Shown in pieces: positions 1 to 62,641 of a stretch of 62,641 nucleotides of DNA (position 1 is the first letter of the stretch; every line of letters starts with the position of its first letter). The DNA comes from Roseburia sp. Its GTDB lineage: Bacteria > Bacillota > Clostridia > Lachnospirales > Lachnospiraceae. Location: NCBI GenBank assembly GCA_023667765.1, contig JAMOZS010000008.1, forward strand, positions 1 to 62,641, read 5' to 3'. The notes below the pieces were generated by a model, which was given only the letters and a program-made list of their open reading frames with translations, was not told the origin of the DNA and did not search any database. Position numbers and translations under genes: made by a program.

Positions 1-210
1 CATCATACACCTGTTTCCATATTGGTCCTGTGAATGTTTTTTCTGTAAAATCATCTGATGCCTCTGCTTCTTTTGAATGAAACCGAATCAGGTCAATATA
101 TGCTCCCGGAATCAGTTTCTCTGGATATTCCGCAAAGCATCTATTCTTTTATGTTTCAGGGTTAATGGTTTAAAGAAAGCATCATTTTTTATATAATCAA
201 AAAAATTCAC
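1..210 (-). pseudogene. broken 5' end of a gene running off the window edge
   Basis: A GTG at 208-210 follows a clear GGAGGTGAAATA ribosome site and opens a frame beginning MNFFDYIKNDAFFKPL, which stops at 112-114 after 32 codons. A second frame overlaps from about 150 and stays open to the edge, reading FAEYPEKLIPGAYIDLIRF and later FTEKTFTGPIWKQV. The second piece resembles the central part of AlbA_2/Schlafen-type ATP-binding proteins, but I am not certain. The two frames do not join, so this is either a frameshifted gene or a fusion of two unrelated fragments. It points the same way as the AlbA_2 ATPase at 435-1817 and lies beyond the GAGACT array. The gene cannot be named from what is visible. 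Confidence 0.45.
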
Positions 211-252
211 TATTTCACCTCCGATTCAACTCGAAACTTTACACCTATTACC

Positions 253-427
253 AGTCTCAAGTTAGTCTCATAATCGCATTTACAAAACGAGACTAACCTG
301 AGACTGAATTTATCTTATAATTTCAATCAAAAACATTGATTTTATCGCATTTCTGCTGCTTTATCAGTCTCAAGGTAGTCTCAAACCACGAGACTCTGTT
401 GAGACTGACTTGAGACTTGATGAGACT
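253..427. repeat. array of ten GAGACT/AGTCTC hexamers with 11-bp phasing
   Basis: AGTCTC starts at 253, 264, 366 and 377; its complement GAGACT starts at 289, 300, 390, 401, 412 and 422. Within each group the spacing is 11 bp (the last is 10), close to one helical turn. 253-269 and 289-305 form an inverted repeat with one mismatch around a 19-nt loop, and 366-427 forms a looser one. The array begins just after the stop of the ATPase gene and precedes the broken gene at 210, so it could be an operator array, a recombination site or a decayed coding repeat. An 11-bp period does not keep a reading frame, which argues against simple coding repeats. Confidence 0.85.
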
Positions 428-434
428 AAGTCAA

Positions 435-1817
435 TTATAATGTCCATGTTGATGTCTTTTTATCGTACATAGCACCTGTAACTTTTTTAATTTTCGCATA
501 ATCTCTAAATACAGTTGCTCTTGATATGTCAAGTTCTGCCATAACCTGTTCAACCGACAAATGAAGATTTTCGCAAATCATATTATATATTTTTTGTTCT
601 CTTTCCGATAATGTCTTCTGCTCTTTTACCTCTTCTGCTGCCACCTTGTCCAACGGAATAATTATTCTAAACACATCATCTTCAATCAATTCAGGCTTGC
701 CACCATCTGAATATATTGGCGTATATTTATAAAGATTTCTAACACCGGAACCAATGGTATCTGTCCTGCCGATATTTGCGAAAAACTGTTGAATCAATGG
801 ATTCTTCGGGTATGGTGTAAATTCATCACTCATAATATTCCCATGGCGTCTTGGTATACACCAGTTCTCTGTTTTTAACCAGTCTTTTTCAATAATTACC
901 TTTGCCGGGAACGCACTGGAATAATCTCTATGCACAAGGATATTTGTAATTACTTCTCTGGAAATAATACCTCTAATGCTTGTATTTACATTATCAATCA
1001 GGCAAAATTTATCTGAAGTATGCTTTGCCACAAACTCCATCAGAAGTTCATATGCCTCTATCAGATTTGTTGTTACCTGCAATCTATCATCATATCTATC
1101 AAGATTTTCCACTCTATATATTGCATCCGTAATATATCCAGGACAACAAGAACGTATTACTTCATCCTTTCCAAATAATAGAACCCCTGCTAGATTGTAA
1201 CCTTGGATTCCTGACGAAAAATCTTTTTCCCACAAGCCTGCACTCTTCAATATTTCTTCATCAGACATCTTCAGCCAAAGATGATCCGGATTTTTACTTT
1301 TTGCAAGGTTTCTTACTTTATCCATTAAATCCATGCGCAAATCATCCGTTGTAACATATGGGAATATCTTATGCTCCGCATATGTATTACTCTTTCTGTT
1401 ATACATATTTTGCAGTTGAATAGGCGAATCTGTAATATCCATATCACCCTCTTCATTTCTGTCAAAGATTCTGTTTGCACACTTTTCCACAGTAGACGTT
1501 GGCGGAACATACACCCATAGAAGAGTCATTCCTTCATATTCGATATCCTCTATGGAAAGATATAATGTTGGTGACATCTTATCCGGATTATTTAGCTGAT
1601 TCACAAAATTTCTCTTCATATCCTTAACCATATTCCGCTTAATACCTATAGGGGTACCATCATCCTCTACACCCATGATAATATATCCACCATATCTGTT
1701 TGAAAATGAACACACCGTTTCATACACATCTTCCTGCACACCATGCTGACAGGATTTGTATTCTACTGTTATTTTTTCATCTTTTGTAAGCAAATCTCTC
1801 ATAAATTCACTTGTCAT
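435..1817 (-). CDS. AlbA_2/Schlafen-type ATP-binding protein with C-terminal winged helix
   Basis: The N-terminal 120 residues match the AlbA_2 (Schlafen-like, formerly AAA_4) nucleic-acid-binding domain: a VEYK segment near the start, then SNRYGGYIIMGVEDDGTPIG. The middle and C-terminal parts resemble the RecG-like/GHKL-like C-terminal half of this family (SREVITNILVHRDYS, then IGRTDTIGSGVRNLYKY). The last 60 residues read as a winged helix (SEREQKIYNMICE, then ELDISRATVFRDYAKI). The ATG at 1815-1817 is chosen because GGAGG lies 7 nt upstream; the longer frame would begin at a TTG without a site. Family members are seen as regulators or defence-associated proteins, and the role here is unknown. 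It follows the truncated reverse transcriptase by 46 nt in the same direction and shares its AT-rich composition. Confidence 0.8.
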   Translation of the reverse strand: MTSEFMRDLLTKDEKITVEYKSCQHGVQEDVYETVCSFSNRYGGYIIMGVEDDGTPIGIKRNMVKDMKRNFVNQLNNPDKMSPTLYLSIEDIEYEGMTLLWVYVPPTSTVEKCANRIFDRNEEGDMDITDSPIQLQNMYNRKSNTYAEHKIFPYVTTDDLRMDLMDKVRNLAKSKNPDHLWLKMSDEEILKSAGLWEKDFSSGIQGYNLAGVLLFGKDEVIRSCCPGYITDAIYRVENLDRYDDRLQVTTNLIEAYELLMEFVAKHTSDKFCLIDNVNTSIRGIISREVITNILVHRDYSSAFPAKVIIEKDWLKTENWCIPRRHGNIMSDEFTPYPKNPLIQQFFANIGRTDTIGSGVRNLYKYTPIYSDGGKPELIEDDVFRIIIPLDKVAAEEVKEQKTLSEREQKIYNMICENLHLSVEQVMAELDISRATVFRDYAKIKKVTGAMYDKKTSTWTL

Positions 1818-1863
1818 TCTATCGCCTCCAATTTTTCTCCTTTTCAAGAAGTATTACAATATA

Positions 1864-3084
1864 TCAAAAGCTTCCCCATGCAAGAGAAGTTACATTTTCA
1901 CGATAGTTTTTAAATATACTTCTTTCATATGTCTTAAAAGTGTAATTACGCAAAAAGTCTTTTTCTTCCATATCCCATTCAAAAAACTGCCTACTGCTAT
2001 TTTTCACAAATTCAACAAACAGATTTCCACATATCTCCTCCGCACTCATATTTGCAGCTGTACTAACTTTTAATTCGTTAATTAAATCGTCAACTTTGGA
2101 TTGCTCTGCTATAGTAAGATGTGGCGACTTATTAAATATAATTACCCACCAAAATTCCCTGTATGTATATATACTGTCTTTTTTTATAATCGCGTTAATG
2201 CGTTCTAACAAAATCTCTCCTATTTCATCTCGTATCTCTTTGTAATACTTGGTACTGTACTGCGAATATAGTAAATAGGATGCCCATAAAATTGGATCAT
2301 CTTTTTCACGCGACTTACAAACAATCATTTGCTCTTGCCTATATGGTATTTCTATTTTTGCATGAGCACAAAATAACACTAAATTTATTATGTCATTAAG
2401 ATTCGCCTTGTCAAAAATAAAAGCATATTTATTAACTAATTTCTGTAATTGTTGAGATGAAATGAATATGTAATATTCATCTCTAATATAACTTACAATG
2501 GACAAAAATCGCTGTGTATTATTATGGTTAGGAAAGAATGAATACGCATAAAATATTAAATCCATAAAGTTTGCTACTGTCTGTTCTGTAACTTGTTCCG
2601 AAAAAATTTTGACATTTTCTTTATTTCTCGATACCTTATTGAGAATTGTTCCCAAAAAATACGCCACTATCGTTCTATCCTTTGATGGATATTTGCAAAT
2701 AAGCTCATTCAATTGATTCATTATGCTTCTTTTTGAATAATACAAAGCTCTGCTTTTAAGAATGTGTGGTACTATCTCTTTCTCCAAGTCATTTTGCTTT
2801 TCTTTTTGTAACCATAATTCTTGCTCTTCCTTTGTACGGAACAAACAAGCACTTGTTCTATTTGCAAAAATCGAAGTTTCATTAATCCATTCATCTAATA
2901 CAAACGGAACTGTATTTTTATATAATTTTGATTCATTTAATCTTAATAAATATTTCGCAGATATCTCTGAATATGTTTTCACTATTTCATTTGCAAGTTC
3001 CTCCGACTCAGCAAAAATAAAGATATCGTCAACAAATCTATAAACATTATAATTCTCCCCGACAGCTTTCCCTCCATTTAACAA
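1864..3084 (-). pseudogene. N-terminally truncated reverse transcriptase (UG/Abi/DRT-like)
   Basis: Residues 15-24 read YRFVDDIFIF, the catalytic YxDD motif C of reverse transcriptases, here FVDD. It lies only 17 residues from the start of the frame, so fingers, motifs A and B and most of the palm are missing. After the motif come thumb-like residues and about 300 residues rich in helix, as in the long C-terminal regions of phage-defence reverse transcriptases (Abi and DRT groups). The annotated first codon is a TTG without a ribosome site, and an in-frame TAA lies two codons upstream, 13 nt from the atpC stop. The gene was therefore probably cut when this segment joined the atp operon. Exact DRT class not determined. 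Confidence 0.7.
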
Positions 3085-3096
3085 GACTTACAGCTA

Positions 3097-3515
3097 CTAT
3101 TCCAACTCGTCATAATACTGGCGCCTTACCCGCAGCCTGTTGATGGCCCGGGCCAGATTTGCCTGGGCAAAATGGTATTCCTCCACACTTTTTTTCTGCA
3201 AAATCGCTTCTCTGGCCGCATCCGCATCACGCTTTGCCCGGTTGATTTCAATCTCCTCAGGCCGTTCAGCCGTATCCACAAGCACCAACGCCTCGTTGCT
3301 CTCTACCTTTAAAAAACCTTCCGAGATAGCTGCATGGAGCATGGGCTGACCGGGCAGCTTATAGTGCAGGGTTCCCGGCAGGATGGCGCTAATCATATTG
3401 CTGTGATGAGCCCAGATACCGTATTCCCCCTCCACGGTAGGCACAATCAGCGACTCGCAGGGCCCTACATAAAAGGGATGATCCGCCGCCAAAATCGAAA
3501 TCTGAAATGTATCCA

Positions 3516-3516
<1 letters not shown>
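3097..3516 (-). CDS. atpC: F-type ATP synthase subunit epsilon
   Basis: 139 residues, the usual length for epsilon: an N-terminal beta-sandwich (residues 1-85, with GPCESLIVPTVEGEYGI and ISEGFLKVESNEALVLVD) followed by a two-helix hairpin (RAKRDADAAREAI ... ARAINRLRVRRQYYDEL). Epsilon is part of the central stalk, links gamma to the c-ring and inhibits ATP hydrolysis. The ATG overlaps the atpD stop by one base (TAATG), which suggests coupled translation. It is the last gene of the atp operon; directly after its stop the sequence changes to AT-rich accessory DNA. Confidence 0.95.
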
Positions 3517-5853
<2,337 letters not shown>

Positions 5854-7608
5854 CTATTTCACCTCTGCTTTATACTGCTCTAAAAACTCCTCCGCCAGCT
5901 GCATCATCCTCTCTCTGTCCTCGGGATGCAGCTTTCCGCTTCTGTCAATGCCGTTACACAGCTCCGGCGCCTTCTCCATAAAATATGCCAGCAGCCGGGC
6001 ATTTACACTTCTCACCTGACCGGCCGGAAGCTCCTGATAAAGATGCCCTAACGCCGCCACCAGCGTAATCACCTGCTCATGCTGCTTCATGGGATGATAC
6101 TGGCTCTGTCGCAGGAGCTGCATCAGCCCCTGCCCATAAACCAACTGCTTTCTGGTCATTTCATCCAAATCACTGGAAAACTGGGTGAATACCTCCATCT
6201 CCCGGTACTGAGCCAAATCCAGACGGATAGCCCCCGCTGCCTTTTTCATGGCCATCGTCTGAGCCGCTCCGCCCACACGGGATACAGAAAGTCCCACATT
6301 TACCGCAGGCCGCTGTCCCTCGAAGAACAGCTCGCTTTCCAGAAAAATCTGTCCGTCGGTAATGGATATAATATTCGTGGGAATATACGCAGATACATCT
6401 CCCGCCTGCGTCTCCACGATAGGCAATGCCGTCATGCTGCCGCCCCCTCTTTCCTCGGACAAATGAGCGGCTCGCTCCAGCAGTCTGGAATGCAGATAAA
6501 ACACATCCCCGGGATAAGCCTCCCGTCCGGGGGAGCGCTCCAGCAGAAGGCTCAGAGTTCGATAGGCAATGGCATGCTTGGACAAATCGTCATATACAAT
6601 CAGCACATCCTTTCCCTGATTCATAAAATACTCTCCCAGCGTACAGCCTGCATAAGGTGCAATATACTGCAACGGAACCGCGTCACTGGCAGGAGCATTG
6701 ACAATAATACAGTAATCCATACAGTCCCGCTTCTTTAAATTGGCGCAGAGCTGTGCCACGGAGCTGGCCTTTTGCCCGATGGCCACATAGATGCAAATGA
6801 CGTCCCTACCCTTCTGGTTCATAATCGTATCCAGAGCAATCGCGGTCTTTCCGGTCTGACGGTCGCCGATAATCAGCTCCCGCTGCCCTCTTCCGATGGG
6901 AAACATGGAATCAATGGCCAAAAGCCCCGTCTCCATAGGCGCATTCACCGGCTGGCGGTCAATAATTCCCGGTGCCGGCGCCTCAATCGGCCGATAATCC
7001 TGACTCCGGACAGGGCCCAGCCCGTCAATGGGATTGCCCAGTGCATCTATGACACGCCCTATATACTCTTCTCCCACCGGCATTCCGGCACTCCGTCCGG
7101 TTCTTCTGACAGAACTTCCCGCAGAAATCTCCCTGTCGTCTCCAAAGAGAATGCAGCCGATGGTATCCTGCTGTAAATCCTGCACCATACCCTTGATACC
7201 GGAGGAAAACAGCAGAATCTCGCCATAGGTGGCATGCTCTAATCCCGACACGGTGGCAATGCCGTCACCCACCTGAAGCACCGTACCGGTCTCTCGGGCA
7301 CTGATATCCGGCACCCAGGCATTAATCGTTTCTTTCAAGAGCGGAATAATGGGCTCCCGGGCATCCCCAAGCTTTATCAATTCCTCGCGAAACTGTTCAA
7401 ACCGTCCTCTTACGCTCCAGTCATACATCTCTGCGCCCACCTGAAGCTGAAAGCCCTGGTCCAGCTTGTCCGTCTTTTCCCACACCAGCTGTATATTACA
7501 CTGATATTTTTCTGTTAAAAAAGCGACAAAGCGTTTCCTCTGTTCTTCATCCGGCGCCACGGCAGAGCGCAAAACAGCTTTCTTTTCCTCAACTCTGGGC
7601 TTACTCAT
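5854..7608 (-). CDS. atpA: F-type ATP synthase subunit alpha with a fused delta C-terminal-like domain
   Basis: About 584 residues against roughly 500-510 for normal alpha. From about residue 107 onward it is ordinary alpha: [19 protein letters not shown]-loop GDRQTGKT near 248, [14 protein letters not shown] and the C-terminal helical domain. Residues about 12-80 look like the C-terminal domain of subunit delta/OSCP: a charged helix ([16 protein letters not shown]), two beta strands ([28 protein letters not shown]) and the hallmark [13 protein letters not shown], matching the family's DGSVRGRLERL. Alpha's own N-terminal helix ([15 protein letters not shown]) is kept after it. No separate delta gene lies between atpF and this gene. 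Start: ATG at 7606-7608, overlapping the atpF stop by 8 nt; a GTG one codon earlier is possible. Confidence 0.9.
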
Positions 7609-8092
7609 CACCTACGCTCCCTTCCGCACCGGCAAGAAACTGGTCATAAGTATCTGTTACGGAACGATATAGCAGTTTCTTGGTGGCCGCCACAGCCATT
7701 CCCGCAATCTCCTTCTGGGTATCCGCAAGAATCCGGGCGCGTTCATGCTCCGCCTCTATCTGAGCGTTGGCAATCAGCTTTGCCGCCTGCTTTTTAGCGG
7801 TCTGAAGCTCGCTGTCGCACTGGTCCTGCAGCTCCTTGACCGCCTTGGCACGATTCTTTGCAATTTCCTTATCCACTTCCTTAAGCTGCTCTCGGTAAAC
7901 AGCATTCAACTGCTCCGCCTCCTCAAGCTTTGCCTTGGCTTCCTTATCCAGATTTTCATAATAAGCTGCCCTCTTATCCATAAAGTCCTTAACCGGCTTA
8001 TACAAGAGCAGATACAGGCCTCCGGCCAAAATCACAAAATTAAATAAATGCAGAAATATCTGCTGCAAATCAATATTCAAAGGCAGATTCAT
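7601..8092 (-). CDS. atpF: F-type ATP synthase subunit b
   Basis: 163 residues. One N-terminal membrane helix ([23 protein letters not shown]) followed by a long charged coiled coil (residues 40-150, rich in Ala, Glu, Lys) that forms the peripheral stalk. Length is normal, so it does not carry a fused delta as the mycobacterial b-delta protein does. Start ATG with GGGAGGTATAAGG upstream. The 3' end overlaps the start of atpA by 8 nt, where atpH would be expected in most bacteria. Confidence 0.95.
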
Positions 8093-8161
8093 CCTTATAC
8101 CTCCCTGCCCGCTTCAGCAGGCATCCATCTCGATATTCAAAAGAAACCTTTACGCTGCCCG

Positions 8162-8548
8162 TCACAATACAAAAATAATCAAAATGGCTACGATTAAGGC
8201 ATATATAATAGCCGTCTCCACAAACACCAGACCCAACATCAGCGTCGTACGAATTTTTCCCTCTGCCTCAGGCTGACGGGAAATGCCCTCCGCCGATTTG
8301 GAAATGGCCATGCCCATACCAATTGCACCTGCCGCTGCCGACAAGCCAATCGCCAAAGCCGCCGCCATCGCTTTCTGACCGGCAGCATTATCCTCCCCTT
8401 CCTGCTCCACGGACGTCTGGTTACTCTCCGACGTCTCGGCTCTCACAGACAGGGGAAGTGCAAATACCAGCACAGCCGCCAACAGCAGCCCGGAAATCGC
8501 AGTCCCTGCTCTCATTGCGCATTTCTTTGCATTCATCATTTTCTTCAT
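8162..8548 (-). CDS. atpE: F-type ATP synthase subunit c with an N-terminal leader
   Basis: 128 residues, against 70-90 for most c subunits. Residues 59-128 form the usual hairpin: helix 1 (MAAALAIGLSAAAGAIGMGMA), polar loop RQPEA at 91-95 and helix 2 with the ion-binding glutamate E111 (VETAIIYALIVAI). The first 37 residues look like a signal peptide: basic start, hydrophobic stretch GLLLAAVLVFALPL and a possible cleavage after SVRA, followed by a polar linker. The ET and Tyr in helix 2 resemble sodium-binding c subunits, but the helix-1 Gln and Pro of that signature are replaced by Met and Gly, so the coupling ion is open. Sits between atpB and atpF. Confidence 0.93.
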   Translation of the reverse strand: MKKMMNAKKCAMRAGTAISGLLLAAVLVFALPLSVRAETSESNQTSVEQEGEDNAAGQKAMAAALAIGLSAAAGAIGMGMAISKSAEGISRQPEAEGKIRTTLMLGLVFVETAIIYALIVAILIIFVL

Positions 8549-8560
8549 TATTCTTACCTC

Positions 8561-9466
8561 TCATTCTGCCGTTTTTACGGCTTTAAAATTCTTCTTTTTC
8601 CCGGATTTTTTCTCATGGGGCTCAGATACCTCTCCATAAAACAATGCCGTCAGCATCGTAAGCACATAAGTTTGAATCAGGGCATGCAGCAGCGTAAACA
8701 AAACGCCTACCACCACCGGCAGCACAAAACTAAGCTGCAGATAATAATACACAAGCTCCGTCACCAGCAAGCCGCTGAGCAACGCGCCAAACAATCGAAA
8801 GCTCATGGAAATCGGAAGAGAAAAATCCTTCAATGTACTTCCCACACCCCTGATGCCATTTCCCACAATACCGCCCGACAAGATAATGCCATAGGAGAGA
8901 CACCCCATAGCTATGGCCGCATTGATATCCGACAGAGGCGCCGGCAGAGCTATAGACAATCCCCCGGTAGTCACTCCCTGCACACCGAAAAGCTCAAACA
9001 GCGTTCCCACGAAAATATAAACGCCGGCGCCAAAAAGATACGTGCCCAGGAACTTATTCCGATGAGGACTGTTGGATTTGGCCAGGCCGTCGAACATACC
9101 TACCAACTGCTCCAGCAGCAACTGAAATTTCCCCGGCACATACCGAAAACCTGGTATCACAAAAATCCGAATACATGCCGCTCCAAGCAGCAGTACGCAA
9201 TTTACGGTTACCGCCGAGATAAAGGCGGGATTCACCTCTGTCAGCCCCAAAAAGCTGATTTTATTTTCTCCATGCAGTACCGCGTCCTTCATGACCTCCT
9301 TAATACTCTCATGCTTTCCTCCCGTAGAACCGGTAAGCAAAATACCCACGAACAAAAGTACCAGCAATACGACAAGCGCCGCAAGCACAACGAAACGCTT
9401 ATGGTCCGGCTTTCTGAGACTCTGCTCATCACCGCTTCCCTTATCACCATTCACCTTTTCCTTCAT
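8561..9466 (-). CDS. atpB: F-type ATP synthase subunit a
   Basis: 301 residues with five to six membrane helices. The essential arginine is visible in SMSFRLFGALLSG, and the last helix ends in the conserved LIQTYVLTMLTALFYGE. Subunit a forms the two ion half-channels next to the c-ring. The N-terminus is long and charged, with an extra hydrophobic segment (FVVLAALVVLLVLLFVGILL). First gene of the operon; ribosome site AAAGGAGCAAGG before the ATG. I see no atpI or atpZ upstream and no convincing promoter in 9467-9540. Confidence 0.95.
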   Translation of the reverse strand: MKEKVNGDKGSGDEQSLRKPDHKRFVVLAALVVLLVLLFVGILLTGSTGGKHESIKEVMKDAVLHGENKISFLGLTEVNPAFISAVTVNCVLLLGAACIRIFVIPGFRYVPGKFQLLLEQLVGMFDGLAKSNSPHRNKFLGTYLFGAGVYIFVGTLFELFGVQGVTTGGLSIALPAPLSDINAAIAMGCLSYGIILSGGIVGNGIRGVGSTLKDFSLPISMSFRLFGALLSGLLVTELVYYYLQLSFVLPVVVGVLFTLLHALIQTYVLTMLTALFYGEVSEPHEKKSGKKKNFKAVKTAE

Positions 9467-9661
9467 AAGCCTTGCTCCTTTCTGTGATTGATAATTGTGA
9501 TTGAAAAAATTGTAACCCTGCTCAAAAAGCTTTTACCCACAGCGTTCTCTACAAAAACTCCATCTTGGGAATCCTACGGCGGGTGTGCAATCCCGCTTGG
9601 CAGCGGGTGCTCCATCCCTCTTGGCAGCGGATGTAGAAGGGTACACGCTGCCAATGCCTGG

Positions 9662-9759
9662 CTTCAACTCCCTGTATCCCTCCATCTTGAGGGACTTGGC
9701 TGCTTTTGCAGCATATTTCCCTTCACACAAGTGCGCATAATATTTCCTATGATATAAAA
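9662..9759. repeat. dispersed intergenic repeat, copy 1
   Basis: Contains the shared block TTCAACTCCCTGTATCCCT, then GGGACTTGGCTGCTTTTGCAGC, ATATTTCCCTTC, CACAAGTGCGCAT and the end ATTTCCTATGATATAAAA. Related copies are at 14311-14477, 53308-53352 and 55380-55432. It includes small palindromes (GCTGCTTTTGCAGC; CTTGTGTG/CACAAG). Just before it, 9593-9635 holds two short direct repeats of CTTGGCAGCGG. The whole stretch 9467-9978 has no credible gene; frames crossing it are low-complexity readings of the repeat. Confidence 0.8.
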
Positions 9760-9978
9760 GACACACGTTGCAGTCCTCCGAGGCGATGCTTCCTGAATCG
9801 GATTCCTTTGCCTGGCACTTCATCGTGTGTCGTTTTATGTAATATGATGTCAAAACCGATTGTATATTAGCACCATACTGCCGGTTTGTCAAATACATTT
9901 ATCCAATCATCCAAAAGACCACCAACAGTTCTTCTCACGCTATTATCCCCCTTTTCTCGAAAAAAAAACTTCCCTGAA

Positions 9979-11292
9979 TCAACGCTCCATTTTCCAATAA
10001 GCTGCACTATAACCCGGCAGGCGGCTTCCTCCTCCGAAGTCATGGACTTCTCCCGTTATCAGGTCAACAGCCTGTCCGCAGCCGGCGTCAAAATGCGCCA
10101 TAAATTCCTCCCCGTCCGCATTAATCGCCACCAATATTCTCTCATGCTCAGACTTACGTTCAAAAATGCATTGTTTATTGGTCAACAGGACGGAACGGAA
10201 GCTTCCGTAATTCAGGCCCTCGGAAGCCTTCTTAATCCGGCCAAGACAGGCAAGCCATTCTGTCAGCTCATTCTCACAGGGCTCCTCAAAGCATGCCCGA
10301 AGCGCCGGGTCTCCTTCTTCCTTCCGGGCCCTGGCGCCCCACTCGCTTCCATAATATATGCAGGGAATCCCCGGCATTCCGAACAACAGTGCATAAATAA
10401 GCGGAAGATGCCTTTCATTATTTAAAATACTGGCAACCCTTGTCACATCATGATTATCCACAAAATTAAACAAATGCTTCCCTTTATAAAGCGTCCAGTT
10501 CTCCGGCCCGAACTGCCGCAGCAGAGAATGAATGATTTCAAATAGATTCATGCTGTTAAAACTGCTGAACAACCCCTTATAACACTCATAATTGGTAGCG
10601 GAATGCAGCATGGCGTCGTTCATCAGACGGTTGTAATCCCCGTGCAGCATTTCACCCAGAAGATAAAAGTCCGGCTTTAACTCCTGGGTAAAGCAGCGGA
10701 GCCGGCGCAGGAAATCTTCATTCAAAAGATAAGCTACATCCAAGCGCAGACCGTCAATACCAAACTCCTCCGTCCAACCCCTCACACAGCCGAAAATATG
10801 CTGTATCACATCTTCATTACAAAGATTTAGCTTCACCAAATCATAATTACCCTCCCAGCCCTCATACCAAAGGCCGTCATTATAAGGAGAATTACCGCCA
10901 AAATCAATCCGGGAAAACCATCCCACATAGGGCGAACTCCCCCTGTTTTTCAACACATCCTGAAAAGCCCAGAAACCTCTGCCCACATGGTTAAACACTC
11001 CGTCCAGCACCACACGGATACCGTTTTCATGTAAAGCCTCACAAACCTGCCGAAAATCCTGATTCGTGCCCAGACGGGTATCTATTTTAGAAAAATCTCT
11101 GGTATTATAGCCATGAGTGTCCGACTCAAAAACCGGAGAAAAATAAACCGCATTGGTTCCCAGCTTCCTCATATGAGGAATCCAATCCAACACCTTCAAA
11201 ATCCGATGCTCCGGCCTGCCGTCATTCTCAAATGGCGCTCCACAAAATCCCAGAGGATAAATCTGATAAAAAACACTTTCATCTGCCCACAT
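9979..11292 (-). CDS. GH13 alpha-amylase-family glycoside hydrolase
   Basis: 437 residues, a compact GH13 enzyme without signal peptide, so probably cytoplasmic and acting on maltodextrins. All four classical regions are present: GVFNHVG (region I), GLRLDVA with the nucleophile Asp, GEML with the acid/base Glu, and FVDNHD (region IV). The barrel begins almost at residue 1 (FYQIYPLGFCGAPF), so the N-terminal domain of neopullulanases and cyclomaltodextrinases is missing. A short C-terminal beta domain follows. The best guess is a neopullulanase/cyclomaltodextrinase-like or alpha-glucosidase activity; exact specificity is not readable. RBS AGGAGGAAGAAAG. Tandem LacI-like operators lie about 60-90 nt upstream. 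Confidence 0.9.
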   Translation of the reverse strand: MWADESVFYQIYPLGFCGAPFENDGRPEHRILKVLDWIPHMRKLGTNAVYFSPVFESDTHGYNTRDFSKIDTRLGTNQDFRQVCEALHENGIRVVLDGVFNHVGRGFWAFQDVLKNRGSSPYVGWFSRIDFGGNSPYNDGLWYEGWEGNYDLVKLNLCNEDVIQHIFGCVRGWTEEFGIDGLRLDVAYLLNEDFLRRLRCFTQELKPDFYLLGEMLHGDYNRLMNDAMLHSATNYECYKGLFSSFNSMNLFEIIHSLLRQFGPENWTLYKGKHLFNFVDNHDVTRVASILNNERHLPLIYALLFGMPGIPCIYYGSEWGARARKEEGDPALRACFEEPCENELTEWLACLGRIKKASEGLNYGSFRSVLLTNKQCIFERKSEHERILVAINADGEEFMAHFDAGCGQAVDLITGEVHDFGGGSRLPGYSAAYWKMER

Positions 11293-11350
11293 ATTCTTTC
11301 TTCCTCCTGTTATGAAAATTTTATTGCCTTTTTATCAGAAACTAAATTTC

Positions 11351-11378
11351 AGAAACCTGGTTTCTGAAACCTGGTTTA
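11351..11378. promoter_or_regulatory. tandem LacI-type operator-like dyads
   Basis: AGAAACCTGGTTTCT (11351-11365) is a perfect dyad and is followed at once by a second GAAACCTGGTTT with only the outer base altered. The pattern GAAACC-N-GGTTTC is typical of LacI/GalR-family operators, including those of maltose regulators. They lie upstream of the GH13 gene, so control by a MalR-like repressor outside the window is plausible. No consensus promoter is clear beside them. The rest of 11293-11465 is AT-rich without other features. Confidence 0.6.
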
Positions 11379-11465
11379 CATAAAATTATTTTATATCATT
11401 TATTGCAATATTTCAAATTGCAATCTCACCTGCAAGGTTGTTCTGCCTCGCCTATGGAATACCTG

Positions 11466-11606
11466 TCATTTTTTCAAGGTTTTTTTCAGGAAATCCACCA
11501 CTTCCACATAGTTATCCACATAAACGCTTGTGTCATTTTTAACTTTTATCGCTGTCATTATGATGTCATTTCCTGCAATCAGATAAAAAATTCCACCATT
11601 AGTTTC
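11466..11606 (-). CDS. small hypothetical protein (about 46 aa)
   Basis: Starts at an ATG preceded by AAAGGAATT and encodes METNGGIFYLIAGNDI... ending in DFLKKTLKK. It begins 38 nt after the stop of the helicase gene on the same strand. It has no membrane helix or motif I recognise; the pattern suggests a short alpha/beta peptide. It could be a real small protein or a remnant. The RBS and normal amino-acid composition are the only support. Confidence 0.4.
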   Translation of the reverse strand, partial: ETNGGIFYLIAGNDIIMTAIKVKNDTSVYVDNYVEVVDFLKKTLKK

Positions 11607-11644
11607 CATAATTCCTTTACATATTAAGTTTACATAATATCCCA

Positions 11645-14284
11645 TCAATATTTGGACCAGGAATCCCAGAACCTTTCCACCCGCCCCGCAATCGTATCTA
11701 CCGTTACCTCCTCAAAGCTCTCCCATTCTCTGGGATACATTTTGCGATAGGCAAACTGCAAAAAACGCTCATCCAGCAAAGCAATCACTCCTACATCCTC
11801 CGCGGTGCGAATCACTCTTCCTGCCGCCTGCAGCACCTTATTCATACCGGGATACCGATAAGCATAATCAAATCCATTATTCCCTTTCTCATCAAAATAA
11901 TTCTTCAATATCTCCCGCTCCGTGCAGACCAAGGGAAGCCCTGTGCCTACGATAATCGTCCCTATCAGGCTATCCTTCTTTAAATCGATACCCTCGCTGA
12001 ATATTCCCCCTAATACGCAGAATCCTATCAGTGTTTTCTCCTCCTCTATTTCAATATCCATGGCAATGGACGACTGGATATCACAATCCTCATTCCCCCT
12101 AAAACGCATCAAAAATTCCTCCCGCTCCCTCTCGTTCATATACTCCTGCTGCATCAGACATTCCTGCTCCTCCCCCACAAAATATTCCTGATAGATGCGG
12201 AAAATCTGCTGTAAAAAAGAATAAGAAGGACAAAATACCATATAATTGCCCTGTCGGCAGCTTACAACTTCAGCAATATAACGAGTAATGTTATAATACT
12301 CCTCCTCCGAACGCCTATTATACCTGCTTGTCACATCCCTTGCAATAAACAGAGCCCTCTTTTCCGGGCTGAACACGGATTTTGCATACACCTCATAATC
12401 CTCCGGTTCACCGCCTAAAAGCTCCTTATAATATTGTATCGGCAAAAGTGTCGCAGAAAAAAGGATGGTGCTTCTTCCCCTTGCCATACACTCCTTCAGA
12501 TTCTCCCGGGGATTGACACAGAACAGCTTCAACAGGAAGCTCCCGTCCTCCGTCAAATGAGTATATCTTACATAATGCTCGTCCACGCGTTCATAAATAT
12601 CCAGAAAATGAGCCACCTCAAAATAAAAATCCAACAATTCTTCCGTGACGGATGGCCTCTCTTCCTCCTGCTCTTCCAGATAATCCGTCAAGACACTATA
12701 CAGACGCAGCAGCGCATTCACAAAGTCATCTATCTTTTCCACCAACCGATAATCCGTACACTCTCTTTTCAATATCAGAAGTTCTTTATTACAGCTTTCC
12801 AGATGATATTTTAATCGCTCTGCATATCCCTCCCTCACCAGTATACTTTTCCCGACGCTTCTTCTTTTTCCTTGTTTTCTCGCCATTTTGGGAGGCGACA
12901 GCATGTCTGACATACCTGTCATTTGTAATGTCATCTGCTCTGTCACCTCTGCTTCCAAAGCCTTTTGATTCTCTTCCTCCCAGGCCCTTTTCACCGTATG
13001 GCTCTCCTGCTCCTCCACTATCGTCTCCTGAATCCGTCTTTTCAGCTTCAGGAAATCCTCCTTTATCAGGGAGGCACTGTACATCTCTCTTCCACGCTCC
13101 AACAGATTGTGGGCCTCGTCTATCAAAAAAAGATAGCTTCCCCCCGCTCCTTCTCCAAAAAAGCGTTTCAGATACACATGCGGGTCAAAAAGATAATTAT
13201 AATCACAAATGACGCCGTCCGCAAACAAGCTCATGTCCAATGTCATCTCAAAGGGACACACCTGATGCTTCCTGGCGTAATGTTCTATCTGCGCCCTGCT
13301 GAAATGGTCCTCATGAGTCAGTAAATCATATACAGCCTCATTAATCCTGTCATAATGCCCCTTCGCATAGGGACATGCCTCAGGATTACATTCCGTCTCC
13401 TCCATGAAGCATATCTTTTCCTTGGCGGTCAGCACCACACTCTTAAAACGCAGCCCCTGCTCGCGAAGCAGGCAAATGGTATCATCAGCCACCGTTCTGG
13501 TAATTGTCTTGGCCGTCAGATAGAAGAGCTTTTCTCCCATACCCCTGCCCATGGCCTTCAGCGCCGGAAAGATTGTGGAAATCGTCTTTCCCACACCGGT
13601 GGGCGCCTCAATAAACAATTTCTTCTGATGATAGATTGTCTGATATACATAAGAAACCAAATCCCTCTGTCCCTCCCGATAGGGAAAAGGAAATTCCAGA
13701 CTTTCCAAGGAAGCCTGTTTTTTCTGTCTCCATTCCCAGGAATAATCCGCCCATTTGCGATATGCATGAATCAAATCCTGAAACCAGGCCTCTAACTGTG
13801 GAAATGTGAAATCCTCATAAAAATATCGAATATCCTCCGTCTCAATATTACAATAGGTAAGCCTGATACGTATATCCTCGCAGGCTCTTTGCAATCCATA
13901 CATATAGGCATAGCATTTTGCCTGCGCCACATGCACAGGCACAGGGCTTCTAAGCTTATTCAGGTCCCGATAGGTTCCTTTTATCTCATCAATCATCACA
14001 CCGTCCTGAGAATCCACAATTCCATCAGCTCTTCCCTCCACCGTCAGAATATATTTTTCTGTGGGACAGGTACAGCGCAGAAAAACCTCGGCCTGATATT
14101 CCGCTCCCATACGCTTCTGCAGCGTCCGATGAATCCTGCTTCCTTCCTGCATTGCATTATCCGGAGACGCCTGATGACGATTATCAATGTCTCCCTGCCG
14201 CATAAGAAATTCCACCAGATTTCTCACGGAAACCCTTAACTCTCCTTTTGGCTGCTCTAAATAGGTATCCTTATTGTCTGCCAC
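11645..14284 (-). CDS. XPD/DinG-like ATP-dependent DNA helicase with N-terminal nuclease-like domain
   Basis: About 879 residues. The N-terminal 170 residues look like a PD-(D/E)XK nuclease or Cas4-like domain (EGRADGIVDSQDGVMIDEIKG). Then come superfamily 2 motifs: Walker A EAPTGVGKTIST, DEAH box LIDEAHNL, and C-terminal motifs with GIDLKKDSLIGTIIVGTGLP and QAAGRVIRT. Cysteines in the segment KEKICFMEETECNPEACPYAKG and a later VCPFE fit the Fe-S cluster of XPD-family helicases. Start: a GTG with AAAGGAG six nt upstream; the longer frame begins at a TTG inside the intergenic repeat and lacks a site. Probable role in DNA repair; 5'-3' polarity is inferred from the family. Confidence 0.88.
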   Translation of the reverse strand: MADNKDTYLEQPKGELRVSVRNLVEFLMRQGDIDNRHQASPDNAMQEGSRIHRTLQKRMGAEYQAEVFLRCTCPTEKYILTVEGRADGIVDSQDGVMIDEIKGTYRDLNKLRSPVPVHVAQAKCYAYMYGLQRACEDIRIRLTYCNIETEDIRYFYEDFTFPQLEAWFQDLIHAYRKWADYSWEWRQKKQASLESLEFPFPYREGQRDLVSYVYQTIYHQKKLFIEAPTGVGKTISTIFPALKAMGRGMGEKLFYLTAKTITRTVADDTICLLREQGLRFKSVVLTAKEKICFMEETECNPEACPYAKGHYDRINEAVYDLLTHEDHFSRAQIEHYARKHQVCPFEMTLDMSLFADGVICDYNYLFDPHVYLKRFFGEGAGGSYLFLIDEAHNLLERGREMYSASLIKEDFLKLKRRIQETIVEEQESHTVKRAWEEENQKALEAEVTEQMTLQMTGMSDMLSPPKMARKQGKRRSVGKSILVREGYAERLKYHLESCNKELLILKRECTDYRLVEKIDDFVNALLRLYSVLTDYLEEQEEERPSVTEELLDFYFEVAHFLDIYERVDEHYVRYTHLTEDGSFLLKLFCVNPRENLKECMARGRSTILFSATLLPIQYYKELLGGEPEDYEVYAKSVFSPEKRALFIARDVTSRYNRRSEEEYYNITRYIAEVVSCRQGNYMVFCPSYSFLQQIFRIYQEYFVGEEQECLMQQEYMNEREREEFLMRFRGNEDCDIQSSIAMDIEIEEEKTLIGFCVLGGIFSEGIDLKKDSLIGTIIVGTGLPLVCTEREILKNYFDEKGNNGFDYAYRYPGMNKVLQAAGRVIRTAEDVGVIALLDERFLQFAYRKMYPREWESFEEVTVDTIAGRVERFWDSWSKY

Positions 14285-14310
14285 AGGCTTCTCCTTTCCG
14301 CTTCCACCCC

Positions 14311-14477
14311 CCGTATCTCTCAACCTTCAGGGACTTGGCTGCTTTGCTGCGCCGAGGGCGGCTGCTTTTGCAGCATATTTCCTTTCGCACGAGGGCGCAT
14401 CCTATTTTTTATATCATAGGAAATTCCTATACTTTAGCCCTTCCTGGCAACACAGTATTTCCTATGATATAAAAAAA
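14311..14477. repeat. dispersed intergenic repeat, copy 2, with 20-bp inverted repeat
   Basis: Contains GGGACTTGGCTGCTTTGCTGC, then GGCTGCTTTTGCAGCATATTTCC, then CGCACGAGGGCGCAT as in copies 1 and 3. At 14406-14477 the motif TTTTTATATCATAGGAAAT is repeated in inverted form as ATTTCCTATGATATAAAAA about 35 nt later, giving a long near-perfect stem. Copy 1 has only one arm of this stem. The element lies between the helicase and HPr-like genes and fuses into the terminator at 14471-14515. Confidence 0.8.
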
Positions 14478-14515
14478 TCTCCCCATGAAGATAGTACGAT
14501 ATCTTTCATAGGGAG
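14471..14515 (-). terminator. rho-independent terminator after the HPr-like gene
   Basis: On the minus strand CTCCCTATGAAAGATA pairs with TATCTTCATGGGGAG around a 6-nt loop and is followed by ATTTTTTT. It lies 45 nt beyond the stop of the gene at 14561. Its T-run is shared with the end of the repeat. Confidence 0.85.
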
Positions 14516-14560
14516 TCAAACCGATTTTTATGTTCTCTTAACTTTTTCTTACCGGCATGC

Positions 14561-14785
14561 TCAGCATGCCACACTTAACTTGTTCAGCATCTCTTCCAGC
14601 TCTGCATTGCAGCCCTCATAGGACACCTGCAGCGGCCTTCCCAGGTCTAAACCATACACTCCGAGAAATGATTTAGCATCTACAACATATCTATTGTAGT
14701 AAATGTCAATATCAAAATCACATTTGGAGGTAACACTAACAAAATGCTGGACTTCATCCGGAACCAAACGAATAGTTTTTACCAT
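14561..14785 (-). CDS. HPr-fold protein lacking the phospho-histidine loop
   Basis: 74 residues. The C-terminal two thirds match HPr: VDAKSFLGVYGLDLGRPLQV corresponds to the KSIMGVMSLG segment around regulatory Ser46 of PTS HPr. The N-terminal part is shorter by about seven residues, and no GLHARP motif exists, so the usual phosphorylated His15 is absent. It therefore cannot pass phosphate in the PTS. A serine at the Ser46 position remains, which recalls Crh-like regulators, but role unknown. The ATG at 14783-14785 has AAGGAAGGA upstream; the longer frame to 14884 has no such site. Terminator follows directly. Confidence 0.75.
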   Translation of the reverse strand: MVKTIRLVPDEVQHFVSVTSKCDFDIDIYYNRYVVDAKSFLGVYGLDLGRPLQVSYEGCNAELEEMLNKLSVAC

Positions 14786-14978
14786 AATTATCCTTCCTTT
14801 CATCACTATTGCTTCACTCCAAGTTATAATTATTATAGCCAAAACCTGGGAAAAGTAAACCCCTCCAAATCCTTTTTGTAACATATGCCCACAAAATATC
14901 TCACCCTATAAATTCTTTTGGAATTTTAGAGAAAAAACAACCTTTTTCGCACTAAAAATTGGTATATATTGCGATTTC

Positions 14979-15740
14979 TTATTGAAATTCTACCATATAT
15001 TCCCGAAACCGAAGCGGTAAAAGATTCCTCTGCAGCTGCCGATTCTCCCTTTCTTCAATAGATATCTTATGACAGAAATGCTTAAAAAGCTCCTGATACT
15101 CCTTCTCCCTGTCTGTCGGGCCTATGTCATTCACCTGCTTTAATATCTCCTCTCCCTTAAGAAGATACCACTGTTCGCCCGACGGATGTACTCCAAAAAC
15201 CCCCCTTACATCATCATAAATCATAAAATTCTCCCTGGGAAACCGCTCTGCAAAATGAGGCATCAGAAAGGCCAGGACCTGATGCCTGGGCCCTACTTTC
15301 GCGTAGAGAATCCCGTTTTTCAGTTCTTCAAAACGCAAAAACTCTATGAGATGCTCCTTCTCTCTGTTGACCTTTCTGGCAAGCTCAAATACCCTGCGCA
15401 CCTGTCCGTCAGCCTGCCCGTCCAACAAATGCCCCGGAACTGCTCTGTTCCTTAATCCCATGGCTATCGCCCAATACACCGCCTGCGCCTTCTCGGTATC
15501 ATTGGCAGCCAGCGCCAGACAGATTCTATCATAATCCTCTTCCCCAAACCTTTGCCGCAGAGTCCGCATTACCTTGACAGCCTTTTGTAAATCGGGAGTC
15601 GACTCTCTATCGTCTGCAAACAAAAAAGCTTCCTCCGTCAGACTCATATAAACGTCCTCCGGCTTCTGCCTGTCCTCATAAGCCTGGTAAATGGCAGAAA
15701 AAACTCCTTCCAGCGAATCCTCGCACCGATAAACCAGCAT
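14979..15740 (-). CDS. TIGR03915-family putative DNA repair protein (DUF4130-like)
   Basis: 253 residues. Pattern YRCEDSLEGVFSAIYQAYE at the start, VYWAIAMGLRNR in the middle and YAKVGPRHQVLAFLMPHFAERFPRENFMIYDDVRGVFGVHP identify the family that always sits beside a radical SAM protein and, in other bacteria, is fused to a uracil-DNA glycosylase-like domain. Its biochemical role is unknown. The neighbour upstream (15821-17173) is that radical SAM partner, 80 nt away on the same strand. No glycosylase domain is present here, as is usual for the Firmicute form. Confidence 0.85.
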   Translation of the reverse strand: MLVYRCEDSLEGVFSAIYQAYEDRQKPEDVYMSLTEEAFLFADDRESTPDLQKAVKVMRTLRQRFGEEDYDRICLALAANDTEKAQAVYWAIAMGLRNRAVPGHLLDGQADGQVRRVFELARKVNREKEHLIEFLRFEELKNGILYAKVGPRHQVLAFLMPHFAERFPRENFMIYDDVRGVFGVHPSGEQWYLLKGEEILKQVNDIGPTDREKEYQELFKHFCHKISIEERENRQLQRNLLPLRFREYMVEFQ

Positions 15741-15820
15741 AAGCCTCCCTCCTTCGCTCTCACCTACCCCATTGACCGCGTTTTATCACCTTACCGCCTC
15801 TGGCTGCGAACGATTTTCTT

Positions 15821-17173
15821 TCAGAGCTGTCCTACGGCAGTCTGCAGCCGCTCCTTTGGCGATATCTGACATTGAAAGCAATCATCGTCAAACAAAGACA
15901 TCTGACGGTACGTCATGCCATCGCTTCCAAATTGTACCCTGTCTTTTTTACTGGTCAGATTTCTCACAATATAATCCTCCTCCAGCTTCACAGGATACAT
16001 GAGCCTTCCGTTACAGGTAATAAAAAATACTGCCCGTTTCATAACGACGCCAAGCTTCTTTAAATCCGCAAAGGTAAGATTGGCGCTCCGCCGGGCAGCC
16101 ACTATCCGCCGGGCGCTCTTTACTCCCAGACCCGGCACACGTAGAAGCCTTTCATAGGGCGCTCTGTTAATCTCCACAGGGAACTGTTCTAAATGTCGTA
16201 CCGCCCAATCCTCCTTGGGGTCAAGCATCACATTAAAGAAAGGCCGCTTCTCATCCAATAATTCTGATGCCTGAAATCCATAAAAGCGCAGCAGCCAATC
16301 CGCCTGATACAGCCTGTGTTCCCGAAGCAGCGGAGGCCCTCCCGGCAGCGCCGGCAACGCCTTGTCATCATTTACTTTCACAAAGGCTGAGTAAAAAACC
16401 CGCTTCAGCTCAAATTTCCGATATAAGCTCTCCGCCACATTCAGTATCTGATAATCATTTTCGGGCGTAGCGCCGATAATCATCTGCGTGGACTGACCGC
16501 CTGCCGCAAAATGAGGCGCATTGCGGTAAACCACTAATTCTTCTCTGTTAGACCTGATTTCATTCTGGATTTGACGCATGGGAGTCAGGATACTCCTGCG
16601 ATGCTTATTCGGCGCCAGACTGCGCAGCCCCTCCGCCGTGGGAAGCTCCAGATTCACACTCATTCTGTCTGCGAGAAAACCCGTCCTCCGCAGCAGCTCA
16701 CTGTCCGCTCCCGGAATCGCCTTCACATGAATATAGCCGTTGAAATGATATTTATTCCGCAAAAGAGACAATGTCCGGTACAGTAATTCCATGGTAACAG
16801 ACGGACTTTTCATGATGCCGGAGCTTAGAAACAGTCCTTCAATGTAATTACGCCTATAAAATTCCATGGTCAGGGTACATATTTCCTCCGGCGTGAAAAT
16901 AGCCCTGGGCACATCATTGGAGCAGCGATTCTGGCAGTATTTGCAGTCATAAATACACTCGTTCGTCATCAGAATCTTCAACAGGGAAATACATCTGCCG
17001 TCGCTGGAAAAGCTGTGACAGATGCCTGCCGCCACACAGCTTCCCATATCCCGGCCATTACCCCGTCTGTCCACACCGCTGGAAGTACAGGCCACATCAT
17101 ATTTTGCCGCCGCCGAGAGAATACCCAGCTTATCCATCAGGGACATTTCCCGTCCTGTCGTCAACCATTCCAT
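15821..17173 (-). CDS. putative DNA modification/repair radical SAM protein (TIGR03916)
   Basis: 450 residues. Radical SAM cluster motif CIYDCKYC (CxxxCxxC) near residue 74, with further cysteines before it (CTSSG, SCVAAGICHSF) typical of this family. The C-terminal part has a helix-hairpin-helix (RLLRVPGLGVKSARRIVAARR), a DNA-binding element. The family pairs with the downstream TIGR03915 protein and is predicted to act on DNA; no substrate is known. The ATG has AGGAG seven nt upstream. Divergent from the asparaginase gene. Confidence 0.88.
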   Translation of the reverse strand: MEWLTTGREMSLMDKLGILSAAAKYDVACTSSGVDRRGNGRDMGSCVAAGICHSFSSDGRCISLLKILMTNECIYDCKYCQNRCSNDVPRAIFTPEEICTLTMEFYRRNYIEGLFLSSGIMKSPSVTMELLYRTLSLLRNKYHFNGYIHVKAIPGADSELLRRTGFLADRMSVNLELPTAEGLRSLAPNKHRRSILTPMRQIQNEIRSNREELVVYRNAPHFAAGGQSTQMIIGATPENDYQILNVAESLYRKFELKRVFYSAFVKVNDDKALPALPGGPPLLREHRLYQADWLLRFYGFQASELLDEKRPFFNVMLDPKEDWAVRHLEQFPVEINRAPYERLLRVPGLGVKSARRIVAARRSANLTFADLKKLGVVMKRAVFFITCNGRLMYPVKLEEDYIVRNLTSKKDRVQFGSDGMTYRQMSLFDDDCFQCQISPKERLQTAVGQL

Positions 17174-17282
17174 ACTGCGCTCTCCTTATACTTCGGGTTA
17201 CTTTTCCCTTTTCCACAGGAACATTTGTTCTGTATTCAGGATAGCACATATGTTCTATATTTGCAAGGATCTTTTTATCGGA

Positions 17283-17348
17283 TTGATTTCTTCTTCCGAA
17301 TTCCCTATAATGATGCTAGTGCGGGAAACGGATTCATCAGCGTTTCCC
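17283..17348 (+). promoter_or_regulatory. promoter of the asparaginase gene with a dyad in the leader
   Basis: TTGATT (17283-17288) and TATAAT (17306-17311) are separated by 17 bp. About 12 nt further on, GGGAAACG and CGTTTCCC form an 8-bp inverted repeat around GATTCATCAG (17323-17348). A nearly identical left half occurs before the AraC gene at 23506. The position just after the start of transcription suits an operator or a leader hairpin. Confidence 0.65.
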
Positions 17349-17401
17349 TGATGACACAGAATGATTTTCAAACTGCAAGACAGCAGCAGGAGGAGAAGCG
17401 C

Positions 17402-18505
17402 TTGAAACTTTTAGTAATCTTTACCGGGGGCACCATCGGCAGCACCTTAAACGACGGCTATATCTCCACGGATTGTGGGAAAGCGTATCAATTAATAGAG
17501 AGGTATCGGAATTTAAACAGACGTTCCGCAGATTTTGACTTACTGGAGCCCTTCAGCCTGTTAAGCGAAAATATGACCGGAGAAACGATTACCGCACTGG
17601 GTAACTGTGTGCGCGAGAATATCCATAAACCCTATGACGGTATCATCATTACCCACGGCAGCGATACGATCCAGTATACCGCCGCTGCCCTGAGCTATTT
17701 TCTGCCGCGGCCTCCCATCCCCGTCCTGCTGGTCTGCAGTCAGCTGGTATTGGAGCATCCTCTGGCAAACGGCCTGGCAAACTTTTCTGCCGCCGTAGAC
17801 TTTATTGCCTCCGGGGCCGGCACAGGCGTTTTTGTGCCCTATCGAAACCATGACGGGGTCATATATATTCACAGGGGCACAAGACTCCTGCCCCACCTGC
17901 CTTACGGAGACGACCTTCACAGCATTTACGGTCAATCCTATGGAATCATGCAGGAGAACGGCTGCTTCACCAAAAACAAACCGTTAAGACAGTCCGAATC
18001 AGACAAAACGCTCTCCGGCGCCCACGGCTTACAGCTGCCCCTGGAATGGCACTCCGGCGTTCTGAGGCTCTTCCCCTACCCCGGCATGCAGTACCCTTCC
18101 TTAGACTATTCTACCCTACCCGAATCCGGCGCCAAAGCCCTTTGCCCAGGGTCAGGGAGCCGTAGGAAGGTGTCTGTCCCAGTCTCAGAGGGACAGCCGA
18201 AGGCGGTGCTTCTGGATACCTACCACTCCGGTACTCTTTGCAGTATGACTCCCGGCATGGAAGCCTTTTTTCATGCCGCCGCTCAAAAAGGACTTCCCGT
18301 CTTTCTCACCGGGGCGGACGCCGGCCCGGACTACGACAGTGTAAAGCTGTGGAAGAAGCTCCATGTGACGACGCTTCCCCCTGCTTCTCCCATTGCCATG
18401 TATATGAAGCTGTGGATGGCGCTTTGCTCCCCAAAGCTTCTTCAGAGCTTCCCTCTCGACGAAATTATGAAAACCCCGTTGAGCCAGGACATCCTTTGCG
18501 TCTGA
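17402..18505 (+). CDS. asparaginase family protein
   Basis: 367 residues from the TTG at 17402, chosen because GGAGGAG lies 6 nt upstream and the family's first strand (KLLVIFTGGTIGS) follows at once; frames reaching further back would run into the divergent radical SAM gene. The two threonine motifs of L-asparaginase are present: TGGTIGS near residue 8 and IITHGSDTIQYTAAAL with the Thr-Asp pair. The C-terminal domain is shorter and less typical (AVLLDTYHSGTL). Deaminates asparagine to aspartate. No signal peptide, so a cytoplasmic, type I-like enzyme is likely. An insert of about 40 residues rich in Ser, Gly and Lys/Arg (around GSGSRRKVSVPVSEGQ) is unusual. Confidence 0.88.
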   Translation: MKLLVIFTGGTIGSTLNDGYISTDCGKAYQLIERYRNLNRRSADFDLLEPFSLLSENMTGETITALGNCVRENIHKPYDGIIITHGSDTIQYTAAALSYFLPRPPIPVLLVCSQLVLEHPLANGLANFSAAVDFIASGAGTGVFVPYRNHDGVIYIHRGTRLLPHLPYGDDLHSIYGQSYGIMQENGCFTKNKPLRQSESDKTLSGAHGLQLPLEWHSGVLRLFPYPGMQYPSLDYSTLPESGAKALCPGSGSRRKVSVPVSEGQPKAVLLDTYHSGTLCSMTPGMEAFFHAAAQKGLPVFLTGADAGPDYDSVKLWKKLHVTTLPPASPIAMYMKLWMALCSPKLLQSFPLDEIMKTPLSQDILCV

Positions 18506-18552
18506 CATAGCCGCCGGGCTGTTCCTCTCTGACGCCTTTCACAACGCTGGCA

Positions 18553-20472
18553 CTACTCCCAGACCGCCAGCTTCTCACAGTCAAAGACAGCCCGGTAACC
18601 ATATTCCTCCATAAAAGCAAGCAGCATCCTCCACTTTGGATTCTCCTCAAGCGTATCCAGCCAGTCCGGATTCATACCCTCCGCCTCCAGAGTCTCCCTC
18701 TGCCCTATCGCCAGCAGGTGATAGGTATGCTCCAGCATCAACACCGGCCGCTCCCTCTCTCCGGCATCCATGTCACGCTCCAACGCCCTCATATCCTTCT
18801 CCATCTGCGATACCTGATAGGAGGACAGGTCGCACCAGGGATTGAACGCCGCCGGCATCCGAAAATAAAAGGAAACCCCGGGAATATTGCCATAGGAAAG
18901 CACTTCTCTTCCCTGTAAACTCTCCCGCGCAATAAAGTCACCGGCCTGCTGCATCCATTCCGCACGCTTTGCGCTCATCCTGACCCCTTCCAGTACCGGA
19001 TTTCCCTCCGTCCTCCCACTGATATCCTGTACGCCCGTAGATTCCGCAAATACGAAAAACATGCCAAAGCCTGTCCCATGTATAAACAGGATCCCTATCA
19101 GTACCCAAAGGCCTGCTGCCGCCGGCCATAGAACCGGCTTCTTCTTCCGGCTCCCCGCCCGACCCGCAAAACGCACCAGCTGCCATAAGGTATAGGGCGC
19201 CGTCAGAAAAAGATTGTTAATACTGGGCATCACATTATTATTACTGCCAATCGCCGTCAAAAGCACAATCAATACCACTGTCATAGCCAGAAACCGTTCC
19301 TTTGCGGAAGAGCCCCTTCGCAGCATATTTATCATGCCGATTATCAGCGTCAGCATCAAAAACAATACCCCCGGCCGCAGCATGGAATCATAGCTGTAAA
19401 ACAAAAAGGAGGCGAAGCTCGTATCCTTATTTCCGGCATACAGCCACCAGACCATCCATCCCAAAATATACAGAATCCCTATCCTGACGCCCCAACAGGC
19501 CACAGGTGTCAGAATCTTTTTTGCCTTCTCAGACCGGCAAAGCCCCAAAATCCCCTCCGCCCCATTTGCCAGAAGCAGCCCGGCAATGAGAAATACCATT
19601 ATCCGCACCACCCAGTACATCATATCCATATAAGGAAGCACCATACCCCGCAGCATGGAATCCGCCTTATAATCGGTGGCCGTATCCGTCATGGCAAAAA
19701 GTCTCTGAATCCCCTGCACATATCCGTTCAGCCCATACCGTATCTGTATCCATCCCAACCATAAAGCAAGCGCCCCCACATAACCGGCCAGACACCACAG
19801 GGTATATCTGCCCGCTCTGCGAAATCCCGGGCCTTTCGTCTCTTCGGCTTCCCTCCAGAAGGCATAGGCCCATACCGCCAGAATAAGCGCAGCCTCAGGA
19901 ATATTGGAAAAACGTACCAGCACATTCGTCCCAAGACAACACCCTGCCAGAAGCAGACGCCAGTTTTTCTCCTCCGTAAGTCCTGTATACAAAAACAGAA
20001 CAGCCGCCAAAAATAACAGATAGGTCAGATAATTATATAAAAGCGCCGTAGGACACCAACACAGGCTCACCGCCAGAAATTCCCCGGCAAACACTACCGC
20101 CCCCGGCATACGCAGCTTCCTGGTACAAAACAGATATCCCATAACTGCCAGCAGGCTGATGGTCAGGCCTGTATATACATTCAGGCCAATCAGGGTTCCC
20201 CCATAGGGAAGCAGCGAAAACAGATGCCCCAGGACATTGGCCAGATAAGTGGAAAACAGCCACATGGAATCCATATGCTCCAGTCCCATATAAGTAAAAT
20301 TGGCATAATTATAACCTGTGTCACACAAATCCAGTCCCCAGTTCACATGTCGCATCGGATATAAAATCAGTATCAGCAAAAACATCCCTTCTGTAAGACG
20401 CCCTATCCTGTTCTTTTTTGCGATATTTTTTGTGATATTTTTTTCGCTATTTTTTTCTCTCATTGTCTCCAT
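18553..20472 (-). CDS. polytopic membrane protein, GT-C glycosyltransferase-like
   Basis: About 639 residues with roughly 11-13 membrane helices followed by a soluble C-terminal part of about 150 residues. After the first helix comes DLCDTGYNYANFTYMG, an Asp-containing outer loop of the type that carries the catalytic Asp in GT-C (lipid-linked sugar) transferases. I do not recognise a named family. Start: ATG with AGGAGG nine nt upstream; the gene overlaps the end of the acyltransferase gene by 26 nt, so both are likely translated from one message and may decorate a surface polymer. Confidence 0.6.
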   Translation of the reverse strand: METMREKNSEKNITKNIAKKNRIGRLTEGMFLLILILYPMRHVNWGLDLCDTGYNYANFTYMGLEHMDSMWLFSTYLANVLGHLFSLLPYGGTLIGLNVYTGLTISLLAVMGYLFCTRKLRMPGAVVFAGEFLAVSLCWCPTALLYNYLTYLLFLAAVLFLYTGLTEEKNWRLLLAGCCLGTNVLVRFSNIPEAALILAVWAYAFWREAEETKGPGFRRAGRYTLWCLAGYVGALALWLGWIQIRYGLNGYVQGIQRLFAMTDTATDYKADSMLRGMVLPYMDMMYWVVRIMVFLIAGLLLANGAEGILGLCRSEKAKKILTPVACWGVRIGILYILGWMVWWLYAGNKDTSFASFLFYSYDSMLRPGVLFLMLTLIIGMINMLRRGSSAKERFLAMTVVLIVLLTAIGSNNNVMPSINNLFLTAPYTLWQLVRFAGRAGSRKKKPVLWPAAAGLWVLIGILFIHGTGFGMFFVFAESTGVQDISGRTEGNPVLEGVRMSAKRAEWMQQAGDFIARESLQGREVLSYGNIPGVSFYFRMPAAFNPWCDLSSYQVSQMEKDMRALERDMDAGERERPVLMLEHTYHLLAIGQRETLEAEGMNPDWLDTLEENPKWRMLLAFMEEYGYRAVFDCEKLAVWE

Positions 20473-21634
20473 CCAATCCTGCCTCCTGCGCATACAGTAA
20501 GTCCATCCTCTGCAGCCATCCTGTCAGTCTCCGATACCAGGCAGTCCCAAGCAATATCTTATGCAGACCTCTTGTCAAGGCCCGCCGAAGCGCCTCCACC
20601 GTAATACCGGCCCCAAAGACTGCCGCCACGGCAATGATGGTCCCCCCAAAGAGACCGGCCACATGCTCGATTCGGCCTGCCCCCAGCCAGGGCTGCCATG
20701 CATAGCGCAATCCCAGATTTTCATGGAGCAGATAAACCCCTAAGGTCAGGGGTGCCATTCTTCCTGTTATCTGCGCCCCTTTCCCCTTTATCTCCAGACC
20801 CAAAAATGCCAGAAACAATCCCACCGAAGCCAGAAACGGCAGCAAATGATTATACTCCAGACACACTCCCAGCAATAAGCCCAGACTGCCCGTTCTCAAA
20901 TATATCCTTCTGAGCAGCATGGTACACGTAAAGGCCAGAACACTTGCCAGCAGATACAGACAGACGCCTCTCTTTTTTTTCTGTAAAAAGGTTAATCCGA
21001 ATCTACGGATATAGGCTCCTGCCAGAAACACACACAGATACCAGAGGCAGTCATACCCCTTCTCGTCCATATCCAACCGCACAGGCAGAACAGATTTCAT
21101 CACACAAAAAGGAAACAGCAGCAGAATGACAGCAAGCTGCAGCTGTCTCTTAGACATACGTTTGATTGCCATTCCCACAAAGGGCAATAATAAATACAGA
21201 AATACATAGGCCGTCATAAACCAGTAATGTCCCATGGACACTGGAAACAAAAGGCGCAGATAATAATATGTGGTGAGCTCCTCTGCAGGCACCAGTCCCA
21301 ACGCCGCCGCTGCCAGCCCGAATACCATGGAATACATCCAAATCTGTAACAACAGGCTCAAAAGCCGGCTGAGCTTAAAGGGAGACTCGCATAACAGATA
21401 ACCGCTGAGCAGCATATACAGGTTGACCGCTACAATACACAATACCTCCAGCGCCCAGGCCGCCGTATTCACAGCCCCCAGATTTTCTGCCGCTAAATCT
21501 CCCAGAAGGCCGCCCTTTCCCAAATAATGCAGCACCACCACCATCATCATCGCAACACAACGCAAAAGCTCCAGATTCAGCATTCGTTTTTTTGCCGGAT
21601 TATCCTGCCTCTGCTTTTCTTTTATCGTATTCAA
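20447..21634 (-). CDS. acyltransferase 3 family membrane protein
   Basis: 395 residues, ten or so membrane helices. The start LNLELLRCVAMMMVVVLHYLG contains the R-x10-H pattern of the acyltransferase 3 (OafA/WecH) family, and GHYWFMTAYVFLYLLLPFVG is another family signature. These enzymes transfer acetyl or succinyl groups to surface sugars. Upstream, 21635-21780 contains TGGTATAAGTATACCA (a 16-bp dyad at 21702-21717) whose TATACT could be the -10. Overlaps the GT-C-like gene downstream. Confidence 0.85.
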   Translation of the reverse strand: MNTIKEKQRQDNPAKKRMLNLELLRCVAMMMVVVLHYLGKGGLLGDLAAENLGAVNTAAWALEVLCIVAVNLYMLLSGYLLCESPFKLSRLLSLLLQIWMYSMVFGLAAAALGLVPAEELTTYYYLRLLFPVSMGHYWFMTAYVFLYLLLPFVGMAIKRMSKRQLQLAVILLLFPFCVMKSVLPVRLDMDEKGYDCLWYLCVFLAGAYIRRFGLTFLQKKKRGVCLYLLASVLAFTCTMLLRRIYLRTGSLGLLLGVCLEYNHLLPFLASVGLFLAFLGLEIKGKGAQITGRMAPLTLGVYLLHENLGLRYAWQPWLGAGRIEHVAGLFGGTIIAVAAVFGAGITVEALRRALTRGLHKILLGTAWYRRLTGWLQRMDLLYAQEAGLDGDNERKK

Positions 21635-21780
21635 ATCCCTGCTTTCCCTTCTCTTTTTCTGTCAGCTGATTTTGTCGGAAAAGGAATGCCTCCTCCCGAA
21701 TTGGTATAAGTATACCACATTTTTCTATTTCCGAAAGCATAATCAGAGATTTTGAACACAAAAGTTTCCGAGGCAGACAA

Positions 21781-23304
21781 TTATACCCTCCGCTTCACAT
21801 AATCCACTAAAAATGTTTTTAGCTCGGAGGATTCCTCTTCTTCCCCGCAAGGCCCCTCTGTCCTAAACACCATTCCAAAGGGCTCCTCCTTCGTGTAAGG
21901 CTTCCATACAGGCATCTCACGGCCGTCCGCATCCTGCCCGTTGGGATTTCCGGTTTTGACAAAATTACACCAGTAATTGCACATCTGTCTGGCCAAATCA
22001 TAATGCTTTCCCACAAAAGGCCTCCAACACTTGGCCAGCGTCTCAAAGAAGAACCATAATTCCACGGAATGAAAGGTCCCGGGATAATCCCAGCCCGGTA
22101 TATCCGCATCGAAGCGATAATAATAGCATGGCGCAGCGTTACCGTTCTCCCGGTTCTTTAAGAACAGAGCCTTTGCCATACATTCAATACCGCTGACGCT
22201 GGCGTAGCTTCCGTCCTTATCCTGAACCAACGCCTCGGGACAGCTTAAAAATTCCTCCGCCCTGTCGCCGAAAATCTCTTCCGCCTTCCTCCTCAGCTCC
22301 TCCTTCGTATCTGCCGGGATACCACTTAGAAATTCATCCGCCGTGTTGCCCGCCATCATAGGAATATGATAATACTGATTTTTCATAATCAACTCCAGCG
22401 GGTCTCCCACGCAAAAGCGCTTATCCTCCACGCTGAACATTCTGGGATGGTTCTGGGCATATTCCCCATACTTATCCCTGATATAAAAGGCGTCCAGCTT
22501 TCTGGCCTCCTCCAGACTGTCCACCCCAAGAAAGGCAAAGAATGCTTCTCCCGCCTTTTCCGCATCCTCCAAAGACGCAGGAGTTCCGATGGTTTCCTTC
22601 GGGCCGTAAGGATTACATATCATAGCGCTCTGTATAATCGCTTTCTGAAACAGTCCCCTGTTGGCCGGACATGCTATCTGGGATAATACGCTGCCGCCCC
22701 CTGCCGACTGTCCTGCCAGGGTGATATTCTCCGGGTCTCCTCCAAAGGCCGCAATATTGCGGATAACCCATTTCAAACCGGCCTGCTGGTCCAGGCTGCC
22801 AAAATTGGTCGGCGCATCCGGCTGATTTTCGGTAAGCTCAGGATGCGCCAGAAAACCGAATACATTCAGACGATAATTTACCGTAACTACCACAATCCCC
22901 CGACGTGCCAGTCTCTCGCCGTCAAATTCCATCTCTGCGGGATATCCCCACTGCAAACCGCCGCCAAAATACCAGACTACCACCGGCTGCTTTTCTTCCG
23001 GGGTTTTCGCACCGGTCCAGATATTTAAATACAGACAATCCTCATCCATGGGAATCTCCGGATCTACATGCCACTCACGACAATAAATATCCGTTCCCAG
23101 TCCCGGGGTATCCTGCACGGAAATCGGCGCAAAACGATAGGCCTCCAGAACGCCCTCCCAATCCTTACAGGGCTGCGGCGCTCTCCAGCGATTTTCCCCT
23201 ACGGGAGGGGCTGCAAAGGGTATCCCTTTAAAAGCCGTGATTCTCGGGTCCGCCGCCTCCATTCCTTTTACCCTTCCGTTTTCTGTTTCTACCATCCTAA
23301 TCAT
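21781..23304 (-). CDS. type B carboxylesterase
   Basis: 507 residues, the usual length. N-terminal FKGIPFAAPPVGENRWRAPQP and EDCLYLNIWTG are carboxylesterase type B signatures; the nucleophile is in AGQSAGGGS, with an acidic residue in AGNTADEFLSG and the histidine in GTFHSVELWFFF. The oxyanion-hole motif reads VVWYFGGGLQWG. No signal peptide is seen, so it is probably cytoplasmic. Substrate unknown; divergent from an AraC regulator that may control it. Confidence 0.92.
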   Translation of the reverse strand: MIRMVETENGRVKGMEAADPRITAFKGIPFAAPPVGENRWRAPQPCKDWEGVLEAYRFAPISVQDTPGLGTDIYCREWHVDPEIPMDEDCLYLNIWTGAKTPEEKQPVVVWYFGGGLQWGYPAEMEFDGERLARRGIVVVTVNYRLNVFGFLAHPELTENQPDAPTNFGSLDQQAGLKWVIRNIAAFGGDPENITLAGQSAGGGSVLSQIACPANRGLFQKAIIQSAMICNPYGPKETIGTPASLEDAEKAGEAFFAFLGVDSLEEARKLDAFYIRDKYGEYAQNHPRMFSVEDKRFCVGDPLELIMKNQYYHIPMMAGNTADEFLSGIPADTKEELRRKAEEIFGDRAEEFLSCPEALVQDKDGSYASVSGIECMAKALFLKNRENGNAAPCYYYRFDADIPGWDYPGTFHSVELWFFFETLAKCWRPFVGKHYDLARQMCNYWCNFVKTGNPNGQDADGREMPVWKPYTKEEPFGMVFRTEGPCGEEEESSELKTFLVDYVKRRV

Positions 23305-23505
23305 AATCTCTTCCCTTTCTCGAAAATCCTCTGACCTGCCTCCGTCAGCCGACGCAGCGCTGCCAATTCCGTATTACTTATGGAAACTATGTTACCCCAT
23401 TGACCCGGAGATTCCAATGATTTATACTATAATAAAATTGACTTATTGTAATATTGCCTTGCAGACGCCGGCTCACAAAATATTTTTGCGGCGCAAATCC
23501 GGCGA

Positions 23506-23526
23506 GGGAAACGCTTTCATCAGCGC
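23506..23526 (+). promoter_or_regulatory. GGGAAACG..TTCATCAGCG motif before the AraC gene
   Basis: The 20-bp stretch is 18/20 identical to 17323-17342 before the asparaginase gene. A further related half, CATCAGCGTTTCC, lies at 52537-52549 before thiM. In all three cases it is 30-80 nt upstream of a start codon. Function unknown; could be a shared operator or part of a small palindromic repeat. Confidence 0.4.
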
Positions 23527-23553
23527 AAAAAAGGCGCAGAAATGAGGGGAACT

Positions 23554-24378
23554 ATGATTGAAATTGATTTTATAGGATATAACGGAACTCATTCAGAAGA
23601 TTTCGTCTACGGACTTCCACAGGGACATGATTCCTATCTGCTGCTCCTTACCTCGACTCCCGCAGCATTCTGCATAGAAGGCGAAATGCAGGAATATCCT
23701 GCCCATTCCGCCATCCTGTACACTCCCGGAAGCCAAGTGCTGTACCGGGCCTGCGGCGAGACCTATATGAACGACTGGATTCGTTTTCACAGTGATGAAG
23801 CCTTCGTAGAACAGCTTCCCATAAAAAACATGCCCTTTACCGTAAATGATGTGGAATACTGCCACAATCTTTTTATGCTGCTTACCTGGGAAGCCTCCTA
23901 CTCCTCCGCTAACAGTGATTTGATCCTATCTCATCTGCTTCGCACCCTGTTCCTGAAGCTCCACGAAAGCTGCACCGACCAGGAGGGACTGTCCCACTCC
24001 CAGGCCATTATCGATTTACACAAGCGTATCTATAATAATCCCCAGCTTCCCTGGAGCGTCAGCCGGATGGCCGAAGAGCTCCATTTAAGCACGGGATATC
24101 TACAGCTGCTCTATAAAAAAATGTTTGGCTCCTCCTGCATGGATGATGTGATTACAGAACGTCTGCGCCGGGCCAAGAATCAGCTGATTGGCTCCTCTAA
24201 GTCCATACGGGATATTGCCGAAGAGTGCGGTTACAATAATATTGAGCATTTCTGCCGCCAGTTTCACCGCTATATCGGCTGCTCTCCCAGCCAATACCGC
24301 AAAGCGTCAAAAATCGATATGGGAACCGCCGCACCCATACATGCAACTGTCAGCGGAGAGGCATCGCCTTTCCGCTGA
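23554..24378 (+). CDS. AraC-family transcriptional regulator
   Basis: About 274 residues. The N-terminal part is a cupin-like sensor domain (HDSYLLLLTSTPAAFCIEGEMQEYPAHSAILYTPG). The C-terminal 100 residues carry two helix-turn-helix motifs: WSVSRMAEELHLSTGYLQLLYKKMFG and IRDIAEECGYNNIEHFCRQFHRYIGCSPSQYR, the AraC signature. Met at 23554 is favoured because GAGGGGAACT precedes it; an ATG four codons earlier is an alternative. Divergent from the esterase, which it may regulate. The end of the gene forms a hairpin with the following bases. Confidence 0.88.
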   Translation: MIEIDFIGYNGTHSEDFVYGLPQGHDSYLLLLTSTPAAFCIEGEMQEYPAHSAILYTPGSQVLYRACGETYMNDWIRFHSDEAFVEQLPIKNMPFTVNDVEYCHNLFMLLTWEASYSSANSDLILSHLLRTLFLKLHESCTDQEGLSHSQAIIDLHKRIYNNPQLPWSVSRMAEELHLSTGYLQLLYKKMFGSSCMDDVITERLRRAKNQLIGSSKSIRDIAEECGYNNIEHFCRQFHRYIGCSPSQYRKASKIDMGTAAPIHATVSGEASPFR

Positions 24379-24382
24379 CAGA
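24347..24382. terminator. possible bidirectional hairpin between convergent genes
   Basis: CTGTCAGCGGA and TCCGCTGACAG form an 11-bp perfect stem over the last codons and stop of the AraC gene. Only short A or T runs follow, so terminator strength is uncertain. It is placed between the convergent AraC and secreted-protein genes. Confidence 0.5.
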
Positions 24383-24395
24383 AAAAGGTTGTCGC

Positions 24396-26210
24396 TTATT
24401 TTGTTTTCACCGTCTTTACAGCAGACCAATCCGAATAATATTTTTTACCGTCTACCGTTTTATAGGTGCGCACCCGTACATAATATTTTCTCTCTGCCTT
24501 TAAACCTTTATATACCGCACTGTTTTTACTATTGCTGATTGTTTCAAGAATTGCGTTTTTAAAATTTTTGTTCGTAGCATACTGTATCTGATACCCGAAA
24601 GTCTGTGTTGTCTGCTTCTTTACTGTAATTTTAAAACCTTTTTTCTGGGCCGTCAGCTTGGTAATCTGCGTCTTAGGCGGATTAATCTTGAATGTTTTTG
24701 TGACAGTACCGGTATAATTTCCCTTAAACTTAACCGTCACTTTATAACTTCCTACTTTTTTTCTGCCGCTCTCATAAGTTACCGTATAATTGGATGCGCT
24801 GATTTTCTTTCCCTTGCTGTCCTTAACCGTCACAGAGGGTTTTTTTGCCTTGCCGTTATAAGTATAGTCAGCTGCAGACAGGGTAACCTTCTTAATGCGG
24901 TAAATTGTCTGGGTACTCTTTACTTTGCCGCATCCGGAACATTTCTGTACCACCTTACCGTTCGCGGAAGGCGTCGCTTTTGTTATATACTCCTTATAAG
25001 TATGGGAATGGGTGTTCACCGAAAACGAATACTTTCCCGTATTATATTTTTCTACCAGGAGATACCATGTTCCCGCCTCAAGGGAAATCTTTTGGGAATA
25101 GTTAATCTTCTTTGTAAGCGAATCACACTCGAGACGTTGAGATGTCTGCTTCTCCCCTTTTGCATTACAAATGTGGACCCAGATTGTCCCCATATCTGCT
25201 CCGAATTTCAGCGTGACTTCATTAGCAGAACTCAAGGAAAATGTATACCAATCCTTTGACTCAGTCTGCGCCATCTGCCCCTTATAGGTCTTATTCAGGT
25301 CGATTTTATTCGCTGCATCTATAGTATCGTCTGCACCCTCCCCTGTTTCTGCTTCCTCAAAGGATTCCCCGGCGCTTGCAAAACTTGTGTTAAAAGAGTA
25401 ATTTCCATTATAACCACTCTGGAACATCCAATAATAGGTTCCTTTTTTCAGGTCAAAGGTTTCGGTAGCGGAAATCTTGCCCGTCATGCTGTTCGCATAA
25501 TAGCTTCTTCTATTCCATATCTCCTCTCCTGCACTGTTATACAAATAACAGTCCATTTTGTGCAGCTCTGCCAGCAGCGAAAAAACCACTCTTCCAGAAG
25601 AGGGCATTGTAAATTTGTAAAAATCTTTTTCATCATTTCTTGCCAGCTGTCCTTTATAGGTCTTTCCCAATGAAATGATACTGGCTTCAGCAACCGAATT
25701 GTTCGTCCCCCAGCCGGTTTCAGGAAAACTCTCCTCTGCATTTTTATAAGACAGAGTGAAAGAATAATTACCCGCATAAGAAGCATATGTGGAAGTATCT
25801 CCTACGGTGAAATAATAATTACCTCCTGTTAAATGAACATCCATATCAGTAATGGCAACCCCTGCACTGTTAGTATAACCGACTGTATTTGCCACCTCTT
25901 TCCCATTACTGTCGTATATTGTGTAACGCACATAACTAAAATCAGCACTTGCATTCAGATGAATACAGCCCGAACTTTCCATTCTGAAAGTATACCAATG
26001 CGTATCCTTTCCATTGAATGCGCCGCTGTATGTTTTGTCATACTGGGCAATCTCTGCTGTGGACATGGAACTTCCCGCCGCTTTTGCGTCCATCCTCACC
26101 GACATAACCATAATGAATGCCAAAAGCAACAATGCCAGATTTCTCATCCGCCACATTACATGGCTTTTTGAATTGCATTCTTTCGCTTCCAGGGTAGCAC
26201 TTTCACGCAT
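24396..26210 (-). CDS. secreted protein with PPC-like repeats and C-terminal Ig/Fn3-like domains
   Basis: About 604 residues. A signal peptide with a long, charged start ends after a hydrophobic stretch (NLALLLLAFIMVMSV) near AKAAG. Three repeats follow, each with a KTYSG/KTYKGQ strand and a WYTF/FYKF strand, as in bacterial pre-peptidase C-terminal (PPC) domains. Then comes a short segment with CSGCGKV, an Ig-like domain common in clostridial surface proteins (YTYNGKAKKPSVTVKDSKG ... GNYTGTVTKTFKI) and a fibronectin III-like end (YYVRVRTYKTVDGKKYYSDW). No enzyme domain, sortase or S-layer motif is seen; probably a cell-surface or extracellular binding protein. The ATG at 26210 has GGAGG eight nt upstream. 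Confidence 0.75.
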   Translation of the reverse strand: MRESATLEAKECNSKSHVMWRMRNLALLLLAFIMVMSVRMDAKAAGSSMSTAEIAQYDKTYSGAFNGKDTHWYTFRMESSGCIHLNASADFSYVRYTIYDSNGKEVANTVGYTNSAGVAITDMDVHLTGGNYYFTVGDTSTYASYAGNYSFTLSYKNAEESFPETGWGTNNSVAEASIISLGKTYKGQLARNDEKDFYKFTMPSSGRVVFSLLAELHKMDCYLYNSAGEEIWNRRSYYANSMTGKISATETFDLKKGTYYWMFQSGYNGNYSFNTSFASAGESFEEAETGEGADDTIDAANKIDLNKTYKGQMAQTESKDWYTFSLSSANEVTLKFGADMGTIWVHICNAKGEKQTSQRLECDSLTKKINYSQKISLEAGTWYLLVEKYNTGKYSFSVNTHSHTYKEYITKATPSANGKVVQKCSGCGKVKSTQTIYRIKKVTLSAADYTYNGKAKKPSVTVKDSKGKKISASNYTVTYESGRKKVGSYKVTVKFKGNYTGTVTKTFKINPPKTQITKLTAQKKGFKITVKKQTTQTFGYQIQYATNKNFKNAILETISNSKNSAVYKGLKAERKYYVRVRTYKTVDGKKYYSDWSAVKTVKTK

Positions 26211-26298
26211 ATGCATTTCCTCCGTCTTCTTATAAATTTGTTTTTTTCCGCCCTTTCAAAAAAATATTGCAAATACTTAATTCATCGGGACAAATACC

Positions 26299-26554
26299 TA
26301 ATGTCTGCTCATTAAGCCGCCAATAAATCGCCATGGCATTTTTGCTCATAAAACAGCAAGATATCCTGCCCAAAGAACTTTGAAAACAGTGCCACGAGTA
26401 ATCGGCGCAAAGAACGAGCCGCTATGCGGGCAACATTCGTAACTTTACCTGCTCCCAATTACCCGAAAATTCTTCAAATTAAAAGATAGATGGGCTGCAT
26501 ATGCAGTAAATTCAAGGGATTTTTAGTGTTTTTTATTGTTCTGAGCAGACATTA
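26299..26554. mobile_element. MITE-like element with 11-bp terminal inverted repeats and TA flanks
   Basis: ATGTCTGCTCA at the left and TGAGCAGACAT at the right are exact inverted repeats, each bordered by TA on the outside. The 250-bp interior has no open reading frame of note and no similarity to the flanking genes. A TA duplication is what Tc1/mariner-IS630 type elements leave. It fills most of the gene-free stretch 26217-26647; the remainder is AT-rich with no other feature seen. Confidence 0.45.
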
Positions 26555-26647
26555 CATAACATTTTATTCATTATATAACAACTATATATAATAGTCAATC
26601 CTAGCTCCGGAGTAATCAGCCGCATCTTACTGCACCGTGAATAGCAA

Positions 26648-28141
26648 CTACTGCACCACCAGATTGGAGTATCCCATGAGGCTCTCGTCAACTGCCCTTG
26701 CCGCCTCCCTGCCCTCGCGGATGGCCCAGACTACTAAGGACTGCCCTCTGTGCATATCTCCTGTCACAAACACCTTATCCCGGTTCGTATGATAGGTCCC
26801 GGGCTCGGTTTTCACATTCGTGCGCTCGTTTAACGCCACGTCAAAGGCCTCCGCAATATAACCCTCGGCGCCCAGAAATCCTGCCGCTATCAGCACCATA
26901 TCTGCGGGCAGCTCCTGCTCGCTTCCTGCAATCTCCGTCATCTTCATACGCCCGGTGGCTTCTTCCTTCTCCCAGGAAAGCTTCACAAGCTTGACAGCCT
27001 TTAAACTGCCATTCTTATCCTTGATAAACTCCTTGACCGTCGCCTCATAGATTCGGGGGTCATGGCCATAGACGGCGATAGCCTCCTCCTGACCGTAATC
27101 GGTCTTACAAACCTTAGGCCATTCGGGCCAGGGATTATTTTCCGCTCTGGTATCGGGAGCCTTCGGCATCATCTCTATCTGGGTCACGGATTTTGCGCCA
27201 TGACGGACTGCCGTTCCCACACAGTCATTACCGGTATCTCCTCCGCCGATAATCACCACATGCTTATCCTTCGTATCTATATATTTTTTGTCCTCAAAGC
27301 CTGAATCCAACAGGCTCTTGGTATTGGCAGTCAGAAAGTCTACCGCAAAATAAATACCTTTTGCATCCCTTCCGGGGGCTTTGATATCCCTGGGATTGGA
27401 GGCGCCGCAAGCCAACACCACCCGGTCAAAATCCTGAAGCAGCTTATCCGCCTTTACGTCCTTTCCCACATTGACGCCGGTGCAGAAGGTCACACCCTCC
27501 TCCTCCATTACTTTTATCTTTCGCTCCACTATCTTCTTTTCCAGTTTCATATTGGGAATGCCATACATTAAAAGCCCGCCCACACGGTCCGAGCGTTCAA
27601 ATACCGTGACCTCATGTCCCCTTTTGTTCAGCTGGTCGGCCACAGCCAGACCGGATGGCCCGCTCCCCACTACCGCAACCTTCTTTCCTGTGCGCACCTT
27701 GGGAGGCTTAGCCTGTGCATAGCCCTCTGCGTAGGCATTTTCAATAATGGCATACTCATTTTCCTTCGTGGATACCGGCTCTCCGTTCAGGCCGCAGGTA
27801 CAGGCGGCCTCACAGAGTGCGGGACAGACTCTGGAAGTAAATTCCGGAAAATTATTCGTCTTTTTCAGGCGCATATAGGCCTGCTCCCAGTTCCCGTTAT
27901 ACACCAAATCATTCCACTCCGGAATCAGATTGTGCAGAGGACAACCGCTGGCCATGCCGCAAATCATCATACCCGCCTGACAGAAAGGCACGCCGCATTC
28001 CATACAGCGGGCTCCCTGCAGCTTTTGCTTCTCTCTGGGCAGATGCTCATGAAATTCATTGAAATGCCGAATTCTCTTTTTCGGCTCCTCTGCCACGCTG
28101 ACTTCCCTGTTATATTCCATAAACCCGGTAGGTTTTCCCAT
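26648..28141 (-). CDS. gltD: glutamate synthase small (NADPH) subunit
   Basis: 497 residues. N-terminal cysteines for the Fe-S clusters (GARCMECGVPFCQ and CPALCEAAC), an FAD-binding GSGPSGLAVADQL and an NAD(P)H-binding GGGDTGNDCVGTA motif. It supplies electrons from NADPH to GltB for the conversion of glutamine and 2-oxoglutarate to two glutamates. RBS TAGGAGGAAAAAAGC. 36 nt downstream of gltB in the same operon. No strong terminator is seen after it. Confidence 0.95.
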   Translation of the reverse strand: MGKPTGFMEYNREVSVAEEPKKRIRHFNEFHEHLPREKQKLQGARCMECGVPFCQAGMMICGMASGCPLHNLIPEWNDLVYNGNWEQAYMRLKKTNNFPEFTSRVCPALCEAACTCGLNGEPVSTKENEYAIIENAYAEGYAQAKPPKVRTGKKVAVVGSGPSGLAVADQLNKRGHEVTVFERSDRVGGLLMYGIPNMKLEKKIVERKIKVMEEEGVTFCTGVNVGKDVKADKLLQDFDRVVLACGASNPRDIKAPGRDAKGIYFAVDFLTANTKSLLDSGFEDKKYIDTKDKHVVIIGGGDTGNDCVGTAVRHGAKSVTQIEMMPKAPDTRAENNPWPEWPKVCKTDYGQEEAIAVYGHDPRIYEATVKEFIKDKNGSLKAVKLVKLSWEKEEATGRMKMTEIAGSEQELPADMVLIAAGFLGAEGYIAEAFDVALNERTNVKTEPGTYHTNRDKVFVTGDMHRGQSLVVWAIREGREAARAVDESLMGYSNLVVQ

Positions 28142-28177
28142 GCTTTTTTCCTCCTATTAACTGCTGACAGCTTCCGC

Positions 28178-31100
28178 TCAGACTGTATGAACATTCGCAT
28201 AGAACGCCTCAATCTGCGCCTGCTCTGCGCTGAGACCCTTTTCCTCCATCTGAACAATGGTCTTTAACACTCTCTCGTAATCATGGGGAATAATCTTCTT
28301 AAACTTCGGCAGATACTCCTCAAAATGGTCCAGTATTTCTTTTCCCTTCGCGGAATTGGTCAGGGCCACATGCTCCTGAATCATCTCCTTAAGCTCCAGC
28401 ACATCATATTTGGAGGTAAGCTCATTGGAGGATACCATTTCCTTATTCAGGCGTTTATACAAATCATTGCCCTCATCCAGCACATAGGCGATACCGCCGC
28501 TCATGCCCGCAGCAAAATTCTTACCGGTAGTGCCCAGCACTACTACTCTGCCGCCGGTCATGTACTCACAGCCATGGTCGCCCACACCCTCCACAACTGC
28601 ATGCGCGCCGGAATTCCTGACGCAGAAACGCTCCCCGGCCACACCGTTGATGAATGCCTTGCCGCTGGTAGCTCCATAGAGAGCCACGTTTCCGATAATC
28701 ACATTTTCCTCAGCCTTGAATCTGCTGCCCTTAGGGGGATAGACAATCAGCTTTCCGCCCGAAAGTCCCTTCCCGAAATAGTCGTTGGAATCGCCCACCA
28801 GCTCCAGGGTAAGACCCTTGGGAATAAAGGCTCCAAAGGACTGCCCGCCGGCGCCCTTACACAATACCCGATAGGTATCCTCTGCCACATCATCACCCAA
28901 ACGTCTGGTAATCTCGCTGCCCAAAATAGTGCCGAAGGCCCTGTCCGTATTGCTTACATCCACCTCCATGCTCTTCTTCTGCCCGGCGGCGACAGCCTTA
29001 TCCAGCTGCTTTAACAACACCCTCTCATCCAGCGTCTTTTCCAGCTCAAAGTCATATACCTGCTTAGGGTCAAAGGTCACTTTTACTTTACTTCCTTCAT
29101 AGGGATTGGATAAAATCTGGCTCAAGTCCACCTCCGCCAGCCTTCCCTGCAAATTTTCCTTCCTCTTTAACAAATCGGTTCTGCCCACCAGCTCATCCAC
29201 GGTTCTCACGCCCAGCTTCGCCATGTACTCCCGAAGCTCCTGCGCAATAAAGCGCATGAAATTCTCCACATACTCCGGCTTTCCCCTGAAATTTTTCCGA
29301 AGCTCCGGATTCTGGGTAGCCACGCCCACAGGACAGGTATCCAGATTACATACTCGCATCATCACACAGCCCATGGTTACCAGCGGCGCAGTCGCAAAGC
29401 CGAACTCCTCCGCGCCTAAGATGGCCGCAATGGCTACATCCCTGCCGCTCATGAGCTTACCATCCGTCTCAATACGCACCTTATTGCGCAACCCGTTCAT
29501 AATCAGGGTCTGATGCGTCTCAGAAAGCCCCAGCTCCCAGGGCAGGCCCGCATTATGAATAGAGCTTCTGGGAGCCGCGCCGGTACCGCCGTCATAGCCT
29601 GACACCAGAATCACCTGGGCTCCGGCCTTGGCCACACCGGCAGCAACCGTTCCCACACCGGCCTCCGACACCAGCTTCACCGAGATACGGGCGTCTTTAT
29701 TGGCATTCTTCAAATCATAAATCAGCTGCGCCAAATCCTCAATCGAATAAATATCATGATGGGGCGGCGGTGAAATCAAGGACACCCCGGGTGTAGAATG
29801 TCTGGTCTTGGCAATCCAGGGATAAACCTTCCCTCCGGGCAGATGACCGCCTTCACCGGGCTTTGCGCCCTGAGCCATCTTAATCTGCAGCTCCTTCGCA
29901 CTCACAAGATACCTGCTGGTCACACCGAAACGACCGCTGGCTACCTGCTTAATCGCTGAACATCTGTCCAAACCGTCCGGGCCGGGCGTAAGGCGCTCCA
30001 AATCCTCCCCTCCCTCGCCGGAATTGCTCTTCCCATGAAGCCTGTTCATGGCAATGGCCATGGTCTCATGGGCTTCCTTAGATATCGAGCCATAGGACAT
30101 CGCTCCGGTTTTAAAACGGGTCACAATGGACTCAACCGGCTCCACCTCCTCCAGCTTTACTCCTTTTTTGGGATAATTAAAATCCATCAGCCCCCGAAGA
30201 TTCTTTGCAGAATCCTCGTTATTTACCATGGCGGTATACTGTCGGAACATCTCATAATCGCCCCGTCTGGTGGATTCCTGCAGCATATGGATAGTGGCGG
30301 GATTATATAAATGCTCGTCACCGCCGCTTCTCATCTTATGATGACCGGGGCTGTCTAAGGTCAGGTCATTCCCCAGTCCCAGGGGATCAAAGGCCTGAGA
30401 ATGCAGCTCGTCAATCTGCTCCTCAATATCCTTCATGGTAATGCCGCCGATACGGCTCACCGTCGTGCCAAAGTATTTGCCGATGACCTCAGGGGAAATG
30501 CCGATAGCCTCAAAAATCTGGGAACCCTGATAGGACTGAATCGTACTGATTCCCATCTTGGAGGCAATCTTCACAATACCGTGCAGTACTGCATGATTGT
30601 AATCATTGACCGCCGCATAATAATCCTTATCCAGCATATTGCTCTCAATCAATTCCTTAATGGAATCCTGTGCCAGATAGGGATTGATGGCACAGGCGCC
30701 ATACCCCAGAAGCGTTGCAAAATGATGCACCTCCCTGGGCTCACCGGACTCCAGAATCAAGGCTACTCTGGTACGCTTCTTCGTGCGCACCAAATACTGA
30801 TTTAATGCGGACACCGCCAGCAGGGAAGGCATGGGCACATGGTTTTCGTCTACCCCTCTGTCAGATAGAATAATAATATTCGCACCCTCTCCAAAGGCTC
30901 TGTCCACCTCTACGAACAATCTGTCAATCGCTCTCTCCAGACTGGTATTCTTATAATAAATGGTAGGCACCACCTCTACCTTAAAGCCCTCCACCTTCAT
31001 CGATTTAATCTTCAGCAAATCCGTGTTGGTCAGAATCGGATTGTTGATGGACAACACCTTACAGTTTGCCGGCGTCTCCTCCAGCAGATTGCCGTCCGTG

Positions 31101-32728
31101 CCGATATACACGGTTGTGGAGGTAACGATTTCCTCACGAATGGCGTCAATAGGCGGGTTTGTCACCTGGGCAAACAGCTGCTTAAAATAATGAAACAGCG
31201 GATGGTTCGCCCGGGAAAGCACCGGAAGGGGCGTATCCACGCCCATAGCGGCAATGGCCTCGCCGCCGTTCTTCGCCATAGGCAGAATACTGGTCTTTAA
31301 CTCATCATAGGTATAACCGAAGGCCTTCTGCATCCTCTGGCGCTCCTCGTCGGTATACTCCGGCACGCGCAGATTCGGAATCGTCAGATCCTTTAGATAG
31401 ACCAGATTACTGTCCAACCACTCGCCATAAGGCTGCCGGGAGGCATATTCTTCCTTCAGCTGCTCGTCATCTATCACCTTGCCCTGTACGGTATCCACCA
31501 GCAGCATTTTACCGGGGCGCAGTCTCTCCTTTACCTTAATCTGACCGGGCTCTATATCCAATACGCCAACCTCCGAAGAGAGAATCAGCGTATCATCCTC
31601 CGTAATCATATAACGGGAAGGGCGCAGTCCGTTCCTGTCAAGCACAGCTCCCATCATATCGCCGTCGGAGAACAGAATAGAGGCCGGGCCGTCCCAGGGC
31701 TCCATCATCGTGGCATAATATTGATAAAAGTCCCTCTTCGTCTGAGACATGGCCTTGTTGTTCGCCCAGGGCTCGGGAATGGCAATCATCACCGCCAAGG
31801 GCAGCTCCATCCCGCTCATCACCAGAAACTCCAGGGTATTGTCCAGCATAGCCGAATCTGAACCCGTCTTATTGATAGCTGGAAGCACCTTATACATCTG
31901 CCCCTTTAAATGCTCTGACTCCATGGTCTCCTCGCGAGCCAGCATTTTATCGGCATTTCCGCGAATCGTATTAATCTCTCCATTATGTACCATAAAACGA
32001 TTGGGATGCGCCCGCTCCCAACTGGGATTGGTATTAGTCGAAAAGCGGGAATGTACCATCGCAATAGCGGACTCAAAATCCTCGCTCTGCAAATCCGCAA
32101 AGAAGGTGCGCAGCTGCCCTACCAGAAACATTCCTTTATATACGATGGTTCTGCTGGACAGAGACACCACATAGGTATTATCCGTAGACTGCTCAAACAC
32201 ACGTCTTGCAATATACAGTTTTCTGTCAAAGGGAAGTCCCTTCTCCACCTCCGCAGGCTTTTTCACAAATCCCTGCATAATGCAGGGCATACATTCCACC
32301 GCCTTATGTCCCAGCACACTGGGAAATGTGGGAACTTCTCTCCAGCCCAGAAATTCCATGCCTTCCTTTTCCACAATAATCTCAAAACGCTTTCTTGCCT
32401 GATTTCTGGGGAGCTCCTCCTGAGGGAAGAAAAACATACCCACACCGTACTCTCTCTCTTCACCTATCTCAATCCCCAGAGGCTTTGTCACTCTGGCAAA
32501 GAACGAATGGGGAATCTGGGTCAGAATCCCTACGCCGTCGCCGGTCTTACCCTCTGCATCCTTACCGGCCCTGTGCTCCAGATTCTCTACAATCTTCAAA
32601 GCATTTTCCACAGTGGCACGGCTCTTCTTGCCGTTGATATTCACACATGCGCCAATACCGCAGTTGTCATGCTCAAACTCCTCTCTGTAAAGGGGGGCCT
32701 GAGGAAGCTTCTTTTTCACGTCAAACAT
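28178..32728 (-). CDS. gltB: glutamate synthase large subunit
   Basis: About 1516 residues, full length. The precursor ends before the catalytic cysteine in [11 protein letters not shown] (about residue 23 of the mature numbering), as in other class II amidotransferases that lose a short propeptide. The central and FMN-binding domains show [39 protein letters not shown] and the 3Fe-4S site [12 protein letters not shown]; the C-terminal glucan-like beta-helix (GXXG repeats) is present. Met at 32728 is chosen, with AAGGAGAAGG just upstream; a TTG seven codons earlier is less likely. Preceded by its own promoter and a leader hairpin. Confidence 0.96.
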   Translation of the reverse strand: [1516 protein letters not shown]

Positions 32729-32755
32729 TATCCTTCTCCTTTCTATCAAAAAGGC

Positions 32756-32839
32756 TCACAAAAAAAGGCCGCAAAGAGTTATCATGCGCTCCTTTGCGAC
32801 CTTTTCCAATACTATACATCAATTTTTCACATCTGTAAA
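32756..32839 (-). promoter_or_regulatory. gltB promoter with a terminator-like hairpin at the transcript start
   Basis: On the minus strand TTTACA (32834-32839) and TATAGT (32811-32816) are 17 bp apart. The expected start of transcription, near 32804, is only a few bases before a stem (GGTCGCAAAGGA with TCTTTGCGGCC, 32767-32801) followed by seven T, a classical terminator form. A 9-codon frame (MITLCGLFL, 32756-32785) with AGGAG three nt before its ATG lies across the 3' arm. The hairpin may be an attenuator of gltBD or the terminator of the upstream genes. The rest of 32840-33081 shows nothing else. Confidence 0.6.
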
Positions 32840-33081
32840 TACCTTTTTCCCTTTAAATTGTCAGAAAATCAGAATTATATGTATTCCATTCTTTCATTGT
32901 CTGAAATATGATGCTTTTTCATTGCATTTGCAGCTCTGTCTGGTACAATTCCATCTCCTTTAAATAAGAATTTTCCGCAAAAAATTTGGAGAAACAACGC
33001 ATGCCCCGGCTTCAGTAAACAAATTGCTGCATTTATCCGTACAATTCCCATCAAAAGGCGGCGGTACCGGTTCGACTCCGA

Positions 33082-33888
33082 TTAATGCCTTCTTCCATAC
33101 ACCAGGCTTCGGAGCCTGTTATAAATACCTGACAGATACCTGTTATCCGCCATAAAGGAGCGTAGCGGCGCCAGGGTACACAACAACGCCGCCCGATAGC
33201 GCAGCCTCTCTCCTCTGCTCATATACTTTCCGGTAATCTCCCTATGCTCTCTCTTAGAGCGTTTAAGATTTTCCTTTGTCTCGGAATACCCTCCGCCTTC
33301 ATAGTCCGCTATGGCAGTATCCAGATACACGGGGGAAGCTCCTCCCCTGTAATAACACCACAGAAAATGCTCATAATCCCCTCTGATACGATATTTCTGT
33401 TCAAAGGCCTTCTCCCTGCACAGAACAACGCTGTAAAAGCAGGCCTGATGACAGGGTACATTCCGATAGCAGGTAAAACCCGTAATCTTGGGCGAGGGCG
33501 TAATCCAGACCCTGTTCTTTTCCCCGTAAATCCTGCCATATAGAATCAATCTGTCCCGGTCGTGATACTGTGAGACAGCCTGCGCTACCCGGGACAGCAC
33601 CCCGGAATCGTGAAAGCTGTCGCCGCAGTTTAAAAAGAACAGATAGGCTCCCTGGGCATGCTCCACCGCCTGATTCATGGCGTCATAAATTCCCTGATCC
33701 TTTTGCTGATAAAAGGAAATACATTCCCGGCGCAGCAAATCCCCGGCAGCCTCCAGGGAACCGTCTGTGCTGCCGCCATCCTTGACGATAATCTCATAAT
33801 CCTTATAATCCTGTCCCAAAATGCTGTCCAGCGTATCTTTTAACTTTTTACCGGGATTTAAACACACCACAATAATCGAAAATAGCAT
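33082..33888 (-). CDS. glycosyltransferase family 2
   Basis: About 268 residues. GT-A fold: FSIIVVCLNPGKKLKDTLDSIL, YEIIVKDGGSTDGSL and QKDQGIYDAMNQAVEHAQGAYLFFLNCGDSF with the DxD-equivalent region. The C-terminal half (HQACFYSV, KYRIRGDYEHFLWCYYRGG) is like the WcaA/colanic-acid type transferases. Met at 33888 follows AGAGGTATATTT; a longer frame would overlap the upstream gene. It likely adds a sugar to a surface glycan. Starts 11 nt after the HAD-protease fusion gene. Confidence 0.88.
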   Translation of the reverse strand: MLFSIIVVCLNPGKKLKDTLDSILGQDYKDYEIIVKDGGSTDGSLEAAGDLLRRECISFYQQKDQGIYDAMNQAVEHAQGAYLFFLNCGDSFHDSGVLSRVAQAVSQYHDRDRLILYGRIYGEKNRVWITPSPKITGFTCYRNVPCHQACFYSVVLCREKAFEQKYRIRGDYEHFLWCYYRGGASPVYLDTAIADYEGGGYSETKENLKRSKREHREITGKYMSRGERLRYRAALLCTLAPLRSFMADNRYLSGIYNRLRSLVYGRRH

Positions 33889-33899
33889 AAATATACCTC

Positions 33900-35399
33900 T
33901 TATAACACGAGCTTTTGTCTCGCCAGCAGATAAAGGCTGCCAACTCCCAATACTAACAGAAAGACACACACCGGCCAGCTTACCAGCCAGGGAAGCGCCG
34001 CTCCGCCATAGGTCAACAGATAAGCCAGTATATTGGCGGACATATGGGCGAGCACAGGCGCCTTGAATCTGCCGAAATACTCATAGACATAGGCCAAAAG
34101 CAGTCCCATCAGGAACGCATAGACGCCCTGTACCGCATTCCCGTGATACACAGAAAAAAAGACTGCTGAAACCACGAATGCCGCTTTTCTAGGAAAGAAG
34201 CTACACAGATAATGGTAGAGGATTCCTCTGAACAAAAGCTCCTCGCAAAAAGCCGAAATAAAGCCATAGCACACAAGACCCACCAGCAAATCAGCGGCAT
34301 ACTGGTCCCGGGCCACAGCCTGATAGCTGGCGAAAAGGTCTGTAAAGCCTGTCAGACTCAGTAACAGATTCAATCCCGGCACAAGACCAAACAGCATCAC
34401 CGCCGCCAGAAAATAATTGCTTCGCGGCTCAGGTTTTAAATGCTTCAGCTCCAGAAGCTCCGCCGTTTTCCGAATGGCAAAGCGAGCCGTCCTTCCGACT
34501 GCCAGCGCGCCTGCCATAAATCCCAAAGCCGACACCGCCACAGAGACATTTCCCGAAAAGCCGATGAGGGCTCCCGTTTCATCCCGAAGCACCAGAGCCG
34601 CCGGCAGACTCCCCTGAAAACGGGCCAACAGCGCATACGCCCCATACTGCGCAAACATGCGCACCAGCTGAAACAACAGAAAAGGATACAGAATCGTCCA
34701 GACCTTCTGAAAACCGGTGAGGGCTGTCGGCTCATCCTCATAACCCCGCAGCAAAAAGCTTTCCAGCTCTTCCACGCTCCGCACGATATAATCCGCATGC
34801 GCCTCCCTTAACTCTTCCATACTCCCATAGCCGTAGGCCACCCCTACACTCTCGATATGAAAGGCTCTGGCGCCCTCCACATCGAATTTGCGGTCTCCAA
34901 TCATGTATACCTGCTCTCTTTGGATAGCCCCTCCCTGAAAGAGCTGATTCAACGCCTCCCAAACCACCTCTGCCTTCTGCGCTCTTCTGCCGTCCAATTC
35001 GCTCCCCACCACAACCTCAAAATACTGCCGGATATGAAAATGCTCCAGAATCTTCTCCACAAATACCGTAGCCTTGCTGGAAGCGATGGCCATATGCAGC
35101 CCCTTTTTCTGCAAAGTGCGCAGCATACGCCTAATTCCCCGATACAGGGTATTCTCATACAGGCCTACGCTTGCAAAACGCTCCCGGTATTTTACAATCG
35201 CCTCTTTCGCCTGCTCCTCGTCCATATGATAGAACTCCCGAAAGCTGTCCATCAGAGGCGGTCCGATAAAGGGCTCCAGCTTATCCAAATCCGGCTCTTC
35301 TATTCCAAACGCCTTCAATGCATACTGAACCGATTTTGTAATCCCTATCTTAGGGTCCGTCAATGTTCCATCCAAATCAAACAGCAGATACCGCTTCAT
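33900..35399 (-). CDS. HAD-family phosphatase fused to a CAAX-type (CPBP) membrane protease
   Basis: 499 residues in two parts. Residues 1-215 are a phosphoglycolate phosphatase-like HAD hydrolase: motif I DLDGT (8-12), S108, K142 and GDRKFD (168-173). Residues 228-499 are a polytopic membrane domain of the CPBP/Abi family: EELLFR at 386-391, a histidine in SVYHGN (419) and HMSAN (452-456). The phosphatase faces the cytoplasm; the protease-like domain lies in the membrane. I see no frameshift or internal start that would make two proteins: the frame is open throughout. Substrates unknown. Downstream of greA by 15 nt. Confidence 0.85.
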   Translation of the reverse strand: MKRYLLFDLDGTLTDPKIGITKSVQYALKAFGIEEPDLDKLEPFIGPPLMDSFREFYHMDEEQAKEAIVKYRERFASVGLYENTLYRGIRRMLRTLQKKGLHMAIASSKATVFVEKILEHFHIRQYFEVVVGSELDGRRAQKAEVVWEALNQLFQGGAIQREQVYMIGDRKFDVEGARAFHIESVGVAYGYGSMEELREAHADYIVRSVEELESFLLRGYEDEPTALTGFQKVWTILYPFLLFQLVRMFAQYGAYALLARFQGSLPAALVLRDETGALIGFSGNVSVAVSALGFMAGALAVGRTARFAIRKTAELLELKHLKPEPRSNYFLAAVMLFGLVPGLNLLLSLTGFTDLFASYQAVARDQYAADLLVGLVCYGFISAFCEELLFRGILYHYLCSFFPRKAAFVVSAVFFSVYHGNAVQGVYAFLMGLLLAYVYEYFGRFKAPVLAHMSANILAYLLTYGGAALPWLVSWPVCVFLLVLGVGSLYLLARQKLVL

Positions 35400-35414
35400 A
35401 AAATCCGTCCTCTT

Positions 35415-35918
35415 CTAAAAGCTTCTAAGCTTATCACTACCGTCATCTACGGTATTCTCAATGCTCACAATACGCACCTCATAGCCAATGGCGTCATTCA
35501 CCTGCACATGAGCCGTATCTCCCGCCTTTTTTCCCAGCAGCGCTTTTCCCAGCGGAGATTCATTGCTGATAAGCCCTTCCAGAGAATTTCCTCTGACCGT
35601 CGTGACAATCTTATAGGTTTCGATACTGCCATCCTCTATAAATTCCACAGTGACTGTATTATTGATTCCCACCTCATCCTCTGCGGAATCCTCCGAGATT
35701 ACCTTCGCCGTTCTTATCATTCTCTCCAGATAACGAATACGGCTTTCGTTCTGATTCTTAACTTTTTTGGCCGCATGATATTCAAAGTTCTCGCTTAAGT
35801 CTCCGTGGGCTCTGGCCTCCTTGACGTCCTCCAACGCCTTGGGACGCACCACCAGCTTACGGTACTCAATCTCCTCCTCCATCTTTTTAATATCGCCTGA
35901 AGTCAATTCATCATACAT
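35415..35918 (-). CDS. greA: transcription elongation factor GreA
   Basis: 167 residues. N-terminal coiled coil with the conserved LVVRPKALEDVKEARAHGDLSENFEYHAAK (the tip acidic residues are D and E of HGDLSENFEY), and C-terminal FKBP-like domain with ISNESPLGKALLGKKAGD. Stimulates RNA cleavage in backtracked polymerase. Start ATG at 35918 with AGGAGAATC upstream; the longer frame overlaps the mraY-like gene. It is 36 nt after mraY. Confidence 0.92.
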   Translation of the reverse strand: MYDELTSGDIKKMEEEIEYRKLVVRPKALEDVKEARAHGDLSENFEYHAAKKVKNQNESRIRYLERMIRTAKVISEDSAEDEVGINNTVTVEFIEDGSIETYKIVTTVRGNSLEGLISNESPLGKALLGKKAGDTAHVQVNDAIGYEVRIVSIENTVDDGSDKLRSF

Positions 35919-35953
35919 GATTCTCCTCATTTCTGCGCTGCTTCCCGCGCCTT

Positions 35954-36919
35954 CTACATCTGGAGTGCATACACCACCGCCATAGACAAAATAATCTGAA
36001 TAATTGCAAAACGAAATACCGTCTGGGTATTGGACCACTCCCATACCTTCCGCACATGGTCATGGAGAGGAGTTCTCACATGTGTCAGAATGTGAATTCT
36101 GAAAAAGCGCAGCAAAAACACCTTTGCCAGCCCAAGACCGCCATCCAGTATCAGCATCAGGGCCACCGGTATATACAAAAAAGGCGCGCCTGTTTTTAAA
36201 ATCGCTATACTGATAAACAGCCCCATGGCTCTGGAGCCCGCATCTCCCATCATCAGTCTGCTTGGCGTGGCATTATACCATAAATATCCCAGAATACATA
36301 CTACAAAAAGCAATATCATATAAGAAAAGCTCTCAGACCTGTCCTTCATCCGATAGATAAAATAAATGGTCATCAATGTGATAATAGAAAGCGTACCCGA
36401 CAGCCCGTCCACCCCGTCCGAGCAATTCGTTACATTCACGGAGGTCCAGACCAGAATCACGGCAAGTATGGCAAACATAGCCGGGTGAAGCGTAACACTC
36501 TTCCCCGCCAGGGCAAACTCCACCGTACTGCCATTATATTTGAGAAAGGTATAGGCCACCAGCGCCGCCACACAAAGGTCCAGAAACCCTTTTTTATATT
36601 CCCCCCAGGGAGTCCTGGAGGCGTCATCCAGAAAACCTGTCATCATGGATATCACTAACAAAATCAGATAAATCACCGGTTCCGCGCTGACAGGCACAAA
36701 CAATATCGCCGCCAGAGTAAAGGCCAGCACAAAAATAATCCCCGCTCCTCTGGGTTTTCCTGCCGACAGCTTTCCGTCATAGGCAAAATCCCTTCCCCCG
36801 TCTCTGGGCAGAAAAGACGCCAGCTTCTCTGTGGCAGTCACCGTTACGGTAAAGGCAAACAATATCCCGCAGAAAGCCAGCATGGCGCTCTCCAGATTCG
36901 GCAAAATCAAATGTAACAT
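35954..36919 (-). CDS. mraY: MraY-type phospho-N-acetylmuramoyl-pentapeptide transferase homologue
   Basis: 321 residues, about ten membrane helices. Motifs of the MraY/WecA superfamily: GKLSAGKPRGAGIIF, the DD of MTGFLDDASR, NCSDGVDGLSG and MGDAGSRAMG; TPLHDHVRK near the end resembles the HHH loop TPLHHH of true MraY. It transfers a phospho-sugar to undecaprenyl phosphate. The gene lies outside a division/cell-wall cluster, and the surroundings (greA, HAD-protease) do not show its role, so a paralogue is possible. RBS ATAGGAGTTATAT. Divergent from an AraC gene. Confidence 0.85.
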   Translation of the reverse strand: MLHLILPNLESAMLAFCGILFAFTVTVTATEKLASFLPRDGGRDFAYDGKLSAGKPRGAGIIFVLAFTLAAILFVPVSAEPVIYLILLVISMMTGFLDDASRTPWGEYKKGFLDLCVAALVAYTFLKYNGSTVEFALAGKSVTLHPAMFAILAVILVWTSVNVTNCSDGVDGLSGTLSIITLMTIYFIYRMKDRSESFSYMILLFVVCILGYLWYNATPSRLMMGDAGSRAMGLFISIAILKTGAPFLYIPVALMLILDGGLGLAKVFLLRFFRIHILTHVRTPLHDHVRKVWEWSNTQTVFRFAIIQIILSMAVVYALQM

Positions 36920-37052
36920 ATATAACTCCTATCCGCACACTCTCCGTGTGCCTGTCAGCTTACTGATTTTTTATTCTAACACAAAAATACGGCGGACGCA
37001 AATCCCACGTGGATTTGCCATTTAGAAAACTTTGTGTTATTATGTAAACACA

Positions 37053-37070
37053 ATAGTGTACGCACACTAT
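37053..37070. promoter_or_regulatory. 18-bp operator-like dyad between mraY and AraC genes
   Basis: ATAGTGT-ACGC-ACACTAT is a perfect dyad 26 bp upstream of the AraC start codon. It suits a homodimeric DNA-binding protein. Upstream TGTGTTATTATGTAAACACA is a second, looser dyad. No consensus promoter is clear. Confidence 0.45.
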
Positions 37071-37095
37071 GCTTTAGAAGAGGAGTGAGATTACT

Positions 37096-38082
37096 TTGAA
37101 ACAAAAGGATTCTATAAAAATAGACCCTGTTCTGGCAGAAAGGTTCAAGCAGCTCCAGGGCACTGAAAACTATCTTTCCAGCTCCACCATCCGCTTCTGG
37201 CTGAATTATCAGACAGAGGGCTATGCGGAACACTGGCATCTGGATCTGGAAATGATTATTCCCATCGAAAACAATTATACCGTCATTGTGGGACAGAACA
37301 CCTATGTATTATCTCCCGGAGATATTCTTATCATTCCCCCCGGAGAAGCTCACCAGCTGATTTCTCCCGGCAGCGGCATGCGCCTGATTTATATTGCCGA
37401 ACAATCCATTCTCTCCAACATCAGAGGATATTCGCTTTTGACCTCTTATCTGGCGCAGCCCATAGTAATCAATCAGCAGACCTGCCCCCAAATTTATAAA
37501 CAGGAAATGGCTCTCATTCTGGAGCTTTTTGAGGACTACTGCAAGGATGACCCCCTGCGGGAATTCGTCATATATCCAAAGCTCATACACTTTTTCTCTG
37601 TCTATGCCCATTACCGCATGGAACAGGAGCACAAAACACAGCCGCCGACGCCCATCACCCAGAAGCAGCGCCTGCAGATGGACCAGCTAAATATTGTTCT
37701 CTCCTATATTGACACCCATTTTTCGGAGGATATTTCTCTGGAACAGGCAGCGGATGTGGCCGGCTTTTCCAAATACCATTTCTCCCGGCTGTTCAAGCAG
37801 CATTCCGGGAAGAATTTTTACGAATATCTGTGTTTCCGCAGAATCAAATCTGCTGAGACGCTGCTTTTGATTCCCAATATTCCTGTGACCGAGGTGGCGC
37901 TGCGCTCCGGGTTTTCCAGCCTTGCTACCTTCAACCGTACCTTCAAGAAAATGAAGAATTGTACCCCCACCCGTTACAGGCAGCTATATCTGTCGCCGTC
38001 CTCCCCTTTTACGGCGCAGCCTGTGCATCCCCGTGGAATTGAACATATTCTAAATCAAACTGACTCCCGGGAAGAAATATAA
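37096..38082 (+). CDS. AraC-family transcriptional regulator with cupin sensor domain
   Basis: 328 residues. N-terminal cupin (WHLDLEMIIPIENNYTVIVGQNTYVLSPGDILIIPPGEAHQLIS) binds a sugar ligand in related proteins. C-terminal double HTH: ISLEQAADVAGFSKYHFSRLFKQHSGKNFYEYLCFRRIKSAETLLL and VTEVALRSGFSSLATFNRTFKKMKNCTPTRYR. The TTG start has GAGGAG 10 nt upstream. Its end overlaps the end of the convergent GH2 gene by 74 nt. As the only regulator in the hemicellulase cluster it probably controls it. Confidence 0.88.
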   Translation: MKQKDSIKIDPVLAERFKQLQGTENYLSSSTIRFWLNYQTEGYAEHWHLDLEMIIPIENNYTVIVGQNTYVLSPGDILIIPPGEAHQLISPGSGMRLIYIAEQSILSNIRGYSLLTSYLAQPIVINQQTCPQIYKQEMALILELFEDYCKDDPLREFVIYPKLIHFFSVYAHYRMEQEHKTQPPTPITQKQRLQMDQLNIVLSYIDTHFSEDISLEQAADVAGFSKYHFSRLFKQHSGKNFYEYLCFRRIKSAETLLLIPNIPVTEVALRSGFSSLATFNRTFKKMKNCTPTRYRQLYLSPSSPFTAQPVHPRGIEHILNQTDSREEI

Positions 38083-41000
38083 TATCCAGTCTCCCTCTTC
38101 CCCGCAGTCTCTCTATGGCAAAGCTCTGCTCCACGTATTCGGAGGAAGCCCCAAACTCCACCATTCTGTTCACGGTTTCGCCTCCCTCCTCCGTAAAATG
38201 CAGATGTATGGCATTTCTCTCAAGGGGCGTGCGGCCGCAGATAATCAGACCTGCGGCGCCCGCCTCGCCAAAGTCCATATTCTCATATTCCAGCGTTACA
38301 TTATTTCCGATTTTTTCTATCTTTAGGCCGTTTTTATGAAAGCTGTCCCCATATACACGATTGGCCTGGGCGGCATACAGCCTGCCAAAGGCCTTTTCAA
38401 AATAAGTAAAGTAAAAGCCTTTCAAATGTACCTTCCGTTCATGCAGCATAAATCCCACTGTCTGAATCCCGCAAAGACGCTCCGGAAGCTTCCAGGTCTC
38501 CTCCTGATAAGTATTCCAGACAGAAGGCTTCTGATAAAGAACCGTGTCTATCAGACGGCTCCCCGCCTCCCCCGGCTTTCCCAGCCATACCTCAATGGGA
38601 TATTCTCCGCCATCCAGGGCAAACACCGGCAGCGTAAGCTCGTCGGAGCCGTACTCTCCGAAATCCACATGGTCAAAGCTCACGCCGCTGTCGCCGTCCC
38701 TTGCGGTAGAAATCCCCTTTTCATTGCCATTGCCGATTTCCCCGAAGCTGTCGGTATACAGGCCGGCGGTGATGAGCTGATAGGGATTCAAAAGGGTATC
38801 TCCCAGTCCCTCGGCCCGATACTCCAGCATGGAAATCATCGTAACCCTTCCCGCTCTGTTTTTTGCCATACAGCGGACGATGAACTCCCCGTCTCCGCAG
38901 GCCGTAAGCCTTGCCCTCCGACAGCTCCCTTCCCTCTCCATGACCTGTATTCTGGCGGTGGGAATCTCTATACCGGCAGCATTCACTACCTTCCAGATTA
39001 ACTCCGCGTCACCTGCTGCCTCAGGATAAATATGCGCCTCTATCACGGCCTCCCGCTCGGAAGCCGTCAGCCTGCGCTCAGCCGGCCCTGTCAGCTCCAG
39101 CTTGCGCACGGGAATCTCCGTCTGTGACCGAATAGCTGATTGGTTCATTCCCTGACAGTCCTCCAGAAAGCTTTTCTTTGGGGCGCCCACATCTACGGCC
39201 GTCAGCGTCAGGCTGGCGCTCTCAAGCCCCTGCCCAGTCACTGTCACCTCTATTTCTCCTGCCTCACAGATGCTGCCCACTACCGCTGACAGCTTCCCCG
39301 AAAACAGCTTTCTGGTATTACATTTATACGGGTCATAGTCCGTGCTGTCGCCATTGTCCAGTCCCAGAAGCCTGCCCGCGCCCTTTACCGTAACCGTAAC
39401 GTAATCCACGGCATTCTCCACTATTCTTCCCTGACTGTCCAGCATTTCCACAGTAAGAAAGCATACATCCTCACCATCCGCCAGAAGCTCCCGCCTATCC
39501 GCCGTAAGCCGGATGCTCTTGCTGTCGCCAAAGGAGCTGCGGCTGTCTCTGGCTATCTCCCGGCCCTCCTCATCATAGGCAATCGCCAAAATGGTTCCCG
39601 GCTCATAGGGTATCCGCCAGTTTCCCAAAAGGGCGCTGCCATGGGCATGGTCAATTCGCTGTTTTCCCATAGAGACTCCGTTTAAAAACAGCTCTACCTC
39701 CCCCCCATTGGTTGCCGCCCTTACATCTATCATCTGTCCCGGGTTAAAATCCCAATAGGGGAACAGATGAACCATGGGCGCTTTCCTGACGTCCGTCCAC
39801 TCAGCCTGTAAAATATAATAAGAATCCTTGGGAAAGCCCGCCGTGTCTATCTGACCGAAATAAGAGTTCTTCGTATGATAGGGCGTAGGCTCACCGATAT
39901 AATCAAAACCTGCCCACAAAAACTGCCCAAAGGAAAAATCCGCATCCCTGTCGTCCACAATACATTTCTCTATGCTGTCAGCCCCCCAGCTGGTAGAGGA
40001 ATTCCCAAGAGCAGAGCACTGTTCATCCTCATCTGACAGAATGGACTGAGACAGCGGAAAATGATAAATCCCCCGGCTCTGTACCACAGAGGCCGTCTCG
40101 CTGCCGTAAATAATCCAGTCAGGATGGGCCTTATGATGAGCCTCATAATATTTTTCCCCATAATTATAGCCCGCATATTTCACAATATCCGCACAGTTCT
40201 GAGCGCCCTCCCAGGGCATGTAATTAGAACCGATAGTGATAGGCGCATTCTCCTTTGAATCAAAGCTGCGCACATATTCTATCAGTCTGCGGGTAATCTC
40301 CTGTCCGTGGGCGTCCGCATGGGTATCATAGATTTCATTGCCGATGGACCACATCATCAGGCTGGGATGATTGCGGTCTCTGCAGACCCAGCTCTCCACA
40401 TCCCGTTTTGCCCACTCCTGAAAGAACCGCCCGTAATCATAAGCAGTCTTACTGCGCTCCCACATATCGAAGGCCTCGCTCACTACCACAAAGCCCATCT
40501 CGTCTGCCAGCTCCATAAACTCCGGGGCCGGCATATTGTGACTGGTGCGCAGGCCATTGACTCCCATTTTTTTCAGTATCTCAAACTGACGTCTCAGGGC
40601 CGCCTTATGAAAAGCCGCTCCCAGACAGCCCAAATCATGATGCTCACATACTCCATGCACCTTTACGTTCTCGCCGTTTAAGAAAAAGCCCCTGTCCGGA
40701 TCAAATTCCATGGTGCGGAAGCCTATCGTAGTCTCCTGACAGTCATAAACGGTATCCCCCTCAAAAAGCTCCGCTACCAGCTGATAGCACTGAGGCGTTT
40801 CGATACTCCACAAAAGAGGTTTTACAATTTCCGCCTGTATTTCCAGGCTGCTCTCCCGGCCGGGACAGGCGAACACCTCCCCCAGCTCCTGCACCAAACG
40901 GCCGTCCTTCCATAACTGATAGCGACAGCCGGTGCTTTCGCTTAAGGCTCCTGCCGCCCGGGTGCTTATCGTGAGCAAAAAGTTCATGCCCGCCGGCGAG

Positions 41001-41521
41001 GTATAGGGCGCTCGATTCTCTGCGCCGCTTACCCTGCTCTTCACATAGGTGCCGTACAGAGGCAGATACACCTTTTTACAATGCTTCAGCCACACCTTAC
41101 GATAAATACCCGCCCCGGAATACCAGCGGCTATTGGGAGACTGATGACGTACCAGCACTATCAGCTCATTCTTTCCGGGTGTTATCTCCTCCGTGATGTC
41201 TATGACAAAGGTGGAATAGCCGTATTTCCAATCCCCCGCCTTCCTGCCATTCACATAGACGGTGGAATCCATATAGACTCCCTCAAAGCACAGCTGCAGA
41301 CGTTCTCCCTCCCGAATCTGCGCCGTAAACTCCTTCCGATACCAGCCGAAGCTGTTCTCATATAAATCGTCCGTCTGATAAATCAACCAGTCATGGGGCA
41401 GCTCCACAGGCCGAAATTCCTGCTGTCGTCCACGCATCTGCTCCCATGACGTCCCCAGTGGGGTTTTCAAAAAATACCAGTCCTCCGTAAAAAGCTCCCT
41501 GCTGCTCATCCTCTCCTCCAT
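38009..41521 (-). CDS. GH2 beta-galactosidase-type hydrolase with two C-terminal beta-sandwich domains
   Basis: 1170 residues. GH2 order: sugar-binding beta-sandwich (residues 1-190), Ig-like domain, then the barrel with acid/base Glu in MWSIGNEIYDTHADAHG and nucleophile Glu in IIYGSETASV, then DUF4982-type (YDEEGREIARDS) and Ig-like domains. Two CBM6/malectin-like modules end the protein (about 960-1065 and 1080-1170; FDHVDFGEYGSDELTLPVFA; LEYENMDFGEAGAAGLIICG). No signal peptide. GH2 members of this domain build cleave beta-galactosides, beta-glucuronides or similar; exact substrate is not readable. Two start codons four codons apart (41521, 41509) both have SD sites. 39 nt after GH67: same operon. 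Confidence 0.92.
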   Translation of the reverse strand: MEERMSSRELFTEDWYFLKTPLGTSWEQMRGRQQEFRPVELPHDWLIYQTDDLYENSFGWYRKEFTAQIREGERLQLCFEGVYMDSTVYVNGRKAGDWKYGYSTFVIDITEEITPGKNELIVLVRHQSPNSRWYSGAGIYRKVWLKHCKKVYLPLYGTYVKSRVSGAENRAPYTSPAGMNFLLTISTRAAGALSESTGCRYQLWKDGRLVQELGEVFACPGRESSLEIQAEIVKPLLWSIETPQCYQLVAELFEGDTVYDCQETTIGFRTMEFDPDRGFFLNGENVKVHGVCEHHDLGCLGAAFHKAALRRQFEILKKMGVNGLRTSHNMPAPEFMELADEMGFVVVSEAFDMWERSKTAYDYGRFFQEWAKRDVESWVCRDRNHPSLMMWSIGNEIYDTHADAHGQEITRRLIEYVRSFDSKENAPITIGSNYMPWEGAQNCADIVKYAGYNYGEKYYEAHHKAHPDWIIYGSETASVVQSRGIYHFPLSQSILSDEDEQCSALGNSSTSWGADSIEKCIVDDRDADFSFGQFLWAGFDYIGEPTPYHTKNSYFGQIDTAGFPKDSYYILQAEWTDVRKAPMVHLFPYWDFNPGQMIDVRAATNGGEVELFLNGVSMGKQRIDHAHGSALLGNWRIPYEPGTILAIAYDEEGREIARDSRSSFGDSKSIRLTADRRELLADGEDVCFLTVEMLDSQGRIVENAVDYVTVTVKGAGRLLGLDNGDSTDYDPYKCNTRKLFSGKLSAVVGSICEAGEIEVTVTGQGLESASLTLTAVDVGAPKKSFLEDCQGMNQSAIRSQTEIPVRKLELTGPAERRLTASEREAVIEAHIYPEAAGDAELIWKVVNAAGIEIPTARIQVMEREGSCRRARLTACGDGEFIVRCMAKNRAGRVTMISMLEYRAEGLGDTLLNPYQLITAGLYTDSFGEIGNGNEKGISTARDGDSGVSFDHVDFGEYGSDELTLPVFALDGGEYPIEVWLGKPGEAGSRLIDTVLYQKPSVWNTYQEETWKLPERLCGIQTVGFMLHERKVHLKGFYFTYFEKAFGRLYAAQANRVYGDSFHKNGLKIEKIGNNVTLEYENMDFGEAGAAGLIICGRTPLERNAIHLHFTEEGGETVNRMVEFGASSEYVEQSFAIERLRGRGRLDIIFLPGSQFDLEYVQFHGDAQAAP

Positions 41522-41560
41522 AACGGCTCTCCCTTACAGCTTTTCCTCCCATACCTCTTA

Positions 41561-43558
41561 TCAGTAAATGGTTCTTCCTTTTTCATCTTCGATACCGCTC
41601 TTGCGATAGAAATAAGAATTTACCTGATCTCGCCATTCTCTTGCATTGTCCAGCTGGCGCTGCAGACGTTCCCGCACTCTTTCGTAGGCCTCCCGGACAA
41701 TTTTGCCCTGTAGACTCTCCCAGTCCCTCATCATAACCTCCACGTCCTCAACGCCCTCAAAATGGCTGTCATAAATATGCTGAATCAGCGTCTTGCCGCT
41801 TTTTAACCGATAGGTATACGGTACATGATGAAAGAACAGCAAAAGCTCCTCGGGACAGGTTTCCACCTGATTATACAGGGAGGCATTCGGCTCATAATAC
41901 TGCTTTACAAAGCCGGTTCCCCTCTCGCTTCTGTCCACGCCAATCCCCAGATGGTCGGCCCTGTGATAGGTGCCCCATCGGGAATACTCATAACCGTCCA
42001 CACTGCATCCATAATGGGTATTGGGCGTCACCATCCAGCCTATTCCAAGAGGACTGGTATATTTCTCATAGACGGCCCGGGAGGGAAGCAGAATCCTCTT
42101 TATGGTCTCCACCACCTCAGAATCAGTGGAAAAGCTCATCCGAATCCACTCCTCCAAAATCTCCCCGGCGTCAAGACTGCTCTGAAAGGCCAGCCGCCCG
42201 AAGCCGTATAAATTGGCGGCGGCTAAATCATTCCCCGTCCAATTGGCGTCATTTCCTGTATTGGAAACCGCCGCCATACCTGCATTCCGATTGCCCATGG
42301 TTCTTCCACTGACCACATCCGCCACGGAATCCTCTTTGGCCCCGCAATAGGTCTTGAAATCCAATATCTCCTTAAACATGGGAACGAGATAACAGAGGTC
42401 AATTTGATGCCCGGTATATTCCTGAGCCACCTGTACCTCCAGCATCTGATTGGTTCTTTTCAAACCGCCCAGCAGCGGGGAAACCGGTTCCCTGATTTGA
42501 AAATCCATGGGCCCGTTCTTTATCTGCAAAATCACATTATCATGATAGGAACCGTCCAAATCGATAAAATTATCATATCCGGCCCTGGCCCGATCCGTCT
42601 TATAATCCCGCCAGTCCTGGGTACAGTTATATACGAAGCATCTCCAGATAATCATGCCGCCATAGGGCTTTACAATATCCGCCAGCATATTGGCGCCATC
42701 CGCCTGGGTACGCCCATAGGTAAAGGGTCCCGGCCGCCCCTCAGAATCCGCCTTTACCAGAAAGCCTCCCAGATTGGGAATCCGGGCAAAGACCTCCTTC
42801 ATTTTATCCTTCCACCATGCAATCACCGCCGGCTCCAGAGGGTCCGCGCTGTCCGGCCCGCCCAGCTCAATGGGAGCGGCAAAATTCAGGCTCAGGAAGA
42901 ACCGGATGCCATAGCCTGCAAACAACTCCGCCATCTGAGCAAGCTTTTCAAAATGCCTGTCCGTAATCAGATAGGTGGCCTCCTGCTTTACATTTACATT
43001 ATTGATAACCACGCCGTTTATGCCGATACTGGCCATAAGTCTGGCATAATCCCCGGTTCGTTCCCCTACAACGACCTGATTATCCTGAAAGAAAAAGGAA
43101 TCGCCGGAGTAACCGCGCTCAATATCACCGTCCATATTGTCCCAATGATTATACATACGCAGGGGATTGTCGGGATTCATCCGTATATCGATTCCCGCCA
43201 GGTTCTGCTCCATAGCCACCAGACGCAGGACATGAAACACGCCATACAAAAGACCTCTTTCCTCCCTGGCAGAAATGGTCAGTATGCCCTCCTGCTCCCG
43301 AATATGATACCCTTCCTCGCCGATTTCCGAAGCCCCAACCCGCTTCAACACAAGCCCCTGCCGGACATGCTCCTCCTGCATGACATCCAGCTCCAGCATA
43401 CTCCGAACGCCTCTTCTTAGCTCCTCCAGACTGTTTTTCACAATGGGATTCTCCCCGGAAAAGCCCTCAAGGGAAAACCTCCTTAAATATACACTGTTCC
43501 CCTGTTCTCTCTTTATCTGATATGCCAGCCAGAGCTGGGACCATTCTTTATCGCACAT
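41561..43558 (-). CDS. GH67 alpha-glucuronidase
   Basis: About 665 residues, full length. The centre is a barrel with family blocks WDNMDGDIERGYSG, GFLVKADSEGRPGPFTYGRTQADGANMLAD, MIIWRCFVYNC and FIDLDGSYHDNVILQIKNGPMDFQIREPVSPL; the end has the W-rich HYGCSVDGYEYSRWGTYHRAD. These enzymes remove (4-O-methyl)glucuronic acid from xylo-oligosaccharides. No signal peptide, so substrate must be imported. Start ATG at 43558 with GGAGGAAACGGG; a longer frame lacks support. GH67 next to GH2 and GH3 indicates glucuronoxylan side-chain use. Promoter 43674-43702 lies upstream. Confidence 0.93.
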   Translation of the reverse strand: MCDKEWSQLWLAYQIKREQGNSVYLRRFSLEGFSGENPIVKNSLEELRRGVRSMLELDVMQEEHVRQGLVLKRVGASEIGEEGYHIREQEGILTISAREERGLLYGVFHVLRLVAMEQNLAGIDIRMNPDNPLRMYNHWDNMDGDIERGYSGDSFFFQDNQVVVGERTGDYARLMASIGINGVVINNVNVKQEATYLITDRHFEKLAQMAELFAGYGIRFFLSLNFAAPIELGGPDSADPLEPAVIAWWKDKMKEVFARIPNLGGFLVKADSEGRPGPFTYGRTQADGANMLADIVKPYGGMIIWRCFVYNCTQDWRDYKTDRARAGYDNFIDLDGSYHDNVILQIKNGPMDFQIREPVSPLLGGLKRTNQMLEVQVAQEYTGHQIDLCYLVPMFKEILDFKTYCGAKEDSVADVVSGRTMGNRNAGMAAVSNTGNDANWTGNDLAAANLYGFGRLAFQSSLDAGEILEEWIRMSFSTDSEVVETIKRILLPSRAVYEKYTSPLGIGWMVTPNTHYGCSVDGYEYSRWGTYHRADHLGIGVDRSERGTGFVKQYYEPNASLYNQVETCPEELLLFFHHVPYTYRLKSGKTLIQHIYDSHFEGVEDVEVMMRDWESLQGKIVREAYERVRERLQRQLDNAREWRDQVNSYFYRKSGIEDEKGRTIY

Positions 43559-43673
43559 CCCGTTTCCTCCATCCTCCCTCATCCTCCGAAGCCTCTCCCT
43601 GTATTCTCCGCCCCAAAAGCGTCCCTACGATTTATCATACGTCCTACATCGGGAAGCTCCCGTTTTGAATCAA

Positions 43674-43702
43674 AGCATATCACTATCAAAATCATAATTC
43701 AA
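43674..43702 (-). promoter_or_regulatory. promoter of the GH67-GH2 pair
   Basis: On the minus strand TTGAAT (43697-43702) and TATGCT (43674-43679) are 17 bp apart. The leader to the ATG at 43558 is about 110 nt and contains a short dyad (GGGAGCTTCCC, near 43650). The rest of 43559-43875 is AT-rich and holds the GH3 terminator. Confidence 0.6.
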
Positions 43703-43792
43703 TGCGTTCCCATTGATTGAGCAAAAAATAACCATTTTTCAAAAAAATAATACATCCTCTACAGCAATTTTTGAATTTTTCGGACACCAAAA

Positions 43793-43835
43793 CACCCCCT
43801 CTCATCAGACCTTACGGTTCTGATAAAAGGGGGTG
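43793..43835 (-). terminator. terminator after the GH3 gene
   Basis: CACCCCCT...ATCAGA pairs with TCTGAT...AGGGGGTG around an 8-9 nt loop. On the minus strand it is followed by TTTTGG. It sits 40 nt beyond the GH3 stop and separates GH3 from the GH67-GH2 unit. Confidence 0.75.
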
Positions 43836-43875
43836 CTTAAAGCATTTTCTTAAATTATCATTTACAGGGCTCTGC

Positions 43876-46020
43876 TCATACGCTCAGGGTAAACTCCGTT
43901 ACCTTTCTTCCGGTCAGCTTTTCGCTTCTGGCATCCGGTCCCTGTCCGCCGATATACACCTTTACCTCTCCGGGGGGTATCTGCAAAACGCCCTCTTCGT
44001 CAAAGAGTCCGAAGGCCTCCTTTGGCAGATGAACGGAAACCTGTGTACTCTCTCCTGCCGAAAGGTACAGCTTCCGAATCCCCTTCAACTGAGCATTGGG
44101 AGTTCCCTCCCTGCAGACCTTCACATAGACCTGAACCGTCTCGCCTCCGGCCATCCTGCCGGTATTTTTGACGGTAGCCGTTACATCTATGCCCGCTTCT
44201 CCTACCTTTGTATCGCTGACAGCTGCATTGCTGTATTCAAAATCCGTATAGGAAAGTCCGTATCCAAAGGGATACAGAGGCTCGGTCTGCATATAGCGGT
44301 AGGTTCTGCCCTTCATGCTGTAATCCGTGAAGGCAGGAAGCTCGTCCGTGGAACGGTAGAAAGTCACCGGTAATTTACCCTCGGGATTCTTCTCTCCGAA
44401 GAGAATATCCGCAATGGCTCTTCCGCCCTGAGCGCCGGGATACCACCCCTGAATAATGGCCGGAATATGCTCGTCAGCCCAGTTTACCGCCAGAGCGCTG
44501 CCCGAGAGCAGTATCAGAATAACCGGCTTGCCGGAGGCATAAATCGTCTCCAGTATCTGCTGCTGCAGACCGGGCAAATCCAGATTGGGCTTATCTCCGC
44601 TGGCAAACTCATTACCCTCGTCACCCTCCTCGCCTTCCAGCCCGGAGTCCAGACCCATACAGGCAATAATCACATCGCTTTCCGCACAAACTCCTTTTAC
44701 CTCAGAGATACGGTCATTCTCAATGCCCAGATTCTGGGTCTTAGGATGGCAGAGATGGCAGCCCTCGGAGGTCATCACCCGCACCGTATCTCCTAAATAT
44801 TCCTGCAGACCCTCCAATACCGTCCAGTATCTGGAAGCCGTACCCTCATAGTTGCCTACCAGGGCTCTTCTGTTGTTGGCATTGGGTCCGATAACGCCAA
44901 TCGTCTTGAGTCCGCTCTTATCCAGAGGAAGCAAATTCCCTTCATTCTTCAACAAAACCACACATTTTTCGGCAGCCTTGCGGTTTAACTCCTGCATAGG
45001 CTTGCTGTCCACTACGGAATAGGGAATCTTATCGAAGGGATTGCTGCCCTTCTCATCAAATACGCCCAGCTTCATACGCGTGGTAAACAGATTTACCAGA
45101 GCCTCGTCCAGACGGCTCTCCTGCACCATGCCCTCCTCTACGGCCTGCTTTAAATAATGGAACAGATTGCCGCAGTTTAAGTCGCAGCCGTTATTCATAG
45201 CCATGGATACCGACTCCACCGGCGTGTCCGTCACATGATGGCCCTCATGGAAGTCCTTGATAGCCCAGCAGTCGCTGACTACATGGCCCTTGAAGCCCCA
45301 TTCCTTTCTCAATATATCCTGCAGCAGAACCTTACTGCCACAGCAGGGGGCACCGTTGGTACGATTGTAAGCGCCCATAACCGCTTCCACACCGGCCTCC
45401 TGAACGCAGGCCTTGAAAGCGGGCAGATAGGTTTCGTACATATCCTGCTTGTCCGCAACCGCATCAAAGCTGTGACGGATATCCTCGGGACCGCTATGTA
45501 CGGCAAAATGCTTTGCACAGGCAGCTGCCTTTAAGTAAGTCTCATCATGTCCCTGAATACCCTCTACGAATCGCACGCCAAGACGGGAGGTCAGATAGGG
45601 ATCCTCTCCGAAGGTCTCATGCCCCCGTCCCCATCTGGGGTCTCTGAAAATATTCACATTAGGAGACCAAAAGGTAAGTCCCTTGTAAATGTCCGTGTCA
45701 TCATCAGCCTGCTGCATATTAAATTTCGCACGGCCCTCTGTGGAAATGGCGTCCGCCACCTCCTCAATAAAATCCTCGTCAAAGGTCGCAGCCAGACCGA
45801 TTGACTGGGGGAATACCGTAGCCACGCCGGCTCTTGCCACGCCATGCAGCGCCTCGTTCCACCAGTTATAGGCCTTCACGCCCAGTCTCTCAATGGCGGG
45901 CGCCCAGCTTAAGGTCTGCTCCACCTTCTCCTCAAGGGTCATCTGCGCCACCAGCTTTTCCGCCCTGGCCCTGTACTCCTTTACCTTTTGTTCATTCTTT
46001 GCAATCTCCATCTTTTTCAT
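43876..46020 (-). CDS. GH3 beta-glucosidase/beta-xylosidase
   Basis: 714 residues. GH3 N-terminal barrel with WSPNVNIFRDPRWGRGHETFGEDPYLTSRLG, KHFAVHSGPEDIRHSFDA and the nucleophile Asp in GHVVSDCWAIKDF; the second alpha/beta domain and a fibronectin III-like C-terminal domain (PFGYGLSYTDFEYSN) follow. The W/N pattern at the start (YNWWNEALHGVAR) is typical of the xylosidase/arabinosidase branch. No signal peptide. Together with GH67 this is consistent with degradation of imported xylo-oligosaccharides. RBS GGAGGGCA. Has its own promoter and terminator. Confidence 0.93.
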   Translation of the reverse strand: MKKMEIAKNEQKVKEYRARAEKLVAQMTLEEKVEQTLSWAPAIERLGVKAYNWWNEALHGVARAGVATVFPQSIGLAATFDEDFIEEVADAISTEGRAKFNMQQADDDTDIYKGLTFWSPNVNIFRDPRWGRGHETFGEDPYLTSRLGVRFVEGIQGHDETYLKAAACAKHFAVHSGPEDIRHSFDAVADKQDMYETYLPAFKACVQEAGVEAVMGAYNRTNGAPCCGSKVLLQDILRKEWGFKGHVVSDCWAIKDFHEGHHVTDTPVESVSMAMNNGCDLNCGNLFHYLKQAVEEGMVQESRLDEALVNLFTTRMKLGVFDEKGSNPFDKIPYSVVDSKPMQELNRKAAEKCVVLLKNEGNLLPLDKSGLKTIGVIGPNANNRRALVGNYEGTASRYWTVLEGLQEYLGDTVRVMTSEGCHLCHPKTQNLGIENDRISEVKGVCAESDVIIACMGLDSGLEGEEGDEGNEFASGDKPNLDLPGLQQQILETIYASGKPVILILLSGSALAVNWADEHIPAIIQGWYPGAQGGRAIADILFGEKNPEGKLPVTFYRSTDELPAFTDYSMKGRTYRYMQTEPLYPFGYGLSYTDFEYSNAAVSDTKVGEAGIDVTATVKNTGRMAGGETVQVYVKVCREGTPNAQLKGIRKLYLSAGESTQVSVHLPKEAFGLFDEEGVLQIPPGEVKVYIGGQGPDARSEKLTGRKVTEFTLSV

Positions 46021-46065
46021 TGCCCTCCGTATGACGTTATCCTGTATACGTTTCTATACTCTATT

Positions 46066-46094
46066 ATTCTATAACACTTTTCCCAACTATTCAA
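46066..46094 (-). promoter_or_regulatory. promoter of the GH3 gene
   Basis: On the minus strand TTGAAT (46089-46094) and TAGAAT (46066-46071) are 17 bp apart. The expected start of transcription is about 38 nt before the GH3 ATG. No operator dyad was seen besides short repeats. Confidence 0.6.
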
Positions 46095-46140
46095 TGTATT
46101 TCTTTGCAGTATTTCCCCGATTTTTACTTTTTCTTTTCCC

Positions 46141-48765
46141 TCAATCCGTGAGGTGATAAGTCTCCCGAAGCTCTCGGGACGCCCGCTCCAGCGCCTCAAA
46201 CAAATCCATAGCCGACATGCGGACGGCGCCCTCTCCCCAGACAATCATCTGCTCCAGCGCATCCGAGGTCGCCACCGTCACCCGGTAATGACCGCCGATT
46301 TTATGCACGGCTTTCTCAATATATTGATCTGCCGTCTCCGCTTCCCTTGTGTACACCACATAAATATTATGATACCGAAGCACCGAGCCGGGGTTACCCT
46401 TTACCTTATAGGCGTCAAACACCAGTATCAGAATACTGCCCAGATATCCCTGATAGTTACACATCATATCCATCAGCCGGTCTCTTGCGCTGTCCATATT
46501 CATCTGCGCAAGCTCCTTAAGCACCGGCCATGCAAAAATAATGTTATAGCCGTCCACCAAAAGATAGCTCTCCTGGGAAGAAGAATCCTGCCCACGATAC
46601 GGGGGAGCCCCCTCCTCCCGCCTGCGATAGCTGTCCGTATGCGTCTTATGATACCGTCCAAAACGCTTCCCCTTCTCCTCCCTTTTCCCGTAAAGCTGCC
46701 GAAAAATCGCGTCAATCTCCTCCTGTGAGATATAGTCTGATTCCACTCTCTGATGAGAAGGCGCCTTCTGCTGCCCCCGGGCTGTTTCCTCCTCCGGATT
46801 CTCCTTTAAAAGCGGTTCCAGCCGAAAACCGCTGTCCACATGGGCATACTCCGGCACCTGATTCCAGGGTACCACAAAGCCGGCCCCATGCGCGCAGAAT
46901 ACCGAGCCCGTGGGATTCTCCAAATCGGCCTCCGGGTCATAGGCTGCCGCCGCCACCACCTCCTCCGTATTATGGCAGGGCTCATATCCCGCCATGGACA
47001 AGGACAGACGCCCAAAGCCTCTGGTATAGGCGTTGACCTCCCGCTGGTAGCCCTGCATGGCCGCTGCCGGCGCCCTTCCTGTGAGAATGCTGTTTTCCCC
47101 CAGCGTCACGGGGCTCTCAAAGCTCCCCTGCATCCTTTTAATATCGGACATGGCCCGCCCCAGCTGGCTCCCGGGCACCTCCAGGGTGAAGGCAAACACC
47201 GGCTCCAGCAAAAGGCATCTGCTGCTGCGCAGGCCCTGCCTGAGCGCCCGATAAGTGGCCTGCCTGAAATCTCCACCCTCCGTATGCTTCGCATGGGCCC
47301 GTCCTCCGATAAGACTGATGCGCATATCCGTAATCTCCGCCCCGGTAAGCACTCCCGCATGAGCCCGCTCCTCCAGATGGGAGAGCACCAGCCTCTGCCA
47401 GTTTTTATCCAACATATCCTCGCGGCACAGGCTGGCGAACTGCAGGCCGCTGCCCGGCTCTCCCGGCTCCAGCAACAGCTGTACCTCCGCATAATGCCGC
47501 AGAGGTTCAAAATGTCCGATGCCTATCGCAGCCTCCCCGATAGTCTCCTTATAGACAATACTGCCTTTTCCAAAGGTTACCTCCAGTCCAAAGCGCTCCG
47601 TAATCAGCCTTTTTAATACCTCTATCTGCACCTCTCCCATGACCTGCGCATGAATCTGGGCCGTTCTTTCCAGCCACACCAGCCGAAGCAGCGGCTCCTC
47701 TTCCTCCAATTCCTTCAGCTGCCTGTATACTACCACCGGGTCGCCTCCCTCGGGAAGTATGATCTGATACGTCAGCACCGGCTCCAGCACGGGAAGCGCA
47801 TTTTCCCTCTCAAAACCCAGCCCCTGTCCCACTCTTGTGCGGGTAAGACCGGTGACGGCGCATATGTCCCCCGGGACCGCCTGCTCCGCCACCTGATATT
47901 GACTGCCGTTATAGATTCTAATCTGGTCGGCCTTTTCCTGCCATTTATCCCTCCCGGATAAGGCGCTTCCAGGATTGCCCAGAAGCTGTCTTGCCCTGAG
48001 CACGCCCCCCGTCACCTTCACATGCGTCAGCCTGTTGCCCTGAGAATCCCTGCTGATTTTAAATACCCGGGCGCCAAATTCCGCCGGGTATTCCGTCTCC
48101 AGACTGTATGTCTCCATTCCGTCCAAAAGCTCTGTGATTCCCTGAAGCTTAAGGGCCGAACCAAAATAACAGGGAAACACTCTGCGCTCCGCCACCGCAC
48201 AGGCAATACTTTTTGCGTCCAGCTTCCCTGTCTGTAGATACTCCTCCAGCAGCTCCTCGCTGCATAAGGCCAGATTGTCCCAGAGCTCCTCTCCCCCAAA
48301 TTCCACACAGGCCGAATCCAGACGGCTCTGAAGCTCCTCAAGAAGCGTCTCCCGGACTGTTCCCTCCCGGTCCATCTTATTCACAAAAAGGAAGGTGGGA
48401 ATCCCGTATTTTTTCAACAGCCGCCACAAGGTACGGGTATGTCCCTGCACACCGTCCGCACCGTCAATCACCAGCACCGCATAATCCAGAACCTGCAGCG
48501 TCCGCTCCATTTCCGCCGAAAAATCCACATGTCCCGGCGTGTCCAGAAGCGTCGCCTGCAAATCCTTCCAGGTAAACAGAGCCTGCTTGGAAAAAATCGT
48601 AATGCCCCGCTCTCGCTCCAGTGCAAAATGATCCAGAAAAGCGTCCTGATGGTCCACTCTTCCCAGACTGCGCAACTGGCCGCAGGTATATAAGATGGCT
48701 TCGGCCAGGGTCGTCTTTCCCGCATCCACATGAGCCAGAATACCCAGTGTCAATTTATTACCCAT
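46141..48765 (-). CDS. TetM/EF-G-like translational GTPase fused to a YacP/Rae1-type NYN nuclease domain
   Basis: 874 residues. Residues 1 to about 640 are a ribosomal-protection-type GTPase: G1 AHVDAGKTT, G2 RERGITI, G3 DTPGHVDF, G4 NKMD, then the EF-G-like domains II to V (YKETIGEAAIGIGHFEPLRHYAEV; GSQLGRAMSDIKRMQGSF). After a charged linker (about 650-733) residues 734-874 match the YacP/Rae1 NYN fold: LLVDGYNIIFAWPVLKEL, ILVFDAYKVKG, VVYTREAETADQYIEKAV, VATSDALEQMIVWGEGAVRMSA. In Bacillus Rae1 cuts mRNA in the ribosomal A site. So GTPase and A-site nuclease may act as one protein. It follows thiC by 33 nt without a terminator. Tetracycline resistance is not implied. Confidence 0.9.
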   Translation of the reverse strand: MGNKLTLGILAHVDAGKTTLAEAILYTCGQLRSLGRVDHQDAFLDHFALERERGITIFSKQALFTWKDLQATLLDTPGHVDFSAEMERTLQVLDYAVLVIDGADGVQGHTRTLWRLLKKYGIPTFLFVNKMDREGTVRETLLEELQSRLDSACVEFGGEELWDNLALCSEELLEEYLQTGKLDAKSIACAVAERRVFPCYFGSALKLQGITELLDGMETYSLETEYPAEFGARVFKISRDSQGNRLTHVKVTGGVLRARQLLGNPGSALSGRDKWQEKADQIRIYNGSQYQVAEQAVPGDICAVTGLTRTRVGQGLGFERENALPVLEPVLTYQIILPEGGDPVVVYRQLKELEEEEPLLRLVWLERTAQIHAQVMGEVQIEVLKRLITERFGLEVTFGKGSIVYKETIGEAAIGIGHFEPLRHYAEVQLLLEPGEPGSGLQFASLCREDMLDKNWQRLVLSHLEERAHAGVLTGAEITDMRISLIGGRAHAKHTEGGDFRQATYRALRQGLRSSRCLLLEPVFAFTLEVPGSQLGRAMSDIKRMQGSFESPVTLGENSILTGRAPAAAMQGYQREVNAYTRGFGRLSLSMAGYEPCHNTEEVVAAAAYDPEADLENPTGSVFCAHGAGFVVPWNQVPEYAHVDSGFRLEPLLKENPEEETARGQQKAPSHQRVESDYISQEEIDAIFRQLYGKREEKGKRFGRYHKTHTDSYRRREEGAPPYRGQDSSSQESYLLVDGYNIIFAWPVLKELAQMNMDSARDRLMDMMCNYQGYLGSILILVFDAYKVKGNPGSVLRYHNIYVVYTREAETADQYIEKAVHKIGGHYRVTVATSDALEQMIVWGEGAVRMSAMDLFEALERASRELRETYHLTD

Positions 48766-48798
48766 CGCATCCTCCCGTAAGGCAACAGCTACGCCGCA

Positions 48799-50109
48799 TC
48801 ATAAGATATCTATGTATTCTCCCGCCAGCGCCTTATTCATGCTGCGAACGGCGCAGAACTTCCCGCACATACTACAGGTATCGCTATGGTCGTCCTCGGG
48901 CTTTCTGCTGTCCCGTATCTCTCTGGCTGTCTCAGGGTCCAGCGCACAGGCAAACTGCTCCTCCCAATCCAGATTACGTCTGGCGTCCGCCATCCGGTCA
49001 TCTATACTTCTCGCTCCGGGAATACCCTTTGCAATATCCGCCGCATGGGCCGCAATCTTCGAGGCAATAATTCCCTGCTTCACATCCTCCACATTGGGAA
49101 GGGCCAGATGCTCCGCAGGCGTTACATAACACAGAAAGGCCGCTCCACTCATAGCCGCCACCGCTCCGCCGATAGCCGCCGTAATATGGTCGTAGCCCGG
49201 CGCAATATCTGTCACAAGGGGGCCCAGCACATAGAAGGGCGCTCCCATACAGATACTCTGCTGTATCTGCATATTCGCCGCCACCTGATTCAGGGGCACA
49301 TGTCCCGGCCCCTCCACCATAACCTGTACATTGTGGGCCCAGGCACGCTTCGTCAGCTCTCCCAGTCTCACCAGTTCCTCTATCTGACAAACGTCCGTGG
49401 CGTCGGCCAGACAGCCGGGACGGCAGGCGTCCCCCAGGGATATGGTCACATCATGCTCCTCACAGATATCCAGTATCTCATCATAATATTCATAAAAGGG
49501 ATTCTCCTCCCCGGTCATGCTCATCCAGGCAAACACCAGACTTCCGCCCCGACTCACAATATTCATCTTCCTCTTATGGCTGCGTATCTGTTCAATCGTC
49601 TTGCGGGTGATTCCACAGTGCAGCGTCACGAAATCCACACCATCCCGGGCATGAAGCCGAACCACATCAATAAAATCCTTTGCCGTAAGACTGGCCAGGT
49701 CTCTCTGATAATGAATGACGCTGTCATAGACCGGCACCGTGCCAATCATCGCCGGACACTCCCGGGTCAGCTTCTGTCGGAAGGGCTGTGTATTTCCATG
49801 ACTGGACAAATCCATAATCGCCTCCGCCCCAAGCTCCACAGCGCTCATCACCTTCTGCATCTCAATATCATAATCCTTACAGTCTCTGGAAACGCCCAAA
49901 TTGACATTAATCTTGGTGCGCAGCATACTGCCTACGCCCTCCGGATTCAGACAGGTATGATGTTTATTGGCGCAAAGCGCCACCTTTCCCTCTGCTATCA
50001 GCTTCATCAGCTGTTCCACCGGCATTGCTTCCTTTTTGGCCACAATCTCCATCTGAGGCGTTACAACGCCTTTTCTCGCAGCATCCATCTGTGTCGTATA
50101 ATTGCTCAT
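48799..50109 (-). CDS. thiC: phosphomethylpyrimidine synthase
   Basis: About 436 residues, the clostridial short form. Radical SAM enzyme that makes HMP-P from aminoimidazole ribotide. The C-terminal cluster motif CSMCGKFC (CxxCxxxxC) lies near the end, and [22 protein letters not shown] and [17 protein letters not shown] are diagnostic. Start ATG at 50109 with GGGAGGAAAG. Last thi gene; the GTPase-nuclease gene follows. Confidence 0.95.
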
Positions 50110-50153
50110 CTTTCCTCCCGTTCCGCGCGTTTTGCCGCACACTCCTTTATTGC

Positions 50154-50939
50154 TTATCTATTCATCCTGTAGACATGGTTGAGCGGCCCGCTGCCCTTCC
50201 CTAAATCGAGCCCGTCCGCCAATGCCCCTGTCAGATACTCCTTTGCCCTTTCCACCGCCGTTTCCAACTCATAGCCCAGAGCCAGATTACTGGCAATGGC
50301 GCTGGATAAGGTACAGCCGGTACCATGCGTATTGGGATTCGAGATTCGTTCTCCTTTAAACCAGACAGCCTTACCGTCCCTGTACAACAAATCATCGGCC
50401 TCCTTCCGGCTATGCCCTCCCTTACATAAGACAGCACAATGCCAGCGCTTCCAGATTTCCGCCGCCGCCGCTTCCATATCCCCGGCATTTTGTATCTTCC
50501 TGTCTGCCAGCGCCTCCGCTTCCGGAATATTGGGCGTAATCAACTCCGCCAGAGGAAAAAGCTCCTCCTTAAGTACCTCCACAGCCCCCTTCTGCATCAG
50601 CAGAGAGCCGCTGGTGGAGACCATCACCGGGTCCAGCACAATATGTCTGGCTTTGTACGCTTTCAGCTTAACCGCCGTCACCCTCATGAGCTCGCTGTCC
50701 GAAAGCATTCCCAGCTTAACCGCATCCGGAAAGATATCCGTAAAAATACAATCCAGCTGCTTACTCAGAAACTCAGGCGGCACCTCCATGATGCCGTAAA
50801 CTCCCGTAGTATTTTGGGCTGTCAGCGCCGCTATGGCGCTCATTCCATATACCCCGTGAGCCGCCATGGTTTTCAAATCCGCCTGAATGCCTGCCCCGCC
50901 GCTTGAATCGCTTCCTGCAATGGTAAGTACCGCCTTCAT
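50154..50939 (-). CDS. thiD: hydroxymethylpyrimidine/phosphomethylpyrimidine kinase
   Basis: About 261 residues. Ribokinase-like: [23 protein letters not shown] at the start, [14 protein letters not shown] and the catalytic [16 protein letters not shown] with the GTGC motif. Phosphorylates HMP and HMP-P. Met at 50939 follows GGAGGAACTT; a longer frame overlaps thiE. Lies between thiE and thiC. Confidence 0.95.
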
Positions 50940-50976
50940 AAGTTCCTCCGTTTCTGCACCGGCCTGTCTTGCCTCA

Positions 50977-51639
50977 TCAGCCAAAAAGTCCTCTGACCAT
51001 AGATAATAATTCCCGACATTCCGCCTCTATATTCTCTGCGGCAAAGATTGCCGATACCAGTGCGACGCCGCTGATACCGCTTCCCCCAAGCCCGCTGATA
51101 TGACTCTTTTTGATTCCCCCTATAGCTACCACCGGTATTGTTACCGCCCGGCAGATTTCCCGCAGGGTATTTACGGAGAGAGGGGAGGCGTCCGGCTTCG
51201 TGCCTGTGGAAAACATCGCCCCCACTCCCAGATAATCCGCACCGTCCCTCTCGGCCGTTAAGGCCTCCCGAATCGTATGGGCCGACACCCCGATAATTTT
51301 ATCCGGCCCCAAAAGCTCACGCACTCTTTTGAGCGGCATATCGCTCTGTCCCACATGTACGCCGTCCGCTTTCGAGCGCAGAGCAATCTCCACATTATCA
51401 TTGACGATAAAGGGCACCCGATATTTCCGGCACAGCTCTCCCATCTGAACGGCCTGCGCCAGAAAATCCTCAAAGCCCCTCTCCTTTTCCCGAAGCTGAA
51501 CACAGGTGACGCCGCCCTTAAGCGCTTCCTCCACCTGCGCATACAGCGTTTTTTCCTTTGTCCAGGCTCTGTCCGTTACTGCATACAGCTGCATTGCCTG
51601 CTTCACCAAATTCTTTTTACTGTCCATACCAATCACCAC
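50977..51639 (-). CDS. thiE: thiamine-phosphate synthase
   Basis: About 216-220 residues. TIM barrel: LYAVTDRAW, CVQLREKE, FIVNDNVEIALRSKADGVHVGQSD and VVAIGGIKK. Joins HMP-PP and thiazole phosphate to thiamine phosphate. Start is GTG at 51639 or ATG at 51627 (MDSKKN); neither ribosome site is ideal. One gene downstream of thiM. Confidence 0.94.
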   Translation of the reverse strand: MVIGMDSKKNLVKQAMQLYAVTDRAWTKEKTLYAQVEEALKGGVTCVQLREKERGFEDFLAQAVQMGELCRKYRVPFIVNDNVEIALRSKADGVHVGQSDMPLKRVRELLGPDKIIGVSAHTIREALTAERDGADYLGVGAMFSTGTKPDASPLSVNTLREICRAVTIPVVAIGGIKKSHISGLGGSGISGVALVSAIFAAENIEAECRELLSMVRGLFG

Positions 51640-51678
51640 GCCTCTCTTCTTTTGCAGGCCTAAGGAAGCCTTTTCCTG

Positions 51679-52503
51679 TTACAATACCTGCTCTATCACG
51701 GCATACCGCCTGATATCCTCCCCCCGTAAGCGGTACATGGCGTCTATGATATAATTTCTATAGGATGCATTGCCCTCCGCCTCTCCCAGACGGGCATAGG
51801 CTCGTTCCCCGCAAATTCCCATTGCGCATACGGCCGCTGCCGCCGCCTCCACCGGATTCTCTTTGTTGGCGGCAAGAAAGGCCGCTGTCAGTGCGGAGAG
51901 CTGACAGCCGGTTCCCGTCACTTTGCTCATCATAGGATGTCCATTAAAGATGCCATAGGTCTTTATCCCATCCGACACCAGGTCGATTTCCCCGGTCACC
52001 ACAGCCACACAGCCCGCCTCCGCCGCAAAAGCTTTTACAAACGCTGCGAACTTTTGAAGGCTTGCTCCGGTTACCTTATCTTTCCCGGCCGCATCCACCC
52101 CCCTTGTGTCTGCGGCTCCCAAAGCCAATGTCCTTATCTCGGACAGATTTCCCCTTATCAGAGTAGGCCTGACCTCCCGCATCAGCTGAATCGCCGTCCG
52201 GGTTCGCAAAGAGGACGCTCCTGCCCCCACCGGGTCCAGCGTCACCGGATGTCCCAGCGCCGCCGCCCTCTTTCCGGCCGCCAGCATGGCCGGAACCGTT
52301 CTGACGTTTAAGGTGCCGATATTGAGATGCAATGCGGCGCACAGAGCCGTTATCTCCTCCGCCTCCTCCCTGTCATCCGCCATAATTGGGGAAGCGCCAC
52401 AGGCCAGCAGCATATTGGCACAATCATTTACCGTCACATAATTTGTTATATTATGCACCAGAGGATGCAATTCTCTCACACGTTCCAGTACTTTCCCAAA
52501 CAT
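51679..52503 (-). CDS. thiM: hydroxyethylthiazole kinase
   Basis: 274 residues. Family motifs HPLVHNITNYVTVNDCANMLLACGASPIMADDREEAEEI, VTLDPVGAGASSLR, LIRGNLSEI and MSKVTGTGCQLSALTAAF. Phosphorylates salvaged thiazole alcohol. GGAGG about 10 nt before the ATG. The salvage partner ThiW is encoded directly upstream. Confidence 0.95.
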   Translation of the reverse strand: MFGKVLERVRELHPLVHNITNYVTVNDCANMLLACGASPIMADDREEAEEITALCAALHLNIGTLNVRTVPAMLAAGKRAAALGHPVTLDPVGAGASSLRTRTAIQLMREVRPTLIRGNLSEIRTLALGAADTRGVDAAGKDKVTGASLQKFAAFVKAFAAEAGCVAVVTGEIDLVSDGIKTYGIFNGHPMMSKVTGTGCQLSALTAAFLAANKENPVEAAAAAVCAMGICGERAYARLGEAEGNASYRNYIIDAMYRLRGEDIRRYAVIEQVL

Positions 52504-52550
52504 TTCAACCCTACCTCCGGGATATCCTAATCCATTCCATCAGCGTTTCC

Positions 52551-53057
52551 TCAGATTCCCCTCGCAGTTAATATTCCCGTCCTTTTAAGCGCCCCCAACA
52601 GTATGCCGGACAGAACCGCTCCCCCTGCCGTGGAAATTAAAAACGGCACGATATAGGCATAGAAGGCTATATCGCCTGCGCTCTTTCCCATCAGCAAAAC
52701 AGCCACCGGATATGCGCATAAGCCTCCCAAAATCGCAGTTCCGAACACCTCCGCAAGGAGCGTCGGCCAGATTTTCTTTGTCCTCCCATATACAATGCCG
52801 CACAGGAGCGCGCCAAACATACTGCCCGGAAAGGCCATCAAACTCCCAAGCCCCAGAAGATTCCTGATTAGACTGGCTCCAAAAGCAACTCCCACTCCAT
52901 ACCAGGGGCCTAAAACGACTGCGCATAAGATATTTACCATATGCTGTACCGGCGCACATTTGCTGCCGAATACGGGCACCGAAAACAGACTTCCTACTAC
53001 TGCTATCCCACACAATACACCGGCAACTACCATCTTTTTGATTCTTTCACTCTTCAT
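52551..53057 (-). CDS. thiW: energy-coupling factor transporter S component ThiW
   Basis: About 168 residues, five to six membrane helices. The order PVFGSKCAPVQHMVNILCAVVLGPWYGVGVAFGASLIRNLLGLGSLMAFPGSMFGALLCGIVYG is the ThiW signature of a substrate-binding S component. It delivers hydroxyethylthiazole with ECF ATPases encoded elsewhere. Met at 53057 is favoured (AAAAGGAG eight nt upstream). First gene of the thi operon, preceded by the TPP riboswitch. Confidence 0.9.
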   Translation of the reverse strand: MKSERIKKMVVAGVLCGIAVVGSLFSVPVFGSKCAPVQHMVNILCAVVLGPWYGVGVAFGASLIRNLLGLGSLMAFPGSMFGALLCGIVYGRTKKIWPTLLAEVFGTAILGGLCAYPVAVLLMGKSAGDIAFYAYIVPFLISTAGGAVLSGILLGALKRTGILTARGI

Positions 53058-53095
53058 ACTCATAACTCCTTTTCCAATGTAATAGATTATCCTGC

Positions 53096-53273
53096 GAGAA
53101 CGACAATAACAGCATCGTTCCCTGTGACATAGAAAGCATTTATGCTTCCCGGGAATTTCGGTCGAAGCTTACTGGCTTCCTCTCACGCCGGAACACGGCT
53201 TCCCATCGCTGTTATCTACCGGATACAGGGCGCTCCCCCTCTATCCCCCCGCTTCTTACGGGGCGTCGTTCTC
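53096..53273 (-). ncRNA. candidate structured RNA in the thi operon leader
   Basis: The 178-nt stretch is closed by GAGAACGAC (53265-53273 on the minus strand) pairing with GTCGTTCTC (53096-53104), and inside it ATAACAGC pairs with GCTGTTAT (53208-53215 with 53106-53113). Between them lie local hairpins: CCCCG/CGGGG, GGATA/TATCC, GGGAA/TTCCC, GAAGC/GCTTC and GAAGCAT/ATGCTTT. A GTGAGAGGAAG...CTTCGACC segment resembles the CUGAGAGGAAG...CUUCGACC half of a TPP riboswitch, but the second half (ACCUGAU...AAUGCC) is absent. No coding frame or T-run. Not a known class that I recognise; it may be a decayed riboswitch or a new leader element. It precedes thiW by 38 nt. Confidence 0.5.
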
Positions 53274-53307
53274 TATCACATCCTTTCCAGAGTTATTTTA
53301 TAAAACC

Positions 53308-53352
53308 TGCGCCGAGTGCAGCATATTTCCCTTCGCACAAGTGCGCATCATA
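53308..53352. repeat. dispersed intergenic repeat, copy 3 (partial)
   Basis: Contains GCGCCGAGTGCAGCATATTTCCCTTC and CACAAGTGCGCAT, the central part of copies 1 and 2. It is joined on one side to the riboswitch terminator, as copy 2 is joined to another terminator. Confidence 0.7.
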
Positions 53353-53353
53353 C

Positions 53354-53382
53354 AAAAAAGAGATACCTGTTGCGGTATCTCC
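53354..53382 (-). terminator. terminator of the TPP riboswitch
   Basis: GAGATACC and GGTATCTC form an 8-bp stem around GCAACA, followed on the minus strand by TTTTTTG. It lies about 10 nt after the riboswitch core and is positioned to stop transcription when TPP is bound. Confidence 0.88.
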
Positions 53383-53390
53383 GACAAAAT

Positions 53391-53480
53391 CACTTGTGAC
53401 TTCCTACGACGGCATTATCCGTATCAGGTAAAAGGGTCGAAGTTGATTACTTCCTCTCAGCCTGCCGTTACAAGCTCCCC
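53391..53480 (-). promoter_or_regulatory. TPP riboswitch
   Basis: The minus strand reads GGGGAGCTTG, GGCTGAGAGGAAG, CAACTTCGACCC, ACCTGAT, GGATAATGCC and CGTAGGAAGT in order, which is the complete TPP (THI-box) core including the pyrimidine-sensing CUGAGA and pyrophosphate-sensing parts. A terminator follows at once, so TPP binding should reduce transcription of thiW-M-E-D-C and possibly of the GTPase-nuclease gene. Confidence 0.95.
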
Positions 53481-53548
53481 TGCTCTAATTTATGAAATAG
53501 TTATAGCAAAACGCCGAAGGTTTGTCAAGCCTTGACCATGCGATTGAA

Positions 53549-53577
53549 TTGATAAAATCCTACGATTTGTATATAAT
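53549..53577 (+). promoter_or_regulatory. promoter of the toxin-antitoxin operon
   Basis: TTGATA (53549-53554) and TATAAT (53572-53577) are 17 bp apart, about 68 nt upstream of the antitoxin ATG. AT-rich surroundings. Divergent from the thi operon. Confidence 0.7.
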
Positions 53578-53645
53578 ATTATTGAAAAGAAAAATGGTTT
53601 ATTTTAAAATATTAGTACATTATTTTATAGAAGAGGGATGATAAT

Positions 53646-53861
53646 ATGTCTATTACTGCAACCGAATTAAAAGTTAATCTTGGCAAATATCTTACGTTAG
53701 CGGAAAACGAGGATATTTATATCACTCGCAATGGAAAGGTCGTTGCAAAATTGTCTAATCCCTATCAAGACAGAGTGGATATTGCTAAATCATTGTTTGG
53801 TATTCTTCCCACAGAAATGACATTAGAAGAGGCACAAGAAGAAAGGCTGAATACTATATGA
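53646..53861 (+). CDS. Phd/YefM-type antitoxin
   Basis: 71 residues. The N-terminal part (MSITATELKVNLGKYLTLAENEDIYITRNGKVVAKL) is the Phd/YefM DNA-binding fold; the C-terminal tail would neutralise the toxin. RBS AGAGGGATGATAAT before the ATG. Its stop overlaps the toxin start by 4 nt (ATGA). Binds its own promoter in related systems. Confidence 0.88.
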   Translation: MSITATELKVNLGKYLTLAENEDIYITRNGKVVAKLSNPYQDRVDIAKSLFGILPTEMTLEEAQEERLNTI

Positions 53862-54289
53862 GAGTTTTAATTGATACCTGCGTTATCATTGATGCATTGC
53901 AAGCGCGCGCTCCGTTTGCGGAAGCAGCACAAAAGATTTTTTTATACGCAGCGAACAAGCAATTTGAGGGATATCTTACAGCTAAAGCAGCCACGGATAT
54001 TTATTATCTGACACATCGACTAACACATAGTGATGCCGAAACCCGTAAAATTTTAAGTAAACTGTATACATTATTCAATTTGTTAGATACAGCCTCTTTG
54101 GATTGTCGCAAAGCAATTTCTTCGGAAATAGGAGATTATGAGGATGCTGTTATGGTAGAAACTGCTATCCGTTCTGAGATGGACTGTATTGTAACTCGAA
54201 ATATGAGGGATTATGCAAAATCCTCCGTTACAGTATATGAACCGTCTGTATTTTTGGAATTATTAGAAGCAGAAAGGGAATCGGATTAA
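53858..54289 (+). CDS. PIN-domain toxin (VapC-like)
   Basis: 143 residues. PIN-fold acidic residues are present: D6 in LIDTCVIIDAL, E in the central helix (GDYEDAVMVETA) and D in DCIVTRNMRDY near the end. Likely a ribonuclease that is held inactive by the antitoxin in the gene before it. AT-rich compared with the thi operon, in keeping with horizontal transfer. Confidence 0.88.
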   Translation: MRVLIDTCVIIDALQARAPFAEAAQKIFLYAANKQFEGYLTAKAATDIYYLTHRLTHSDAETRKILSKLYTLFNLLDTASLDCRKAISSEIGDYEDAVMVETAIRSEMDCIVTRNMRDYAKSSVTVYEPSVFLELLEAERESD

Positions 54290-54308
54290 AAAATCCACTC
54301 CTCCCCTG

Positions 54309-54440
54309 TCATGCATGAAACGCGTGCAGTTTATATATCATTATATATTCATCCGCATATGTCCCATCCGGATATTTTAGCGCATTAGGAAGAGTGCCCA
54401 TCACTTCAAACCGTATCTTTTGCCCTATAAAGCGAAATGT
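54309..54440 (-). pseudogene. C-terminal remnant of a GNAT acetyltransferase
   Basis: The last 40 residues of the frame (FRFIGQKIRFEVMGTLPNALKYPDGTYADEYIMIYKL) resemble the end of GNAT acetyltransferases, where a strand such as GTIPNALKYPDGTYVDEYLM closes the fold. Upstream of about 54440 the frame becomes the antisense of another remnant, so the gene lacks most of its acetyl-CoA domain. No ribosome site. Confidence 0.55.
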
Positions 54441-54469
54441 GGCGTTTGTCCTGATTGATTTCACGAATT

Positions 54470-54612
54470 GCTCTAAAGTCGTACCTGTTGATAAATTAAG
54501 TGTCATTTTGACATTAGTACTGGCATTTATATTCTTGCACGAAAAATTTACAGTCAAATCATTCCTTGGCTGCATACTGATTGGAGCCGGAACCTTGCTA
54601 CTGGCTCTGTAA
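54470..54612 (+). pseudogene. C-terminal remnant of an EamA/DMT-family transporter
   Basis: The plus-strand frame reads VVPVDKLSVILTLVLAFIFLHEKFTVKSFLGCILIGAGTLLLAL and stops at 54612. This is the last two helices of an EamA-domain exporter (pattern SVVAPIDKLS, FLGEKL, GLLLIVAGTLLL). The preceding eight helices are missing; the frame before about 54470 overlaps the GNAT remnant. So two decayed genes have been joined tail to tail here. Confidence 0.65.
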
Positions 54613-54637
54613 TTCCCGTTTTGCTATTTGTACCCTC

Positions 54638-55282
54638 TCAAAATCTGCCCTGATATTTGGTGTGATAGCCGCTGTTTGTATCCGGTCTGAAATCATTGGG
54701 ATACATGGTATCGGAATAGATGTCTCTCTGTAAGTCATTAACCATCTGAAATACTTTTAAAAAATCAGGAATATTATAAATCTTTAGGCCATGGGAATGT
54801 CCGCTACCGTTATGTGTTCTGACCTGCGTATTGATATGAGCGCAGGTAGACACAACATCACCTACTCCAAACATTCTGTCAAAAACGCCCTGATGTATGC
54901 TCACATGGGAAATATCCGTCCATGGTTTCATTTCATAATTAAAACTAAACAGTCCTCCGCTGACATACAGACCTCTGTCCGTTATCATGAATCTGGTATT
55001 CTTCCATCTGAAAAAGACTCCCAAAATGCCAAACAGGTATATCCACACCGGCATAAGATGTACCAGCATAAATAACAGGATAAATACAGCAATCCCCTGC
55101 TTCTGCAGTTCTCCTGAAAAGGCAAGACCTCCGATGATGAAAAAATCGAACGCTCCCCAGATGAAAGCGAAAACCAACATAGGGTTAAAGATAGCCTCCA
55201 ATATCGTTACGCTTTTTTTAGGTCTGCCCTCCCATAATACAGTCTCTCCCGTATTTCTGATTAATTCTCTTAAATCTATCAT
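54638..55282 (-). CDS. PH-domain (bPH-type) membrane protein
   Basis: 214 residues. Two membrane helices (ILEAIFNPMLVFAFIWGAF and AVFILLFMLVHLMPVWIYLFGIL), then a bacterial PH-like domain (TRFMITDRGLYVSGGLFSFNYEMKPWTDISHVSIHQGVFDRMFGVGDV), the YdbS/YdbT-type arrangement. Role unknown. A Gly/His/Ser-rich stretch (THNGSGHSHGLKIYN) follows. RBS GAGGGAAT before the ATG. Confidence 0.8.
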   Translation of the reverse strand: MIDLRELIRNTGETVLWEGRPKKSVTILEAIFNPMLVFAFIWGAFDFFIIGGLAFSGELQKQGIAVFILLFMLVHLMPVWIYLFGILGVFFRWKNTRFMITDRGLYVSGGLFSFNYEMKPWTDISHVSIHQGVFDRMFGVGDVVSTCAHINTQVRTHNGSGHSHGLKIYNIPDFLKVFQMVNDLQRDIYSDTMYPNDFRPDTNSGYHTKYQGRF

Positions 55283-55379
55283 ATTCCCTCATTTCTGCGC
55301 TGTTTTTACGCTCTTTCATTTTCTACCCTTTTGAGCCGAAACCCACAAAAAGTAAACCTTGAACAAAGCGGACAAGTCT

Positions 55380-55432
55380 GCTTCAACTCCCTGTATCCCT
55401 CAATCTTGAGGGACTTGGCTGCTTTGCTGCAC
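55380..55432. repeat. dispersed intergenic repeat, copy 4 (partial)
   Basis: CTTCAACTCCCTGTATCCCT, CTTGAGGGACTTGGCTGC and TTTGCTGC match copies 1 and 2. It overlaps the last 11 codons of the CPBP protease gene, whose C-terminal residues KAVQQSSQVPQD are coded by the repeat. Confidence 0.8.
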
Positions 55433-56371
55433 AGCCTTACGGGGACGCTCCCAGTACAGAAGTCCGATGATAATCGCCACGGGAACCACCACCATCAACA
55501 GTCCTATCAACAAGGCTGGCATATTATCTCCAAACAGGGCATCAAATAAATAAGGCACCCAGGTGGAGGAAGAGAGGTTTACTACAAAGTGCAGCAGTAT
55601 TGCGGGCAGCAGCGTATGATACCGCTCTACCAGCCAGCCCAAAACCAGCCCTATAAAGAAGGCATAGATACCCTGTACCCAGTTTCCGTGAATACATCCG
55701 AACAGAAAAGCCTGCAATAGATTCGCCGGCCAGAATCTGCCGAAACTCTTCTTTGCAAATTTAAGCATAAGACCGCGGCACAGGAATTCTTCTCCTATCG
55801 GCGCCAGCAGAATCGTTGCAACAATCGTGATGGCATCCACACCCAAGCCTGCCGCCTCGGCCAGCTCCATATATGCCTCCACGATAGAAGGAACGAGATG
55901 GCTTTCTACAATCACGGTTGCATTGGCAAAGATACACAGACAGACACCGCACACCACAGACAAAAGCAATGCCTTGCCCGTAGTATTGTGCAGGGCTCCT
56001 TTTATTGTGGGCCTTGGCTTTTTAAAGCTAAAGCGATACCACAGACCAAACAATAGAATACCCACGATATGATACAGCAGAATCCCCCACCGGCTGCAGC
56101 TCTGTGCCAGCTCCATGTACGCCGCCATATAGGCCTGAGAATCCGACATGTCAATACTGCCGTTTACTATCTGAAGCACCAGCGCAGGAATTAAAATAAC
56201 AAGCATTGCCAGTACCTGCATCACTAAGCACAACACCGCCAGCGAAAGGGTCAGCAGACAATACCCCACTCTCTTGCCCATACTGACCGGCTTCTCCTTA
56301 CTCTGAGGATACTCCTTCTGAAGGACTTCTCCCTGATTTCCCTGATTTGTTGCATTTTCTAACTGTTCCAA
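55400..56371 (-). CDS. CPBP-family intramembrane metalloprotease
   Basis: 323 residues, about eight helices. Conserved residues of the CPBP (CAAX/Abi) family: EE in GEEFLCRGLM, His in CIHGNWVQGIYAFFIGLVLGW and H-x3-N in LLHFVVNLSS. These enzymes mature prenylated or bacteriocin-like peptides or confer self-immunity; here role unknown. The TTG start has AGGAGG nine nt upstream. The C-terminal end lies in a copy of the dispersed repeat. Just downstream of two ABC permease genes. Confidence 0.85.
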   Translation of the reverse strand: MEQLENATNQGNQGEVLQKEYPQSKEKPVSMGKRVGYCLLTLSLAVLCLVMQVLAMLVILIPALVLQIVNGSIDMSDSQAYMAAYMELAQSCSRWGILLYHIVGILLFGLWYRFSFKKPRPTIKGALHNTTGKALLLSVVCGVCLCIFANATVIVESHLVPSIVEAYMELAEAAGLGVDAITIVATILLAPIGEEFLCRGLMLKFAKKSFGRFWPANLLQAFLFGCIHGNWVQGIYAFFIGLVLGWLVERYHTLLPAILLHFVVNLSSSTWVPYLFDALFGDNMPALLIGLLMVVVPVAIIIGLLYWERPRKAVQQSSQVPQD

Positions 56372-56390
56372 CTTCTTTTACCTCCTACTA

Positions 56391-57743
56391 TTATTCTGTC
56401 TTTCGACCTTTTATGTGAACCCTTTTATGATTCTGAAACCGCAGTCTCTCCTGAAGGCTCTTCCCCTGATAAAAAAGCTGATTCTGATATACCCTGCCGG
56501 TAAAGATAATCAGCACAAAGGTCACCGCCACTAACACAAGCAGATACAGCGTCCCCTGCAAAGCCGTAATATTTCCCACTACCAAATCTCCCGGCAGAAG
56601 ATATGCGCTAGTGACCGGAATCAGGTAAAGCAGAATATGAATCCACTCCTCGTCCCAAAAAGGCCGCAAATAAGAGAGAAAAAAGCCCGCCATCATAATA
56701 ATCTGATAATAGGCCATCACCTGCGCCAGTTCCTCCGCCTTGCCGGCAAAGGACGCAATCATTCCTGCCAGCACGGAATAGAACAGGAAGGAGATACATA
56801 CGGTGAATATCGCCAGAAGCATTGCCCCCACACTGAAGGCTGTACCCTGATTCTTTAACAGCTCAAAAACTTGCAGCAGATAATTCACATAGCCGGGATA
56901 AATCATATGTCCCGCAATATAGTCCCCCAGGAAAAAGCCCGCCGTCACACTGGCAATCCACAGAAGCATCTGAAAAATAGCCGTCACTACCATAGCGGAT
57001 ATCTTTCCCAGAATAATGCCGTAGGGCCTGGTCAAGGTTAAAAGCATCTCCATCAATTTCGAGGACTTCTCCACACTGACGATATTCCCGATACTCTGTC
57101 CATATATCAGCACCATATAGTATATGACAAACGAAACCACCATGGGAAACAGCATGGTCGTAAGCTCCTCCCCAATGCTCTTTTCCTCCTCCCCCGCATC
57201 CAGATAACTTGTGTTTACCTGACTCATCACATAGATAAGCTTCTCCATGGGAATACCGGAGGACAAAAGCTTACTCTGCTCCATAACCATCGTCATGGCC
57301 TCGTTCAGCTTCTCCCCCTGGCCCTCTTTGATTTCTGTCCCAAAGGGCAGTACCACCGTCAAAAGATATCCCTCTTCCGAAGCAGTAATCTGCAGAATCA
57401 CATCTCGGGGCGCCTGCTCTCCCAAACTGACGGCAAGCTCCTCAGGAGCCTTCTGTTCGGTTACAAAGACCACATAGGGGAAATCCTCTGCATAGAGTTC
57501 CTGAAAGCCCTCCAGATACAGTAAATCCAGCCCGCTTTCATCTATGACATGCACCGTCTCTATAGGAGAAATCTCCACAGCGTCCTTCTTCTGCACAAAA
57601 GCCATAATCACACTGACGGCCATACCCACAATCAGCATGATAACAGCCAGAAGAATCGTCGTCTTCCTGAATTTTTCCCCTGCCGCCTGTTTTAAGGTAA
57701 AAGAAAAAACATCCTGCCAGCCGCTAAACAAGCTTCTTTTCAT
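56391..57743 (-). CDS. ABC-2 type permease (second subunit)
   Basis: About 450 residues. One N-terminal helix, a large extracytoplasmic domain, then five to six helices (for example IYYMVLIYGQSIGNIVSVEKSSKLMEMLLTLTRPYGIILGK), the NatB/ABC-2 layout. VEKSSKLMEMLLT is a family signature. Met at 57743 follows GGAGGACACAA; it overlaps the first permease gene by 20 nt. Forms a heterodimeric exporter with its neighbour. Confidence 0.88.
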   Translation of the reverse strand: MKRSLFSGWQDVFSFTLKQAAGEKFRKTTILLAVIMLIVGMAVSVIMAFVQKKDAVEISPIETVHVIDESGLDLLYLEGFQELYAEDFPYVVFVTEQKAPEELAVSLGEQAPRDVILQITASEEGYLLTVVLPFGTEIKEGQGEKLNEAMTMVMEQSKLLSSGIPMEKLIYVMSQVNTSYLDAGEEEKSIGEELTTMLFPMVVSFVIYYMVLIYGQSIGNIVSVEKSSKLMEMLLTLTRPYGIILGKISAMVVTAIFQMLLWIASVTAGFFLGDYIAGHMIYPGYVNYLLQVFELLKNQGTAFSVGAMLLAIFTVCISFLFYSVLAGMIASFAGKAEELAQVMAYYQIIMMAGFFLSYLRPFWDEEWIHILLYLIPVTSAYLLPGDLVVGNITALQGTLYLLVLVAVTFVLIIFTGRVYQNQLFYQGKSLQERLRFQNHKRVHIKGRKTE

Positions 57744-59118
57744 TTGTGTCCTCCCCCTTTCCCGTATCACCCCGGCGTGTCCTTGCAATCTGCAGGATAT
57801 CCTTGAACTTCATTACATTACCGTTATAAAAAATCAACGCCTCATACACCCTGGCCGTAAACAGAAACAAAACAACGGTCAGTACCATCAACAGAGCGCC
57901 GCTTAACAATGCGGTTCCCACTCCTATCTTCCCCAGCAGCAGATTCCCCGGCACGATAAACGGAGCCGCCACCGGCAGAATACAACAGATATTTATCATC
58001 GTTTCACTGGCCGTACCGGATATCTGCAGGACACACAGAAAGATACCGATGAAATATCCTGTTATCATAACCATCTGATAAATCTTCAGGCCCTCCGCCA
58101 TCTCTTCCATCTTGCTGACCGAAGCTCCGGCAAGTCCCGCCATCATACTGAAAAACAACACGCCTGTCAAAATAATCGCCAGCGCTATGATTACATTTCC
58201 TGTCTGCAGACCCGGCATTTTGCTGAGAATCTGCGCGGAATCCTGTATGACGGCCCGATAATCTCCCGCCGTTTCAAACAGTGCGCCGTTGATAACCAGA
58301 GAAAGGAAATAACAGGCTCCCATCGCTGCAAACTGCAAAACAACCATAGCCAGACAGGCCAGAACCTTTCCTACTATCAACGCCATGGGCCGCACATTCA
58401 TCATCAGGTACTCCACTACCCTCGTAGATTTCTCCGTTACAACAGAAACGGCAATACTGCTCCCACTAAAGGAAATAATCATCAGGACAATCACGATTCC
58501 GCCAAAGAGAATATAATACTCCTCCAGGGAGATACTCTCGTTTTCTTCTCTGCTATCAATCTGTCCCTCCTCAGAGGTAAACTTAATCTGAGAGAACACC
58601 GGCCGATTGACAAAGGCCAACTGTTCCACGGACACATCCACGGCATCCAGCTTGGCTCTCTCAAAAAAATCTTCAAAGCTGCCTGCCAGCTGCTCATAGT
58701 CCTTATCTGCCAGAGCTGCCTTTGCGGACTTTACGAAGGTCAAATGAAAGCTTCCCTCCTCATAGGTTATCCTCACCACTACCTGCGTGCTGTCCTCCTC
58801 CGTTTCCAGCGCTGCGACATGCTCTTCATAACCCTCCGCCGCTTTCACCGTTACAAGGGTTCTGGCATAACGCTCCTTTGGCAAAGCGTTCTCATAATTG
58901 ACAGGAAGTCCCGTCTCATCATAAACCGTCAGAACAGTCACCTCCGACGGTTCCTCCTCTATGTCCCTGCTCTGCTTTATCAACGTAGCAACCGGCGTAT
59001 ACAGAAGCAGAATAAGGCCCATCACTATAATAAAACCCACATAGGATTTCTGTTTTACTCCCTGGACAAAGGAGAAGGAAAATACCTCCTTCCATCCTGT
59101 AAAATCATTCTTCTTCAT
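57724..59118 (-). CDS. ABC-2 type permease (first subunit)
   Basis: About 464 residues with the same layout as the next gene: N-terminal helix (YVGFIIVMGLILLLYTPVATLI), a 200-residue outer domain and a bundle of helices with VVTEKSTRVVEYLMMNVRPMALIVGKVLACL. Paralogous to the second permease. Met at 59118 has GGGAGGCGTTC upstream; it overlaps the ATPase gene by 14 nt, so the three are coupled. Exported substrate unknown (sodium or peptide exporters in relatives). Confidence 0.88.
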   Translation of the reverse strand: MKKNDFTGWKEVFSFSFVQGVKQKSYVGFIIVMGLILLLYTPVATLIKQSRDIEEEPSEVTVLTVYDETGLPVNYENALPKERYARTLVTVKAAEGYEEHVAALETEEDSTQVVVRITYEEGSFHLTFVKSAKAALADKDYEQLAGSFEDFFERAKLDAVDVSVEQLAFVNRPVFSQIKFTSEEGQIDSREENESISLEEYYILFGGIVIVLMIISFSGSSIAVSVVTEKSTRVVEYLMMNVRPMALIVGKVLACLAMVVLQFAAMGACYFLSLVINGALFETAGDYRAVIQDSAQILSKMPGLQTGNVIIALAIILTGVLFFSMMAGLAGASVSKMEEMAEGLKIYQMVMITGYFIGIFLCVLQISGTASETMINICCILPVAAPFIVPGNLLLGKIGVGTALLSGALLMVLTVVLFLFTARVYEALIFYNGNVMKFKDILQIARTRRGDTGKGEDTNEKKLV

Positions 59119-60049
59119 GAACGCCTCCCACCTTTTCCACGAAAATTTCATGCAGGGAAGGCTCCCTTAACTCAAATTTTACGATTTGCTTTCCCCCGGT
59201 CAATAAATCCGACAAAAAGCTCTGGGCCTGCTCCTCGCCGGTAACCTTCATCTGCTTCCCATCCGGCGTATCGCTCACTACCTCAAGGCCATGCTTCGCA
59301 ATGATATCCTCAAAGTCCCTGTCGCACTTGACAAACATATTCACCCTGCCATAGCTCTTTTTAATTTCGTTCAGATTCCCCTGAAGTACCGCCTTTCCTC
59401 TGTTCAATATGGTAATATCCTCACAGAACTCCTCAATCATGGGCATCTGATGAGACGACATAATCAGATATTTCCCCTTTTCCTGCTCCTCGCGGATAAT
59501 CCCCTTAAACAAATCCGTATTAACAGGGTCAAGACCGCTTAAGGGCTCGTCCAGAATCAACAGCTCCGGCTCGGAAATCAACGCCGCCATCATCTGAATC
59601 TTCTGTTGGTTTCCCTTGGAAAGCTGCTCCGCAAGCTTCGGCTTCTCCGGCTTTTTTCCCTTGACCTTCTCGGGCGGGTACAGATACTCCTCCACCTCCA
59701 GCCGCTTCGCCCAATAAGCGATACGCTCCTTCGCAGTCTCCCTGGGCACTTTCTTAAGTCTGGCAAAATAAAGCAGCTGGTCCATCAGGGAATACTTGGG
59801 ATACAATCCTCTCTCCTCCGCCAGATAGCCCACATTCATATTCATAGGCTCAATGGGCTTCCCATTCCAGAGAACTTCGCCGCCATCCTTAGCCAGCATG
59901 CCTAAAAGCATCCGTATCGACGTCGTCTTACCGGCGCCGTTCGTACCCAGCAATGCATACACGCCCGGTTTGTCCATCGTAAAGGATAAACCGTCCACTA
60001 CCGTTTTTTCCCCATATTTTTTTACTAAATTCCTTACTTCCAATGACAT
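59105..60049 (-). CDS. ABC transporter ATP-binding protein
   Basis: About 314 residues. Walker A GTNGAGKTTSIRML, signature QLSKGNQQKIQMMAAL, Walker B LLILDEPLSGLD and a switch His in SSHQM. The C-terminal 80 residues are a DrrA/NatA-type extra domain. Start: ATG at 60049 with GGAGGAAGAG upstream. It powers the two permeases downstream. The promoter with operator dyad at 60178-60230 precedes it. Confidence 0.94.
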   Translation of the reverse strand: MSLEVRNLVKKYGEKTVVDGLSFTMDKPGVYALLGTNGAGKTTSIRMLLGMLAKDGGEVLWNGKPIEPMNMNVGYLAEERGLYPKYSLMDQLLYFARLKKVPRETAKERIAYWAKRLEVEEYLYPPEKVKGKKPEKPKLAEQLSKGNQQKIQMMAALISEPELLILDEPLSGLDPVNTDLFKGIIREEQEKGKYLIMSSHQMPMIEEFCEDITILNRGKAVLQGNLNEIKKSYGRVNMFVKCDRDFEDIIAKHGLEVVSDTPDGKQMKVTGEEQAQSFLSDLLTGGKQIVKFELREPSLHEIFVEKVGGVHEEE

Positions 60050-60177
60050 TTTGTCTCTTCCTCCAGTCCTCCCGGTCGCTTTCCCGGCTTCCCTGTAATC
60101 AGGCCCTCCTGGAGCTGCCGCCATAACCGGCCCCTGGGAGGGATGTTACGCTGTCTGAAACGGCTCATTCATGAACC

Positions 60178-60230
60178 GTATTGTATTAATGCGACAATAC
60201 AATGATACGAAAGATATATGAAATTGTCAA
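60178..60230 (-). promoter_or_regulatory. promoter and operator of the ABC exporter operon
   Basis: On the minus strand TTGACA (60225-60230) and TATCAT (60202-60207) are 17 bp apart. Directly downstream GTATTGT-N9-ACAATAC (60178-60200) forms a perfect 7-bp dyad over the likely start of transcription. The form suits a repressor of the GntR, TetR or MarR type; none is encoded nearby. The other gene-free bases, 60050-60177 and 60231-60317, hold the leader and nothing further. Confidence 0.8.
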
Positions 60231-60317
60231 CTATCTATCTCTTATATAAATATACATAAAAACACTTCCCTGGGAGGATATTTGTGCAAATTGCCGATTC
60301 CTCCGGCAGATTCCGTT

Positions 60318-62641
60318 TCACACGGATTCGCGGGGGAATTTGCCGCTTTGGGGGGCAAATCCGGCGCATCTCTCCAGATAAAAGGAATACAGCAGCTTTT
60401 CCTTTACAGGCATTCCCATCAGTCTGCTCAGAGCCTCCTCATAATATTGAATCTGCACCTCATAACGATTCCACAGCGCTTCCATATCCTGTATCACATC
60501 GGTTTTATAATCCAGAAGCACCAACTCATCCTCCTCCACAAAAAACACATCGATAATACCCTGTATCAACACCCGTTCCTCTCCCGGGAATTCCTCCTTC
60601 AGCCGGGACGCCTCAATCCCCAGCACAAAGGGCTGTTCCCGATAGAGTCTGTTCTCCCTCTGGGCTCGCCACATACGAAATCCCAGCTCGGACTTCATAA
60701 AATGCAGGATCTTTCCGGGCTGAATCGCTCTGTAATATTCCTCCGGCAGACGAAGCTCCTCTGTCTCCCTCTGCAGGAAGCCTTCCAACGCCCTCCTTAG
60801 CTTAGAGGTATCCAGCTTTTCCACAAATGTCTGATACTGCCCGGGAACACTGTTAAACTGCTCTCCCAAAAGCCCCTGAAAGTCCAGCAGCTCCATTGCC
60901 TTATGGTAGGCATTGCCTCTCACCGCGCCGGTGACGGTCTCCTCCTTCCTGCAAAAAGCCGGAATATAGGGCACCACCTCCTTCTCCTCAAACGCATGAA
61001 AGGCCGTCTCATCCTTCTCACACATAGCCGCGAGCTTCAGCTCCGACACTGTGGTCTTCGTGTACAGCCCTTCCAGAAAGCGATAAGGATACTGTCTGCC
61101 AAAGCGCTCTTTCAGACGCTCCAGCGCCTCCCCATCTACATACTCCGCCGCATGCAAAAGCGCTTCCTTTCTGTCGAAAAGCTGTACCTGCTCCTTCAAC
61201 TCCTCCCCCATAAGCTGGGCCAGCTCCTTCACCTGAAGCCTCACCCGGGTATTTCCCACAATCGGCAAAAGAAAATCCAGATAGCTTCCCGCCTCCGTCA
61301 AATCCAGATAGTTCAACCGTTCTCTTTTATTCCCTCCGCTTAAGGCAAGTGCCTCCAGGCGATTTGCCGGCTCCTCCAAGACCGCTGTCAGAATCAGCTT
61401 TTCTCTGGCCCGGGTCATAGCCACATACAATACCCTTAGCTCCTCGGCCAGATTATCCTCCCGCATTTTACAGGCGAGCGCCTGACGGCGCAGCGTCTTA
61501 TTCCGAATGCGCAGCTTCGTATCCACATAATCGGTCGCCAGTCCTAAATCCATATCCACAATCAGCGACTGATTCGCATCCTGCATATTAAAACGCTTGG
61601 AAAGCCCCGCCACAAACGTAATGGGGAACTCCAGCCCCTTACTTTTATGAATACTCATGATGCGCACCACATCCGCATTTTCGTCCAACGTATCCGCCCC
61701 GCCATAATCCACATCATATTTTTCCAGCTGCTCCATATAGCGGATAAAATGAAACAGTCCAAAATAACTGGTCTTTTCAAAATCCGACGCCTTAGTAAAC
61801 AGCATCTCCACATTCGCCCGCCTTTTACCGCCCCCGGGCAGCGCCGTCACATAGCTTAAATAATCATAATCCTCCACCAGACGCTGCAGCAAATCCCTGA
61901 TAGGCAGATATACGGTACAGGCGCGATAGGCACACAGCCGCTTCAGGAAGGCTTCCACCCTCTGCCGCAGCTCTTCGTCCTTCTGTGTCTCTTCGCAGGC
62001 TTCCGCCTCCCCATAGGCTTTCAGCGCCTCATACAGCGCCACCCCCTTCTTCTGTCCGCGGATGATGGCTATCTCCTCCTCCTCAAAGCCTCCAAACACG
62101 GATTTCAGCACCCCGAACAGAGGAATATCCTGCAGAGGATTATTCAACACCCGAAGCATATTCAAAAGCTCCTGCACCTCCGAAGCGGCGAAATAACCGG
62201 TCTTGGAACTGATATATGCCGGAATGCCCCGGCTTTCCAGCACAGCCTTAAACTCCTCGTCCCAGCCGCTGTTCGTCCGAAGCAGAATCACCATATCGCT
62301 GTATCTGGCCGGTCGCAGCTTACCGCTTACCTTATCCGTCACCCGGTAGCTTTTCAAAAGCTCCTGTATCTTCTGAGCAATCGCTAACGCCTCCGCCTGC
62401 CTGGGCGAAAGCTCGGCCCCGCTCTTTGGCTTTTCCACCAAAAGCAGCTCGCTTTCGCAGTCCTCTGATACAGGATAGGAAGCCCCTGCATACAGCATAG
62501 CCTTCTCATCATAGACAATTCCTCCGCATTCCCTGCTCATGATGCGGCCGAAAATATCATTTACGGAATCGATAACCTGCTGCCTGCTTCTGAAATTTCT
62601 GGACAAATCAATCCTTCGAAAATCCCCTTCCTCCCCATAAA
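60318..62641 (-). CDS. addA: helicase-exonuclease AddAB subunit AddA (5' part outside the window)
   Basis: The frame is open to the right edge; the visible start is missing. It begins YGEEGDFRRIDLSRNFRSR, a helicase motif of the UvrD/AddA type, then IMSIHKSKGLEFPITFVAGL and LRVLYVAMTRAREKLIL (motifs V and VI). The C-terminal nuclease domain has IDVFFVEEDELVLLDYKTD, the catalytic core of AddA. AddAB resects DNA breaks for recombination. About 1.4 kb of the gene is presumably missing beyond 62641. Confidence 0.95.
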   Translation of the reverse strand, partial: YGEEGDFRRIDLSRNFRSRQQVIDSVNDIFGRIMSRECGGIVYDEKAMLYAGASYPVSEDCESELLLVEKPKSGAELSPRQAEALAIAQKIQELLKSYRVTDKVSGKLRPARYSDMVILLRTNSGWDEEFKAVLESRGIPAYISSKTGYFAASEVQELLNMLRVLNNPLQDIPLFGVLKSVFGGFEEEEIAIIRGQKKGVALYEALKAYGEAEACEETQKDEELRQRVEAFLKRLCAYRACTVYLPIRDLLQRLVEDYDYLSYVTALPGGGKRRANVEMLFTKASDFEKTSYFGLFHFIRYMEQLEKYDVDYGGADTLDENADVVRIMSIHKSKGLEFPITFVAGLSKRFNMQDANQSLIVDMDLGLATDYVDTKLRIRNKTLRRQALACKMREDNLAEELRVLYVAMTRAREKLILTAVLEEPANRLEALALSGGNKRERLNYLDLTEAGSYLDFLLPIVGNTRVRLQVKELAQLMGEELKEQVQLFDRKEALLHAAEYVDGEALERLKERFGRQYPYRFLEGLYTKTTVSELKLAAMCEKDETAFHAFEEKEVVPYIPAFCRKEETVTGAVRGNAYHKAMELLDFQGLLGEQFNSVPGQYQTFVEKLDTSKLRRALEGFLQRETEELRLPEEYYRAIQPGKILHFMKSELGFRMWRAQRENRLYREQPFVLGIEASRLKEEFPGEERVLIQGIIDVFFVEEDELVLLDYKTDVIQDMEALWNRYEVQIQYYEEALSRLMGMPVKEKLLYSFYLERCAGFAPQSGKFPRESV

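Follow-up and report, generated by a model that had tools for sequence, protein, structure and literature searches.

A TetM-like GTPase fused to a YacP/Rae1-type nuclease in Roseburia and the probable displacement of stand-alone Rae1 in its relatives

The window analysed here is a stretch of 62,641 nucleotides from Roseburia sp. (GenBank assembly GCA_023667765.1, contig JAMOZS010000008.1). Reading of its open reading frames identified a single ATG-started frame of 874 amino acids on the minus strand, situated at the end of a run of thiamine genes, which encodes a translational GTPase joined to a nuclease of the YacP/Rae1 type. The features of the locus are as follows.

46141..48765, minus strand: whole gene, GTPase-NYN fusion of 874 aa (frame, Pfam, alignment, AlphaFold2)
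48771..48776, minus strand: Shine-Dalgarno-like GGGAGG ahead of the ATG at 48765 (read from the sequence)
48106..48750, minus strand: G domain, aa 6-220 (Pfam GTP_EFTU, E 8.7e-52)
46969..48105, minus strand: EF-G-like domains II-V, aa 221-599 (Pfam)
47260..47304, minus strand: domain IV loop GRAHAKHTEGGDFRQ, aa 488-502, at the position of TetM's YYSPVST (alignment and conservation)
46831..46968, minus strand: extension past domain V, aa 600-645, with conserved C624/W634/H642 (alignment)
46567..46830, minus strand: charged linker, aa 646-733 (alignment, AlphaFold2)
46693..46728, minus strand: short conserved linker motif EEIDAIFRQLYG, about aa 680-691 (pattern search)
46156..46566, minus strand: YacP/Rae1-type NYN nuclease, aa 734-870 (Pfam NYN_YacP)
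48799..50142, minus strand: thiC, upstream neighbour of the fusion
50154..50984, minus strand: thiD
50977..51639, minus strand: thiE
51679..52503, minus strand: thiM
52551..53063, minus strand: thiW
53359..53382, minus strand: terminator-like hairpin past the riboswitch (consensus scan, in which such hits occur near chance frequency)
53384..53491, minus strand: TPP riboswitch (Rfam RF00059, 65 bits vs 54.3)

The riboswitch, the hairpin, thiW-thiM-thiE-thiD-thiC and then the fusion form one same-strand run, with 33 nt between the end of the thiC frame (48799) and the ATG of the fusion. Control of the fusion by TPP, as originally suggested from its distance to thiC, is therefore plausible in this genome, but the linkage is not a trait of the family. 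Among 100 fused loci a thiC-like cluster was found upstream in the sister locus L056 and, at a distance of some kilobases, in L108, and a thiD-like gene abuts the fusion in L057; no thi gene lies beside the fusion in G022 (L295), a genome of the same genus. Over these 100 loci no neighbour cluster recurred more than five times among the counts listed. Divergent from the TPP-controlled run, at 53646-54289 on the plus strand, are a Phd/YefM-type antitoxin gene and then a PIN_3 toxin-like gene. Downstream of the fusion, on the minus strand at 41561-46020, are two enzyme genes, one of family GH3 at 43876-46020 and one of family GH67 at 41561-43582.

The original prediction of a GTPase and a nuclease in one frame is borne out by Pfam, which runs from GTP_EFTU to NYN_YacP within the 874 residues, and by 102 proteins of the same architecture. 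The C-terminal match to NYN_YacP covers aa 735-870 with an E-value of 2.7e-45 and a score of 154.8 bits (cut-off 24.6), and the LLVDGYN, VFDA, ETAD and TSD motifs, which carry the acidic residues, align with those of solved YacP (5mq8). Domain II falls marginally below its Pfam cut-off (25.2 vs 27). By sequence, the nearest solved structures to the GTPase part are TetO and TetM (6.5e-73 and 2.7e-72) and the nearest to the NYN part is B. subtilis YacP (5mq8/5mq9, best 2.5e-27); the region that separates domain V from the NYN domain had no credible match among solved structures, and PADLOC gave no match. A whole-protein AlphaFold2 prediction (40 homologues; mean pLDDT 81.8, pTM 0.65) contains two confident bodies, an EF-G-like one and the NYN domain, joined by a low-confidence linker in which residues 651-729 lie mostly below pLDDT 50 and a weak, low-confidence helix spans 681-692.

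The 102 fused proteins comprise the window protein, the best 80 of 581 confirmed stretches and 21 others. Identity to the best 80 of the 581 loci is 55-67%, and the nearest named relatives belong to the Lachnospiraceae, class Clostridia. All of the GTPase positions D14, G16, K17, T18, D75, G78, H79, N129, K130 and D132 are identical in 102/102, as are D738, Y740, N741, D784, T811, D813, E817, S834 and D835 of the nuclease, among which we take D738, N741, D784, D813, E817 and D835 to be the catalytic residues of the YacP NYN domain. Residue 810 is E in 94/102 and Q in 8/102. Both active sites are thus intact, as had been read from the single sequence, and since 102 homologues share the architecture together with intact motifs a chance match is ruled out, in agreement with the Pfam and solved-structure matches. 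The linker is charged and variable, 68-152 aa long (median 90.5), and yet contains a motif of the approximate form E-[LI]-E-x-I-F-x-R-T-Y-G, which was matched in 93/102 proteins, with several of the nine misses showing something similar by eye. The motif was absent at the examined ends of unfused GTPases and stand-alone YacPs. The extension past domain V, with a conserved C597 just ahead of it, carries C624, W634 and H642 in fused and unfused members and is absent from the Tet and EF-G rows compared; these Cys, His and Trp residues make metal binding possible.

The best NCBIfam model for the fusion was tet_protect (NF012153), but its 405.1 bits miss the cut-off of 775, and the cut-offs of NF033148 (277.6 bits, 1100 required) and of the EF-G model TIGR00484 (282.3 bits, 659.4 required) were likewise missed. 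In a quick tree of 73 proteins, with SH-aLRT as the only support measure and tetO and otrA absent from its rows, the fused and unfused GTPases form one clade (SH-aLRT 100) whose sister clade (SH-aLRT 95) consists of tetM, tetW, tetS, tetQ and ten tet-like rows. EF-G, which has the five-domain plan in common with the fusion, is separate from both. This tree carries warnings for the long branches of L277 and L289 and for odd composition in many rows, and the trees omit L238 of G099, whose frame is broken, and L276 of G308, which has two frames. TetM, TetW, TetS and TetQ resemble the fusion in domain order and G motifs but share only about 29-30% identity with it and have a different domain IV loop, and the fusion possesses the extension, the linker and the NYN domain in addition. 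Where the tetM/W/S/Q rows have YYSPVST, presumably the domain IV loop residues that act on the drug in Tet proteins, the fusion has HxKHTEGGDFR; several of the tet-like rows also do without YYSPVST. Dislodging of the drug by domain IV loops of Tet proteins is described in part of PMC4342817. By the tests made the GTPase of the fusion is TetM-like and non-Tet, in keeping with the initial judgement that this is not obviously a resistance gene.

In the genome of the window the fusion is the only PF05991 member and lies at a locus other than rlmB. Its wider distribution was surveyed in the family (Lachnospiraceae) and the class (Clostridia), with genomes G000 and G022 common to both surveys and all counts being raw genome counts in which kinship is ignored. 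The family survey covered 120 genomes of 119 genera, tallied by hand, and found PF05991 in 108: 95 fused, 9 stand-alone, 1 split and 3 ambiguous, with 12 having none. One of those counted as fused (G039) has a second, contig-edge PF05991 match above cut-off, and co-occurrence of a fusion and a stand-alone YacP is possible there. None of the 12 Lachnospiraceae that lack YacP reaches E 1e-60 in a search for the GTPase, and the existence of 12/120 genomes with neither part indicates that the function is dispensable. In the split case (L247 of G042, 2514-5199, minus strand) the break lies close to the linker and leaves two frames that share 23 nt, through either an assembly error or a real split. 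Of 243 class genomes 161 had PF05991, 150 of them among the matches listed and 11 outside the listing. Taking frames of at least 800 aa as fused and of at most 220 aa as stand-alone, the 150 listed genomes divide into 78 fused, 65 stand-alone and 7 ambiguous, and 0/143 of the clear ones have both. Second PF05991 hits in G239, G293 and G326 score about 21 bits, under the cut-off, and were suspected YacP remnants; for G239 this idea was dropped, as its 160-aa frame resembles an Lrp/AsnC regulator by eye. A search of 299 genomes of the phylum with the GTPase alignment gave 21 matches at E 1e-150 or better, 6 of them already in the class survey, of which 18 lie in frames of 857-909 aa and 3 in frames of 651-657 aa.

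The same GTPase also occurs without a nuclease. Unfused sisters (L219-L238, and Ligilactobacillus salivarius pMP118 WP_164920261.1) belong to the same clade and have a related loop and extension but lack both linker and nuclease. They were found in 14 class genomes, namely 9/65 with a stand-alone YacP, 5 without a YacP match and 0/78 with a fusion, a partial match in G265 (447 bits) not being counted. Among Lachnospiraceae with a stand-alone YacP 6 of 10 tested carry an unfused GTPase, the copy in G099 having an in-frame stop, and 2 of the 4 that do not are incomplete genomes (67 and 87%). As 5 of the 14 class genomes have the sister GTPase without any NYN domain, coupling is not obligatory, and the GTPase thus has its own role, often, though not always, exercised beside Rae1. 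The L. salivarius protein has probably lost its nuclease, as its branch arises from within the fused clade. On pMP118 the gene (L299, 4393-6911) has as neighbours a plasmid-borne rpsN (S14) copy and a short gene annotated as ‘putative metal homeostasis’.

Around stand-alone yacP the usual gene order, with gene families checked on examples, is cysS, RNase III-domain gene, rlmB, yacP, sigma factor. Of 19 stand-alone loci, 15 have rlmB directly beside yacP on the same strand and 11 a sigma-factor gene. For comparison, 40 rlmB loci of fusion genomes were obtained from 41 genomes chosen by hand (20/20 and 20/21 matched). In 31/40 (15/20 and 16/20) rlmB is followed, among recognised genes, directly by the sigma-factor gene with no YacP between them, 5 of these 31 coming from phylum-survey genomes that were called fused by frame length alone and searched for a stand-alone YacP at the rlmB locus only. 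Small ORFs without a family lie between the two genes in 6 of the 31, and the other 9/40 have a differing context and are uninformative. In the genome of the window, one of the 31, the gap from rlmB to the sigma-factor gene is 18 nt and yacP is absent. When stand-alone YacPs were searched by tblastn over the 40 loci, traces appeared in G141 (clear) and G216 (faint, 31 residues at 48%) only, and none was found in the 591-bp gap of G309. The gap in G141, a fused genome, contains no ORF longer than 41 aa but a decayed yacP, which across 477 bp is 68% identical in nucleotides to that of G170; G170 belongs to the same genus, has a stand-alone yacP and lacks the fusion. This decay, together with the empty rlmB loci, is the strongest evidence for takeover of Rae1 function by the fusion. 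Since no clear genome has both forms and yacP is missing, once in a decayed state, from its old locus, it is most likely, judged from gene content, that the fusion displaced Rae1.

The origin of the fusion was approached with a tree of 61 NYN domains, of which 28 rows are stand-alone with one gene present twice (L254 and L140). All fused NYN domains but one nest among stand-alone YacPs of their own order, the Lachnospirales, and family. The exception, L277 (G316), is a long branch outside the fused clade and possibly represents a second independent fusion. Fused proteins form a single group in the GTPase tree (SH-aLRT 99), which also includes one split gene and an unfused protein from a lactobacillus. 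The most natural reading of these patterns is one main fusion within a Lachnospirales lineage, followed by spread and by loss of the nuclease in at least one member.

Parts of PMC12320835 and PMC6613710 describe Rae1 of B. subtilis as a nuclease that attacks mRNA within the A site of the ribosome. In the latter, again as seen in part, loss of Rae1 suppresses a B. subtilis efp mutant, as does loss of yacO, a co-transcribed rlmB homologue, and a Rae1 R166P substitution is an efp suppressor of the loss-of-function class. Going by residue number, R166 should lie in the C-terminal tail. B. subtilis Rae1/YacP (5mq8, 5mq9) has its domain family and catalytic residues in common with the fusion, for which the same role is inferred, but it is a free small protein with a C-terminal tail, and stand-alone yacP in relatives usually adjoins rlmB, whereas the protein described here is fused, encoded at another site and without the tail, its Pfam match ending at profile position 138 of 166. 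Among the listed class genomes the match reaches at least position 160 of 166 in 65/65 stand-alone proteins as against 30/78 fused ones, and a looser tail pattern is present in 22 of the 28 stand-alone rows (one gene twice) as against 10/102 fused proteins. The tail could have been lost through drift. Its loss in most fusions also fits a presumed delivery of the nuclease to ribosomes under guidance of the GTPase.

The Rae1-like role on mRNA that had been proposed for the fused protein is made much more likely by its exclusivity with stand-alone YacP, and we consider it rather probable that the fusion serves its host as Rae1, borne by a translational GTPase. In such a scheme the GTPase would bind ribosomes with an empty or blocked A site, domain IV would reach the decoding centre, and the GTPase would depart upon GTP hydrolysis. 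The nuclease, on a tether of about 90 residues, might then cut the mRNA after entering either the freed A site or the A site of a stalled ribosome nearby. Domain IV and the nuclease should not fit into a single A site together and would be in competition for it, which means that these steps would have to be sequential or take place on different ribosomes. The GTPase and linker may in this way replace ribosome targeting that free Rae1 may draw from its C-terminal tail. A more ambitious proposal, which we put forward tentatively and which falls a little short of being probable, is that of a GTP-driven Rae1 loader derived from a non-Tet GTPase subfamily, where the fusion displaced the free nuclease across many families of Clostridia and cutting of mRNA on stalled ribosomes is licensed by GTP hydrolysis and not by passive entry.

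It may instead be that the two halves are uncoupled, with the NYN domain alone doing the job of Rae1, the GTPase doing a separate job on the ribosome and the fusion serving co-expression only. This would account for the unfused sister GTPases without NYN in 5/14 genomes and for the unfused GTPase with an unlinked NYN in 9/65 stand-alone class genomes and 6/10 Lachnospiraceae tested, and it sits comfortably with a linker that is long and mostly disordered. We nevertheless regard it as unlikely, as a fused clade that persists across many genera without damage to either active site, the loss of the Rae1 tail in 48/78 fusions and a conserved motif within an otherwise variable linker all speak against it.

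A role in protection against tetracycline or another antibiotic, with the RNase as an added mechanism as suggested by Atkinson in 2015, is more doubtful still and in our view has only a slim chance of being correct. tet_protect is the best NCBIfam model (405 bits), TetO and TetM are the nearest solved structures, part of PMC4342817 files such proteins under Tet and a public record calls one fused protein TetM-family; set against this are a score of 405 where 775 bits are required, a position outside the tetM/W/S/Q clade, a domain IV loop without YYSPVST and presence in 95/120 family genomes, which is unlike an acquired resistance gene. Least probable of all, and hardly to be expected, is a function in ribosome assembly or in rRNA or tRNA maturation, where the GTPase would check the subunit and the NYN domain trim rRNA. 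An earlier proposal that the NYN domain acts in rRNA and tRNA maturation is cited in the portion of PMC4342817 available to us, and stand-alone yacP lies near rlmB and an RNase III-domain gene, but B. subtilis Rae1 is described, in the parts of PMC12320835 and PMC6613710 already mentioned, as acting on A-site mRNA.

Preference for a GTPase-borne Rae1 bears on how such proteins have been classified. Atkinson (2015) reported, in the part of PMC4342817 available, ten Clostridiales species whose Tet proteins carry a YacP-like NYN domain, and proposed that they serve in drug resistance; architecture and broad group are the same as here, the comparison being with the description and not with the sequence list. 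In contrast to that filing under Tet, the GTPase lies outside the tetM/W/S/Q clade, is present in 95/120 Lachnospiraceae and excludes stand-alone YacP. A literature search found no experimental study of the fused protein, with Atkinson (2015) the sole report; nor did it find the replacement of Rae1, the non-Tet assignment or the family frequency, although an earlier mention in Rae1 papers is possible. A reported fusion would thereby become a specific replacement of Rae1. If this is true, a large gut family has a GTPase for its Rae1, database labels of ‘tetracycline resistance’ would include translation quality-control factors and, because free, unlinked and fused states coexist in related genomes, nature offers a way to study how nucleases of the A site get to ribosomes.

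It had also been anticipated that the nuclease part of such proteins could be overlooked. This holds only in part, as the NYN domain was reported in 2015 (PMC4342817, seen in part), but the public record of an Agathobacter rectalis plasmid (L298, 5983-8784, plus strand) annotates its fused protein only as TetM-family tetracycline resistance.
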